A stretch of 42,361 nucleotides of DNA from a virus. The stretch covers positions 1-42,361 of the IMG/VR virus record IMGVR_UViG_3300036852_000749. The stretch is one strand, 5' to 3'. Made by a program: the position numbers and the translations under genes. Below are positions 1 to 42,361 of this stretch, piece after piece. The notes beneath the pieces were generated by a model. The model saw nothing but the letters and a program-made list of their open reading frames with translations. It was not told the origin of the DNA and searched no databases. Positions within the stretch are counted from its first letter, which is position 1; each line of letters opens with the position of its first letter.

Positions 1-618
1 TCATTTCGTTCGTGTCATCGCGAGGGCTCGGACCTCGGTGGCGCCCATCTGCGCGAGCACTTCGGCGACGCGCCTCAGCGTACTACCAGTTTCCCACAGG
101 TCGTCGACGAGCAGAACCCGCCGCCCTTGGACAGCATCGGTCCCTGCCTGAATGGCCGCAGAGAGCAGAGGGGCGCGTTCATGCAGCGGTACGTTCTTCA
201 TCTGCGGTGTCGCGGTGGCCTTGACGGCTGCAGCGGAAGCCGCCGGGACCTCGAGCGCCGCCGCTATTCCTGCAGCGATCAGCACTGCGGGCTGCTTCGT
301 CCGGTGCAACGATGGCGGCGGTGACACGACGCAGTCGATGACGCTATTCCACCGTTCGTTTACGAAGGCAACGGCGGTGTCTACGATGTCGTTCAGCGGT
401 CCGTTTCGGTACTTCGGCTGATACACCAGTTCACCCAGCGCGGAGCGGGTTGTGTCGAACTGCATGTGCTCGCCGAGATAGCCAATCGGCACGCTGGAGA
501 TCACGTGGCGGTCAAGGACGAACCCCTCGATCCACGGCGATCGACACCGGATGGACCTCCACAAGTGCCATTCGGCCTCCACTGCTCCACCGTCTTTCAC
601 TGGGACCACCACGACCAT
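1..618 (-). CDS. ComF-like phosphoribosyltransferase
   Basis: Type I phosphoribosyltransferase fold. The C-terminal segment reads RVLLVDDLWETGSTLRRVAEVL, an acidic pair followed by a Gly/Thr/Ser loop as in the PRPP-binding motif. An upstream VVSPPPSLHRTK stretch resembles the ComF family. ComF proteins are linked to DNA uptake, but many stand-alone homologues have unknown substrates. The stop codon lies at the very left edge, so the gene is complete. I chose ATG 618 (MVVVVPVK); a GTG at 654 is also in frame but sits inside a strong inverted repeat. Neither start has a clear ribosome binding site. No mobile-element feature is seen in it, so it is probably host DNA. Confidence 0.75.
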   Translation of the reverse strand: MVVVVPVKDGGAVEAEWHLWRSIRCRSPWIEGFVLDRHVISSVPIGYLGEHMQFDTTRSALGELVYQPKYRNGPLNDIVDTAVAFVNERWNSVIDCVVSPPPSLHRTKQPAVLIAAGIAAALEVPAASAAAVKATATPQMKNVPLHERAPLLSAAIQAGTDAVQGRRVLLVDDLWETGSTLRRVAEVLAQMGATEVRALAMTRTK

Positions 619-641
619 GGTAGCTGCCCGAATGCGGGTGT

Positions 642-694
642 CCAGGGGGAACACCGGGGGGGAACACCCCCTCCGCGCGAGGTGTTCCCCCTGG
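642..694. repeat. Inverted repeat upstream of phosphoribosyltransferase
   Basis: Perfect 14-bp arms CCAGGGGGAACACC (642-655) and GGTGTTCCCCCTGG (681-694) are separated by 25 bp. The core GGGGGAACACC occurs again in the loop as a direct copy near 657-667. It lies across or just upstream of the start of the phosphoribosyltransferase gene, where it could act as an operator or as an RNA hairpin. Confidence 0.75.
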
Positions 695-843
695 ATTGGC
701 CCGCATCGAGGATACGGTCCTGGTCAACTACGCGACTCGCGCGCGGCGAGCGCATCCGGCAAGTGCACATTGTCGTGCAGGTTGCGGCCCGTCGTCCTCG
801 GGCGGCGCTCTGTGCCGCCCGCCTGGTGCGCCACTGCCGGAAG

Positions 844-959
844 GGTCGCCAACGGCAGTCCCGTGGCGTGAGCGACCACCCAAAATGGCCGCATGGCCTG
901 CCAAGCCTGCGGCCAGCGATGTGGTCGCTCACGCCACGACTGAAACGGTGTTGGCGACC
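844..959. repeat. Large nested inverted repeat
   Basis: Three nested arm pairs are centred near 900: GGTCGCCAAC (844-853) with GTTGGCGACC (950-959); an 18-bp perfect pair beginning CGTGGCGTGAGCGACCAC at 862-879 and ending at 938; and an inner TGGCCGCA/TGCGGCCA pair. The whole can fold into one long hairpin of about 116 nt. It has no coding potential of its own. Confidence 0.8.
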
Positions 960-1309
960 TGTGGCAGGACCGTCAGTCCGCTGGAAGCCGCGGTGAATTC
1001 GACCCGCAAGCGAGAGAGAATCCGAGAAAGAACTTGATGAATTTCTCGACACTCTCTTCACAGTGGTCCCGTCCTCCGAATCGGAACGGCTGAGGCCGCG
1101 AGGGGGGCCGCGACAAAACGCGGTGGTTGGCGTCGAAACTAGAGCCAGCACGGCAACCGATCCACGGGCCAACCGTCGCTGGACACCACGGGGTGCACTC
1201 AGTCGGATCCGTTTCGACGCCAGCAACTTGCGCTGAACCTGAGTAGCGCTTCTGCGGACGGCGCTTTGTGCCGGCCGGTGCTGGACGCTCGCAGCCCGCG
1301 CTGTCAGTG

Positions 1310-1381
1310 GGGGCGTGAGCAACCCGCCGGTTTTGACAGGGTGTCGACCCCGGCCCCGGCCCGGAGGGTTGCTCACGCCCC
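1310..1381. repeat. Inverted repeat with GGCGTGAGC arms
   Basis: Perfect 16-bp arms lie at 1310-1325 and 1366-1381, the left arm reading GGGGCGTGAGCAACCC, with a 40-bp loop that has a further GCCGG/CCGGC pair. The arms resemble those of the 844-959 element, so the two may belong to one dispersed family. Confidence 0.8.
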
Positions 1382-1518
1382 GATGTCGGTGCCGAAATAC
1401 TCGCGGGTTCTCAGCTGTTGATCTGCGGCAACGAATGCACGCGTTGTCACGTGCGAACGCTCCGCAGATCCCTTTCGGAACGCGATGTACTTCTCAACTT
1501 ACTTCTCGACGTTCATCC

Positions 1519-1893
1519 TCACCAGAAGCCGGCCATCACCAGGAGCAGGATCGAGCTGTGCTCGTCGCCGTCAAGGCTCTCGCTGCGCTCGACCCTGCGG
1601 GCTTCGGCCTTGACGACGCCTGCGCGCAGCTCAAAAGTAGCACCTATGTGATGGTCGGCGAAGCTCGACCTCATTTCTGCGTTGACCGGATGCGTCAGCA
1701 GTCGTATCGTGAAGATCTCGTCGATGCCATCGGGCATCCCTCCGCAGTCTCGCCAGACGCGGAGTGCTGTAGCCAACGCTCTTAGAGCAAAGCTCTCAGC
1801 CCCTTCATACAACCAATCGAGTGATCGCGCATCTCGTGCGATCAGCGCGTTCGACTTCAAGTCACGCGCTTCGGTGTCGGCGTCACGCCACAT
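1519..1893 (-). CDS. Hypothetical protein
   Basis: 124 residues from ATG 1893. Composition is balanced for a high-GC genome (for example DARSLDWLYEGAESFALRALAT), unlike the Arg-rich shadow frames around it, which supports a real gene. An alpha-helical first half is followed by a strand-like ITHPV/GATFELRAG region. No known domain was recognised. It is read away from the recombinase. Confidence 0.6.
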   Translation of the reverse strand: MWRDADTEARDLKSNALIARDARSLDWLYEGAESFALRALATALRVWRDCGGMPDGIDEIFTIRLLTHPVNAEMRSSFADHHIGATFELRAGVVKAEARRVERSESLDGDEHSSILLLVMAGFW

Positions 1894-1950
1894 CCACGCT
1901 CATCGTCATCGGCGCGCCGGCATCAAGTCGGCGCGCTCTGAGCGCACCCA

Positions 1951-2175
1951 ATGCATCACGAACGTCTGCAGCGAGTTCGCAGGGGTGCCCATCAGTACGT
2001 CGAACATGCGGATCCGAGGCCGGAGCCGATTTCGATCGCGCGCTGTCGGGAACTGCTCGGCGAGGACGCGGAATCGATGACCGATCAGGACATCGACGAC
2101 ATCCGCCGGCACGCAGAGACGATGGCGGGCATCGTGGTCGAGATGTACCAAGAGGGTTGTCGGATCCCCGAGTAG
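1951..2175 (+). CDS. Small conserved-looking protein upstream of recombinase
   Basis: The last 48 residues (SIARCRELLGEDAESMTDQD, then DIRRHAETMAGIVVEMYQEG) have the character of a small helical protein often found just before site-specific recombinase genes. The first 26 residues from ATG 1951 look like non-coding translation, so the true start may be later, perhaps a rare ATT at 2029. It ends 59 bp before the recombinase start and reads the same way, so cotranscription is likely. Function is unknown. Confidence 0.55.
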   Translation: MHHERLQRVRRGAHQYVEHADPRPEPISIARCRELLGEDAESMTDQDIDDIRRHAETMAGIVVEMYQEGCRIPE

Positions 2176-2234
2176 AAGTCGTGCCTCGGAGACGCCACTT
2201 GCCCGAGCCGGTGAATGGATCTACGCTGCCAACC

Positions 2235-3789
2235 ATGGTCGGCGCGGTGATCTACGTTCGCGTGAGCACGAAGGAGCAGACCGAGAATCTCAGCCTGCCC
2301 ACCCAGCTCCGTGCCTGTGAGGAGTACTGCCGCCGCCAGGGCTACGACATCCTCGAACGCTTTCACGAGGAAGGCGAGAGCGCCAAGACCACTGATCGCA
2401 GCCAGCTTCAGAACCTGCTCACGTACTGCCGGTTGAACAAGGGCCGTGTGCATTTCGTGGTCGTGTTCAACCTAACGCGCTTCGCGCGGGACAAGTACGA
2501 CCACTTCGCGCTACGTTCCCTGCTGCAGTCGCTCGGCATTTCGCTGCGTTCGGCCACGGAACCGATCGACGACACGTCCACCGGCAAGTTGATGGAAGGC
2601 GTGCTCGCGGCGTTCGCGCAGTTCGACAACGACTGTCGGTCAGACCGGACCCGCGCCGGCATGAAGGCCGCGCTGGAGCTCGGGCGGTGGGTGTTCCTAG
2701 CACCTCTCGGCTATCTGAATGCACCGCGAGCGATTGGCAAGAGCCTGATGCCCGACCCCGAACGCGCGCCGATGGTGCGCCGCGTGTTCGAGGAGTACGC
2801 CACAGGGCGTTTCACCAAGCAGCAAGTGCTCGAGCAGGCGCGCGCCTGGGGGTTGACGAACCGCCGGAATCGTCCGCTGACGTCCCAGGCGATTGGGATG
2901 CTGCTGAGAAATCGGCTCTACGCCGGCATCGTGGACGTGTCCGAGTACGGGGTTCGCGCGAAGCGTGGTGACTTCGAGCCACTGATTTCAGAGGACCTGT
3001 TCTACCGCGTGCAGTCGGTGCTGTCGGGGCGCGTGCCGGCCACAACGCCACAACAGCGGGCGCACCCGGACTTCCCGCTACGCGCCTTTGTGCGCTGCGG
3101 GTCCTGTGGTCGAGGCCTCACCGGCAGCTGGTCGAAGGGCCGTAGCGAGTACTACGTACTACCACTGCCGTCCAGGCTGTCGCGCAAAAGTCAACGTCAC
3201 GAAGGCGAAGCTGGAAGGGCTGTTCGCCGACGAACTCGCCCTGCTGCAGCCGACGCCAGGCTACATGCGGCTACTGAAGGAATCAGTTCTGCAGATCTGG
3301 AAGGCGCGGAAAGCGGCCGTGCGCGAGGAACTCGCGAGCGCTGAGCGTGCTGCAAAGGCGATTCAGGACAAGCTGGACCGGCTGGACGAGGCGTTCCTCT
3401 TCGAGCGCTCAATCGACATCGAGACGTACGACCTCCACGCCGAGAAACTGCGCGAGGAGCTCACGCTTGCGCGGATCGACCGTCACTCCGGCCAACTCGA
3501 TGAACTCGACGTAGAGGGCATTCTGGCTTTTGCAGAGCGCATTCTGCCGCGCGCCGCGGACCTGTGGGTGCAGGCGTCACTCGAACAGCGGCAGCGGTTC
3601 CAACAACTGTTCTTTCCAGACGGAATCTCGTTCGACGGAAACGGCTTTGTTGGAACCGCCGTAACCGCACCGGCCTTCAGCTACTTGCGGACGATCGAAG
3701 ATGGAAATGAAAGGATGGTGGACCTTAGGATGCCAACTTGGAACCACGTCAATACCTTCCTTCGGCATTTCACCCCGCTCGCCGCTTGA
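2235..3789 (+). pseudogene. Large serine recombinase (integrase-type), frameshifted
   Basis: The N-terminal resolvase domain starts MVGAVIYVRVSTKEQ, giving catalytic Ser11 with Arg9, followed by NLTRFARDKYD. A recombinase domain (about residues 165-270), a zinc ribbon (CGSCGRGL) and a coiled-coil region follow, the order of large serine integrases. The frame breaks near 3156: upstream reads SEYY, then the reading must change so that YYHCRPGC completes the zinc ribbon. The second frame runs on to TGA at 3789. Without the correction the first frame goes on as junk to 3344. The break is a one-base insertion or two-base deletion. It is either a decayed gene or a sequence error; the rest is well preserved. 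Start ATG 2235 was chosen because homology begins there. Confidence 0.85.
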
Positions 3790-3794
3790 AGGAC

Positions 3795-3814
3795 CCCTCG
3801 CCTGAAGGCGAGGG
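3795..3814. terminator. Hairpin after recombinase
   Basis: Perfect 8-bp stem CCCTCGCC/GGCGAGGG with TGAA loop, 5 bp after the recombinase stop. No T-run follows, so it is a weak terminator candidate. Hairpins of this form (with GGATTC after them) also mark ends of IS200/IS605-type elements, but no transposase or TnpB is nearby. A tandem GTCGACTGAA follows at about 3822-3841. Confidence 0.4.
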
Positions 3815-3956
3815 ATTCTGGGTCGACTGAAGTCGACTGAAGGGAGCCGAGCCGCGTCATTCCGGCTTCCCTACTCGCTTGCGGCGAGGTGGATCGGCTA
3901 GCACGAACGGTGCGTCAGTCGCTGGATACCGAGGCGCTCTCCGCTGACCTGCAACA

Positions 3957-3990
3957 CAACAGATGTGTTGACTAATCAACAGATGTGTTG
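3957..3990 (+). promoter_or_regulatory. Probable operator of hicAB
   Basis: CAACAGATGTGTTG occurs twice, at 3957-3970 and 3977-3990, exactly 20 bp apart (two helical turns). Each copy contains a dyad: CAACA and TGTTG arms, extended at the first copy to CAACACA/TGTGTTG. The two copies flank and overlap the promoter, as expected for an autoregulator such as HicB with a DNA-binding domain. Confidence 0.75.
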
Positions 3991-3996
3991 TATCCT
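3968..3996 (+). promoter_or_regulatory. Sigma70-type promoter of hicA
   Basis: The -35 TTGACT (3968-3973), a 17-bp spacer and the -10 TATCCT (3991-3996) give near-consensus spacing. Transcription would start near 4003-4004, which coincides with the GTG chosen for hicA. The operator repeats cover the spacer, so repressor binding would block polymerase. Confidence 0.7.
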
Positions 3997-4003
3997 GTCT
4001 TTC

Positions 4004-4192
4004 GTGACCAGCAATCAGTTCAAGCGGTGGCTCGCGAAGCAAGGCTGCACATTCGAATCGGGCCGCGGCGGGCATTTGATTGTGCGGCGCGACGCTCGGA
4101 TGAGCGTCCTGCCGATGCACGGCAGCTCCAAAGAGCTGGGCACTGGTCTGGTCACGAAGATCAAGAAAGACCTCGGCCTACAGGATAGATAG
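4004..4192 (+). CDS. hicA: HicA-family mRNA interferase toxin
   Basis: 62 residues. The pattern is FKRWLAKQGC, GRGGHLIVRR, SVLPMHG and KELGTGLVTKIKKDLG, which is the double-stranded-RNA-binding-like HicA fold; the His in GGHLIV is the expected catalytic His. HicA cleaves mRNA and is neutralised by HicB, encoded 48 bp downstream. The start is GTG 4004 because HicA homology begins at TSNQFKRW and the promoter would place the 5' end there. No ribosome binding site precedes it, so the mRNA is probably leaderless. An in-frame ATG at 3965 lies upstream of the promoter -10 and is unlikely. Confidence 0.85.
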   Translation: MTSNQFKRWLAKQGCTFESGRGGHLIVRRDARMSVLPMHGSSKELGTGLVTKIKKDLGLQDR

Positions 4193-4240
4193 GTCGAGGA
4201 ACCTGCCTGCGGCTGGATGGCCGCGGAAGGATGGTTACAC

Positions 4241-4798
4241 ATGGTGAGGTATCCCGTCGTTCTGGCAGCGGACGACAACGACACGGTTCTGGTGACATTT
4301 CCAGATTTTCCGGAGGCACAGACGTTCGGCCATGACGAGGCTGAGGCGCTCGCGCGGGCGGTCGACGCGCTCGAGACGGTCATCGATGCTTACATTCGCG
4401 ATCGTCGGGACATCCCGGCGCCCTCCGCGGTGAAGGGTCCGAGCGTGACCCTTCCGACGCTAATGGCCACAAAGGTGCAGCTCTACACCCAGATGCGGCA
4501 GCAGGGCGTCAACAAAACGGAGTTGGCGAAGCGATTGAATGTTCATTTGCCGCAGGTCGATCGGCTGCTCGACGTCCGCCATGGGTCGCAGCTCGATCAG
4601 CTCGACGCGGCGGCCCGAGCGCTCGGCGGACACCTCGAGATCTCGCTCGTCGTGCCTGGGCGGTCGGCCGCGATGACGGTACGGGCCCTCCAGCGATCGC
4701 GTGGAACACCCTCGCGCGTCCATGCCGGGGTGTTGGCTGCGCAGAAGCAGCGACGCACGACTCGACGCACCCCCATGATAGGTGGCAAAAAGAAGTAG
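4241..4798 (+). CDS. hicB: HicB-family antitoxin with HTH and basic tail
   Basis: 185 residues from ATG 4241, with AAGGA 9 bp before it; an ATG at 4217 is possible but lacks a site. The N-terminal domain (VLVTFPDFPEAQTFG, then helix DEAEALARAVDALETVIDAY) is the partial RNase-H-like HicB domain that binds the toxin. A second domain, about residues 85-125 (NKTELAKRLNVHLPQVDRLL), is a helix-turn-helix likely to bind the repeats at 3957-3990. A basic tail of about 45 residues, ending GGKKK, makes it longer than usual HicB (about 130-140 residues). Confidence 0.85.
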   Translation: MVRYPVVLAADDNDTVLVTFPDFPEAQTFGHDEAEALARAVDALETVIDAYIRDRRDIPAPSAVKGPSVTLPTLMATKVQLYTQMRQQGVNKTELAKRLNVHLPQVDRLLDVRHGSQLDQLDAAARALGGHLEISLVVPGRSAAMTVRALQRSRGTPSRVHAGVLAAQKQRRTTRRTPMIGGKKK

Positions 4799-4807
4799 CA
4801 CGGGACA

Positions 4808-4837
4808 CTGACGACCGGACGGGGGCTCAGACACCAC
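4808..4837. repeat. 30-bp repeat, copy 1
   Basis: The segment beginning CTGACGACCGGACGGGGGCT and ending CAGACACCAC matches 5725-5754 in 29 of 30 positions. The two copies are in direct orientation and bracket the second toxin-antitoxin-like pair. It looks like a dispersed intergenic repeat. Confidence 0.8.
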
Positions 4838-4939
4838 TGGTGGACCTTACGGCGCGCCAACATGGTAACAAGGTCAGTGGTTTCCTCAAACACCTCTCAT
4901 CTGTCGCAGCCTGATCGGTGGCAGCGGAACGTTTGCGTC

Positions 4940-5221
4940 TTAGTTGATTCGGGTGGAGGACGGAGCGATGGAGCCGCGCGCCGCTTTGGCCAATTCCAAT
5001 AACTCGAAATATCGGGCGTCGTTCATCTGCGCCTTATGGAGCGCCCCCATCAGCAGATCGACGGCGACAAGCTTCCCAACCTTAGGGATGATGATCGGGA
5101 GGACTTCGCCGACCTCCTTGACGAGAACCCAGTTTAGGGAATCTTCTGCGGCGACCTTGAAGCCGTCGAGCTCCAAGATCGCCTTCAGAAGGTAGGTCGG
5201 GATCGGCGCTAGCGCGGACAT
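4940..5221 (-). CDS. HicA-like toxin-family protein
   Basis: 93 residues, start ATG 5221. The sequence (PTYLLKAILELDGFKVAAED, then IIIPKVGKLVAVDLL) suggests a HicA-like domain in which the usual His region is changed to SLNWVLVKE. This is an inference from pattern and context. It overlaps the upstream HicB-like gene by 13 bp, an arrangement typical of coupled toxin-antitoxin pairs. The C-terminal helix MNDARYFELLELAKAARG is an addition compared with canonical short HicA. Confidence 0.5.
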   Translation of the reverse strand: MSALAPIPTYLLKAILELDGFKVAAEDSLNWVLVKEVGEVLPIIIPKVGKLVAVDLLMGALHKAQMNDARYFELLELAKAARGSIAPSSTRIN

Positions 5222-5580
5222 TCCGAAGCTGCTCGGTGGTTCTTTGCAGCGATGAGGTTGATCGGGACCGTGAATTCGAAGGCGTCATCAAACTTCGCCT
5301 CACGAATCTCAATCCATTCCCCCATGCGTTTCTCGACGGGCATGAGACCGACCGCGCTTGTCTGGTTGAAGCCGGCATCGCGCAAAGCCGCATCCAGTTG
5401 GTTACGCTCGAAGCACGTGGTCAGGAACAGCCCAACCGCACTTTTGAGCGCCTCCATTGCCTGGACCTCGCTCTCCCCCTGGGAATACAGCTTCAAAGCC
5501 GGGCAGTAACTGACAAAAACGCCAGCGTCCTCGTCGTGCCTGATGGCGCCGCTTAGGTTGACCTGGATTTGAAGGACCAT
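5209..5580 (-). CDS. HicB-like antitoxin
   Basis: 123 residues from ATG 5580, preceded by AGGAGA 9 bp upstream. The N-terminal half (GVFVSYCPALKLYSQGESEV, then AMEALKSAVGLFL) has the HicB/UPF0150 layout: strand with aromatic/Pro, Gly-containing turn, helix. No HTH domain follows, unlike the plus-strand HicB. An ORF extends upstream to 5754 but covers a repeat and promoter. With the overlapping downstream gene it forms a hicB-hicA-order pair. Confidence 0.65.
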   Translation of the reverse strand: MVLQIQVNLSGAIRHDEDAGVFVSYCPALKLYSQGESEVQAMEALKSAVGLFLTTCFERNQLDAALRDAGFNQTSAVGLMPVEKRMGEWIEIREAKFDDAFEFTVPINLIAAKNHRAASECPR

Positions 5581-5611
5581 GGTGTTGCTCTCCTGCTGGG
5601 GTCTATATATC

Positions 5612-5617
5612 ATTATA
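5612..5617 (-). promoter_or_regulatory. Probable -10 of the minus-strand hicB-like pair
   Basis: A perfect TATAAT on the minus strand lies 31 bp before the HicB-like start, in a short A/T-rich patch (5601-5619) that stands out from the GC-rich surroundings. No good -35 is seen 16-18 bp upstream. Confidence 0.5.
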
Positions 5618-5724
5618 TCGGCACATTGGGCACAAACGGCACCCCAGGACCGACCGTACCTGTTTAGACGCCTCCACGCTGGAAAGAGATTTCGACTACA
5701 AAGCCGGTCGGCTTCTGGCCTACG

Positions 5725-5754
5725 CTGACGACCGGCCGGGGGCTCAGACACCAC
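5725..5754. repeat. 30-bp repeat, copy 2
   Basis: Second copy of the 4808-4837 repeat with one mismatch (C for A at the twelfth base). It lies between the HicB-like promoter and the end of the late operon. Confidence 0.8.
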
Positions 5755-5824
5755 CCTCGCAGGCCGGGGCAGCCTGCGTTCCCAGCGGACAGTTCTTCAC
5801 CGCACCGACCGGACGTCATCTCTG

Positions 5825-6172
5825 TCAGGCGAGCACGGCCGCCACGAGCTCGCGCCGCACGTCGGTGTGCCACTTGCCCGCGCCAACCTCGACGTAGCCC
5901 TGGATCAGCCACTCGCCCTCGACGTCAAGGTCACCCGCGAGGGTGGTATACCGCATCGCGGCGCTCGCCGCGACGGCGGCCGTCACGGCGGCGTTCGTCC
6001 CGCTGTACGACGAGAGCTGCGTCGCCACCTTTTCCACGACCGTCCCGTTCGGTTTCCGGAAGATCAGCTTCCGGACTGTGGCCGCCGAAATGTTGATGTA
6101 GCCCGCGTCCTGGTCCTTCACGATCGCGATGAAGTTTGTGTCGACGTCGCCGACGTGCAGGTCTGCGCTCAT
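5825..6172 (-). CDS. Phage virion-associated protein, BppU-N-like
   Basis: 115 residues and the last gene of the leftward late operon. The layout (HVGDVDTNFIAIVKDQDAGY, then LIFRKPNGTVVEK and GDLDVEGEWLIQGYVEV) resembles small beta-sandwich domains at the N-terminus of baseplate or fibre proteins, where a polymer-like 'linear in parameter' strand pattern is followed by an extension seen in BppU-type proteins. The start ATG directly abuts the TAA of the preceding gene. Host-attachment role is inferred from position. Confidence 0.55.
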   Translation of the reverse strand: MSADLHVGDVDTNFIAIVKDQDAGYINISAATVRKLIFRKPNGTVVEKVATQLSSYSGTNAAVTAAVAASAAMRYTTLAGDLDVEGEWLIQGYVEVGAGKWHTDVRRELVAAVLA

Positions 6173-6832
6173 TTACCGTTCCTCAGGGATGACCAGCTCG
6201 CGCGCGATACTCGCCGTCCACGCAGTCTCACGCGTGACGGTCGCGGTGAACGCGCTTTCTCTCGCGATCGTGAAGGTCAACACGATCTCTTCCGGCGGCG
6301 CCGTCTGCACGACCGACTTTGTGAGCGTGCCAGCCAGGACCTGGACGCCATTCCAGATCTTCGCGACGAGCTTGCCGAGCCCGCCGGCCAGCGCCAGCGT
6401 CCCGCTGAAGCGAGCAGCGATGTCCTTCCGCGCGGCGCCGGCCGGCGTCACCGCGCCTCCGAGCCCCTTACTCGAGGCGCGCGACAACGCCCCGGACGCG
6501 GCGATCGCGCCGGCCATGAACATCAGCACGACCTTGACGGTGGCTAGCGTGGCCGCCGGCGTCAATGCACCAGCCATCGCCCGGCTCGTCAGTCGCACCA
6601 GGCTCGCCGCCGGCGTCACGCTGCCACCCAGGAGGCGGCTGGCGGCCCGAACCAATCCGCCGGACGGCGCCAGCCCTCCGCTCGGCGCCTTGTTCGTTTG
6701 CCTGGTGAGGGTGCCACTCGGCGCGATCCCGCCGCCGGGCGAAATCGTGAAGCTACTGCCACCGGATGGAGGCCCAGCATTGATCGCGGTCTCATTGACC
6801 GCGGTGCCGCCGATGCCTCCATCCGGGGCCAT
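6173..6832 (-). CDS. Gly/Ala-rich internal-repeat phage protein
   Basis: 219 residues made largely of degenerate units of about 20-23 residues of the form G-x-L-x-P-x-G-x-L-x-R (SGGLAPSGGLVR, LGGSVTPAASLVR, MAGALTPAATLAT). The C-terminus has a second repeat (SIARE, TVTRETAWT). Such proteins occur near phage fibre genes; function is unknown. The units are moderately hydrophobic but interrupted by basic residues, so a membrane role is not clear. Confidence 0.65.
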   Translation of the reverse strand: MAPDGGIGGTAVNETAINAGPPSGGSSFTISPGGGIAPSGTLTRQTNKAPSGGLAPSGGLVRAASRLLGGSVTPAASLVRLTSRAMAGALTPAATLATVKVVLMFMAGAIAASGALSRASSKGLGGAVTPAGAARKDIAARFSGTLALAGGLGKLVAKIWNGVQVLAGTLTKSVVQTAPPEEIVLTFTIARESAFTATVTRETAWTASIARELVIPEER

Positions 6833-6839
6833 CTACCGC

Positions 6840-7118
6840 CTACAGGCCCTTCTGGACGGACGGCAGATAGACGTCCGCACGCGCCACAGTCAGCCCGCGC
6901 GCCGTCGCCGCCGCGAGCGCGGCATCCGTGCACTTCGTCCGGTACTCCGTGCCGAGCTGCGCCGCGCTGAGCCCGGTCGGGTCGTAGATCACGCTGATGT
7001 TGTCGCGCAGATCCAATGACACGCCGGTGCCGAAGAACGTCACCTTGAAGTCCTCCTGCATCCGGCCGTCGGGCAATTGAAAGCAGTCCATCGGGCCACA
7101 CAAACGCGCCTGCGCCAT
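6840..7118 (-). CDS. Hypothetical phage protein
   Basis: 92 residues from ATG 7118, preceded by a strong purine-rich site (AGGGAGGGGG). Features seen are VTFFGTGVSLDLRDNISVIY and an Ala-rich helix. No family recognised. It lies between fibre-like genes in the late operon, so a virion or assembly role is possible. Confidence 0.6.
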   Translation of the reverse strand: MAQARLCGPMDCFQLPDGRMQEDFKVTFFGTGVSLDLRDNISVIYDPTGLSAAQLGTEYRTKCTDAALAAATARGLTVARADVYLPSVQKGL

Positions 7119-7129
7119 ATCCCCCTCCC

Positions 7130-8128
7130 TTAGTAGGTTCGGTACTTACAGAAGCTCCCCGCCTTGATGATGATCCCGTTGGCGACCGCCACCTCCGACG
7201 CGAATCGCAGCTGCCACGTCCCGGTGTTCGTGCTGTTGCGATAGTTCATCGCCAGCAGCGCATAGTTCAGGGTCGGCGTCGCGACAGTCGACGACGTCGT
7301 CGCCACGCCACTATCAGCCGCCGCGAGGTTGACGCCACCGGTGGTGGTCTGCGCGATGCCAGAGGCTAGGGTCGGCGACGTGGCCCCCGTATAGCTCAGG
7401 AGGATGCCCGTCGTCGTCGCGTTGGCGGTGTATGCGAGCTTGCACTCGATCTCGTAGTTCGTGCTGGCCGCGAGCGAGAAGCTCAGGTCCGTTACGTCAG
7501 CCAGCGACGTCACCGCGCTCGTGCGGTCCGCGCTGAGCGTGACGTGGGTCCAGTCCGTCGCCCATTCCGGCGCCGTCGCGCCGCTGTTGATGCGCAGATG
7601 CTGGAGTGCGGTCCCCTTCTCCAGGCGCACCACGTCCGTGCCGTTGTGATAAGCGATATCGCCCTGCGTCGTCAGCGGGGAGAGCGCGTCGTAGGCCGCC
7701 GTCTGGGTCGTCTGCCCCGTGCCGCCGTTCACGATCGGCAACGCGCCCACCCCACCCGCCGCGAAGTCCTGCAGGTCCTCGAGCGCGCACTTCGTCAGGC
7801 GGTTCTCGACCTTCGTGGTCGCATTGAAGGCGGAGGCCGAGCTCCCGCACTGCGCACGCGTGACGGTGAAGGTGTCCGTACTCCGCGCGGTGACCTTCAC
7901 CACCTCGCGCGTCGTGCCTTCCTCGAGCGTGGCGTAGAAGTAATCGGAGCCGCCAATCGTCGGGAACTTCGCCCCGTCGCCGGTCTGGACGGTCAGCGAC
8001 GTCGCGCCGCTCGTGATGCCGGAGGCCAGCGTCGACGTCGCGTTGTTCGCCCACAATTCCTTCTGCGCCCAGGCCGGCGCCGCGCCCAGCAGCACCAGGA
8101 GCCACGCGAGGAGCAGCAGTCGTCTCAC
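7130..8128 (-). CDS. Fibre-like protein with phage tail repeat and signal peptide
   Basis: 332 residues. The N-terminus (MRRLLLLAWLLVLLGAAPAWAQ) is a classic signal peptide with AWA-Q cleavage. The middle carries the motif GGTGQTTQTAAYDALSPLTT and DIAYHNGTDVVRL, known from phage tail-fibre repeats. The C-terminal part is a Thr/Ala-rich beta region. I chose GTG 8128 because GGAGG lies 5-6 bp before it; TTG 8140 would include that site in the coding sequence. A Sec signal on a fibre protein is unusual. Confidence 0.75.
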   Translation of the reverse strand: MRRLLLLAWLLVLLGAAPAWAQKELWANNATSTLASGITSGATSLTVQTGDGAKFPTIGGSDYFYATLEEGTTREVVKVTARSTDTFTVTRAQCGSSASAFNATTKVENRLTKCALEDLQDFAAGGVGALPIVNGGTGQTTQTAAYDALSPLTTQGDIAYHNGTDVVRLEKGTALQHLRINSGATAPEWATDWTHVTLSADRTSAVTSLADVTDLSFSLAASTNYEIECKLAYTANATTTGILLSYTGATSPTLASGIAQTTTGGVNLAAADSGVATTSSTVATPTLNYALLAMNYRNSTNTGTWQLRFASEVAVANGIIIKAGSFCKYRTY

Positions 8129-8153
8129 ATCCACCTCCAAACGCTCGCGCGGG

Positions 8154-8795
8154 TTAGCTGCCGGCCGTGAAGGTCAGGTCGTAGGTCGCCTGGAGCGAGT
8201 CGCTCCCAGCGACCAGGTTGACCGCGCTGAAGACGGTGCGATCCAGCAGCGTGCCGGCCGACGCGGCGGAGAAGATGCCGTGTTCGGTGACGGCGATCGT
8301 GCCGCCCGAATCCGGGGACAGCGTCGCCACCGTGCGGTAGATGTTCGCGCTGGCGCCCTCCGTCGTCGTGCCGGTCGGCCGCGTGCTATCCGTTGCGTAC
8401 TGCGTGGTGAGCTCGGTCTGCAGCGCCGTGTCGCCGACGGCCTCCGCAATCGTGCCGGTCCCGAACCCGTGGAACTTCATGTTCTCCGGTTCGGTCAGGT
8501 TCTGGAACGCGTCCACGATGTAGTTGACGCCGGCGGTGGTGACGACGCGTCGGCCGACGACGCCATATTCGGTGAAGGTGCCGTCGGCGTGGGCGACGCG
8601 GAGCCGCAGCGTCCCGATCATCGACGGGATCCCGAAGAGATAGAACACCACCCACGCCGCGATCACCCCGGGCCACCCGCGCAGCAGGATCGGCAGGTTT
8701 CGCAACTGCCACGATAGCGGCGCTCGCCGGACGCGCGAGACCGTCCGCAATGCCAGGGTTCCGGATGGGGCCAGGCTTGTTTCCTTGCGCATCAT
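8154..8795 (-). CDS. Phage structural protein with one membrane segment
   Basis: About 213 residues. Start at ATG 8795 (or the adjacent ATG 8792) after GGAGGAG. A hydrophobic segment at about residues 40-62 (WPGVIAAWVVFYLFGIP) follows a basic stretch. The C-terminal 140 residues (HGFGTGTIAEAVGDTALQTE and EHGIFSAASAGTLLDRTVFS) resemble a beta-rich domain common in phage fibre-associated proteins. It overlaps the upstream zinc-ribbon gene by 4 bp (ATGA). Confidence 0.65.
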   Translation of the reverse strand: MMRKETSLAPSGTLALRTVSRVRRAPLSWQLRNLPILLRGWPGVIAAWVVFYLFGIPSMIGTLRLRVAHADGTFTEYGVVGRRVVTTAGVNYIVDAFQNLTEPENMKFHGFGTGTIAEAVGDTALQTELTTQYATDSTRPTGTTTEGASANIYRTVATLSPDSGGTIAVTEHGIFSAASAGTLLDRTVFSAVNLVAGSDSLQATYDLTFTAGS

Positions 8796-8929
8796 TCGCT
8801 CTCCTCCTCCGTCAACGTCTTCCCACAACACCAACAGACCCAGGCGTTGCCGATCCGTTCAACCGACCGGGCCGCATCACAGAAGGGGCAGTCGGGCGGG
8901 GGCTCCTCACCCTCGGACCCTACCGGCAC
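8792..8929 (-). CDS. Mini zinc-ribbon protein
   Basis: 45 residues, start GTG 8929. Two cysteine knuckles, CPFC and CWCC, are separated by 17 residues: a complete four-Cys zinc ribbon and little else, with an acidic tail (TEEESE). It overlaps the upstream gene by 10 bp and the downstream gene by 4 bp, which argues it is translated. Ligand or partner is unknown. Confidence 0.6.
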   Translation of the reverse strand: MPVGSEGEEPPPDCPFCDAARSVERIGNAWVCWCCGKTLTEEESE

Positions 8930-9249
8930 CTCTGCACGACGTCGATCGACTCGGCCGGATGCAGCTCGGGCCACGCGTGGGCCTTGTCGAACCGGCTGAT
9001 GCCGCGCACCCGCACCACCTGTCCCTTCTTCGGTACCGGCAGCGGAATCGCCGGGATGATCTCGACCACGACCTTCGCGACGCCGGCGGCCAGCGTGAGG
9101 TGCCAGTCGCCGTCCTGCTGACGGCGCACGTAGACGACCGGCCCACACGTTTCGATGTGCGTCCAGCTCGAGGCGGCGACCTTCGCGAGCGGCAGCCGGT
9201 GATAGGTCCGGCCGCCATCAGCGAGCGCGAGCAGGAGCCACAGCACCAT
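8920..9249 (-). CDS. Hypothetical protein with hydrophobic N-terminus
   Basis: 109 residues. It begins MVLWLLLALADGG, a short hydrophobic stretch that may be a weak signal or a remnant. The body (GPVVYVRRQQDGDWHLTLA, then VVVEIIPAIPLPVPKKGQ and VRVRGISRFDKAHAWPELH) has a beta-barrel, OB-fold-like pattern. It overlaps both neighbours. No family assigned. Confidence 0.55.
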   Translation of the reverse strand: MVLWLLLALADGGRTYHRLPLAKVAASSWTHIETCGPVVYVRRQQDGDWHLTLAAGVAKVVVEIIPAIPLPVPKKGQVVRVRGISRFDKAHAWPELHPAESIDVVQRCR

Positions 9250-9496
9250 CGGTCCTCCCTATTTCCAGAGCTTCCGGAAGAAGGCGGCCACCCTCGACGC
9301 CGAACGACACCCCGTTCACGAGGTCGCGTTCGATCGACCCGTGCAGCTCGCCGCCGGCGGCTTTCGTCACCCGGCCTTCGACCAACAGCTCGTTGTGCGG
9401 GATGTCCCGGATCGCATCGCTAATCGGCTGTGCAGACGTCTGCACTTTCGCGGCGCGGTCGATCTCGCGCAGGCCGGGGAGGATCTCGTCGTCCAT
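9218..9496 (-). CDS. Hypothetical protein carrying the VQTSAQ palindrome
   Basis: 92 residues from ATG 9496. The start follows the preceding stop directly (TGAATG). Residues 18-23 (VQTSAQ) are encoded by the repeated palindrome at 9430-9445. The rest (NELLVEGRVTKAAGGELHGS) is beta-rich. Possibly a small superinfection or virion factor, but no recognised domain. Confidence 0.5.
   Translation of the reverse strand: MDDEILPGLREIDRAAKVQTSAQPISDAIRDIPHNELLVEGRVTKAAGGELHGSIERDLVNGVSFGVEGGRLLPEALEIGRTDGAVAPARAR
9430..9445. repeat. 16-bp palindrome, copy 1
   Basis: Exact GTGCAGACGTCTGCAC inside the N-terminal coding part of the 9218-9496 gene, read in frame as VQTSA. One of six exact copies in the window. 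Confidence 0.95.
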
Positions 9497-10093
9497 TCAG
9501 ACCTCCACCGCCGGCACCCGGCGCACGTTCTCGAGCCAGCCCTGGGTTTTCCAGAGCGCGATGTATGTCGGGTCTCGGAGCACCTTCGCGTGGCTGATGT
9601 CCGCGACGCCGATGTTCTTCACGCGGGGATCGGGGAACGTGCGCGCGTGACGCAGTTCGTGATCGCCGACCTGACCGAGCCACCCCCAGAGGTCACGGCG
9701 TAGGTCGTAGATGTGCTGATGGAACTGGATGAAGTGCTCCGCCGCCGCGACCGGCACATCGTCGCGGCAGGGCGTGCCCACCGTCGTCAATGATCGGATC
9801 AGAAAGCCCGCCGCCGCCAAGATGATCGGGAGTTGCCCGCCATGGCTGTGCGCAATAAGGTTGCGGTCCGCGAGCGGGACCGTGCGCAGGAAGTAGTAGA
9901 GCGCATCCGCGCCAGCCTCCCACTGGCGGTCTTCGCCGAGCAGCCCGTCCAGGGCGGTGCTCCACCGGAACGGCCGCTCGCCGGCGCGGAGCAGCTCGAA
10001 TCCCTCCGCCCGCATCAGGCGGCCGAAGTCGGAGTCCTCGCGCGTCCACGCGTCACGCCAGCCGTTCGTGCCCGCGATCGGGAGGTACTTCAC
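9497..10093 (-). CDS. Alpha/beta-hydrolase (esterase/lipase-like)
   Basis: 198 residues. The nucleophile elbow AHSHGG (a G/A-x-S-x-G motif) is preceded by strand RNLI and followed by helix QLPIILAAAG. A later SLTTVGTPCRDDVP strand and an HxH region near the C-terminus could supply the acid and His. Probably hydrolyses an ester, perhaps on cell-surface polymers, judging by its place among fibre and lysis genes. ATGA overlap with the upstream gene. Confidence 0.7.
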   Translation of the reverse strand: MKYLPIAGTNGWRDAWTREDSDFGRLMRAEGFELLRAGERPFRWSTALDGLLGEDRQWEAGADALYYFLRTVPLADRNLIAHSHGGQLPIILAAAGFLIRSLTTVGTPCRDDVPVAAAEHFIQFHQHIYDLRRDLWGWLGQVGDHELRHARTFPDPRVKNIGVADISHAKVLRDPTYIALWKTQGWLENVRRVPAVEV

Positions 10094-11553
10094 CGCACGG
10101 GCCTCAGCGTTACGCGCTGCCCGAAGATCGTCGCGATGTAGTCAGGGAAAGTGACGGTCACCGGCCGTGCCTTCAACTCGATCAGCTGCAGCCTGACGGT
10201 GTCCACCTCGCCGACGAGCACGCCCAGACGGTTGAACGTGTCGTCCTGGTGCGCAAGGATCCCGTTCACCTTGGCGTCGAGCTCGCGGAGCGCCGCGCTC
10301 ACCCGCTCGAGCGCCGCCTTGAGGTCGAGGTCAGGCGGGGTCTCGACGGGCGGCGGTGGCGACGGCGGCATGACGACGTCGCCGAACGGCACCTTCCATT
10401 GGCTGACGGGCCGGATGTCCTTCAGGCTCCAGCCGGCGCTCGGCGCTCCGTCGTGCCCCTCGGCGTCGCTGATGACGTCCACGACCTGCGCCGTGCCGTT
10501 CCCAAGGTCGTAGAGGGCGATGTCGGCCGCGCGATCGCGGACCCGATCGCCGCCGGTCTTTTCCAAGAGCCCCCAGCGGGTGTCGGTCTGCCGCAGCTCG
10601 AGGACGCAGGCGTTGAGCGCCGCGAACGAATGCGCGCGCGTCTCATGCTCGGACCCGAGCTTCGTCAGACGCGGGCTCAGGCAGGCCCTGATGACGCCCT
10701 GACGATCCGGGACCCCTTGCGGAGGAGGCGGGGGCGGTGGAGGTGGCGGTGGTGTGCCGTCGACGGCTTCCGCCGGCGGATAGGGCGGCGTAATGATGGC
10801 GAGCGCCGCGCCCGCCGGCGTCCTGGCGGCGACATAGAGCGTCGAGCCGCGAACGGCCAGGTGCGGCTCGAAGCCAAGGCCCGCAATCGCCGTGAAGCCG
10901 TAGTGATCGGCCACGATGAGTCCGATACCCTCGTCGCCTTCCGACCATTGCCCGGCGTAGACGCCGCCCCGCTCGACCGGTTCGTGAATGGAGTAGCCGC
11001 CGATGATGCGACGGAACCACACATCGCCGAACCGGAGCTCGCCATCGACGATGTCGCGGAAGCCTTGCGAGGTGAGCGCCATCAAGACATCCGTCCTCAC
11101 GCCGCCCGCGACGTGCACGATCGCGTAGCTCTCCGGTGACGTCTGGAAGTACGCGGAGAAGCCGGCCGCGGCCGACCAGCCGATCGCCGTTGCGTTCTGC
11201 CCGAAGCTCCGGCCGATGCTCGACACGCCACCCTGGGAAATCAGCAGCGCGGATCCGGTCTGCCCGCCCTGGGCGATCGCCATGACCGTGCCGGTCTGTT
11301 GATCCACCGCGGCCCGGAGATGGAGCACAGACTCCGGCAGCGGCGCGCGCCAGCGTTCGATGCCGTTGACTTCCGCGTGGACGGCGGCCGCATCGGCGTG
11401 CACAAAGACGACACCGTCCGGGTGCAGCGCGACGTCGGACCAGGCCGAGCCGGGCCGGACCGTGAGTGTTACCGCCGCGGCCGCCGGCGCCGACCAGAGA
11501 CCCACGACAACCAGACACGCCGCGAGGAGGCGCCGGATGTGATTCGCGTTCAT
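10090..11553 (-). CDS. Exported beta-propeller-like protein with polyproline hinge
   Basis: 487 residues. A signal peptide (about residues 1-27, ending APAAAA) is followed by about 230 residues of short repeated strands (ADAAAVHAEVNGIERWRAPL, VAGGVRTDVLMAL, LYVAARTPAGAAL) resembling a beta-propeller. An 11-proline run (about residue 270) follows, then a Cys-containing second domain, a PPSPPPP hinge and a C-terminal helical coiled coil (AALERVSAALRELDAKVNGI). It is probably secreted or virion-borne; role unknown. Confidence 0.65.
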   Translation of the reverse strand: MNANHIRRLLAACLVVVGLWSAPAAAAVTLTVRPGSAWSDVALHPDGVVFVHADAAAVHAEVNGIERWRAPLPESVLHLRAAVDQQTGTVMAIAQGGQTGSALLISQGGVSSIGRSFGQNATAIGWSAAAGFSAYFQTSPESYAIVHVAGGVRTDVLMALTSQGFRDIVDGELRFGDVWFRRIIGGYSIHEPVERGGVYAGQWSEGDEGIGLIVADHYGFTAIAGLGFEPHLAVRGSTLYVAARTPAGAALAIITPPYPPAEAVDGTPPPPPPPPPPPQGVPDRQGVIRACLSPRLTKLGSEHETRAHSFAALNACVLELRQTDTRWGLLEKTGGDRVRDRAADIALYDLGNGTAQVVDVISDAEGHDGAPSAGWSLKDIRPVSQWKVPFGDVVMPPSPPPPVETPPDLDLKAALERVSAALRELDAKVNGILAHQDDTFNRLGVLVGEVDTVRLQLIELKARPVTVTFPDYIATIFGQRVTLRPVR

Positions 11554-11585
11554 CTACGTGACCTCTTCATGGATAATGCTGGCGC

Positions 11586-11956
11586 TCAGACGCGCGTCAG
11601 CGAAGACCCGCGGCGCCCGATCGCGCCGTTCCAGACGGTCTCCATCTCGGGCGTACTCGGCGGAGGGATGCGTGAACGAGCCGCCCCCGCCGGCTTCGTG
11701 TCGCGACAGCGGTCGCAGATCTTCTTCGGTCCCCGGCCGGTGATGGGTTCGCCGCAGCGTGGACACGGGCGCGGCGCCCGGACCTTGCGGCGAGAAGCCC
11801 CCCCCGGCGCCGCCCGGTCTTGCGGGGCGCATGCGCGCGGATCAACTCTTCGATCGCGACCGCGGCGAGGGCCTGGACGTCGCAGCTGTACTCACGCGCG
11901 ATCGTGCGCAGCCGAGCGAGCTGCGACGGCGTCACGGTCACGCGCACCCGGGTCAC
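11586..11956 (-). pseudogene. Helical/zinc-ribbon protein broken at a G8 tract
   Basis: Start GTG 11956, overlapping the lysin stop (GTGA). The first 45 residues (VTVTPSQLARLRTIAREY, then ALAAVAIEELIRAH) are helical. After an 8-base C/G run at 11798-11805 the frame must shift to give PCPRCGEPITG and CDRCRDTKPAG, a complete zinc ribbon, ending at TGA 11588-11586. As written, the frame goes on as Arg-rich junk. A run of 9 or 6 would restore it. It is either slippage-based variation or a homopolymer sequence error. Confidence 0.65.
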
Positions 11957-12384
11957 GCGAGCCTCCGCACCCCGAGCACGCGGGCCCGGTCGAAAGCCTG
12001 CACACTCACCTGGTCGCCTTGATTGCCAGCCAGCAACGACACGGTGAGCGACGAATGGCTGTGGTAGAGACCGACGTGGCCAGCCGTCGGGCTGCCGCCG
12101 CGCTCGAGGACCACGACGTCGAAGCCGCGGACTGCGTTCGTGAGCGCGACAGGCGTCCCCACAGCAAGCCAGGACCTGGCCGCAAGCGCCGCCGTGTGGG
12201 GACGCGGCAGGTCGAGCAGGTAGGCGATCGACCAGATGAACGCCGAACACCACGGGACGTCGTCGTCCGTGGGCCATGTCCCCGCGTACTGCAGCATCCC
12301 GAGGATGATCGGGTTGCTGCCCTTCCCGGGCCGTTCCTTGAGTCCGAGAAACCGAGCGGCCAACGAGTGGGCCGTCACACTCAC
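11953..12384 (-). CDS. NlpC/P60-like peptidoglycan hydrolase (TIGR02594 type)
   Basis: 143 residues from GTG 12384, overlapping the upstream stop (GTGA). The pattern DDVPWCSAFIWSIAYLLDLP (catalytic Cys), ARSWLAVGTPV, VVVLERG, GHVGLYHS (His) and GNQGDQVSVQAF is that of TIGR02594 cell-wall peptidases. It likely cuts peptide cross-bridges for lysis. The adjacent upstream gene encodes a membrane protein, so the two form a lysis cassette. Confidence 0.8.
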   Translation of the reverse strand: MSVTAHSLAARFLGLKERPGKGSNPIILGMLQYAGTWPTDDDVPWCSAFIWSIAYLLDLPRPHTAALAARSWLAVGTPVALTNAVRGFDVVVLERGGSPTAGHVGLYHSHSSLTVSLLAGNQGDQVSVQAFDRARVLGVRRLA

Positions 12385-12752
12385 GGCTGCACCGCCTTGA
12401 GGGCCCACGGGAGGACCTTGAACAAAAACCCGAGCACCGACGCCGCGCCGGCGAGCACATAGCCCGCGAGCCTCAGATCCCGCCGCGTGATCGGCGCCTC
12501 GTCAGCGCGAACCGTCGACGTCTGTTCCGTGTCGGTACTGCGACGGCGGAAGACTTCGTGGGCGATGTTCTTCAAGCGCTCGTCATGCCTCCCGAGTTCG
12601 GCCTCGCACTTGTTGATCCGGCCGTTGGTGAAGTCCTGGCGGGCATGGGTGCTCTTGAAGCCGTCTTCGATCAGCTCCATGAGCCGGTCCCGGACATCCC
12701 ACAGATCCGCCTTGGTGACGTCAGTCATCGCCGCCCAATCTCCCTGGTTCAT
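12381..12752 (-). CDS. XhlA-like membrane protein, possible holin component
   Basis: About 123 residues. The N-terminal two-thirds are helical and charged (coiled-coil-like DVRDRLMELIEDGFK and ELGRHDERLKNIAHEV). One transmembrane segment at the C-terminus (LAGYVLAGAASVLGFLFKVL) gives the layout of XhlA/haemolysin-type accessory holins. Starts at ATG 12776, 12752 or 12728 are all possible; I used 12752. Its place next to the lysin supports a lysis role. Confidence 0.6.
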   Translation of the reverse strand: MNQGDWAAMTDVTKADLWDVRDRLMELIEDGFKSTHARQDFTNGRINKCEAELGRHDERLKNIAHEVFRRRSTDTEQTSTVRADEAPITRRDLRLAGYVLAGAASVLGFLFKVLPWALKAVQP

Positions 12753-12944
12753 CGTTCCGCCCAAAGAAAAAGCCACCGCACCGAACGTCGGACTTACCGA
12801 CGATCAGCGGGTGGCCTCGTCCCGGCGGCCTCTGTGGTCTCCGCGTCCCTGGTTCCACCCAGGGCACTGCCGCGGCCTGCAGCAGTGATTCGGCGTGTGG
12901 CGCCTAGCGGAGTGTCAGAAGATTCAGTGTCTCGTTCTCCCCTT

Positions 12945-13058
12945 TTACGCGTCCGGCGCGCGCCGGCAACGGGTGCCTACGAGGTGCATCTCCACGATTT
13001 CGTAGTCGGCCGTGGTCAGTGCGACGACTTCTGGCACCGCGAGCAATACCTTTTCCAT
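12945..13058 (-). CDS. Small hypothetical protein
   Basis: 37 residues, MEKVLLAVPEVVALTTADYE then IVEMHLVGTRCRRAPDA. ATG 13058 lies two bases after the stop of the upstream gene, in the late operon, which suggests coupled translation. It is short, so a random ORF is not excluded. The 168 bp after it hold a CCCTGG/CCAGGG hairpin but no gene. Confidence 0.45.
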   Translation of the reverse strand: MEKVLLAVPEVVALTTADYEIVEMHLVGTRCRRAPDA

Positions 13059-13059
13059 C

Positions 13060-13902
13060 TCACTGCACCTCAATGTCGATGTCGCCAATGACGTCCGTGT
13101 TGTCGGCCGATGTAATCGTCCAGTTGCCAAGCGCAACGTTCACGTAGAGGTCGATCACGGTGGCACTCGCTTGCACGAGCACCACCCCGGTCCCCAGAGT
13201 GCCCGCGTCTCGCACGTGCATCAGGCGCCGCGCGCTTTTCGCCGCCGTGAACCCGCCAGGGATCACCCGCTTCAGTGGGTTCGCCGTCGAGCTCACGTCC
13301 GTGTTCCCCACATAGAAGTGCACCGACACGACGGGGCCGCGCTGCTGGTATGTCAGAAGCGACACGTCAGCCGCATCGACAGTCCAAGACCCGATTGACG
13401 CGGTGTAGTCACCCGCCGCGAATGTCGGCGTAATCGGCATGCCAGGGTCGATGAGTTCCAGGTGCCAGGCGTTCAGCGCCGTGTCCAACCAGACAAAGGC
13501 CGACCCGCGCGGCCCGAGCACTTGCCCGTTGGCCGAGATGGTGCCGACCCGGTTGCCGGCCGCGCTGAGCGTGCTGGCGTTGAGCACCTGGAGCGAGTAG
13601 GTGGTGCTTGGGTTCTTGATGATGAACGCCCGCTTCGTCCGCCCCCCCACCACGAAGCCACTGAACACCGCATTCGCCGTCAGGACCGGAGCGAACAGTG
13701 TGCAGGCGTCCGGGAGCGCATAGTCGTTCTGGGCACCGCCGAGCGTCGGCGCATATTTTTCGAGCGACAGTTGATCAAGCGACTGGTCCCCCTGCTTCAG
13801 CGCGAGCGTATTGTTGAACGCGCGCAAGACATGGGTGGCCGGCACCGCCTTCCCGGCGATTGGGCTGTACCCCGCGCCGATGCTCGTGTTGAACGTGGTC
13901 AT
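13060..13902 (-). CDS. Phage tail fibre/virion protein
   Basis: 280 residues rich in Thr, Ala, Val and Gly with alternating strand pattern (IIKNPSTTYSLQVLNASTLS, GTISANGQVLGPRGSAFVWL, GPVVSVHFYVGNTDV). This is the usual appearance of trimeric fibre or head-fibre proteins. The start ATG 13902 directly follows the TAA of the large tail gene upstream. No catalytic motif seen. Confidence 0.6.
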   Translation of the reverse strand: MTTFNTSIGAGYSPIAGKAVPATHVLRAFNNTLALKQGDQSLDQLSLEKYAPTLGGAQNDYALPDACTLFAPVLTANAVFSGFVVGGRTKRAFIIKNPSTTYSLQVLNASTLSAAGNRVGTISANGQVLGPRGSAFVWLDTALNAWHLELIDPGMPITPTFAAGDYTASIGSWTVDAADVSLLTYQQRGPVVSVHFYVGNTDVSSTANPLKRVIPGGFTAAKSARRLMHVRDAGTLGTGVVLVQASATVIDLYVNVALGNWTITSADNTDVIGDIDIEVQ

Positions 13903-16455
13903 TTACCAGTAAATCTTTCGGTGCAGCGTGGCCACGTCACCAGCGGCAATGTAGCCATCGTCATCGGCATAAAACGCCAGCTCCGCCTTCTGAGCCGCCG
14001 ACGCCGTGCTCCAGTCCGCGCCCGTGTCATCCGAGTAGGCCCCCACGCGGTTCAGCAGGTCCGCCATGTCATCGAGCGTGACCACGACGCCAATCGTCGG
14101 CCCCAGCGTGACCGTGATCTCGTTGATCTCGAGCGCCTCGCCCGCGAACGCGCCCGCCAGATTCGGGGCCCGGTCCCGCGTGACTGTCACAAAGTCTCCG
14201 GGCACGGCCGCCACCAGCGCCAGCGCCCGCTGCGGGCTCTCGATCAGGGTCCGCACACGCTGCTTGAGCAGGGCGTAGCGATCGCACAACTCCTGCGCGT
14301 CGCCCTCGACGCGTAGAAACGTGTCGATCCGATGGCTGTCGGTCGTCTCGCGGCCGTACTGCGTGGCGGAATCGGACCGAGAGACCTCGTAATAGGAATC
14401 GGTCGCCGGATTCCAGTTCCAGCGCACGCGCACGTCCGACAATACCGACTGATGCTGCGGGGTCGCCCGCCAACCCGCGAAGTCTTCCGCGACGAGGGCC
14501 GCCACCGCCGTGCGCTTCGGATCGAACGCGCGGCAGGTCCAGCGGCCATCCGTGCCCACATACACCTGAATCAGGCCGGACTGCTCAAGTTGGCGCATAA
14601 TCTGCGACGCTGGTGCCGTCACCGTCAGATACGCCCCGACCTCGTACGGCACCGCCGTGTCGAGCGCCGCGAACGCCGCGGTCTCGATGTTGGCCAGGTC
14701 CTCGCCGCAGAGCGTCAGGATCGCCTGGGCGAACGTACCGGGATACCACGGCGCGGTGTTGCGCGCGATATCAAGGCGGAGCTCATAGCCCGCGGCCGAA
14801 AAATACGTCGCATTCGACAAACGGATGGTGCCGATCGCCTGATAGCTGACATCGGTCATGATGTTCAGCGTCGTCCGCGCGCCCGTGGTCGTGTTGATGG
14901 CATGCGCCGCGGACACAGAGATCCCAAGCGCGCCACTGTCGAAGGTATCGACGACGGCGTATTCCTCCCAGAGGCCATTCGACGCCTTGATCAGTCTCGC
15001 TGGGCAGTCGAGCATTTTGCCGAACAGGATGGGGGAGGCCTCGCCGAGCACAGCCTGTTCCACGCCCGACACACCGCCGTACGTAGACGCCGCCAGCGAG
15101 GCGATCGTGTTCCGCGGAATGCTGCGATTGAGGATGTTGGCCATCGTTTCGAGTGTCAACGTGGCCGTCAGATCCGAGACGTCGAGCGCGACGATCCGCA
15201 TCGTCCGCAACTGCGCGTAGTCCGCGAAGCCGAGCGAAGTGCCGCCGATCCGGACAATGCAGGTCTTATTCTCCCAGATCCATTTGCGCGCCAGCGTGTC
15301 GAACACCGTGTCCGCGTTGCTGATCTCCAGTTGCCCGTCGCCCCAGACGGTGGCGCCGAACATCTCGTCGGGCTTCGTGCCCTTCAGTTGCGGCAGCATG
15401 CCCGTGAGGCGTGGCTCATAGAGCGGCTGGTCCGTGAACAGCGGATCCTTCGTGGCCAGAAAGATTGTGAACCAGGCCCCGATAAACGCGAAGGCGTTCG
15501 GCGTCGTTCCGGTCGTGGTCGAGACGTAGAGCGTGTCGGTCGCCGTCTCATGGAAGTAACTGCCCAGATTCGCGTGCACGAGCGCGATGCTCGCGCGAGA
15601 CATGTAGGCCGTGCCGTTTTCCTTGACCGAGTCCAGGCGCCGATAGATCCCACCCATGACGACGGCCGTCTGCCCGTAGCGCAGCCACGGCACCTTGTAG
15701 ACCGCCCCGGTGCCGATCAGCGGCGCGCCGACCAAGGCAATCGCGACCGATGAGCTGACCGTCCACGACATCGTGGTGCTCGCGGCCCCGTCCTCACGCG
15801 AGAAGGCCACCTGATTCGCGAGGGCGCTGTCCAACAGGTTGGCGTCCTGCGTCTGTCCAGCCCCCACGGTGAGCGTCACGCCGCCGGTGGCGATGATCGC
15901 GTCGAGCACTTCCTGCGTCGCCGATGCGCTGACAATCACGGACGGCGTCGCGGTGGTCGCCGACTGCGTCACGGCCGTGCCGAACGGCGTGCTCTGGTTC
16001 ACGTTGTTCCACCACGAGCACTCCCACGCGGCGCTGACCCCACCCACCGCCGTGATGTCGATCGACACGCCCGGCACGGTCAATCCAGGCGATAGCAGAT
16101 ACCAGATTTCCGCCAGGCGCGTGCCGTTCGCCGCGCCGGCGAGCCTGGTCAGGCCGTAGGCCACCTCGTTGATCGTCGCCGTGACGCCGCTGATGCTGGT
16201 GGCGTTGGCGCCCAGGCGCACGATCAAGATCGCATCGTGATATACCGCCCCGGTGCCGTAGCTCGCATCGAGAATCTGAAAGCCGGCCGATCCAGAGAAC
16301 CCGGTTTTGCCGCCGCTGGTTTGCGCGCGCACCGGCAACGCCGTGAACGCGTCCCGCGTGAACGCTCCCAGTTGTTCCGCCGGCTGGAGCTCTGCCAGCA
16401 CAATCCGATCGCGCGCCAGATCCGCCGCCCAGGCGTCGTAGACCGCGGTCGTCAT
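13903..16455 (-). CDS. Large phage tail protein (tail tip/baseplate)
   Basis: 850 residues from ATG 16455, overlapping the upstream stop (ATGA); an ORF extension to 16551 lies within the neighbour and is rejected. Its size and place between distal-tail and fibre genes fit a tip or baseplate hub. Hallmarks are ISNADTVFDTLARKWIWENK with VRIGG and VALDVSDLTATLTLETMANI in the middle, and a C-terminal hub-like stretch (VVPGDFVTVTRDRAPNLAG type) that is common in tail attachment proteins. The N-terminal 300 residues are beta-rich. Confidence 0.65.
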   Translation of the reverse strand: MTTAVYDAWAADLARDRIVLAELQPAEQLGAFTRDAFTALPVRAQTSGGKTGFSGSAGFQILDASYGTGAVYHDAILIVRLGANATSISGVTATINEVAYGLTRLAGAANGTRLAEIWYLLSPGLTVPGVSIDITAVGGVSAAWECSWWNNVNQSTPFGTAVTQSATTATPSVIVSASATQEVLDAIIATGGVTLTVGAGQTQDANLLDSALANQVAFSREDGAASTTMSWTVSSSVAIALVGAPLIGTGAVYKVPWLRYGQTAVVMGGIYRRLDSVKENGTAYMSRASIALVHANLGSYFHETATDTLYVSTTTGTTPNAFAFIGAWFTIFLATKDPLFTDQPLYEPRLTGMLPQLKGTKPDEMFGATVWGDGQLEISNADTVFDTLARKWIWENKTCIVRIGGTSLGFADYAQLRTMRIVALDVSDLTATLTLETMANILNRSIPRNTIASLAASTYGGVSGVEQAVLGEASPILFGKMLDCPARLIKASNGLWEEYAVVDTFDSGALGISVSAAHAINTTTGARTTLNIMTDVSYQAIGTIRLSNATYFSAAGYELRLDIARNTAPWYPGTFAQAILTLCGEDLANIETAAFAALDTAVPYEVGAYLTVTAPASQIMRQLEQSGLIQVYVGTDGRWTCRAFDPKRTAVAALVAEDFAGWRATPQHQSVLSDVRVRWNWNPATDSYYEVSRSDSATQYGRETTDSHRIDTFLRVEGDAQELCDRYALLKQRVRTLIESPQRALALVAAVPGDFVTVTRDRAPNLAGAFAGEALEINEITVTLGPTIGVVVTLDDMADLLNRVGAYSDDTGADWSTASAAQKAELAFYADDDGYIAAGDVATLHRKIYW

Positions 16456-17195
16456 CGCATCTCCCGCAGGGCTATGGCAGCCGACCAGAGGTCCGCGGTC
16501 TTGGGCATGTGCGCGATCCGCAGTCCAGATTCGAACCGGCCAAAGATGCACCGGTCCATACTGGCGTGATCGAGCGCGAAGAAGAACGGCTGGTACGTGC
16601 CGACCGCGTCGTCCATCACAATGAATGCATCACGGTCAGCCGCCGCCAGGGGCGCAAACACCCCGGCGACGGAGTAGAACCGCGAGCGCCGCTGCGCGAA
16701 CTCCTGCCCATCCACAGAGGCGACATGCTCGGTGGGATCCGGCCGATCGAGCAGGACGCCAGGCTGGATCTGCTGGACGGGCTGAAAATACCCGCCGCAC
16801 CGCACGACGCCGATCTCCACGTAGGCGCTCACCGCCCCACTATTCACGAACAGAATCCGGACCTTCGTCGTCGCCTGACTCACCCAGAGCATGCCGACGC
16901 CAGTGAGCGCGGAGAACGTGAACGTGCCGAGGTCAACCCACGCCGCGCCAGTCCAGTACTGCGCCTTGACCGTGCCGCCGGCGTGGGCGGTGACGTTCAC
17001 CAGCGCCACGAACTGAATAGTCTTGGAGCCGCCGAGGTCAAGGTCGTAGTTCTGATTGCCGGTCGTCGTCGAGGACCGCCACCGCTTCCACCGCGCGTCG
17101 TTCTGCGCGTTCTCTTTCGGATAGCCGACCGCGTCGGCCGACGTCGTCGGCGTCGCAGTCTTCGCGTAATCGGTGTACGCAAAACGCTGACTCAC
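16452..17195 (-). CDS. Distal tail-like protein
   Basis: 247 residues. An N-terminal jelly-roll-like region (QNYDLDLGGSKTIQFVALVN, TKVRILFVNSGAVSAYVEIG) resembles a galactose-binding sandwich. The C-terminal region (RRSRFYSVAGVFAPLAAADR then QPFFFALD) resembles tail proteins that follow the tape measure. Overlaps the tape-measure stop by 4 bp (ATGA). Confidence 0.6.
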   Translation of the reverse strand: MSQRFAYTDYAKTATPTTSADAVGYPKENAQNDARWKRWRSSTTTGNQNYDLDLGGSKTIQFVALVNVTAHAGGTVKAQYWTGAAWVDLGTFTFSALTGVGMLWVSQATTKVRILFVNSGAVSAYVEIGVVRCGGYFQPVQQIQPGVLLDRPDPTEHVASVDGQEFAQRRSRFYSVAGVFAPLAAADRDAFIVMDDAVGTYQPFFFALDHASMDRCIFGRFESGLRIAHMPKTADLWSAAIALREMR

Positions 17196-20134
17196 GAGAC
17201 CCTCGACTTGACATTACGGGTCCCGACGCGCCAGCGTCCGGAGTCCAGGTTGCGCTGCCCCACGCGCTCGACCCGCTCGTCAATCACCCGTCCGTCGAGC
17301 ACCGTCTGGTGATGAATGACGATGTCACCGCCCCCACCGCCGCTAATCTGCCCAGACAGGGCCGCGGCGACCTGCCCCGCGAATTCCCCGACGCCAGATT
17401 CCGGCACGACCGCCTCACGGCCATGAAGGTTCGTCGGCGTCACCCGGCCAAAGTCGCGGTAATCGAGCCGCGGAGTGCCGAAGGCGTAACCGGAATTCGC
17501 CGGCTCCGGTTCTTCTGCGCCCGTCGGCAGACCATCGAGATCCACCTTCACGCGGACGTGGAACTCACGTCTCGAGAGGGCTTCGTCGATGATGCGGCCA
17601 GCCTCGTCGGCCGCGGCCGCCGCCGTGCCGGTCGTCGCGTTGATGGCATCCTGCGCAGCGTTCCGCTCGGCCTCGATCGCCGCAATGCGGGCGCGCGTGG
17701 CCCGCTCGACGTCGCCCATGACCTCCTCGGGCGCCTCGTCTTTGATCGACTCAAACAACCCATGCAGCTCGTCGTCCATCTTCTTGATGGCGTCGAGCGC
17801 CTGCTGGTTCGTGATGGCGTTCACGTCGCCGGTGGCGATGAGGGCCGCGCGCTGCGCCTCCTGAGACTTCTCCCAGGCTTCGGCCACCGCGTCGGCTGAG
17901 AACTTCCCGGAGTCCCGCATGTACTCGTACACCCGCCGGGCGGTATCGGCCGTCTTCTGCAGTTCGTCGGTGGACTTGAACCCGGCGGCCGCGATCGCGT
18001 CCATCAGCTCCTGGTTCGCGCCGAGCGCCTTTTTGATTTCGTCGATGACAGCCTGCGCGCCTTTCTTGTCCCCCTTCTTGACGCCCTGGGTCAGCTTGAT
18101 CCACATCCGCTCGCCGGCATCACCCAGCGCATTGAGCTGCACATGGAGTGTGTCGAACCCGCCCATGCTCTTCGCGAATTCCTCGACGGCCAGGCGGCCG
18201 GCGCCCTTGAACATGTCGACGAGCTTGCCGATGAGCGGGCCGGCCAAAGAGCCGATCGCCTCGCCGATGGGTCCGCCGAACTTGCCGAGCGCTTTAAATC
18301 CGGCACCAATGGACTTCCCGAGCGTGCCACCGAGCATGGAGCCAAGTCCCTGCATCGCTCCGCCCAGACCGCCGCCACCCGTGAACGCACCAACAACCAT
18401 CTGCGGGACCTGCTGGAGTGACGTAAACACGTTGTCCTTAATCGTGTCAGCCCACGTCTTCGAGACGTCAATGGCTTTCCCGACGATGGGCAGATATTTC
18501 CGGACGTTCTCGATCGCCGTCGGCCAACCCTTCGTCGTCTGGTTGATCAGATCAAGGTCCCCGGTGCTTACCGTTGCCTGTTCACCGAGGTCCTTCAGCG
18601 CGTCACCGAGACCCTGCACCAGTGGAATTGACTTTCGGATCGCGATTTCACTCAAATCGAGCGTTGCGAAATAGACAGCATGGATGTCGGCAGGAACCTG
18701 CTTACCAAGGGCCTTATATACGGCCATTGCGTCAAGCATAGTTTTGTTGACAGCGTCCTGCTGCTCACGAGTCATTTTGGCGAGTGGGACACCTTCGTGC
18801 ATTGCCGCAGAGACGCGCTTCAGTGCGTCGGCCGCCGCGTTAATGGCTGTCGTGCCCTTCATTTGATCCACGGCCGCTCGAAACGCCTCGGCATGCTGGC
18901 GCGCCTTCTCACTCGCTTTATCAAGCACCTGACGCTGTTCGTCGAGCGTCTTGTTGACTCGCTCCATCTCCTCGTCTGTCAGCCGGATCTGCCGAACTCC
19001 TTCCGGCGTGAAGATGGCCGGCGGCTTGACCGCGGCGGCCTTCACGGCGCGTAGGCCGTAGTTATCAAGGTCGTCGTTCATCCGCTGGAAGAGCGTATTA
19101 ATCTCAGCGACCCGGGACGTGACGGCGTTCCCGATCTTCGTCCACGCCGACTGCGCGATCTCCGTGAGCGTCCGGGTATGCTCGCCCAACTCGGCCGTCT
19201 TCCGCCTGGCCGCTTCCATCGCCGCCGCATAGAACGCCGTCTTCTTTTCAGCGTCGCTCAGCGCCTCGACAGCCTTTCCGAGCTTGGCCGCGTACGTCTC
19301 GTTCGCCTCGCCAACCTTCACCGAGAGTCCAAGGTTGTCGAGAATCATCGGAGATGAGCGCCCAAGCGCGGTGATCAGGTCATCGAGCGATTTCGTCGCG
19401 TCCTGGCCCATAGCCCTACCGAGCGTGGTGGCCGCCTTCGCGAGCTCTCCCATCGACTGGGCTGTCACCGGCAACCCAAGGAGCATCGCCTTATTGGCGC
19501 TCTGCATCAGGTCGAGGTTCGAGACCATTCCCTGCGTGGCGGCCCGCATATTGGCCAGCATCTCAGCGCCGTTCTGTTTCAGCCCAGATGTGAGCCGATC
19601 AAACGACTGTTGAATAGCAGGCAGCTTCACACCCTGCGCCGCGAAGTCCATCAGGCTTGACGTGAGGGACGAGATCGCACTAGCTGCCAAGTTCGCCAAC
19701 GTGAACTGGCCGAAGGTGCTTTTGAGAAGACCGGCCGCCTTATCGGCGAGACTCAGCGGTGGCTCAAGCTTCTGGGTCGCGCTCGCCAGGGCGTGCAGAT
19801 CGGCCGGTGCCTTCTCGCCCAACAGGCGGTACTTCGCGATCGCCTCGGTAACCACGGCGTTGACACGCGCTTGCTCGGCCGCGGTCAGCGCAGAGGCACC
19901 ACCGACACCCCTCACGGCCTGGGCGTATTCCGCCGCATCTCGAATCACTTTATCGCCGGAGAACGATTCGAACAGGGAGTTGAGCCGGGCGCGGTGCCCG
20001 GCGAGCGTGTCGAACGACTTCCCAATATTCCCGGACGCAGCTCGGACGGCCTGTTCCGCCTGCTTGATCGCAGGCGTCATCTCATCCTTCACCTTCAGGA
20101 TGGCCCAGAGTGCGCCGAGAAATCCGGTCCCCAT
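17192..20134 (-). CDS. Tail tape measure protein
   Basis: 980 residues, the largest gene in the tail module, placed after the G/GT chaperone genes. It begins with a helical region (EMTPAIKQAEQAVRAASGNI) and has long helical stretches. A Gly/Ala-rich hydrophobic region at about residues 580-650 (GGLGGAMQGLGSMLGGTLGK) could enter the host membrane. The C-terminus ends with VGQRNLDSGRWRVG and a basic tail. Its length sets the tail length (siphovirus). Confidence 0.9.
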   Translation of the reverse strand: MGTGFLGALWAILKVKDEMTPAIKQAEQAVRAASGNIGKSFDTLAGHRARLNSLFESFSGDKVIRDAAEYAQAVRGVGGASALTAAEQARVNAVVTEAIAKYRLLGEKAPADLHALASATQKLEPPLSLADKAAGLLKSTFGQFTLANLAASAISSLTSSLMDFAAQGVKLPAIQQSFDRLTSGLKQNGAEMLANMRAATQGMVSNLDLMQSANKAMLLGLPVTAQSMGELAKAATTLGRAMGQDATKSLDDLITALGRSSPMILDNLGLSVKVGEANETYAAKLGKAVEALSDAEKKTAFYAAAMEAARRKTAELGEHTRTLTEIAQSAWTKIGNAVTSRVAEINTLFQRMNDDLDNYGLRAVKAAAVKPPAIFTPEGVRQIRLTDEEMERVNKTLDEQRQVLDKASEKARQHAEAFRAAVDQMKGTTAINAAADALKRVSAAMHEGVPLAKMTREQQDAVNKTMLDAMAVYKALGKQVPADIHAVYFATLDLSEIAIRKSIPLVQGLGDALKDLGEQATVSTGDLDLINQTTKGWPTAIENVRKYLPIVGKAIDVSKTWADTIKDNVFTSLQQVPQMVVGAFTGGGGLGGAMQGLGSMLGGTLGKSIGAGFKALGKFGGPIGEAIGSLAGPLIGKLVDMFKGAGRLAVEEFAKSMGGFDTLHVQLNALGDAGERMWIKLTQGVKKGDKKGAQAVIDEIKKALGANQELMDAIAAAGFKSTDELQKTADTARRVYEYMRDSGKFSADAVAEAWEKSQEAQRAALIATGDVNAITNQQALDAIKKMDDELHGLFESIKDEAPEEVMGDVERATRARIAAIEAERNAAQDAINATTGTAAAAADEAGRIIDEALSRREFHVRVKVDLDGLPTGAEEPEPANSGYAFGTPRLDYRDFGRVTPTNLHGREAVVPESGVGEFAGQVAAALSGQISGGGGGDIVIHHQTVLDGRVIDERVERVGQRNLDSGRWRVGTRNVKSRVS

Positions 20135-20449
20135 TTACGTCTCTAATGCCTCTGCGTTCCAACCCTCTTCGACCAACGCGGCTTCGATCTCCCGGACCAA
20201 CCGCGTCATCCGGTCGTCACGCATGGCCTTCGGGTCATGCACGCACGCGTAGTCGTAATCGCGTTTCGCGGCGGCATACCCTCGGAGCTCCAGCACGTCC
20301 TCCAGCACGCCCGCCGGCGCGTGCTGGATCTCCGCGATCGCCGCCGATGGCAAGCAGGTGAACGCCTCACACACGATCGCGACGAACCACTCCGGCGGCG
20401 CGTACGCGTTAGCAGCTCCATCAAGGAATTGATGAAACTGCTTCAGACG
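20135..20449 (-). CDS. Tail assembly chaperone GT, -1 frame extension
   Basis: The -1 frame relative to the G gene, entered at the slippery site 20449-20455. The extension begins RLKQFHQFLDGAANAYAPPE and runs 104 residues through RGYAAAKRDYDYACVHDP to NAEALET. A free-standing start at GTG 20374 is possible but less likely, since sense continues upstream to the slip site. The fusion GT protein is expected to help assemble the tail around the tape measure. The tape-measure ATG follows directly. Confidence 0.8.
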   Translation of the reverse strand, partial: RLKQFHQFLDGAANAYAPPEWFVAIVCEAFTCLPSAAIAEIQHAPAGVLEDVLELRGYAAAKRDYDYACVHDPKAMRDDRMTRLVREIEAALVEEGWNAEALET

Positions 20450-20838
20450 TTTTTTGCTTCAGCCGCCGTGCGTCGACGCGAGAACTCGAAGATTTGCTCC
20501 GCTGCGAAGGCCGCGGTGTCCTCGTCGAGCAAAGACAGCGATTCGGCCACCGGCACCGGATAACTCCACGCCGACACACCATCGGCGAGCAACATGTCCC
20601 GGTCGTAGTTGTTGACGTTCGCCGCCTGGGCGTCCTCGATCCGCTTCACCGTGGCGGTATCGCCCTCGCGCAGGGCCTTCACGAGCTCGGCGCCAATCTC
20701 CCGCATCAGCGCAATGCCGTCGCTCATTTTCCTCTTCGCCGCGGCACCCAACTGTGAGCCCGAGAGCTTGCGAATCGTGATGGACTCGCCGGGTTCGTGC
20801 GGCAGCTCAACGGTCTTCGTGATGTTCGTAACAATCAT
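20443..20838 (-). CDS. Tail assembly chaperone G
   Basis: 131 residues from ATG 20838 (GAGGA just upstream), ending at TGA 20443. The middle (LMREIGAELVKALREGDTAT, then SLSLLDEDTAAFAAEQIFEF) is helical as in G-type chaperones. Located between tail-tube genes and the tape measure, as in lambda. The last sense codons contain the slip site, so some ribosomes produce the longer GT protein. Confidence 0.8.
   Translation of the reverse strand: MIVTNITKTVELPHEPGESITIRKLSGSQLGAAAKRKMSDGIALMREIGAELVKALREGDTATVKRIEDAQAANVNNYDRDMLLADGVSAWSYPVPVAESLSLLDEDTAAFAAEQIFEFSRRRTAAEAKNV
20449..20455 (-). promoter_or_regulatory. Programmed -1 frameshift slippery site
   Basis: Minus-strand A AAA AAC in the X XXY YYZ phase of the G frame, one codon before the G stop. 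Slippage back by one base joins G to the GT frame without meeting a stop. An obvious downstream stem was not resolved by eye. Confidence 0.85.
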
Positions 20839-20946
20839 GGTTCCTCGCTGGGACAGATACAGGTGATAGCGATCGCGACGGAGACGGGCGCGCCGCCGGC
20901 GGAGCTCACGGTCCTTCCGGCGGCGCGCCCGCACTTCCAGGCCTCT

Positions 20947-21372
20947 CTACGTTTCCGTGACGGCGCCGCTCGGCAGCAGCGTCACGTTGTACTGGTGCAA
21001 CTTGCCGACGTCGGGCAGCTTCTCGTAGTCCTGGATGAACATCTCCACCGAGGACGTCTTCGTGCCGCCCCACGTGATCTTCAGCGTGCGCGTGCCGCCG
21101 CCGGTCGTCGCGACGTTGCCGATGTCGTCGAAGAGCGCGTCGGGCGCCGGCGAGGCCGCGTCGTCGTAGAAGCCACCAAGGACGATCGGCTCCGTGTCCT
21201 TCATGCCGGCATACAGGCGCTCGACCACCGACTTGCCGTAGGCGGTCGACTCCTCGAACAGGCCCTTCTTCTTCAGGCTGCCGCAGCGCAGGACGTACGG
21301 CGTGATGACCTGCAGGGCCAGGGCGGCGTTGTCGAACTCGATGATGAGGTTCGAACTGTTGTACTTGGACAC
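20947..21372 (-). CDS. Tail tube (major tail) protein, copy A
   Basis: 141 residues from ATG 21372. Shares landmarks with the next gene: GGFYDDAA...DALFDD, and the C-terminal LPDVGKLHQYN. These, with the position before the chaperones, indicate a small tail-tube protein. Beta-rich, no signal. The two related genes lie 48 bp apart. Confidence 0.65.
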   Translation of the reverse strand: MSKYNSSNLIIEFDNAALALQVITPYVLRCGSLKKKGLFEESTAYGKSVVERLYAGMKDTEPIVLGGFYDDAASPAPDALFDDIGNVATTGGGTRTLKITWGGTKTSSVEMFIQDYEKLPDVGKLHQYNVTLLPSGAVTET

Positions 21373-21419
21373 TCGCGTGCTCCTTCTGCGCGGTCACAGG
21401 GGCCGCGCGCCCCTGCGGT

Positions 21420-22160
21420 TTAGGCCCGGACGAACCCGACGAGGAACCTGGCGCTCTGCCCTGACCCTGCGCCGCCCCAGCTCCACGAGCTCGCCAGGTA
21501 CCGGTTGACGGTGCCGGTGACGGTCTTCCGCTCGGACGCCGGCGCCACCGTCACCGCGGTAAACGTGACGAGGTCCGCGTACGTGATGTCGTCCGCGCTG
21601 TGGCGTACCTTGGCGACAAAGTTTGTGAACCCGCCGAGCACCGACGTCTCCACCTGGAGATACCCGGCGCCGCCGTTCGCGCTCGAGGCCGCGTTGTCAA
21701 CCGACTCCGCGCCTTCCGTATTCGTCGCGGTCGTCTCCGTGCGATGCGGGTGGAGGATGACGCCCTTCTCGGCCAGGCCTGACCCCTGATAGGCGCCGTT
21801 GGCCTTGTGCAGCTTGCCGACGTCAGTCACGCGCTCGTATTCGACGTCGAGCGGCGCCGAGAAGCCGTCGAACTTTAGACCGGCCACGTTGCCGTTGATG
21901 CCCAGGCAGACGACCGGCGTGGTGCCCTGCGCGGCCACCAGCGCGTCGTTGATGGCGTCGGCCGCATCGTCGAAGAAGCCGTCCTGCGTCAGCTCGAAGT
22001 CGGAGAGACCGCCAAACGCGCGGGTGACGGCACCCACGCCCAAGGGGGTCGTCTCTTCGAAGCCCCCCTTCCTCTTGACGTCGATCTTCGTGCGCGTGCC
22101 GAGCACGCTCCGGCCACCGATCAGGAAGAACCCGACGTCCGCAGAGCTACGCTTGGCCAT
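21420..22160 (-). CDS. Tail tube-like protein, copy B
   Basis: 246 residues from ATG 22160 (GGAGG 6 bp before it). Contains DGFFDDAADAINDAL and VTDVGKLHKANGAYQGS, matching the pattern of copy A, plus a C-terminal extra domain (VETSVLGGFTNFVAKVRHSA, TVTGTVNRYLASSWSWGG) that may be exposed on the tail surface. Probably arose by tandem duplication with divergence. First 14 bp overlap the end of the upstream small gene. Confidence 0.65.
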   Translation of the reverse strand: MAKRSSADVGFFLIGGRSVLGTRTKIDVKRKGGFEETTPLGVGAVTRAFGGLSDFELTQDGFFDDAADAINDALVAAQGTTPVVCLGINGNVAGLKFDGFSAPLDVEYERVTDVGKLHKANGAYQGSGLAEKGVILHPHRTETTATNTEGAESVDNAASSANGGAGYLQVETSVLGGFTNFVAKVRHSADDITYADLVTFTAVTVAPASERKTVTGTVNRYLASSWSWGGAGSGQSARFLVGFVRA

Positions 22161-22350
22161 CGGCATCCTCCGGCGCATCCGCGCGCACGATCAGCCCTTC
22201 CTCGAGCAGCCAGGCCAGGCTCGCGGCCGGCACGCGGACGCAGACCTCGCCTGGCGCCGCCAGCGTCCGGTCCTCCCGGTCGCTGAGCCGCACCCTCGCG
22301 ATGTAGTCCGCGGGGCTGAGTGCAGACGTCTGCACACCTTTCCTCGTCAT
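22147..22350 (-). CDS. Small hypothetical protein with VQTSA
   Basis: 67 residues from ATG 22350, overlapping the upstream stop by ATGA. Residues 6-10 (VQTSA) come from the repeated palindrome. The rest (IARVRLSDREDRTLAAPGEV, SLAWLLEEGLIVRADAPEDA) suits a small winged or barrel domain with an acidic tail. Position fits a head-tail joining or tail terminator helper; unproven. Confidence 0.5.
   Translation of the reverse strand: MTRKGVQTSALSPADYIARVRLSDREDRTLAAPGEVCVRVPAASLAWLLEEGLIVRADAPEDADGQA
22320..22335. repeat. 16-bp palindrome, copy 2
   Basis: Exact GTGCAGACGTCTGCAC, 13 bp inside the start of the 22147-22350 gene, read in frame as VQTSA. Confidence 0.95.
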
Positions 22351-22523
22351 GGCTGCTCCTCGTGGCCACACCGCAGACAGACGGTTGGCCCATGCATCAT
22401 GAATCCGCTGACCGGCACCTGGTCGGTCGCCGGCGCGCCGCAGTTCGGGCAGCGTCCGGGCTTCACCGCCGGCCGCGGGGCCGGCGCGTCGGTCAGCACA
22501 ATGCGGGGACCTTCGTCGCTCAT
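22347..22523 (-). CDS. Mini zinc-ribbon protein
   Basis: 58 residues from ATG 22523, overlapping the upstream stop (ATGA) and the downstream ATG (ATGA). CPNCGAP and CLRCGHEEQP form a four-Cys zinc ribbon at the C-terminal half, after a Pro/Ala-rich N-terminus. Confidence 0.6.
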   Translation of the reverse strand: MSDEGPRIVLTDAPAPRPAVKPGRCPNCGAPATDQVPVSGFMMHGPTVCLRCGHEEQP

Positions 22524-22903
22524 TTGATCAGCCGGCGCGCCAGGCGCTGGCCAAGAAACTGGCGCGACTCGTCGAGCACGCTGCTCATATAGCGCATCTG
22601 CCCGCCGTGATCGTGGTGAAAGAACTTCTCGTGCTGCGCGACGGCGTATGGCGTATCGAACGAGATCGCGACCGACACACCCCCGACCTCGATCTCCGCG
22701 TCGTGGACCCGGCCGGTCGACTGCAGGGTGCCCTCGGCGACCGGCACACGGGACAGCATCTCGCCGAGCTCGATCTCGGCTTCGGCCTCGAGCGCCGCGG
22801 CCGATCGCTGCGGCTGCTGAAAGCTGATGTCTCGCAGCCTGGCGAGAATCTCCGCCTCGCCCAGCACGCCGACGTCCATGCCGCCGTAGGACCGCATGGC
22901 CAT
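22520..22903 (-). CDS. HK97 gp10-like tail component
   Basis: 127 residues. Helix-rich start (AEILARLRDISFQQPQRSAA), middle VPVAEGTLQSTGRVHDAEIE, then ISFDTPYAVAQHEKFFHHDH and RYMSSVLDESRQFLG. This pattern and the gene order (connector, closure, gp10, completion) match HK97 gp10-family minor tail proteins. Start ATG 22903 follows the upstream stop directly. Confidence 0.7.
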   Translation of the reverse strand: MAMRSYGGMDVGVLGEAEILARLRDISFQQPQRSAAALEAEAEIELGEMLSRVPVAEGTLQSTGRVHDAEIEVGGVSVAISFDTPYAVAQHEKFFHHDHGGQMRYMSSVLDESRQFLGQRLARRLIK

Positions 22904-23326
22904 CTACGCTTCCTCCGCCTGCCACCGGAACCGGCCGCGCAGATGCTTGGTTCGCACGCCGCCGATAATTTCGTCGGGCATCGGCTGTGCACCCAGGTAC
23001 TCGAGGAGCAGCGTCGTGAACCCAGTCACTGCCGGCAGCGTCTCCTGCAGGAGGTCCACCGCCTTCGCGAGAATCCCCTGCGCCTGCGACATCCCGTCAA
23101 ACTGGCTAAACACGCTGACCAGGAGCTCGCAATCCTTGCCGCCCTTGCCGAAGGTGTTCATCGGCTCCTCGCGCACCAGGAGCCACGTGAACGGGGCGAC
23201 GGTGCCCTGCGGAACCGCGTCATACACGCCCCCGGTCGAGAGCGCGGTGTACGCCGCGACGTTCAGGACCGCGTAGGCGGCCGCGGCGACCGGCGAGAGC
23301 GCGCTCTTCGTGCCCACGCGACTCAT
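22904..23326 (-). CDS. Tail completion/terminator protein (DUF3168-like)
   Basis: 140 residues. Sequence such as AAYAVLNVAAYTALSTGGVY, PFTWLLVREEPMNTFG and CELLVSVFSQFDGMSQAQGI resembles the tail-terminator family that caps the tail before joining the head. ATGA overlap with the upstream closure protein. Confidence 0.65.
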   Translation of the reverse strand: MSRVGTKSALSPVAAAAYAVLNVAAYTALSTGGVYDAVPQGTVAPFTWLLVREEPMNTFGKGGKDCELLVSVFSQFDGMSQAQGILAKAVDLLQETLPAVTGFTTLLLEYLGAQPMPDEIIGGVRTKHLRGRFRWQAEEA

Positions 23327-23655
23327 GGCTGACCCGCCGTGCAGTACACGAACATCTCGCGGCCGCGGTCATCCGCCCGATCGATGGCTTGGATCTGAAA
23401 CGTGGTCGACGCGCCGCTGTCCGCGTAGGTCACGGCCGCCTGATGCTTCGGACTGACATCGGCCCGCCGGCGCAGCCGCAGGCGATGCGTGCTCACCGCG
23501 GCGAGCTGCCCCGCGGCCAGGCGTTCCTCGCGTCCGAGGACCTCGACGGTGCAGGGCAGATCGCTCGCCAGCGCCGTCGGTGTGGTCGAGCGCCCGCCCT
23601 GGCCGTCACTGATCGGCGTGAGGGCCTGAAACGTGACGCGGTCCCGCGGCCTCAT
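23323..23655 (-). CDS. Head closure / head-tail adaptor protein
   Basis: 110 residues from ATG 23655. VTFQALTPISDGQGG, a beta-strand centre, AVTYADSGASTTFQIQAIDR and the DDRGREMFVYCTA ending match SPP1 gp16-like stopper proteins. Overlaps the upstream connector stop by ATGA. The long reading frame extending to 24771 is an unrelated shadow. Confidence 0.75.
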   Translation of the reverse strand: MRPRDRVTFQALTPISDGQGGRSTTPTALASDLPCTVEVLGREERLAAGQLAAVSTHRLRLRRRADVSPKHQAAVTYADSGASTTFQIQAIDRADDRGREMFVYCTAGQP

Positions 23656-24248
23656 GCCAGGAGCTCCCGCCGGCACGTGCGGACCAGCATCTCGAAGCCC
23701 AGGGGTAGCTGCGTCACGACGTTGCCTATGTTCACGGCATCGGGATGCGCCTCGAGGTGCCCGATCAGAAGCAGCATCGCCGTGCGCAGTGGTTCGGCGA
23801 CCTTGGCGACGTCGGCCGGCGCCGGGCCGAAGCCGAAGACCGCACGCACCACCACGCCGTTCACCGCGCGCAACACTCCGGTCGGCCAGCTCTTCCCTTG
23901 ACGGAGTGCGATCCGCGGCCGCGAACTGATGCGGTCGACGACGTAGGTGGTCGGATCCACCACAGTCGGGACTTCCGCATCGTCGTACCATGTCACGGAC
24001 GTCACCGACTGCAGCGGGGCGAGGGGGAGCACGATCGCATCGCGGCACGTCGGGAACGCATCCGACGCGCAGTCCCATGTCTGGGTGATCAACTTGAGGC
24101 CGGAGTGCCGCTCCACGGTCAGCCGCGAAGCAGTCACCCAGGCCGCCAGCTGCGCATCGATGTCGGCGGTGACGACCGAGACCTGCCCCCGCGCCTCGCT
24201 CAACGTCACGGGCTCGACCGTCGGCGCCGTGACGAGGCTCACCCCCAT
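23652..24248 (-). CDS. Head-tail connector protein (gp6-like)
   Basis: 198 residues from ATG 24248. Begins VSLVTAPTVEPVTLSEARGQ, with helix DAQLAAWVTASRLTVERHSG and a C-terminal helix AEPLRTAMLLLIGHLEAHP. This is the layout of gp6/gp15-type connectors that bind the portal ring. Start overlaps the upstream stop (TGATG). Confidence 0.75.
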   Translation of the reverse strand: MGVSLVTAPTVEPVTLSEARGQVSVVTADIDAQLAAWVTASRLTVERHSGLKLITQTWDCASDAFPTCRDAIVLPLAPLQSVTSVTWYDDAEVPTVVDPTTYVVDRISSRPRIALRQGKSWPTGVLRAVNGVVVRAVFGFGPAPADVAKVAEPLRTAMLLLIGHLEAHPDAVNIGNVVTQLPLGFEMLVRTCRRELLA

Positions 24249-24499
24249 CAGCCGCGCTCCGGGCGCCGCCGGGCGTCGAGCAGCGACTCGCCGGCCACGG
24301 GACGCGTGGTCGGCTGTGCAGACGTCTGCACAGCGCCGCCAAGCCGCGACGCCGGCAGCACGATGCGGCCGTCGTCGCGCGATCGCACGATGACGCCGCG
24401 CGTGACACCCACGCCGTCACCGCCGGGATCGCCCGCCGGCTTGCATGCGGAATGGGCCGCGCCGCAGATGGGACACGGCCCTGGGGAGACGTTGAACAT
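24248..24499 (-). CDS. Small cysteine-motif protein with VQTSAQ
   Basis: 83 residues from ATG 24499. The N-terminus PCPICGAAHSACK has a single zinc-knuckle-like cluster. The basic C-terminal part includes VQTSAQ at about residues 57-62, encoded by the palindrome at 24313-24334. It sits between a decoration-like protein and the connector. Confidence 0.5.
   Translation of the reverse strand: MFNVSPGPCPICGAAHSACKPAGDPGGDGVGVTRGVIVRSRDDGRIVLPASRLGGAVQTSAQPTTRPVAGESLLDARRRPERG
24313..24334. repeat. Palindrome, copy 3 (22-bp perfect)
   Basis: The core GTGCAGACGTCTGCAC (24316-24331) is extended by CTG/CAG-type flanks to a perfect 22-bp palindrome. In frame as VQTSA within the 24248-24499 gene. Confidence 0.95.
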
Positions 24500-24505
24500 G
24501 GCGGG

Positions 24506-24913
24506 CTACGACGCGTCCACGTATTCGATCTCGACGCAGGCCTGCCCGGCCTGGGTGATGGCAACCCCAGTGTGCCGGCAGAAGACCGCGCCGCCGGCGG
24601 GCACCGCGCCGGCGACGATCGCCATCGTCGTCTCGGTCCCCACCGTCTTCGCGTTTTCGTAGGCAGTCGCCGCGGCGATCTCCCCGCCGCCAAGCGTGGT
24701 GCCGAGCTTCGCATTGCCCGCGGCGACCGTGCCCGTCGTGGCGTCGACGTAGACAATACGGGCGGCGACAATCACGATGGCGGCTACCGCTTTCAGGATC
24801 ACGTCGTCGATCGTCGTGCCGGCCCCGTTGTCCAGGTTGAACCAGACCGACCGCGCGACCTTGACGGCGCCGCCGCCGACCTGCCGATTGAGCCCAGGGT
24901 TGTACCGAGACAT
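24506..24913 (-). CDS. Capsid-associated decoration-like protein
   Basis: 135 residues. SVWFNLDNGAGTTIDDVILK, ARIVYVDATTGTVAAGNAKL and GETTMAIVAGAVPAGG form a beta-rich pattern, and the gene follows the capsid gene directly, the usual place for a decoration or head-fibre protein. Ends IEYVDAS. Confidence 0.6.
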   Translation of the reverse strand: MSRYNPGLNRQVGGGAVKVARSVWFNLDNGAGTTIDDVILKAVAAIVIVAARIVYVDATTGTVAAGNAKLGTTLGGGEIAAATAYENAKTVGTETTMAIVAGAVPAGGAVFCRHTGVAITQAGQACVEIEYVDAS

Positions 24914-24980
24914 CTGATCTCCTTCTCGATCGCGCGCCGGCGCCGAGCCGCGAAGCCCCAGCGCCGGCCGCCTCGGTCTG

Positions 24981-26504
24981 TTAGTTGAGCCCCGTCACCT
25001 TGCCGAACGCGCCCGGGCGATACACCGCGAGCGCCTCGCGCATCTCGGCCATGATCGCGACGAGGCGCTTCGTGAAGAAGTCGGAGTGGCTGTTCGTGGC
25101 GGTCACCGTGGCCCCCCGCCGCGCGAACCGCTGGGCGCACTGGCGATACGCGCCGACCAGGCTCGTGTTGGCGACAATCAGCGGCGTGACCGCGGCGGGC
25201 AGCCCCCAGAGCATCGGCGTCTGCATGGCGCTGAACGGCCCGTTGCCGTAGTACTGCCCCTGCGCATCCTTCCCCAGCACGATGGTCTGCCAGTTCGTGG
25301 GATTGAGGACCAGGCCGTCCGGCATGACGAACGCGGTCGTCATGATCGCGATGATCTGCTTGAAGATCGCGTCGGCGTTCGTGTCCGTCCCGCGGGCGAC
25401 CGCCGCAGCCAGGTTGGCCCGGTTCATCAGGCCGGTCAGGTTCGGGGCGACGCCGGAGCCATTCAGGAGCTGGTCTTCCTCGGCAAGGTCGAGCCCCAAC
25501 CGCAGCCGGCCGTCGATGTAGGACTGGGTCTGCGCCTGGTCCTCGAGCATCTCCGCCGTGACGGGAAGGAAGTGCGCGATCGAGCGCACCGGTTCGGCCA
25601 CGCGGTCGAACACCAGCGTCGATTCTGCGGCGGCTGCCGCCTCCGCGCGGGCCGCGGCCGCGTTGGTGAAGGTCGTCTCGACCATGTATTCCACCGTGTT
25701 CGAATCCGTGGTGCCAGGCGCGAGGAGCTGCGTCACACGGATCGGCCGGAGCAGCAGTGGTTGAATCCCCTGCTGGTAGTCCGGCAGGACGAGCTTGCCG
25801 CCGGAGCCGGCCGACTCGTCGAGGGTCGTGGCGCCGATGTCGGCGATCTCGACCGCCGCGGAAAACCCTTGGCGGCGGTGATTGCCCGCCTTGATGGCCT
25901 CGTAGACCTGCGACGCGACAAAGTGCTGGCCGAGACTCAACGCCCGATGCGTCTGCCGCTCCATCTCAGCGCCGGGCCGAGTCGTCTTGTCGGCGCCGGC
26001 GGTCAACGCGTCGATCTGCCGGCGCATCTCCGCGTCCCCATCGATCCCGTCGAGGCGCGCCTTGATCTTCTTCGCTTCGTCGAGGTGCTGCTGAACTGAC
26101 TTCCGTTCCTCGGCCGTGAGCTCGCGCTCCTCCTTCTCGGCCGTGGTCATCACGACGGCCGCCTGCTTCTTCGCCTCCTCGAGCTCGGCGACGAGCTTCG
26201 GGCGGGCGATCGCGAACACGCCGCTGACCGCGAGCACGACCCCGTCCCGATGCGGCGACAGATCCCCGGCCAGCACGGCCACCACCAGCACCGCGGCCGC
26301 CAGGACCTCCAGGCGCCAGAGACCGCTCCACCAGCTGTGCAGACGTCTGCACGCCGCCGCGATCGGCGCGCGCCGGGCCCGCCACGGCTCGACCTCAAGG
26401 GTCCCCACGTTCCACGCACACACCTGATAGACGTTCGTCGGCATCGCCGCCACCGCCGCGAAGAGCGCGAGCAGGAACGGCATCACAGTGAGTCGGTGTT
26501 CCAT
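24981..26504 (-). CDS. HK97-type major capsid protein with hydrophobic N-terminal extension
   Basis: 507 residues as an ORF. From about residue 101 the delta-domain-like helix (VAELEEAKKQAAVVMTTAEK) and then the capsid fold (LVLPDYQQGIQPLLLRPIRV, PNLTGLMNRANLAAAV, SYIDGRLRLGLDLAEEDQLL, WGLPAAVTPLIVANTSLVGA) are typical of HK97 capsids of about 400 residues. The first ~100 residues are different: two or three hydrophobic segments (MPFLLALFAAVAAM; LEVLAAAVLVVAVLAGDLS). Either this is a fused membrane protein, or the real capsid starts later, for instance at a GTG near 26217. No clear internal site was found. Confidence 0.8.
   Translation of the reverse strand: MEHRLTVMPFLLALFAAVAAMPTNVYQVCAWNVGTLEVEPWRARRAPIAAACRRLHSWWSGLWRLEVLAAAVLVVAVLAGDLSPHRDGVVLAVSGVFAIARPKLVAELEEAKKQAAVVMTTAEKEERELTAEERKSVQQHLDEAKKIKARLDGIDGDAEMRRQIDALTAGADKTTRPGAEMERQTHRALSLGQHFVASQVYEAIKAGNHRRQGFSAAVEIADIGATTLDESAGSGGKLVLPDYQQGIQPLLLRPIRVTQLLAPGTTDSNTVEYMVETTFTNAAAARAEAAAAAESTLVFDRVAEPVRSIAHFLPVTAEMLEDQAQTQSYIDGRLRLGLDLAEEDQLLNGSGVAPNLTGLMNRANLAAAVARGTDTNADAIFKQIIAIMTTAFVMPDGLVLNPTNWQTIVLGKDAQGQYYGNGPFSAMQTPMLWGLPAAVTPLIVANTSLVGAYRQCAQRFARRGATVTATNSHSDFFTKRLVAIMAEMREALAVYRPGAFGKVTGLN
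26337..26352. repeat. 16-bp palindrome, copy 4
   Basis: Exact GTGCAGACGTCTGCAC within the N-terminal extension of the capsid reading frame (there read RRLHS). It is the only copy not read as VQTSA by the gene I favour. Confidence 0.95.
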
Positions 26505-26519
26505 CTGTCAGTCTCCTGG

Positions 26520-27503
26520 TTACAGAGTGTCGAGTTCCACTTGCAGCACGTCGCGCCAGGGGGCGGGCCGGGACTCCTGGGCCGTGGCCGGTGAAGGCTC
26601 CTGGGCCGTGGTCTCCGTGCCGCCCGGCGTGCGTGCGGTCATCACCGCCCGGCGCCCCTGGGGCGTCGAGAGCCGAGCAATGACGTCGGATAACGACTCG
26701 ATTCGGTCGACCATCGCGGCATCGCGAGCCGGGATGGCCGAGAGGACGCGCCCCTGGCCGTAGCCGTCTTTCACGTCCTTCACCGATACGCCGCGGCCGC
26801 GGGCCACGGCTTTCACGAAGAGCTCGTAGTAGGGCGCGATGCGCGCGTGGATCTCGCCGCGTGATTCGTCGCTCAGCGGCTCGTACGGGTGTCCCGCCAC
26901 CTTCGCGGCCGGGATCGCCACGAGCGTGGTCTTCACGCCCCTGCTCTCCTGCGCCTTTGAGACGTCGGTATGCGTGGTGACCACGCCGATGCTGCCGACC
27001 ATCCCAGAGGGGGACACGACCAGTTCGTGCGCCTGGGCCGCCACCTGATACGCGGCGCTGGCCGCCATGTGATCGGCGACGGCGACGATCGGCTTCTTCC
27101 CGCGCGCGCGGTAGATCTTTTGGGAGAGCTCCTCGACGCCAAAGACCGAACCGCCGGGCGAGTCAACGCTCAGCACGATGGCATGCACCTCCGACTCGGC
27201 AAGGGCGTCATCGAACATCTTGCCGAACAGCTCCGTCGAGACGCCCCCGCTGATCTGCATGAACAGGTTCATGCGGGGCGCCATCACGCCGTGGAGCGGG
27301 AGCACCGCGACGGGGCCGACTCGCGAAGGCGACTGGCCGTCGTCGTCTTTTTCGCCGACACGCGCCTGGATCTCCGCGGCATCGAATCGGCCGCCCGCCG
27401 CGCGAAACTCTACGATTTCGAGAATCAGCTCGAGCGCCGACGGCACAATCGCCCAGGGATGTTCGCGAATCGCCTGCAGCGTGCGTGAGTAGCGACCGGA
27501 CAT
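26520..27503 (-). CDS. S49-family prohead protease
   Basis: 327 residues from ATG 27503, overlapping the portal stop (TGATG). Contains AIVLSVDSPGGSVFGVEE, DHMAASAAYQVAAQAHELVV and GMVGSIGVVTTHTDVSK. The nucleophile is Ser149 in AASAAY and the general base Lys201 in AAKVAG, 52 residues apart as in Bacillus SppA. It would trim the capsid delta domain and scaffolding. The C-terminal 40 residues are Pro/Thr-rich. Confidence 0.85.
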   Translation of the reverse strand: MSGRYSRTLQAIREHPWAIVPSALELILEIVEFRAAGGRFDAAEIQARVGEKDDDGQSPSRVGPVAVLPLHGVMAPRMNLFMQISGGVSTELFGKMFDDALAESEVHAIVLSVDSPGGSVFGVEELSQKIYRARGKKPIVAVADHMAASAAYQVAAQAHELVVSPSGMVGSIGVVTTHTDVSKAQESRGVKTTLVAIPAAKVAGHPYEPLSDESRGEIHARIAPYYELFVKAVARGRGVSVKDVKDGYGQGRVLSAIPARDAAMVDRIESLSDVIARLSTPQGRRAVMTARTPGGTETTAQEPSPATAQESRPAPWRDVLQVELDTL

Positions 27504-29023
27504 CAGAGGTCCTCCGTAAACCGCGAGACAAGCGCATCGACCCGGGCCCGAGACCACGGCGCGGCACCGTCTTCAAGAAGGGCCCAGGTTTCACTGTTCA
27601 CCAGGCCAGCCACCCGGTCGGCGTCCTCGCCCCACACGGAACAGAAGTCGGCGCCACAACCGGCGCGCAGATCCGCGGCGAGCTCACGGGTCCACCGAGG
27701 ATGGTTAAACTTCGACGCACGCACCTCCGGCGCATCCTTCTCAAGCCGGGTGTGCTGGCGTGCGGCGAACTTCTCGAGGACCGCGCGAACCGCCGCCGGC
27801 TTCGCCTGGCGGCGGTCACCACCGAAAGTGCTGCCCTGGCCGGGCGCGACATCCGCGAGATCGTCGGCGTTGGGATTGTCATGCCACGGCAGGTTCAACC
27901 GCGCACGCGCTTCATTCGCCGTCATATAGGGTCGACCAACGGCGCGCGCGAGCGAATCCGCCTGCTCCTCGAACGAACCCTTCAACTTTTCCGCGATGTT
28001 GAATTCGACGTAGACGTCTTCCACGTCCTCGAAGTCCGGCAACAGCTGCAGCTCGATATCCTCCTCGAGCATCACCAGCCACGGGCCCAGGCAGTCCTGA
28101 TACAGCTGCTTGTGCTGCTCGCGGACGTTGGAGAACGTGGCGTGGTCGAGGATGCCGACCATCGGGAGGGGGACATGGAATTGCGCCGCGACAAACTCCC
28201 GCGTGAGCCGGAGGCCTTCGGCATACTGCGAGTCCTTCGCGTTGAAGCTGATCGGCTTCAACATCATGCCGTCCTCGAGGACCGGGGTTTTCCCGGCCTT
28301 CCGGCCGGCAAACTCCTGCCACTGAGACCGGAACTCCTCGCGCTGTTCTGTATTCCAATTCGGTGCGTTCGCCGGGCGCTCAATAACGGTCTCGAAGCGG
28401 CCCGAGTTTCTCCAGAACTCCTCACGATAGGCGCCGGCCGCGGCGGCCTCGGCGAGGACGCGCCGCAGCGTCTCGAGCGGCGGGAAGCCGACGACCGCGT
28501 TCGCCGGGTCGAACAACCGGAAGTGCACGATCTCGGAGGGCGCAAACTCCCTCGGCTGGCCACCCGTGGTCGGCTGCCACGTGTAGCCCACCGGCAGGAG
28601 GACACCCTTGACGGACATCTCCGCCGCGGGCAACCGCACCAGGCCGAGCTCGCGGGCGGGCAGGCGGACCTTCAACCAGTAGCCATTCGCGAACGTCCCG
28701 ATGTCCTGGACGGTGGACTCAATGAACCGGTACCGGCTCGTCGACGGATTCGGCCGGCGGAACGTACGCACCAACCCGTGGTCCGCGCTCGTCAACCGCA
28801 CGCGGTCTGTATCCGTGACACGACGGAAGGCCTGCAGGCCGAGCTGCGCGATGTTGCGGGAGAAGAAATCGATAACGGTCCGCACCGCCGGCTGCGTGCG
28901 GTAGATCTCCGCATAGGAGCGGCGATAGCCGTCGTAGAACGGGCCCGACGTCGTCACCGATGACAGGCCCAGCGGCGAACCTCCGACGGCGGTCAGTGCT
29001 CCAAAGCTGGAGACAATCGCCAT
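27503..29023 (-). CDS. Phage portal protein
   Basis: 506 residues from ATG 29023; the ORF extends to 29146 across the neighbouring gene. Typical portal pieces: RTQPAVRTVIDFFSRNIAQL, VRLTSADHGLVR, EIVHFRLFDPANAVVGFPPL, FHVPLPMVGILDHATFSNVR, then EQHKQLYQDCLGPWLVMLEE. Forms the dodecameric ring for DNA entry. The C-terminal 100 residues after the portal core contain a helical extension (CSVWGEDADRVAGLVNSETW). Confidence 0.9.
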   Translation of the reverse strand: MAIVSSFGALTAVGGSPLGLSSVTTSGPFYDGYRRSYAEIYRTQPAVRTVIDFFSRNIAQLGLQAFRRVTDTDRVRLTSADHGLVRTFRRPNPSTSRYRFIESTVQDIGTFANGYWLKVRLPARELGLVRLPAAEMSVKGVLLPVGYTWQPTTGGQPREFAPSEIVHFRLFDPANAVVGFPPLETLRRVLAEAAAAGAYREEFWRNSGRFETVIERPANAPNWNTEQREEFRSQWQEFAGRKAGKTPVLEDGMMLKPISFNAKDSQYAEGLRLTREFVAAQFHVPLPMVGILDHATFSNVREQHKQLYQDCLGPWLVMLEEDIELQLLPDFEDVEDVYVEFNIAEKLKGSFEEQADSLARAVGRPYMTANEARARLNLPWHDNPNADDLADVAPGQGSTFGGDRRQAKPAAVRAVLEKFAARQHTRLEKDAPEVRASKFNHPRWTRELAADLRAGCGADFCSVWGEDADRVAGLVNSETWALLEDGAAPWSRARVDALVSRFTEDL

Positions 29024-29028
29024 GAGGA

Positions 29029-29256
29029 TTACGCCGGCACGACTTGAATGAACGAGACCTTGGCGCATTCGATCACAACATCTCCATCCATCGGCACGGG
29101 CGGGCGGTTCGCCTGCAGCAGCCGGGCGTCCTTCAACACCAGCCACCCGCCGCGCTTGTCGAAGAGCACGCCGTCAATCGAGTTCTCCTGACGGTCGTCG
29201 AGGGTCACGATGATGCGGCGGTGCAGGCACGGGATTCGCGCGAGCCAGAACTGCAT
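29029..29256 (-). CDS. Small Sm-fold-like phage protein
   Basis: 75 residues from ATG 29256. The strand pattern (RRIIVTLDDRQENSIDGVLF, then DKRGGWLVLKDARLL) resembles a small Sm-like barrel, common in phage genomes next to the portal gene. Ends 5 bp before the portal start. Function unknown; the fold call is inference. Confidence 0.5.
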   Translation of the reverse strand: MQFWLARIPCLHRRIIVTLDDRQENSIDGVLFDKRGGWLVLKDARLLQANRPPVPMDGDVVIECAKVSFIQVVPA

Positions 29257-29320
29257 TGGTTCCGATGTCAGCAGGATGAGGCGGGATGAGGTTGCCGACA
29301 AGGGGGGAAATTGTCGGCAT

Positions 29321-29361
29321 TTCGCGTACTTCGCGTACTTCGCGTATTTCGCAAAAAAAAA
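29321..29361. repeat. 9-bp tandem repeat and A9 run
   Basis: Three tandem units of TTCGCGTAC (third unit TTCGCGTAT) at 29321-29347, then a partial TTCGC, then nine A residues at 29353-29361. It lies between the HTH gene stop and the small Sm-like gene. On the minus strand, the transcribed one, the HTH stop is followed by a T9 run, so a terminator-like slip is possible, but no hairpin precedes it. Confidence 0.8.
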
Positions 29362-29583
29362 TCAGAGAGATCCGATCGGGCCCGTGACGATGTCGTCGAT
29401 TCTTCCAAAACGCCGCGCGTCCATGGTAAGGATTCGAATACGCGTACCGACCTTCATTGCCGGCAGCGCACCCTTCGCGACCCAGTATTGAATCGCTCGC
29501 TCACTCACTTTCCAGTACGTCGCGAGCTCAGCGACCGTGACATGCTTCTCCGGGTGAGTTGCCAGATCAACAATCGTCGTCAT
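29362..29583 (-). CDS. HTH domain protein (excisionase/helix-turn-helix 17 type)
   Basis: 73 residues from ATG 29583. VTVAELATYWKVSERAIQYW then VAKGALPAMKVGTRIRI is a winged helix-turn-helix of the excisionase/MerR-like class. Usual partners are site-specific recombinases, yet here it sits between terminase and portal, 26 kb from the recombinase. Could regulate the late operon. Confidence 0.7.
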   Translation of the reverse strand: MTTIVDLATHPEKHVTVAELATYWKVSERAIQYWVAKGALPAMKVGTRIRILTMDARRFGRIDDIVTGPIGSL

Positions 29584-29584
29584 A

Positions 29585-31441
29585 TCAGCACACCATCAAT
29601 CCGTGGCCGTCTCGGTACGCCGACGGTCGGTCCGGCGTTCGCTCCATCGTGCAGATCGCGTCGATCAGCGCAACGCCGCCGTCGATGCGCTTCCGCTGAT
29701 TCAGCTTCACCGGCCGAATTTCGCTCCAGCTGTTCTCTTCCTTGCCCATATTGCCCACACACATCGTCATGACCGGATTGCCGTCGTGCGCGAGGTTGCG
29801 GCTGAACACGAGCGCCGAGAGCGTCTTCGACGGCCCATTCAGCATCTTGAAGCCCTGCGGCACCTCGGTCACGAGCTCGTCGCCGAAGTGGCGCTGGAGC
29901 CGCGTCACGAACGCCGTCGCACCGGCCTGGTCAACGCCGATGCCGCGGATCCGGAACCGCTTCGCCAGGACGGTGATGATGAAGTTCGCGATCGCGTCGT
30001 GGTCGATCAGCGCGCCTGGGGTGGAAGACAGGAACTTGCGATCCCGCCAGTCGGGATACGGGATGTTGTCTTCCCGGGCCCGCTGCTGCAGCGTCTCTTC
30101 GGGCATCCAGAAATACGAGAGCACATCAATCGCCCGAGTGATGGCCTGTCCATCGTCGGGCAGCTGCACATCGCGCGGCATCGGCCGAGGGAAGATCGCC
30201 TGCACGGACGCCAGGTCGACCTTCTCCGAGAGGTCGCAGCCGAGGAAGCACTCGCGCCCGCGCAGCGACTCGGCAAAGGTCGACGCGGCCGGTGTCACCA
30301 GTTCCGACTGGCACACGGTCCAGCGGTCGACCGGAATCCAGACGCTGACCTGCTCGGTCCAGATGCAGAAGTTCAGACGCTTCACGATGCTCTGCTGCGA
30401 GGGCATGTCGATCGCCTCGCGCACCGTGTCGCGCAAATAGACCCAGGGCAGCGACACGCCGAGGTTGGGACACACCTTCAACCAGTGCGGGCCTTCGACG
30501 CGCCAGTCGTCGCAGTCCGCACACGTGTCCGACGGCTGGAGCTTGCCGGCGGCGCGGCAGGCCTCGCACGCGTCGAGCTGACAGACGTAGGCAAACCACG
30601 TGTCGTTGGCAATCGTGCCCTCGAGGACCTGGCGCGAATACTCGTGCCAGTCCCAGCAGATGGATTGCTTGTCGAACCCGGAGTTCGTGATGCCGAAAAT
30701 CAGCGCGTTGCGCCGACCCTTGATGCCGGCGCGCATCTTCTGCACCACAATCCGCGTCTGCTCGTGCATTTCCTCTAACAGGCAGCCGTGCACGCGCTTG
30801 CCGTCGAGGCCTTTCTTCTCGGACGAGACCGCCCGGATGAACGACCCGGTCCGCTTGATCGCCAGGTTGTTGACGGTAGGTTCGATGATCTTCCGAAGCG
30901 ACGGCGAGGACGCCACCATCCGCGTGGCATCCGTGAAGGGCAGCTTCGCCTGGCCCAGCGTCGGCGCCGCAAAGAACACCTGCGCGCCGATCTCGCCGTC
31001 CGCGACCGCGAGGTAGATCATCAGGCCGGCGCCAAAGGGCGTCTTGCCATCGCCCTTCCCAGCCTCGAAGTAGCCGATGCGAAACCGCCGGAACCCCTTC
31101 ACGCTGTACCACCCAAAGAGCGACCCCGCAATGAACTGCTGGTGCGGCGACAGCACGAAAGGCTGTCCCTCGAGCGACAACAGATCGACGTCGGCGTCGA
31201 ACACGTCGTCCTCGGCGGTGACGTTTTCCGGGAGGCGCAGAATCGCCGGGAAGAAGTCGATGACGCGCTGCGCCTGATCAGGCTTCCAGACGAGGCCCCG
31301 TGCAGCGCCGGATTCGAGATCGTGCAAGTGGCGCTGACAGGCCTGGCGAACCATCAGGCCGGCGACAATCGTGCCGGCGACGACATCGGTCGCGTATTGC
31401 GTGACAGAATCGAGCGGTGGAGTGGTCGGGTGTTTGGCCAT
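29585..31441 (-). CDS. Terminase large subunit
   Basis: 618 residues from ATG 31441 (GTG 31456 is also in frame). Walker A AGKGDGKT at about 127-134, Walker B LLEEMHE at about 221-227; the nuclease part has LGCDLSEKVDLASVQAIF and a late GVDQAGATAFVTRL with an acidic residue. Between them is a Cys-rich stretch (CQLDACEACRAAGK, then CADCDDW). Pumps DNA into the prohead and cuts it. Confidence 0.9.
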   Translation of the reverse strand: MAKHPTTPPLDSVTQYATDVVAGTIVAGLMVRQACQRHLHDLESGAARGLVWKPDQAQRVIDFFPAILRLPENVTAEDDVFDADVDLLSLEGQPFVLSPHQQFIAGSLFGWYSVKGFRRFRIGYFEAGKGDGKTPFGAGLMIYLAVADGEIGAQVFFAAPTLGQAKLPFTDATRMVASSPSLRKIIEPTVNNLAIKRTGSFIRAVSSEKKGLDGKRVHGCLLEEMHEQTRIVVQKMRAGIKGRRNALIFGITNSGFDKQSICWDWHEYSRQVLEGTIANDTWFAYVCQLDACEACRAAGKLQPSDTCADCDDWRVEGPHWLKVCPNLGVSLPWVYLRDTVREAIDMPSQQSIVKRLNFCIWTEQVSVWIPVDRWTVCQSELVTPAASTFAESLRGRECFLGCDLSEKVDLASVQAIFPRPMPRDVQLPDDGQAITRAIDVLSYFWMPEETLQQRAREDNIPYPDWRDRKFLSSTPGALIDHDAIANFIITVLAKRFRIRGIGVDQAGATAFVTRLQRHFGDELVTEVPQGFKMLNGPSKTLSALVFSRNLAHDGNPVMTMCVGNMGKEENSWSEIRPVKLNQRKRIDGGVALIDAICTMERTPDRPSAYRDGHGLMVC

Positions 31442-31542
31442 GAACGGGTGAGGCACGCGGGCAGCTTTACCACTTACTCAGTTACGGAAGCACCCCGGCT
31501 TTGTCGGTCGCTTGCGCGCCGTGCCCCTTTTTGATTTCTCGA

Positions 31543-32031
31543 TCAACCCTCCAAAGTGAACGGCTGTGCAGACGTCTGCACAGCCAGCGCGACGTCCGGG
31601 AGATCCCATAACCCGGGGAGTCCGCGATACGGAATCGGCGACGGCAGTCGCCGGACGTCGGCCAGGCGCCAGGCGAAGCGCCCGGGTGAGTATTCTCCAA
31701 AGTCGCGCTCGACGTCGCTGATCGAGCGCGTGATCAATTCCGTGCGAACCACGTCCACCAATCGAGCGGTCGCGACAAGCGCGCCGCTGGGCAGATCGCT
31801 GACCGTCCAGATGTCCGCCATGGTGAGCTCGGTGCAAAAGGGTTCCCGATGAGACAACGCGAGACAACGCTCAACATCCGCGCTGACAATGCGCCCGGTT
31901 GGCGTAAGCCACTTCGACGCGTGAATCGCAATGGGGCCACGGTACTCGGTCGACCAGCTGCGGGTTTCGATCCGTTTCGCCCCGATCGCAATCAGCGTCG
32001 CCCACGGCTGGATGAGTGACAGCGCCTTCAT
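31543..32031 (-). CDS. ASCH-domain (PUA-like) protein
   Basis: 162 residues from ATG 32031. The motif MKALSLIQPWATLIAIGAKR then IETRSWSTEYRGPIAIHASK is an ASCH signature: Trp and a GxKxxE-like region followed by R-G-P-x-x-I-H-A-S. ASCH proteins bind RNA or act in modified nucleoside metabolism. The C-terminus carries VQTSAQ from the palindrome at 31562-31585. TGATG-type coupling with the upstream small gene. Confidence 0.8.
   Translation of the reverse strand: MKALSLIQPWATLIAIGAKRIETRSWSTEYRGPIAIHASKWLTPTGRIVSADVERCLALSHREPFCTELTMADIWTVSDLPSGALVATARLVDVVRTELITRSISDVERDFGEYSPGRFAWRLADVRRLPSPIPYRGLPGLWDLPDVALAVQTSAQPFTLEG
31562..31585. repeat. Palindrome, copy 5 (24-bp perfect)
   Basis: The longest copy: the core GTGCAGACGTCTGCAC (31566-31581) is extended to a perfect 24-bp palindrome with GGCT/AGCC ends. 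In frame as VQTSA near the C-terminus of the ASCH protein. Confidence 0.95.
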
Positions 32032-32260
32032 GCCTGGCCCTTCGGGGCGCGGGCTTTGTCACGGGCGAGAATCTTGGCCTCTTTCACGGCGTAGCGCAGA
32101 TCAGCGACCGCTTTGTCGCGACGTCGGCTTTCAAAGCCGCGATGGCGTTATCCCAACGCGTCACGGCGCGCTCGAGGCCGTGGAGCTTGTTCAAAAACTC
32201 CGCCGGCGGCGCGAGCTCGCCATCGGTCTCGTTGACGATCAAGACAGCCTCAGTCGCCAT
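32028..32260 (-). pseudogene. Small helical protein with apparent frameshift
   Basis: ATG 32260 overlaps the upstream stop (TGATG), and the end overlaps the ASCH start (ATGA). First frame: MATEAVLIVNETDGELAPPA, then a helix ending NAIAALKADVAT. The helix goes on only in the -1 frame (KAVADLRYAVKEAKILARDK), near an A-run at about 32112-32115. The length of 233 bp is one short of a multiple of three. One missing base would restore a 77-residue protein. Too short for common scans. Confidence 0.55.
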
Positions 32261-32451
32261 CAGAGCTCCGGCAAGTTGGCGACTTCAGCGTCCGTCATTT
32301 CGACGATGCGATAGGTCATTTCGTCGCCGATCTCGCCTTCCTCGAAGCGACTTTTCAAGTCGTCCAGCGCGGCCGACAGGCACATCAGCGCATGCGGCCC
32401 ATCGTTAGGGTCCTCCCACGGACCCAGGAAGTAGCGCGTCTTCCCTCTCAC
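32260..32451 (-). CDS. Small acidic hypothetical protein
   Basis: 63 residues from ATG 32451. KTRYFLGPWEDPNDGPHALM and an acidic C-terminus (EEGEIGDEMTYRIVEMTDAE). No family recognised. Coupled by TGATG to the next gene, 2 bp after small terminase stop. Confidence 0.55.
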   Translation of the reverse strand: MRGKTRYFLGPWEDPNDGPHALMCLSAALDDLKSRFEEGEIGDEMTYRIVEMTDAEVANLPEL

Positions 32452-32453
32452 AA

Positions 32454-32972
32454 TCAGCCTCTCTTCCTCGTGAACGCGTCGAGCGGATCCGCCTCGGGTT
32501 CAGCACCGGGCGACTGAATCTCTTTCCCGAACGGCGCGATCGCGAAATTCTTCATCATCGCGGTGATGTCTTTCATCAGCGCCCGATGCTCGCGGCGCAC
32601 TGACAGTTCCTCGTCGGAATCCATCACCAGGAGCGGCAGCAGGTCACCCGTGCCGCTCAAGCGCCGCAGCGAATAGCGGGCCCGCAGTTCGCGGCGGTCG
32701 GCCTCGGCCTGGCACAAGTGGATGAAGTTCGCGAACGTCGTCGCCGTGAGCGTCCGCGCGGCGGCTGCCTGTGGCGCGAGCTCGTGCCACACCACCAGTT
32801 CCGCTCCCGAGAGGTCGAGCGGCGGTTCGACATGCACCGGGTCGGCGATCGCGGTGCTCGCGGACGCGGCGTCCTGCTGCGGTCCACGCCGGCCGGCGCC
32901 GCCGTCGATCGCGCGGAGATGGATCGGCTTCTTCTTCCGCCCAGCGCCCGCTCGTGCTCCCCCTCGGCCCAT
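32454..32972 (-). CDS. Terminase small subunit (P27-like)
   Basis: 172 residues from ATG 32972. Basic start RGGARAGAGRKKKP, then EPPLDLSGAELVVWHELAPQ and helices TATTFANFIHLCQAEADRRE; the C-terminal KDITAMMKNFAIAPFG helix is typical of P27 small terminases. Recognises packaging sites on phage DNA. The 220 bp upstream hold no gene that I can support. Confidence 0.8.
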   Translation of the reverse strand: MGRGGARAGAGRKKKPIHLRAIDGGAGRRGPQQDAASASTAIADPVHVEPPLDLSGAELVVWHELAPQAAAARTLTATTFANFIHLCQAEADRRELRARYSLRRLSGTGDLLPLLVMDSDEELSVRREHRALMKDITAMMKNFAIAPFGKEIQSPGAEPEADPLDAFTRKRG

Positions 32973-33193
32973 GTGTTTGATTCCTGTTTGAATTTTCTCG
33001 AATCGCGAAAATCGGCGACTTTACCCTACGAATCCGGCCTGTTTTGCCATCTTTCCTTTCCCCTCACCCTTTCCAATTCCTTTGAAATCGCGCCGGTGCG
33101 TCTGAGACCCCCCTACGGTCGTGTCCCCGCTCCACCCCAGCGATTGCAAGACCCCCTCCCCCTCTGAATTCGCGCGCGTGCGCGTTCGACTCC

Positions 33194-33550
33194 TCACAGC
33201 CCAGCCTTCGACTTCATCGCACCACACTCCAGGCAGAGCGCCTGCCAGTTGTTCTCTTCGTCCCAGAACAACGCTTGGTCTCCGCGATGGGGAACGACGT
33301 GGTCCACCTGCCGTGCCGCTACCACTCGGCCTGCCTCGTAACATCGGCTCATCACCGGCTCCTGCCCGTTCGTACGCGCGCCGCACACGGGATACCGAGC
33401 CAGGAACGCCAGCGCCCGCGTGCGCCACTTCCAGTCGTAGCCACGGTCAGTAGCGCTGCCTCGCGCCTGACGCTCGGTCCTCCGCTCGTGGTCCTCACAC
33501 CGCGCGTTCTTCGTGCGCTTCTGACAGCCAGGCTCGAGGCAGAACCGCAT
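33194..33550 (-). CDS. HNH endonuclease with altered final His
   Basis: 118 residues from ATG 33550. N-terminal Cys cluster (CLEPGCQ ... CEDHERR). HNH core: QVDHVVPHRGDQALFWDEEN, then NWQALCLECGAMKSKAGL. The first His and Asn are present, but the usual CHxxK is CGAMK here, so the third His is replaced. Such HNH proteins next to terminases help cleave packaging DNA. Classified by pattern. Confidence 0.8.
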   Translation of the reverse strand: MRFCLEPGCQKRTKNARCEDHERRTERQARGSATDRGYDWKWRTRALAFLARYPVCGARTNGQEPVMSRCYEAGRVVAARQVDHVVPHRGDQALFWDEENNWQALCLECGAMKSKAGL

Positions 33551-33551
33551 G

Positions 33552-33815
33552 TCAGTCAGCCTCAGGGCCAGCAGCGGCCAGCTTACGGTCAACGACGGCT
33601 TCAGGGCGCGATGTGCCACGTGGAACGTCCTGCGTCTGGTCCTGTTGCTGCGTCGCACGCCAGGCCGCTGGACCCAGGTAGCGTCGCATGATTTCCAACA
33701 TCGCCGACTCGGTCTGGCGCTTCTCAGCCGGCGTGCTCGCAGCGCAGCGCTGCCTGAACGCCGCCTTCATCTCGCGCACAAAGGCGCTGTTCGGCGAATC
33801 GTCAGGAGGCTTCAT
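33552..33815 (-). CDS. Small hypothetical protein
   Basis: 87 residues from ATG 33815, overlapping the upstream stop (ATGA). A helical middle (FVREMKAAFRQRCAASTPAE, MLEIMRRYLGPAAWR) and a disordered C-terminal end. Just upstream of the HNH gene. No recognised domain. Confidence 0.55.
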   Translation of the reverse strand: MKPPDDSPNSAFVREMKAAFRQRCAASTPAEKRQTESAMLEIMRRYLGPAAWRATQQQDQTQDVPRGTSRPEAVVDRKLAAAGPEAD

Positions 33816-34765
33816 GCGATCACCTTCTCGGCACACGCGCAGGCGGCATAGTTGGCACGGCCTTCAACCATTCGGCCCTCCTGAGTCGCCCCGCACGACG
33901 GACACGACTGCATCACGAGCAGCCCGTCAGGCAGCGATGCGTTGCCAGCCTCTCGCCCAGCCGGTGCCACGTAACGCTCCTGCCATCGACGCTCCTCGAG
34001 GAACGTCCGCAGCTGCGGGAGGAAGCGCGGCGGCGTGTCACGCGCCCAGCCGAGCGTGAGCCGGACGCGCACGTGCGCCACAATCAGCTCGCCGAGCTCA
34101 CGCGGCGGGTTCAGCGCATACCACGCCCGCATCGACGCCACCCGGACGTCCTTGCGCGGATACAGCGCCCACAGCTCGTCGAACAGCCGCAGCGACCAGG
34201 ACTCCAGCGCCAGCGACTCCTCGAGCGAATGGGATCGCCGACCCTCGCGCGCACGCGGGGTGTATGACGGTTCACTGACGGATCCATGACGGATCGGGTG
34301 CACGTCATTCGCCTCTAGAGGTGCACCACGTTCGCCTCCAGGTGGAACCACGTTCGCCTCTAGAGGCGAACAGCGTTCACCTCTAGGCACGTCGGCGGGG
34401 TGCACGTCATTCGCCTCCAGAGGTGCACGACGTTCGCCTCTGTGCCGCTGAGAGGCTGTCCGCTCGTCGCCGTCCAGAGGTGCACGACGTTCGCCTCCAG
34501 GCACCGCGTCCAGGCGCAGGCGATAGATCGTCGAGCGACGGTTCGTATGGTCGGCCTGGACCTCCAGGCAGCGCTTCTCCAGCAGCCGATCAATGACCAA
34601 CTGCGTGCCACGTCGAGACAGCCCACAGGCCTCAGCGATGGTGGCGAGCGACGGATAAGCGTTCGCGCCGCGGTCGTTCGCGCAGTCTGCGAGCTTGAGC
34701 GCGACGAGCTTCTCCGGCGCCGGCAGCGACCAGCCCCAGACCACGGACATCACCTTCACCGACAC
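33812..34765 (-). CDS. Winged-helix replication initiator-like protein
   Basis: 317 residues. The first 85 residues (VMSVVWGWSLPAPEKLVALK, then GANAYPSLATIAEACGLSRR and IYRLRLD) form a helix-turn-helix of the phage replisome organiser class. A linker with repeated GERRAPLEANDVHP-like units is encoded by the DNA repeats at 34299-34504. A C-terminal helical domain and zinc ribbon (CPSCGATQ ... CACAEK) follow. Start GTG 34765 overlaps the preceding stop. Confidence 0.75.
   Translation of the reverse strand: MSVKVMSVVWGWSLPAPEKLVALKLADCANDRGANAYPSLATIAEACGLSRRGTQLVIDRLLEKRCLEVQADHTNRRSTIYRLRLDAVPGGERRAPLDGDERTASQRHRGERRAPLEANDVHPADVPRGERCSPLEANVVPPGGERGAPLEANDVHPIRHGSVSEPSYTPRAREGRRSHSLEESLALESWSLRLFDELWALYPRKDVRVASMRAWYALNPPRELGELIVAHVRVRLTLGWARDTPPRFLPQLRTFLEERRWQERYVAPAGREAGNASLPDGLLVMQSCPSCGATQEGRMVEGRANYAACACAEKVIA
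34299..34504. repeat. Iteron-like array inside the initiator gene
   Basis: Seven copies of a TTCGCCTC-centred unit (one copy TTCACCTC), with unit core GCACGACGTTCGCCTC. Cores begin at 34308, 34331, 34353, 34376, 34410, 34433 and 34490, mostly 22-23 bp apart, so many copies lie on one face of the helix. The array is in the linker of the winged-helix gene, as lambda iterons lie in gene O. Confidence 0.7.
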
Positions 34766-35316
34766 GAGGCAGCCCCCAGCGGCGATCGGTGCGACCCTAG
34801 CCGAGCCTCAACCTCAATGGCATGCGTGAGGTGCCAGCGGCCGTTCGCGCCCGGCACGAGCTCGCGGAGGAGCCACGGCACGACAACGGCCGACCATTCG
34901 TCCAGCGACACCCAGCCGCCCACACACATGCAATTGATGTCAAAAATTTCCCGGCGATCATGGCGACTTCGCGTGCCGACCCAGTGTGTGCGCCTGTAGC
35001 GAGCCCCGATCGGCACGCCAGGCTCCAACCACGGTCCTTCCCACTGCACGCGCGCGAGGCCGTAGACCGGCCAGTCCACATGACCCATATGGACGTGCCA
35101 GACCACCCCGAGGCTGCGCAGCGCGAAGTACATCAGGGCGGGATTCGTGTAGCGCTTCCGCTCGAAATCATGGAGATGCGGTCGGACCTCGTCGAGCGTC
35201 AACTGAAGCACCGCGGCGATCGCGCCAGGCCCACAGTTCGCGCCCCAGGCCTGGGCCGCGCGCTGCGCGTCCTCGAGCGTGAAACAAACGTCAGGCTCGA
35301 CTCTCAATGCCGCCAC
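34756..35316 (-). CDS. Papain-like fold protein, putative cysteine peptidase
   Basis: 186 residues from GTG 35316. ANCGPGAIAAVLQLTLDEVR (Cys with an N-terminal helix), NPALMYFALRSLG, VQWEGPWLEPGVPI, THWVGT (His) and REIFDINCMCVGGW (Asp/Asn) give a Cys-His-Asn-like order as in phage-encoded C39/papain-like proteins. No maturation substrate is evident. Overlaps the initiator by 10 bp. Confidence 0.6.
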   Translation of the reverse strand: MAALRVEPDVCFTLEDAQRAAQAWGANCGPGAIAAVLQLTLDEVRPHLHDFERKRYTNPALMYFALRSLGVVWHVHMGHVDWPVYGLARVQWEGPWLEPGVPIGARYRRTHWVGTRSRHDRREIFDINCMCVGGWVSLDEWSAVVVPWLLRELVPGANGRWHLTHAIEVEARLGSHRSPLGAASCR

Positions 35317-35605
35317 GGCCGCCCAGCTTTCTCTGCCTTGTACGCGTCGAGAATCTCGCGCGGGTCATGGGTTGCGGGTTGGCCAAACGGTCGACCAGCT
35401 GCACTTTCAGCCAGTCAGCGATTACATCGACCGTCTCGGGCGGATTCCGGCCAGGCCGTAAGGTGGCAGCAAGAACCTCAACCACCGCGGTGGACAACGC
35501 GGTGAGCACCGTGCCCGACGGCAGGCCAGGCCCGTAACGGTCCTCGAGGTAAAGCAGGACTTCGAGCGCGAGCATGTAAGAGCTGGGGAGGTCTCTACGC
35601 GCCAT
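35291..35605 (-). CDS. Small helical hypothetical protein
   Basis: 104 residues from ATG 35605. Helices (SYMLALEVLLYLEDRYG, VLTALSTAVVEVLAATLR, VIADWLKVQLVDRL) and a basic C-terminus. Overlaps the helicase end by 11 bp and the next gene by 26 bp. Possibly a helicase loader-like partner by position; no family recognised. Confidence 0.55.
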   Translation of the reverse strand: MARRDLPSSYMLALEVLLYLEDRYGPGLPSGTVLTALSTAVVEVLAATLRPGRNPPETVDVIADWLKVQLVDRLANPQPMTRARFSTRTRQRKLGGRGGIESRA

Positions 35606-36914
35606 GACCGGCTCCGACGTTTTCCTCGAATCGCAGATACTCACCACGGAAGTGCAACGTCACCAAGCCTGTCCGACCGTTCCGAGACTTCGCGACGACC
35701 ACCTCCGTCTCCGGCTGCATCTCGTCGGGCCGGTGCAGGAAGATGACGGTGTCGGCGTCGTGCTCGAGATTGCCGGACTCCCGCAAGGACGCCAGCGTGG
35801 GTCGCTTGTTGTCCTGGGGCGGGCGTGAGAGCGACGACAGGCACAGCACCGGCACCTGCAGATCGAGCGTCAGCCGCTTCAGGCCAGCACTGACGGCCTC
35901 GACCTGGAGCCGGCGCTCCTTGATGCCGGCCGGGGCATCAATCAGCTGGAGGTAGTCGACGATGACCAGGCCGAGCGGACCCTCGTCGGCAAAGATGCCG
36001 GCCAGGCGACGAATCTCATTGATGTCGAGCTCGGCATGCGTGATGAAGATCGGCAGCGCCTGCAGCTGCTCGATGGCCAGGTCGATCGTGCTCCAGTGCT
36101 GGGGCGACAGGTCGCGCTTGCGCAGTGTGGTCGCGTTGACCGGCCCTTCCTGCGACAGCATCCGCATACCGATCGCCACCTTGAGCATCTCGCGCGACAC
36201 GACAAACACCGACGACCCGCGCTTCCCCGCCCGGCGGGCAATCTCGAGCGCCGCGGCGGTCTTCCCCAGGCCCGGCCGCGCGCCCAGGAAGGCGAGCTCG
36301 CCAGGCGCGAAGCCGCCACCCAGCATGCTGTTCAGGACCGACCAGGGCGTGTCCACGAACTCCGGAGGCCCGGCCAGGAGCGCCGCGCGGACCTCCTCCA
36401 TCACCTCACTGACATGGGAAATGTGATCCGGGAGCCGCCGGCCGGCGAGCTGCGCCGACAGCGATCGGAGCGACCCCTCCGTGCGCGAGAAGAATCCGTC
36501 CGGGAGATCCGCCGGTCGTGCCTCGAGCTCGGCGCAGGCACGTTTGAGCACCACCAGCGTCTCTCGGCCAACCGCGCACTCGACCAGCCGTTTCGTGAAG
36601 GCCCGAATGTTGGCATCGCCCAGCACCGGCATGCCGGAGGTCAATCGCAGCAGGTAGGACTGCCCCACCTCGTCCATCTCGCCGTGCTGAAAGAGCAACA
36701 TCCGCACGGCGGAGTAGGTCGGCCCCAACTCCTCCCGGAGCGCCTGAACGAGTCGACGCCAGATCACGCGATGGTGATCGCTGAAGAAATGCGTGTCGCG
36801 CAGACCCTCCGCCACAAACTGCGCGGTCAGCCGCTCATACTCGAGGCAGGCGCCGAGGACCATTTGCTCGACGTCCGTCGCGACAAACGTCGGTCGGTCG
36901 GCGGACTCGCTCAC
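35595..36914 (-). CDS. DnaB-type replicative helicase
   Basis: 439 residues from GTG 36914 (overlaps the small ORF stop as GTGA). N-terminal domain (LGACLEYERLTAQFVAEGLR); RecA-like C-domain with Walker A ARPGLGKTA at 212-220 and Walker B LVIVDYLQLI (Asp320); then VLCLSSLSRPPQDNKRP and SGNLEHDADTVIFLHR. Unwinds phage DNA at the replication fork. The ORF to 36971 reads through the palindrome and is not favoured. Confidence 0.9.
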   Translation of the reverse strand: MSESADRPTFVATDVEQMVLGACLEYERLTAQFVAEGLRDTHFFSDHHRVIWRRLVQALREELGPTYSAVRMLLFQHGEMDEVGQSYLLRLTSGMPVLGDANIRAFTKRLVECAVGRETLVVLKRACAELEARPADLPDGFFSRTEGSLRSLSAQLAGRRLPDHISHVSEVMEEVRAALLAGPPEFVDTPWSVLNSMLGGGFAPGELAFLGARPGLGKTAAALEIARRAGKRGSSVFVVSREMLKVAIGMRMLSQEGPVNATTLRKRDLSPQHWSTIDLAIEQLQALPIFITHAELDINEIRRLAGIFADEGPLGLVIVDYLQLIDAPAGIKERRLQVEAVSAGLKRLTLDLQVPVLCLSSLSRPPQDNKRPTLASLRESGNLEHDADTVIFLHRPDEMQPETEVVVAKSRNGRTGLVTLHFRGEYLRFEENVGAGHGA

Positions 36915-36976
36915 CTGCCCTGCCTTTCTTGTGCAGACGTCTGCACAGCGACCTCGTATGCGACCTGGCACACCAT
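36911..36976 (-). CDS. 21-residue coupling ORF with VQTSAQ
   Basis: ATG at 36976 overlaps the end of the restored ParB-like frame (TGATG), and its TGA overlaps the helicase GTG (GTGA). It encodes a 21-residue peptide that contains VQTSAQ, from the palindrome. Probably a translational link between ParB and helicase or a decoy; low certainty that the peptide itself matters. Confidence 0.4.
   Translation of the reverse strand: MVCQVAYEVAVQTSAQERQGR
36930..36947. repeat. Palindrome, copy 6 (18-bp perfect)
   Basis: The core GTGCAGACGTCTGCAC at 36931-36946 is extended by T/A to 18 bp. It lies about 16 bp upstream of the helicase start, read in frame as VQTSA in the small coupling ORF. Confidence 0.95.
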
Positions 36977-37004
36977 CAGCGCTTCTTCTTCCCGGCGGTC
37001 TGTT

Positions 37005-38624
37005 TCACCGCGCGTTTCTTCGCCGCGGCAGGCTTCCTCTTCTTGCTCTCTGGCCGTCGACATCCTTCCAATCGACAGGCTTCGCGGCCTTGATCTCGGC
37101 CTTCTTCGCAGCGGCCGCCTCCTCCGCGAGCACCGCGTCCTCGATCTTTTTCAGGTCGACCTTGAAGAGCCGAATGGCATCCTCGAAATCGTCCCCACCG
37201 TAGGCCAGCGTGGAACTCAGCGCCGCGAAGAGGAGCGCCTGGGCGAGGGATTTGCCTGACAGGGATTTCAGATCGGCGGGCTTGGTGCGCCAGCCGACCT
37301 TCGTGCCGAATCGCTTATTGAAGTCCGCATGGTCGACGTCGTCGTTGAGCACTCTGACAAGCACCAGCCGCAGCAGCTCAGGGGTGAGCTCCGAGACGCC
37401 ATCAATGGCCTGGTGAAGGGCTCGGCCCTCCACAAGTTCCCGGCGCGCATGCGCCAGCTCTCGCTGCTTACCCTCAGCCGCCGCGCGCTGGCGCCGGGCC
37501 GCCTCGTTCTTGTCCGCCTTCTGTGTCTGCCCCTTCTCCCTGAGCCGCTGGTTCTTCTCCCGATCGGCGATCTCCGCCTTCCAGTGGACCTGGCACTTGT
37601 CACGAGCGACACAGACGTCGAAGGCCTGCCCGTATCGCTCGCCGGCGACGACCACGCCCAGGACAGCATGGTCACAGACCGGCGCGACATAGGTCCGGCG
37701 CGGATAGTCGTCGGTATGCGTCTTCCCGTCCGCGAACTTGAAGGACCGATGCCCGAAGGTGCGCTCGCCGTCGGCCGACCGCGCCTCGGGCTGCACGAAG
37801 TGCTCGAACGTGATGGAGATGACCTTCTTGCCGCGCCCTGGCTTCGAGGCCGCCTGTTCGATGCGCTGGCCCACCTCGCCGAACTCAAGCGGCGCCGCCT
37901 GGGCGAAGTGCGCCGCATCGAAGCGGACGTGATCAGTCATCCAGTGCTGCAGCTCGCGCACCGTGCGTGGCTTCATCCCGGCGAGGTCGTCGACCTTCCG
38001 GGCAGAATCGAGGACGTCATCAGGGTCGTCGACCGACTCGTGTTGGAAGAGCGCGCCGCTGTCGGGATCCAGGACTCGCGCCTGCTGCTCAGGTTTAAGC
38101 CGCGCGATGAGAATGGCGTGCCCGGCGGTGACGCGGTTATCGAGCACGAGCTGCTTCGCCGCCGGCACCAGGTCGAGCAGCTTCACGCGGTCGTAGACGT
38201 ATTTTTTCGACCGTCCCAACCGATCGGCCAGGCGGTCGATGTCATAGCCGGCCTTCAGCAGCCTGGAAAACCCGTCGGCCTCCTCGAGCGCGTTGACGTC
38301 CTCGCGCTGGTTGTTCTCGATCACCATGATCTCGAGCGCCTGCGCATCCGTCAGGTCCTTGACCAGGACCGGCACGGACTCAAGCTTCGCAATCGTCGCC
38401 GCGCGCGATCGACGCTCGCCGCAGACAATCTCGAAGTGCGCGTTCACCGGCCGCACGACGAGCGGCTCGATGACCCCGACGCCCCGGAAGCTGTCAGCGA
38501 GCTCCGCGAGCCGACCCGGGTCGAAGTGCTTGCGCGGATTGAGCGGCGAGGATTTGAGCCGCCCAATCGGCAGGTACTGGAAACTCGACACCAACTCCGA
38601 CGGACTGTCCTTTGTCTCTTCCAT
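37005..38624 (-). CDS. ParB/Spo0J-family protein
   Basis: About 539 residues from ATG 38624, AGGAGG 9 bp before it. ParB N-domain: SSPLNPRKHFDPGRLAELAD, VVRPVNAHFEIVCGERRSRA, IENNQREDVNALEEADGF, then HTH LADRLGRSKKYVYDRVKLL. The rest is a long C-domain. As written the ORF ends with Arg-rich junk at 37005. A one-base shift near 37050-37056 gives instead a Lys-rich tail ending KQTAGKKKR with TGA at 36976. So the C-terminus is probably frameshifted by deletion or error. May act in plasmid-like partition or as a transcription regulator. Confidence 0.8.
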   Translation of the reverse strand: MEETKDSPSELVSSFQYLPIGRLKSSPLNPRKHFDPGRLAELADSFRGVGVIEPLVVRPVNAHFEIVCGERRSRAATIAKLESVPVLVKDLTDAQALEIMVIENNQREDVNALEEADGFSRLLKAGYDIDRLADRLGRSKKYVYDRVKLLDLVPAAKQLVLDNRVTAGHAILIARLKPEQQARVLDPDSGALFQHESVDDPDDVLDSARKVDDLAGMKPRTVRELQHWMTDHVRFDAAHFAQAAPLEFGEVGQRIEQAASKPGRGKKVISITFEHFVQPEARSADGERTFGHRSFKFADGKTHTDDYPRRTYVAPVCDHAVLGVVVAGERYGQAFDVCVARDKCQVHWKAEIADREKNQRLREKGQTQKADKNEAARRQRAAAEGKQRELAHARRELVEGRALHQAIDGVSELTPELLRLVLVRVLNDDVDHADFNKRFGTKVGWRTKPADLKSLSGKSLAQALLFAALSSTLAYGGDDFEDAIRLFKVDLKKIEDAVLAEEAAAAKKAEIKAAKPVDWKDVDGQRARRGSLPRRRNAR

Positions 38625-38661
38625 GTCAACTGTCCTCCTGCGCCCAGGCACGAGCGCAATC

Positions 38662-38823
38662 TCACGTCCGGTTCGAGCGGTCCGAATCGTCACACCCCTC
38701 CTTGTTGACAAACTCGACCGTGTAGCCGTAGCTGTCGTCCACGACGAGCCCTTCGACCGGCTCGCCGAGAAAATCGAACCCGACGACCTCGCCGACGAGC
38801 GCCTGAACGACCCCGTCGCTCAT
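38662..38823 (-). CDS. Small hypothetical protein
   Basis: 53 residues, MSDGVVQALVGEVVGFDFLG then EPVEGLVVDDSYGYTVEF. ATG 38823 overlaps the upstream stop (ATGA). The strand-rich sequence of sensible composition supports a gene. No family recognised. Confidence 0.5.
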   Translation of the reverse strand: MSDGVVQALVGEVVGFDFLGEPVEGLVVDDSYGYTVEFVNKEGCDDSDRSNRT

Positions 38824-39032
38824 GCGGGCTGCCCTTGCGCCTCAACAATGACCGCGGCTTCGGCGACGTCGTGCCAGACGCGCGCGTGGCCGCAGCCGAG
38901 GCAATACAACGGCGATGGAATGCCGACGCCGTGCAGCTTCCCGCCCGGCTGAAAGCGACAGGAGAGCGTGGCCGCGCCGGCCTGGTTGAGCACCGTGGCG
39001 CGCAGCCGCTCCGCAAGGGTTCGGTCCAGCAT
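38820..39032 (-). CDS. Small CxxC protein
   Basis: 70 residues from ATG 39032. Has CRFQPGGKLHGVG and YCLGCGHARVWHDV; one CxxC with nearby Cys and His suggests a small zinc site. Acidic/hydrophobic helix at the end (AEAAVIVEAQGQPA). Confidence 0.5.
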   Translation of the reverse strand: MLDRTLAERLRATVLNQAGAATLSCRFQPGGKLHGVGIPSPLYCLGCGHARVWHDVAEAAVIVEAQGQPA

Positions 39033-39036
39033 CGGG

Positions 39037-39312
39037 TCAGCCCCGTCCCTGCTCGCGCTCAGCGGCGCGCACGCGCCGAGTCAGGAACCACAGATCGAGG
39101 GCGCGACGGACCTGCTCACCCAGGGTCAGCGCCGTCTCCTGGCGGATCCTGTTCATTTCCAGGCGGCGCGCCCGGCCGACGTCGACGCTGATGTTCTCGG
39201 CCCCCGGTCGAAAGTGGAGCGGGTCCGTCGCGTCCGATCGGCGGCGGTGCAGCTCCTCGAATGGACCCAGCTCGCGATCGAGGTCCACGCCGCAGTCGGG
39301 GCACGGGGTCAT
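39037..39312 (-). CDS. Small protein with CPDCG knuckle and helical tail
   Basis: 91 residues from ATG 39312. The N-terminal TPCPDCGVDLDRELG is half a zinc ribbon; the rest (LHFRPGAENISVDVGRARRL, then TALTLGEQVRRALDLWFL) is helical. The start overlaps the end of a 21-codon ORF (ATGA). Function unknown. Confidence 0.5.
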   Translation of the reverse strand: MTPCPDCGVDLDRELGPFEELHRRRSDATDPLHFRPGAENISVDVGRARRLEMNRIRQETALTLGEQVRRALDLWFLTRRVRAAEREQGRG

Positions 39313-39374
39313 CCGCGTGCGCCCCGGCGCCGCGCGATCACCGCGTCCTTCCGTTCGCGCCGCTGACGACGCAT
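39309..39374 (-). CDS. 21-residue basic ORF
   Basis: ATG 39374 to TGA overlapping the 39312 start by ATGA. The peptide MRRQRRERKDAVIARRRGAR plus one Gly is strongly basic. Overlaps the end of the neighbouring gene. May be a coupling ORF; reality uncertain. Confidence 0.3.
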   Translation of the reverse strand: MRRQRRERKDAVIARRRGARG

Positions 39375-39628
39375 CCTTCACGCTTCTTGAACAGCCGAAT
39401 GAAATCGAGCATCTCCCGGCTGAGTGCCTCGAGCCGCGCCTCGCAGACGACCTCGTCGTCATGCGACGTCGCCGCGAACATCGCCTGGAACATCCCGTTG
39501 GCGCCAGCGTAGAACGCCCGCTTGCACTCCTCGACCTGGAGGGCCGGGGCACCCGTCGGGATCACCTCAGCGAGGTAACCGGCCCACTCCTCCCCGATCG
39601 ACCGCGCCGGCGTGTCGACGACCGCCAT
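39338..39628 (-). CDS. Small helical hypothetical protein
   Basis: 96 residues from ATG 39628. A central helix set (LQVEECKRAFYAGANGMFQA, CEARLEALSREMLDFIRLFK). No Cys cluster. In the early small-gene cluster. Confidence 0.55.
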   Translation of the reverse strand: MAVVDTPARSIGEEWAGYLAEVIPTGAPALQVEECKRAFYAGANGMFQAMFAATSHDDEVVCEARLEALSREMLDFIRLFKKREGCVVSGANGRTR

Positions 39629-39630
39629 GG

Positions 39631-39834
39631 CTACGGACCGGTGTAGCCCGCGGGGCCCCGCAGCGAGCCCAACGGCACCTCAGCGACGACCGGTGGGGCC
39701 GCCACCTCGTCGACGACGGCCGGCGTGCCAGGGTCGCCGTCTCCCTGTGGCTGTGCCTGCGCGCCCTCGGGGGCCGAGGCGCCGGGCTCAGGCTTCGCGG
39801 CATCACCGGCGTTGACATCGCTCGTGTCTTCCAT
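39631..39834 (-). CDS. Disordered Pro/Ala/Gly-rich small protein
   Basis: 67 residues from ATG 39834, preceded by GGAGGG. Composition (AKPEPGASAPEGAQAQPQGD) suggests disorder. No conserved motif. Good ribosome binding site supports translation. Confidence 0.5.
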   Translation of the reverse strand: MEDTSDVNAGDAAKPEPGASAPEGAQAQPQGDGDPGTPAVVDEVAAPPVVAEVPLGSLRGPAGYTGP

Positions 39835-39849
39835 GCACCCTCCTATCAA

Positions 39850-39945
39850 TCAGCGCCACACCGGCAGCACGTGTCGCGAGACGACCACCCCACAACTCGA
39901 GACGGCCAGCTCGATAAACACGGCGTCCGCCGTCGCACGTACCAC
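39850..39945 (-). CDS. Short ORF after the exported protein
   Basis: 31 residues from GTG 39945, containing ADAVFIELAVSSCGVVVSRH. Its frame is open upstream to the end of the preceding gene. Weak evidence: could be a remnant or a random ORF. Confidence 0.3.
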   Translation of the reverse strand: MVRATADAVFIELAVSSCGVVVSRHVLPVWR

Positions 39946-39953
39946 GCGACTCG

Positions 39954-40364
39954 CTACCGTGAAATCGCCGGCTTCCCCGCCGCACTCGGCGCCGGGACCA
40001 CCAGCGAGAAAGGGTCCGACGGCGCGCTCACGCCTTCGCCTCCAGGGCCGACCGCCCGCACGCGCCCGGTATAGCTCCCTGCCGGCAGCGCCAGCAGCTG
40101 CGCATCGATGTTCACGCTGATGAGGTTCTGCGCGTTGGGCGCGGGCTTGCCGAGATTGATCGGGGCCGGCGCGGTCCCGCCGGCGACGGGCGCGAGCAGG
40201 AGCTCGTAGCGATCGACGACGGGCACCTGCTGCGCCACCGCCGAGTGGTCGGAGGACGCCGTGAACGTCAGCGTCCACGGAGGAGACTGGCTCGAGCCAG
40301 CCAGCGGGAGCATGAGCGAGAGACCGAGGACGAGAGCCACCACGCGGAACTGTTTCACTTTCAC
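39954..40364 (-). CDS. Exported fibronectin-III-like protein
   Basis: 136 residues from ATG 40364. A signal peptide of about 24 residues (VVALVLGLSLMLPLAGSS) is followed by a beta-sandwich-like part (VPVVDRYELLLAPVAGG, SVNIDAQLLALPAGSYTGRV, then RAVGPGGEGVSAPSDPFSLV) typical of an Fn3 module. Placed among replication-end genes, far from the fibre cluster. Possibly a surface or superinfection exclusion protein. Confidence 0.65.
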   Translation of the reverse strand: MKVKQFRVVALVLGLSLMLPLAGSSQSPPWTLTFTASSDHSAVAQQVPVVDRYELLLAPVAGGTAPAPINLGKPAPNAQNLISVNIDAQLLALPAGSYTGRVRAVGPGGEGVSAPSDPFSLVVPAPSAAGKPAISR

Positions 40365-40394
40365 ACCTGTCCTTTCACGGAAGATGAACCCTTG

Positions 40395-40580
40395 TCACGC
40401 CGTCAGCGCGGCCGCCACAAGGCCGGCGACGACCTCGAGTGCAGATTCCCGGACGCGTCGCTCGTCTACACCGACAGACGCGAGCACGCCATAGAACACC
40501 TCGTCATCGCGCGTTCGAATCGCCGCAATCACGGCATCAATGGACGCGGGGTCGGTAACACCGAAACCGGCCAGCTTCAT
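40395..40580 (-). CDS. Small hypothetical protein
   Basis: 61 residues from ATG 40580, with AAGGTGAT upstream; a TTG at 40637 would also work and overlaps the upstream stop. Helical (DPASIDAVIAAIRTRDDEVF, ALEVVAGLVAAALTA). The 18-bp repeat of 40594-40611 lies just before the start. Confidence 0.5.
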   Translation of the reverse strand: MKLAGFGVTDPASIDAVIAAIRTRDDEVFYGVLASVGVDERRVRESALEVVAGLVAAALTA

Positions 40581-40593
40581 GGCGATCACCTTA

Positions 40594-40611
40594 CGTGCGC
40601 TATCAGACGCG
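40594..40611. repeat. 18-bp repeat, copy 1
   Basis: CGTGCGCTATCAGACGCG matches 40911-40928 at 17 of 18 positions, same orientation. Near the starts of two adjacent small genes, and encodes ASDSAR in both when read through. Confidence 0.7.
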
Positions 40612-40633
40612 ATCAATCCGAGTCCTCCAATCG

Positions 40634-40951
40634 TCAATTTGCGGCGCGAACGTTCAGCCGCTCGCGGAGTTCTTTCGCCGTGATACAGCCACGCAGCTGC
40701 CCGCCAGCGTCCCTGGCCGCGCAGAACCGATAGGCGTCAGGGACGCCGGCGGTCAGGACCCAGGCGCGCTGATGCGGAAACAGCAGGAGGGACCGCGCAA
40801 TCCGATCGGGGTCGAACTGGGCGGCGACCTCCCGAGCCAGGAGAAGCATGGCGATCAGCACGATCCACGCGAGAACACCCTCGGCGTGAGGGTGCCCACC
40901 TACGATGTCGCGTGCGCTGTCAGACGCGTTCATCCTAGTCTCGTCATTCAT
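40634..40951 (-). CDS. Small membrane protein
   Basis: 105 residues from ATG 40951 (ATG 40933 also possible). One hydrophobic segment, GVLAWIVLIAMLLLAREVAA, is followed by a soluble part with two Cys (RFCAARDAGGQLRGCITAKE). Overlaps the repeat copy 40911-40928 at its N-terminus. Confidence 0.5.
   Translation of the reverse strand: MNDETRMNASDSARDIVGGHPHAEGVLAWIVLIAMLLLAREVAAQFDPDRIARSLLLFPHQRAWVLTAGVPDAYRFCAARDAGGQLRGCITAKELRERLNVRAAN
40911..40928. repeat. 18-bp repeat, copy 2
   Basis: CGTGCGCTGTCAGACGCG, second copy of the 40594-40611 repeat. Confidence 0.7.
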
Positions 40952-40952
40952 T

Positions 40953-41414
40953 TCAAATCCTCACCGGCTCCTCGCCGCGAGCGATGCAGCAGGGCGAGCA
41001 CCAACACTTCGTACCGGCCACGTAGGATGCGGCGTGCCACACGCCCTCACCCGTCTCGACGATCCGCTCGATCACCGCCGCGACGCGTGCGAGCGAGTTC
41101 GGATCGTCCGTGCGGGACGCACAGTAGCTATTCACCAGGCGCTCGACGTCTGGGCGACGCCGGCCGTAGTTCGGGCGCGCCGGATCGTTAAACATCGCCG
41201 TGTGGTGCGCGATCCGGTCCTCTTGGAACCTGACGGCCGCTTCGAAATTCGCTCCACTGAGATGTGGGAATTCCTTCAGCCGCTCAGCGTTGGCCATATT
41301 TCCAGCTTGGACAGCAACCCACCGCTGGCGGATATCCTCGGCGGTATCTCGGCGCTGGTTCGCTGCTCGCATCGCTCCGATCCGGCGGTCGCGGTAGTGC
41401 TTGGCCATCCTCAT
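40953..41414 (-). CDS. Hypothetical protein with C-terminal Cys cluster
   Basis: 153 residues from ATG 41414, overlapping the upstream stop (ATGA); ATG 41408 is an alternative. Basic N-terminal region (KHYRDRRIGAMRAANQRRDT), helical centre, and a C-terminal CWCSPCC cluster. Basic helical start suggests nucleic-acid binding, not proven. Confidence 0.5.
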   Translation of the reverse strand: MRMAKHYRDRRIGAMRAANQRRDTAEDIRQRWVAVQAGNMANAERLKEFPHLSGANFEAAVRFQEDRIAHHTAMFNDPARPNYGRRRPDVERLVNSYCASRTDDPNSLARVAAVIERIVETGEGVWHAASYVAGTKCWCSPCCIARGEEPVRI

Positions 41415-41641
41415 TCCCCGATCCCGAACGGCCGCACGCGCCGAACCCGCGCCTGCAGCAACGCCAGCCGAAGACGGCGCTCGGCGGTGTGCTGGTCCTG
41501 GCCGATGACGCGGTCCTGCGAACACCCGACCCAACGGCCGCTCGCCAGATGCGCGGCCCGCGGCTGCCCGCAGCTGATGCATGTGTCGTCACGCAGCCGC
41601 GGGAACGTGACGACGCGCGCGAGCGAGGACACGAGACTCAT
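41411..41641 (-). CDS. Small zinc-knuckle protein
   Basis: 76 residues from ATG 41641, ATGA overlap with the upstream stop. DDTCISCGQPRAAHLASGRW then VGCSQD is a CxxC...C cluster; the rest is Arg/Leu-rich. Confidence 0.5.
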   Translation of the reverse strand: MSLVSSLARVVTFPRLRDDTCISCGQPRAAHLASGRWVGCSQDRVIGQDQHTAERRLRLALLQARVRRVRPFGIGE

Positions 41642-41871
41642 GCCTTCCTCTTTCCGCGGCGCCGCCGCCGAAATGGATGTGGACACACCTGGCGCGCGGC
41701 CCAGCCAGGCGAACGCGCCTCACGGCACCCGGACAGGTACTGCGCGACGAGCTCCTCCGCGAACGCATACGCGCGGTTCCGAAGCTCCAGAACCTCCTCG
41801 TCGGTCTTGCCATCAGCCGCGGGGCCCAGAAGCTCGCGCACCTCGTCGATCGATCGCAACTCGACAGCCAT
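41638..41871 (-). CDS. Small helical hypothetical protein
   Basis: 77 residues from ATG 41871. Acidic helices (RSIDEVRELLGPAADGKTDE, LRNRAYAFAEELVAQYLSG) then an Arg-rich tail (FRRRRRGKRKA). Overlaps both neighbours (TGATG and ATGA). Confidence 0.55.
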   Translation of the reverse strand: MAVELRSIDEVRELLGPAADGKTDEEVLELRNRAYAFAEELVAQYLSGCREARSPGWAARQVCPHPFRRRRRGKRKA

Positions 41872-42098
41872 CAGCGGACCGCCTTCGGCCTGATATAGGC
41901 AGGCGCGCTGACATCCTCAATCCACACCGGCCGAAGCGTTCGCTGCCTAGTGACGAGTGCATATGCGAGGGCGTTCTGAAGCGCAGGGAGCGAACAAGAG
42001 CGGCCGTTGCGGCCGAGCGTCTCAGAGAAAAAGAGCGTACTGCGAATCTGCATGCGACGTGGCGCACGGAGCAGCGTTCGAACAACAACACCGCTCAT
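41871..42098 (-). CDS. Small hypothetical protein
   Basis: 75 residues from ATG 42098, overlapping the upstream stop (ATGA). Arg-rich start (RTLLRAPRRM), then QIRSTLFFSETLGRNGRSCS and LPALQNALAYALVTRQRTLR. No known family. Confidence 0.45.
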   Translation of the reverse strand: MSGVVVRTLLRAPRRMQIRSTLFFSETLGRNGRSCSLPALQNALAYALVTRQRTLRPVWIEDVSAPAYIRPKAVR

Positions 42099-42361
42099 AC
42101 GAGCTCCTCGAGCAGCGGCCGCTTGACGCGGGCGCGGTGATAGGCGATGGACTGGAGGATGGCCCGCACGGCTTCGAGACCCTCGCGCTGGATCGCCTCG
42201 AACTCTGCCGGCTCAATCACGGCATCGGACAGCGCGTCGGCGCTCACGTCCATGAACTGCGCGAACTCGCGCATCGTTTCCGTCGCGCGGCGCAGGTCGT
42301 CGGAGGTCGCGCCGGTCTGTGGCAGGCGGACGACGTCGCAGCCTTGCTGATGCGCGTAGAA
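42095..42361 (-). CDS. Partial CII-like phage regulatory protein
   Basis: At least 88 residues; the start lies beyond the right edge. Visible: RRATETMREFAQFMDVSADA, IEPAEFEAIQREGLEAVRAI and AYHRARVKRPLLEELV. The helical tail resembles the C-terminal part of CP76/CII-type regulators. The N-terminal DNA-binding part is outside the window, so the call is tentative. Confidence 0.45.
   Translation of the reverse strand, partial: FYAHQQGCDVVRLPQTGATSDDLRRATETMREFAQFMDVSADALSDAVIEPAEFEAIQREGLEAVRAILQSIAYHRARVKRPLLEELV

Follow-up and report, generated by a model that had tools for sequence, protein, structure and literature searches.

A probable lambda-like replication origin within a phage initiator gene

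An O-like initiator gene and its embedded repeats

The window, i.e. the whole stretch of DNA analysed here, is an entire IMG/VR virus record of 42361 bases. No exact end repeat was found in the record, and a short tandem repeat (TTCGCGTAC, 3.6 copies, 95% matches) lies at 29321-29352. The gene of interest encodes a protein whose best PHROG matches are families 270, 1032, 391 and 8540 ('replication initiation (O-like)' or 'replication initiation protein'). When the window gene and 47 relatives were tested, the HTH_36 and O-like initiator profiles matched over the N domain; these are annotation families, with records that are silent on embedded origin repeats. In an AlphaFold2 model the protein consists of a winged-helix N domain (pLDDT >90; helices at residues 3-10, 16-28, 40-47 and 51-63, strands at 67-70 and 80-83), a linker that is predicted to be disordered (residues about 90-175, mostly with pLDDT below 55) and a helical C domain (helices across 181-265). 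Searching solved structures with the initiator sequence gave nothing relevant; the nearest solved folds are MarR-type repressors. As an earlier note on this DNA had said, a DnaB gene is close by, on the same strand and in a common gene block.

34765..33812, minus strand: O-like replication initiator gene, 317 aa (Pfam HTH_36, E 1e-9)
34577..34615, minus strand: predicted recognition helix of the initiator, residues 51-63, with covarying residues 47-60 (AlphaFold2 and covariation)
34756..35316, minus strand: gene for a 186-aa product that shares a few bases with the start of the initiator gene (no match in Pfam and PHROG profile searches)
35595..36971, minus strand: DnaB-like replicative helicase gene (Pfam DnaB_C, E 3.6e-61; PHROG 19)
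37005-38711, minus strand: ParB-like protein with ParB_N and HTH_ParB domain matches and a long C-terminal extension, adjoining DnaB

The linker-coding stretch of the initiator gene contains seven 17-bp units, GGCGAACGNCGTGCACC and variants, which are followed directly by a second, shorter repeat.

34479..34495, minus strand: unit 1, GGCGAACGTCGTGCACC; frame 0, GERRAP
34422..34438, minus strand: unit 2, GGCGAACGTCGTGCACC; frame 0, GERRAP
34399..34415, minus strand: unit 3, GGCGAATGACGTGCACC; frame 2, EANDVHP
34365..34381, minus strand: unit 4, GGTGAACGCTGTTCGCC, which matches in both orientations; frame 0, GERCSP
34342..34358, minus strand: unit 5, GGCGAACGTGGTTCCAC, the most diverged of the seven; frame 2, EANVVPP
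34320..34336, minus strand: unit 6, GGCGAACGTGGTGCACC; frame 0, GERGAP
34297..34313, minus strand: unit 7, GGCGAATGACGTGCACC; frame 2, EANDVHP
34265..34292, minus strand: three CCGTCA copies (0 mismatches), 11 bp apart and in three different frames, directly after unit 7

The earlier note had placed seven units in the linker-coding part of a winged-helix protein, and both number and setting hold: the seven are the top seven places in the 42-kb record in a scan with a matrix built from them, and the HTH_36 match and modelled disorder agree with the protein context. Its phrase 'mostly 22-23 bp' is a fair description of the unit-to-unit spacings (57, 23, 34, 23, 22 and 23 bp). The repeats themselves are real, but the unit is better given as the near-palindrome GGYGAACGNCGTKCACC, of which TTCGCCTC, named in the note as the centre, is part of one half plus flank. 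Similarly, units were found in the proposed extent of 34299-34504, but the feature runs past 34299 into the triple CCGTCA.

With three or fewer mismatches, GGCGAACGNCGTGCACC occurs 11 times in the window, where 1.9 occurrences are expected and none of 100 shuffles gave more than 6; of the 11, 6 fall within 200 bp. Frame 0 is used by four of the seven units and frame 2 by the other three, such that GERRAPL and EANDVHP are one DNA unit translated in two frames. It follows that the repeated thing is the DNA and not the peptide. We therefore do not retain GERRAPLEANDVHP as a repeated peptide, as the earlier note had it, since the same DNA gives GERRAP in frame 0 and EANDVHP or EANVVPP in frame 2. 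In the synonymous-shuffle comparison of repeat scores (see below), however, the null for the window is raised (6.3 against 11 observed, p 0.01), indicating that part of the signal is shared with the peptide. As in phage lambda, the result is an initiator gene that contains several near-palindromic direct repeats between the parts encoding its DNA-binding and C-terminal domains.

The repeats are constrained as DNA in related genes

A search of viral contigs with the full-length window protein found one weak relative only, and profile alignments were therefore used. In addition, we scanned 2.9 million viral contigs for two neighbouring GAACGNCGTKCACC units. This exact pattern occurred in 21 contigs, in 19 of which it lies in the linker of an HTH (O-like) initiator gene; the reversed pattern, scanned as a control in viral contigs, gave no matches. 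Several genes from the scan have the unit in all three frames; in L019, for example, it is translated as PPNDVHP, PERGSP and PRTTFT. A search of phages for the peptide string GERRSP/EANVVHP returned nothing.

A second set was assembled blind to the motif, from N-domain profile searches, to which the window gene and six relatives from phages or plasmids were added, giving 116 distinct genes of which 114 were scorable by length. The detector sought repeated 11-bp near-palindromes, of the X5-N-X5' form only, in the 255 nt past the HTH. The mean of the best palindromic-repeat score was 6.83, compared to 3.81 under within-gene synonymous-codon shuffling, and 54 of the 114 genes reached p<=0.01 against that null. 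A score of at least 7 was obtained for 57/114 linkers, but for only 1/111 C-terminal control stretches. Of these 57 arrays 55 are multi-frame, with 27 using all three frames. Their cores are lineage-specific and include GAACG-N-CGTTC, GAAGC-N-GCTTC, GCAGA-N-TCTGC, GCCAA-N-TTGGC, GACAC-N-GTGTC and GCATC-N-GATGC, among others. The half of this set that has no scored array may be accounted for in part by the detector, which seeks only the X5-N-X5' form. A third scan, from which the genes already seen were removed, provided 45 new genes as a replicate; arrays were present in 36 of them (33 multi-frame) and in none of 43 controls. Multi-frame repetition beyond the synonymous null, in both survey and replicate, shows that what is conserved is the DNA and not the peptide, a DNA-level constraint of the kind expected for a lambda-type origin.

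These data bear directly on the possibility that selection acts on the linker peptide, and that a low-complexity, disordered protein repeat gives rise to the DNA repeats by chance. The linker is indeed disordered in the AlphaFold2 model, its proline-rich spacers recur (xPPxxxHPTPxxxAP), and the window's raised synonymous null points the same way. However, one DNA unit yields different peptides depending on its frame, nearly all arrays are multi-frame (55/57 and 33/36), and in related genes the units all change jointly. The frame data largely refute this explanation, which we regard as very unlikely. The earlier note had named, as an outcome that would count against its reading, homologues that keep the peptide and lose the DNA repeats; the opposite is seen, with a consistent DNA repeat and a peptide that varies by frame.

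Repeat sequence and the recognition helix

If each initiator reads the repeats with its own winged helix, the motif should track the recognition helix. When the first set was scanned in 10-residue segments, the stretch whose identity best predicts motif identity was residues 47-59, whatever the band of overall similarity. Segments inside 47-60 also lead in the combined data (85 genes, 24 half-sites): their nearest-neighbour accuracy is 0.45, whereas the median segment reaches 0.22, the remainder of the domain taken as a whole 0.27 and chance 0.11. The clearest single association involves residue 56. Where this is Arg, base 3 of the half-site is C in 13 cases, G in 5 and A in none (18/18 non-A); where it is not Arg, base 3 is A in 45/48, C in none and another base in 3 (Fisher 4e-10). 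The window, with Leu56 and A at base 3, fits this rule. On a tree built without residues 47-59, parsimony gives 11 changes at residue 56 and 12 at base 3, of which 8 fall on common branches; the corresponding p value of 6e-9 is indicative only, since the test treats branches as equal. A group of freshwater phages provides a comparison of natural variants, in which the gene backbone is near-constant while units lying in different frames switch jointly between GAACG, GCATC and GACAC, with matching helix variants TSRGVQKTI, KKRAVQLAI and AGRSVQRII.

Comparison of homologous sequences shows, in short, that the unit differs by lineage and varies in step with the recognition helix of its own gene, and every phage seems to have a private address at which replication would start. 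The association should be read with some caution, as lineage effects have not been fully removed from it. In a dereplicated test of motif similarity, segment 21-31, a stretch that may follow lineage, scored 0.33 and the recognition helix 0.18 (p=0.005 for the helix); residue 17 is likewise associated with the motif.

Covariation also weighs on two further explanations. One is that the phage ParB encoded at 37005-38711 uses the units as parS-like centromere sites, an idea encouraged by the ParB_N and HTH_ParB domains in the window and by the clustering of the palindromes. However, motif and recognition helix vary together within the gene that hosts both, and a cognate ParB did not accompany the sites: in flanks of about 3 kb, 0/114 of the blind genes had a homologue of the window's ParB, which argues against a centromere, although a single neighbour elsewhere has an HTH_ParB domain. 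We consider a centromere role extremely unlikely. The other is that the array is a chance or functionless tandem expansion of GC-rich DNA. Although G+C is high and short repeats are frequent in the window, the spacings are irregular, several frames are used and the 11 matches far exceed the 1.9 expected. This reading is refuted by the absence of reversed-pattern matches, the synonymous null, the independent replicate sample and the covariation of helix and motif, and its likelihood is close to nil.

A second repeat and the proposed origin

The triple CCGTCA that follows unit 7 is not expected by chance (0.15 in shuffles, even at 3 mismatches), and has a counterpart in the family. Its general form is RAACCRTCA, on the coding strand right after the last unit and in steps of 10-13 bp (mode 11). 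Tandem copies were found in 34/114 genes of the first set (28 with frame changes) and in 32/45 of the second (29 with frame changes). Controls were almost empty (first set: C-terminal 2, reversed 0, other strand 0; second set: C-terminal 0, other strand 0). Unlike the palindromes, this element is constant in sequence across lineages. It lies in locally A-rich DNA: in the 50 bp after the units the AT fraction is 0.55, compared to 0.42 for the gene, and the coding-strand excess of A over T is 0.36 compared to 0.16. The window is itself a weak example in this respect: the corresponding 50 bp are only 34% AT, although the 60-bp bin at 34260-34319 has the lowest G+C (0.55) of its initiator gene. 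GC skew, which the earlier note had suggested as a check, shows no switch at the site in the window and so lends no support to an origin.

The related initiator genes are set among replication genes. In the 46 cases scanned, neighbours included phage DnaB (4), DnaC-like loaders (4) and primase (2), as well as methyltransferases, RusA, one lambda P-like and one G39P-like protein.

We also considered whether the units might be operators, at which the initiator or another HTH protein represses or times transcription, with the origin elsewhere. Palindromes fit an HTH dimer, the MarR-type folds closest to the initiator are those of repressors, and TetR-like operators with a similar core exist in bacterial genomes. 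Against this, the units lie 270-470 bp into the gene instead of at a promoter, an A-rich, strand-fixed second element and helicase and loader neighbours suit an origin, and the profile matches are to replication initiator families. A purely regulatory role is therefore unlikely; operator and origin functions are compatible rather than exclusive.

The arrangement resembles that of phage lambda and the Stx lambdoid phages, in which iterons likewise lie in mid-gene, between the DNA-binding N half and the C half of O, as near-palindromic units about 20-24 bp apart. In lambda, four iterons in the middle of gene O adjoin an A-T-rich, strand-asymmetric arm (PMC4488673, PMC7466680), and origin recognition by O is phage-specific according to Furth et al. 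1978, as cited in PMC4488673. Our own lambda control recovered the four annotated iterons in frames 0, 2, 2 and 1, followed by A-rich DNA. There are also clear differences. The present family has palindromes with an 11-bp core and at least 24 half-site types, a separate second repeat (RAACCRTCA, stepped at 10-13 bp), frequently a neighbouring phage gene of DnaB or DnaC-like type instead of P, and a helix/motif code that is absent from the descriptions in the papers found. Links to lambda O are confined to the PHROG O-like profiles and weak tblastn matches to the O-type proteins of phages cdtI and mEp554; the N-domain family HMM gave lambda O 1.3 bits (E 0.02 in a single-sequence search), and does not detect it. 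We thus call the system lambda-like in how it would work, whereas its sequence does not place it in the lambda O family.

Similar architecture is found in the Bacillus phage SPP1, where the gene 38 product, a replisome organizer, binds direct repeats within its own gene at oriL, beside an AT-rich unwinding element, and where a DnaB-type helicase and its loader are phage-encoded (PMC6316719). The likeness considered here is one of architecture, and SPP1 differs in being a Gram-positive phage with a second origin elsewhere.

Iteron plasmid origins, such as those of F and RK2, also combine iterons with an AT-rich unwinding element that has short repeats of its own. Plasmid iterons, however, typically lie outside the rep coding sequence, and the initiator families differ.

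Taken together, the comparative evidence strongly supports the view of the earlier note, that this is lambda O-like DNA with a function at two levels, and makes it very probable that the initiator gene carries its own replication origin in the linker-coding region. We suggest that dimers of the N-terminal domain would bind the units, which could then be wrapped into an initiation complex that opens the second element beside them; the phage DnaB helicase might be brought in by the disordered linker together with the C domain, directly or via a loader. Since site and reader occupy one gene they would be inherited and exchanged together, and we propose that this provides each phage with a private origin address.

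More broadly, we think it likely that this organisation is shared by a very large phage initiator family that lies beyond the lambdoids: a lineage-specific array, using three frames of a single gene, together with its winged-helix reader; a simple code (e.g. C or G as the third half-site base with Arg56, and A with other residues); and a constant RAACCRTCA arm, stepped at 11 bp, that is read by something invariant. If so, the code should allow origins, and the match between origin and initiator, to be predicted from sequence alone. The architecture is that of lambda; its wide occurrence, the helix/motif code and the constant element in 11-bp steps exceed the descriptions found, and no earlier account of in-gene iterons in several frames, or of a helix code, appeared for systems other than lambda in the open-licence literature searched. 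Lambda is the textbook case of an origin within an initiator, and here the arrangement appears in a wide range of diverged phage contigs and in prophages, under dozens of different addresses. Such a collection amounts to a natural mutagenesis set for origin reading by a winged helix, and is a clean example of DNA on which the demands of protein coding and of a binding site act simultaneously in three frames. The arrays would mark replication origins in uncultured phage genomes from their sequence, with the constant element as a concrete candidate for the place of DNA opening in these phages.

Finally, related repeats were seen in other settings. The two contigs of the exact-pattern scan without an O-like context (L018:160-210 and L036:190-240, both filed as viral) contain an array of TTGAAGAACGACGTTCACCAAGA units outside O-like genes, as does L071:4074-4110, filed as a Deltaproteobacteria MAG; L036 and L071 are both 55145 long. 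A looser DNA pattern, applied to bacterial genomes, was set aside because it returned mostly TetR-like operator pairs, tandem arrays in Prevotella and Desulfovibrio MAGs and low-complexity repeats; only L052, L062, L063, L065 and probably L048 were O-like. The pairs are GTGAACGNCGTTCAC palindromes that resemble TetR-type operators (L047, L051, L056, L061 and L072) and have the core of some phage units. A Desulfovibrio MAG (L060:4641-5019) has a long array of 21-bp units, e.g. CCTGAGAACGCCGTTCACATG, whose gene context is not evident, and a Prevotella MAG (L067:6334-6480) has at least eight GTGAACGNCGYTC units in 22-bp steps (AGTAAGTGAACGTCGTTCTCCY), apparently outside an initiator gene.
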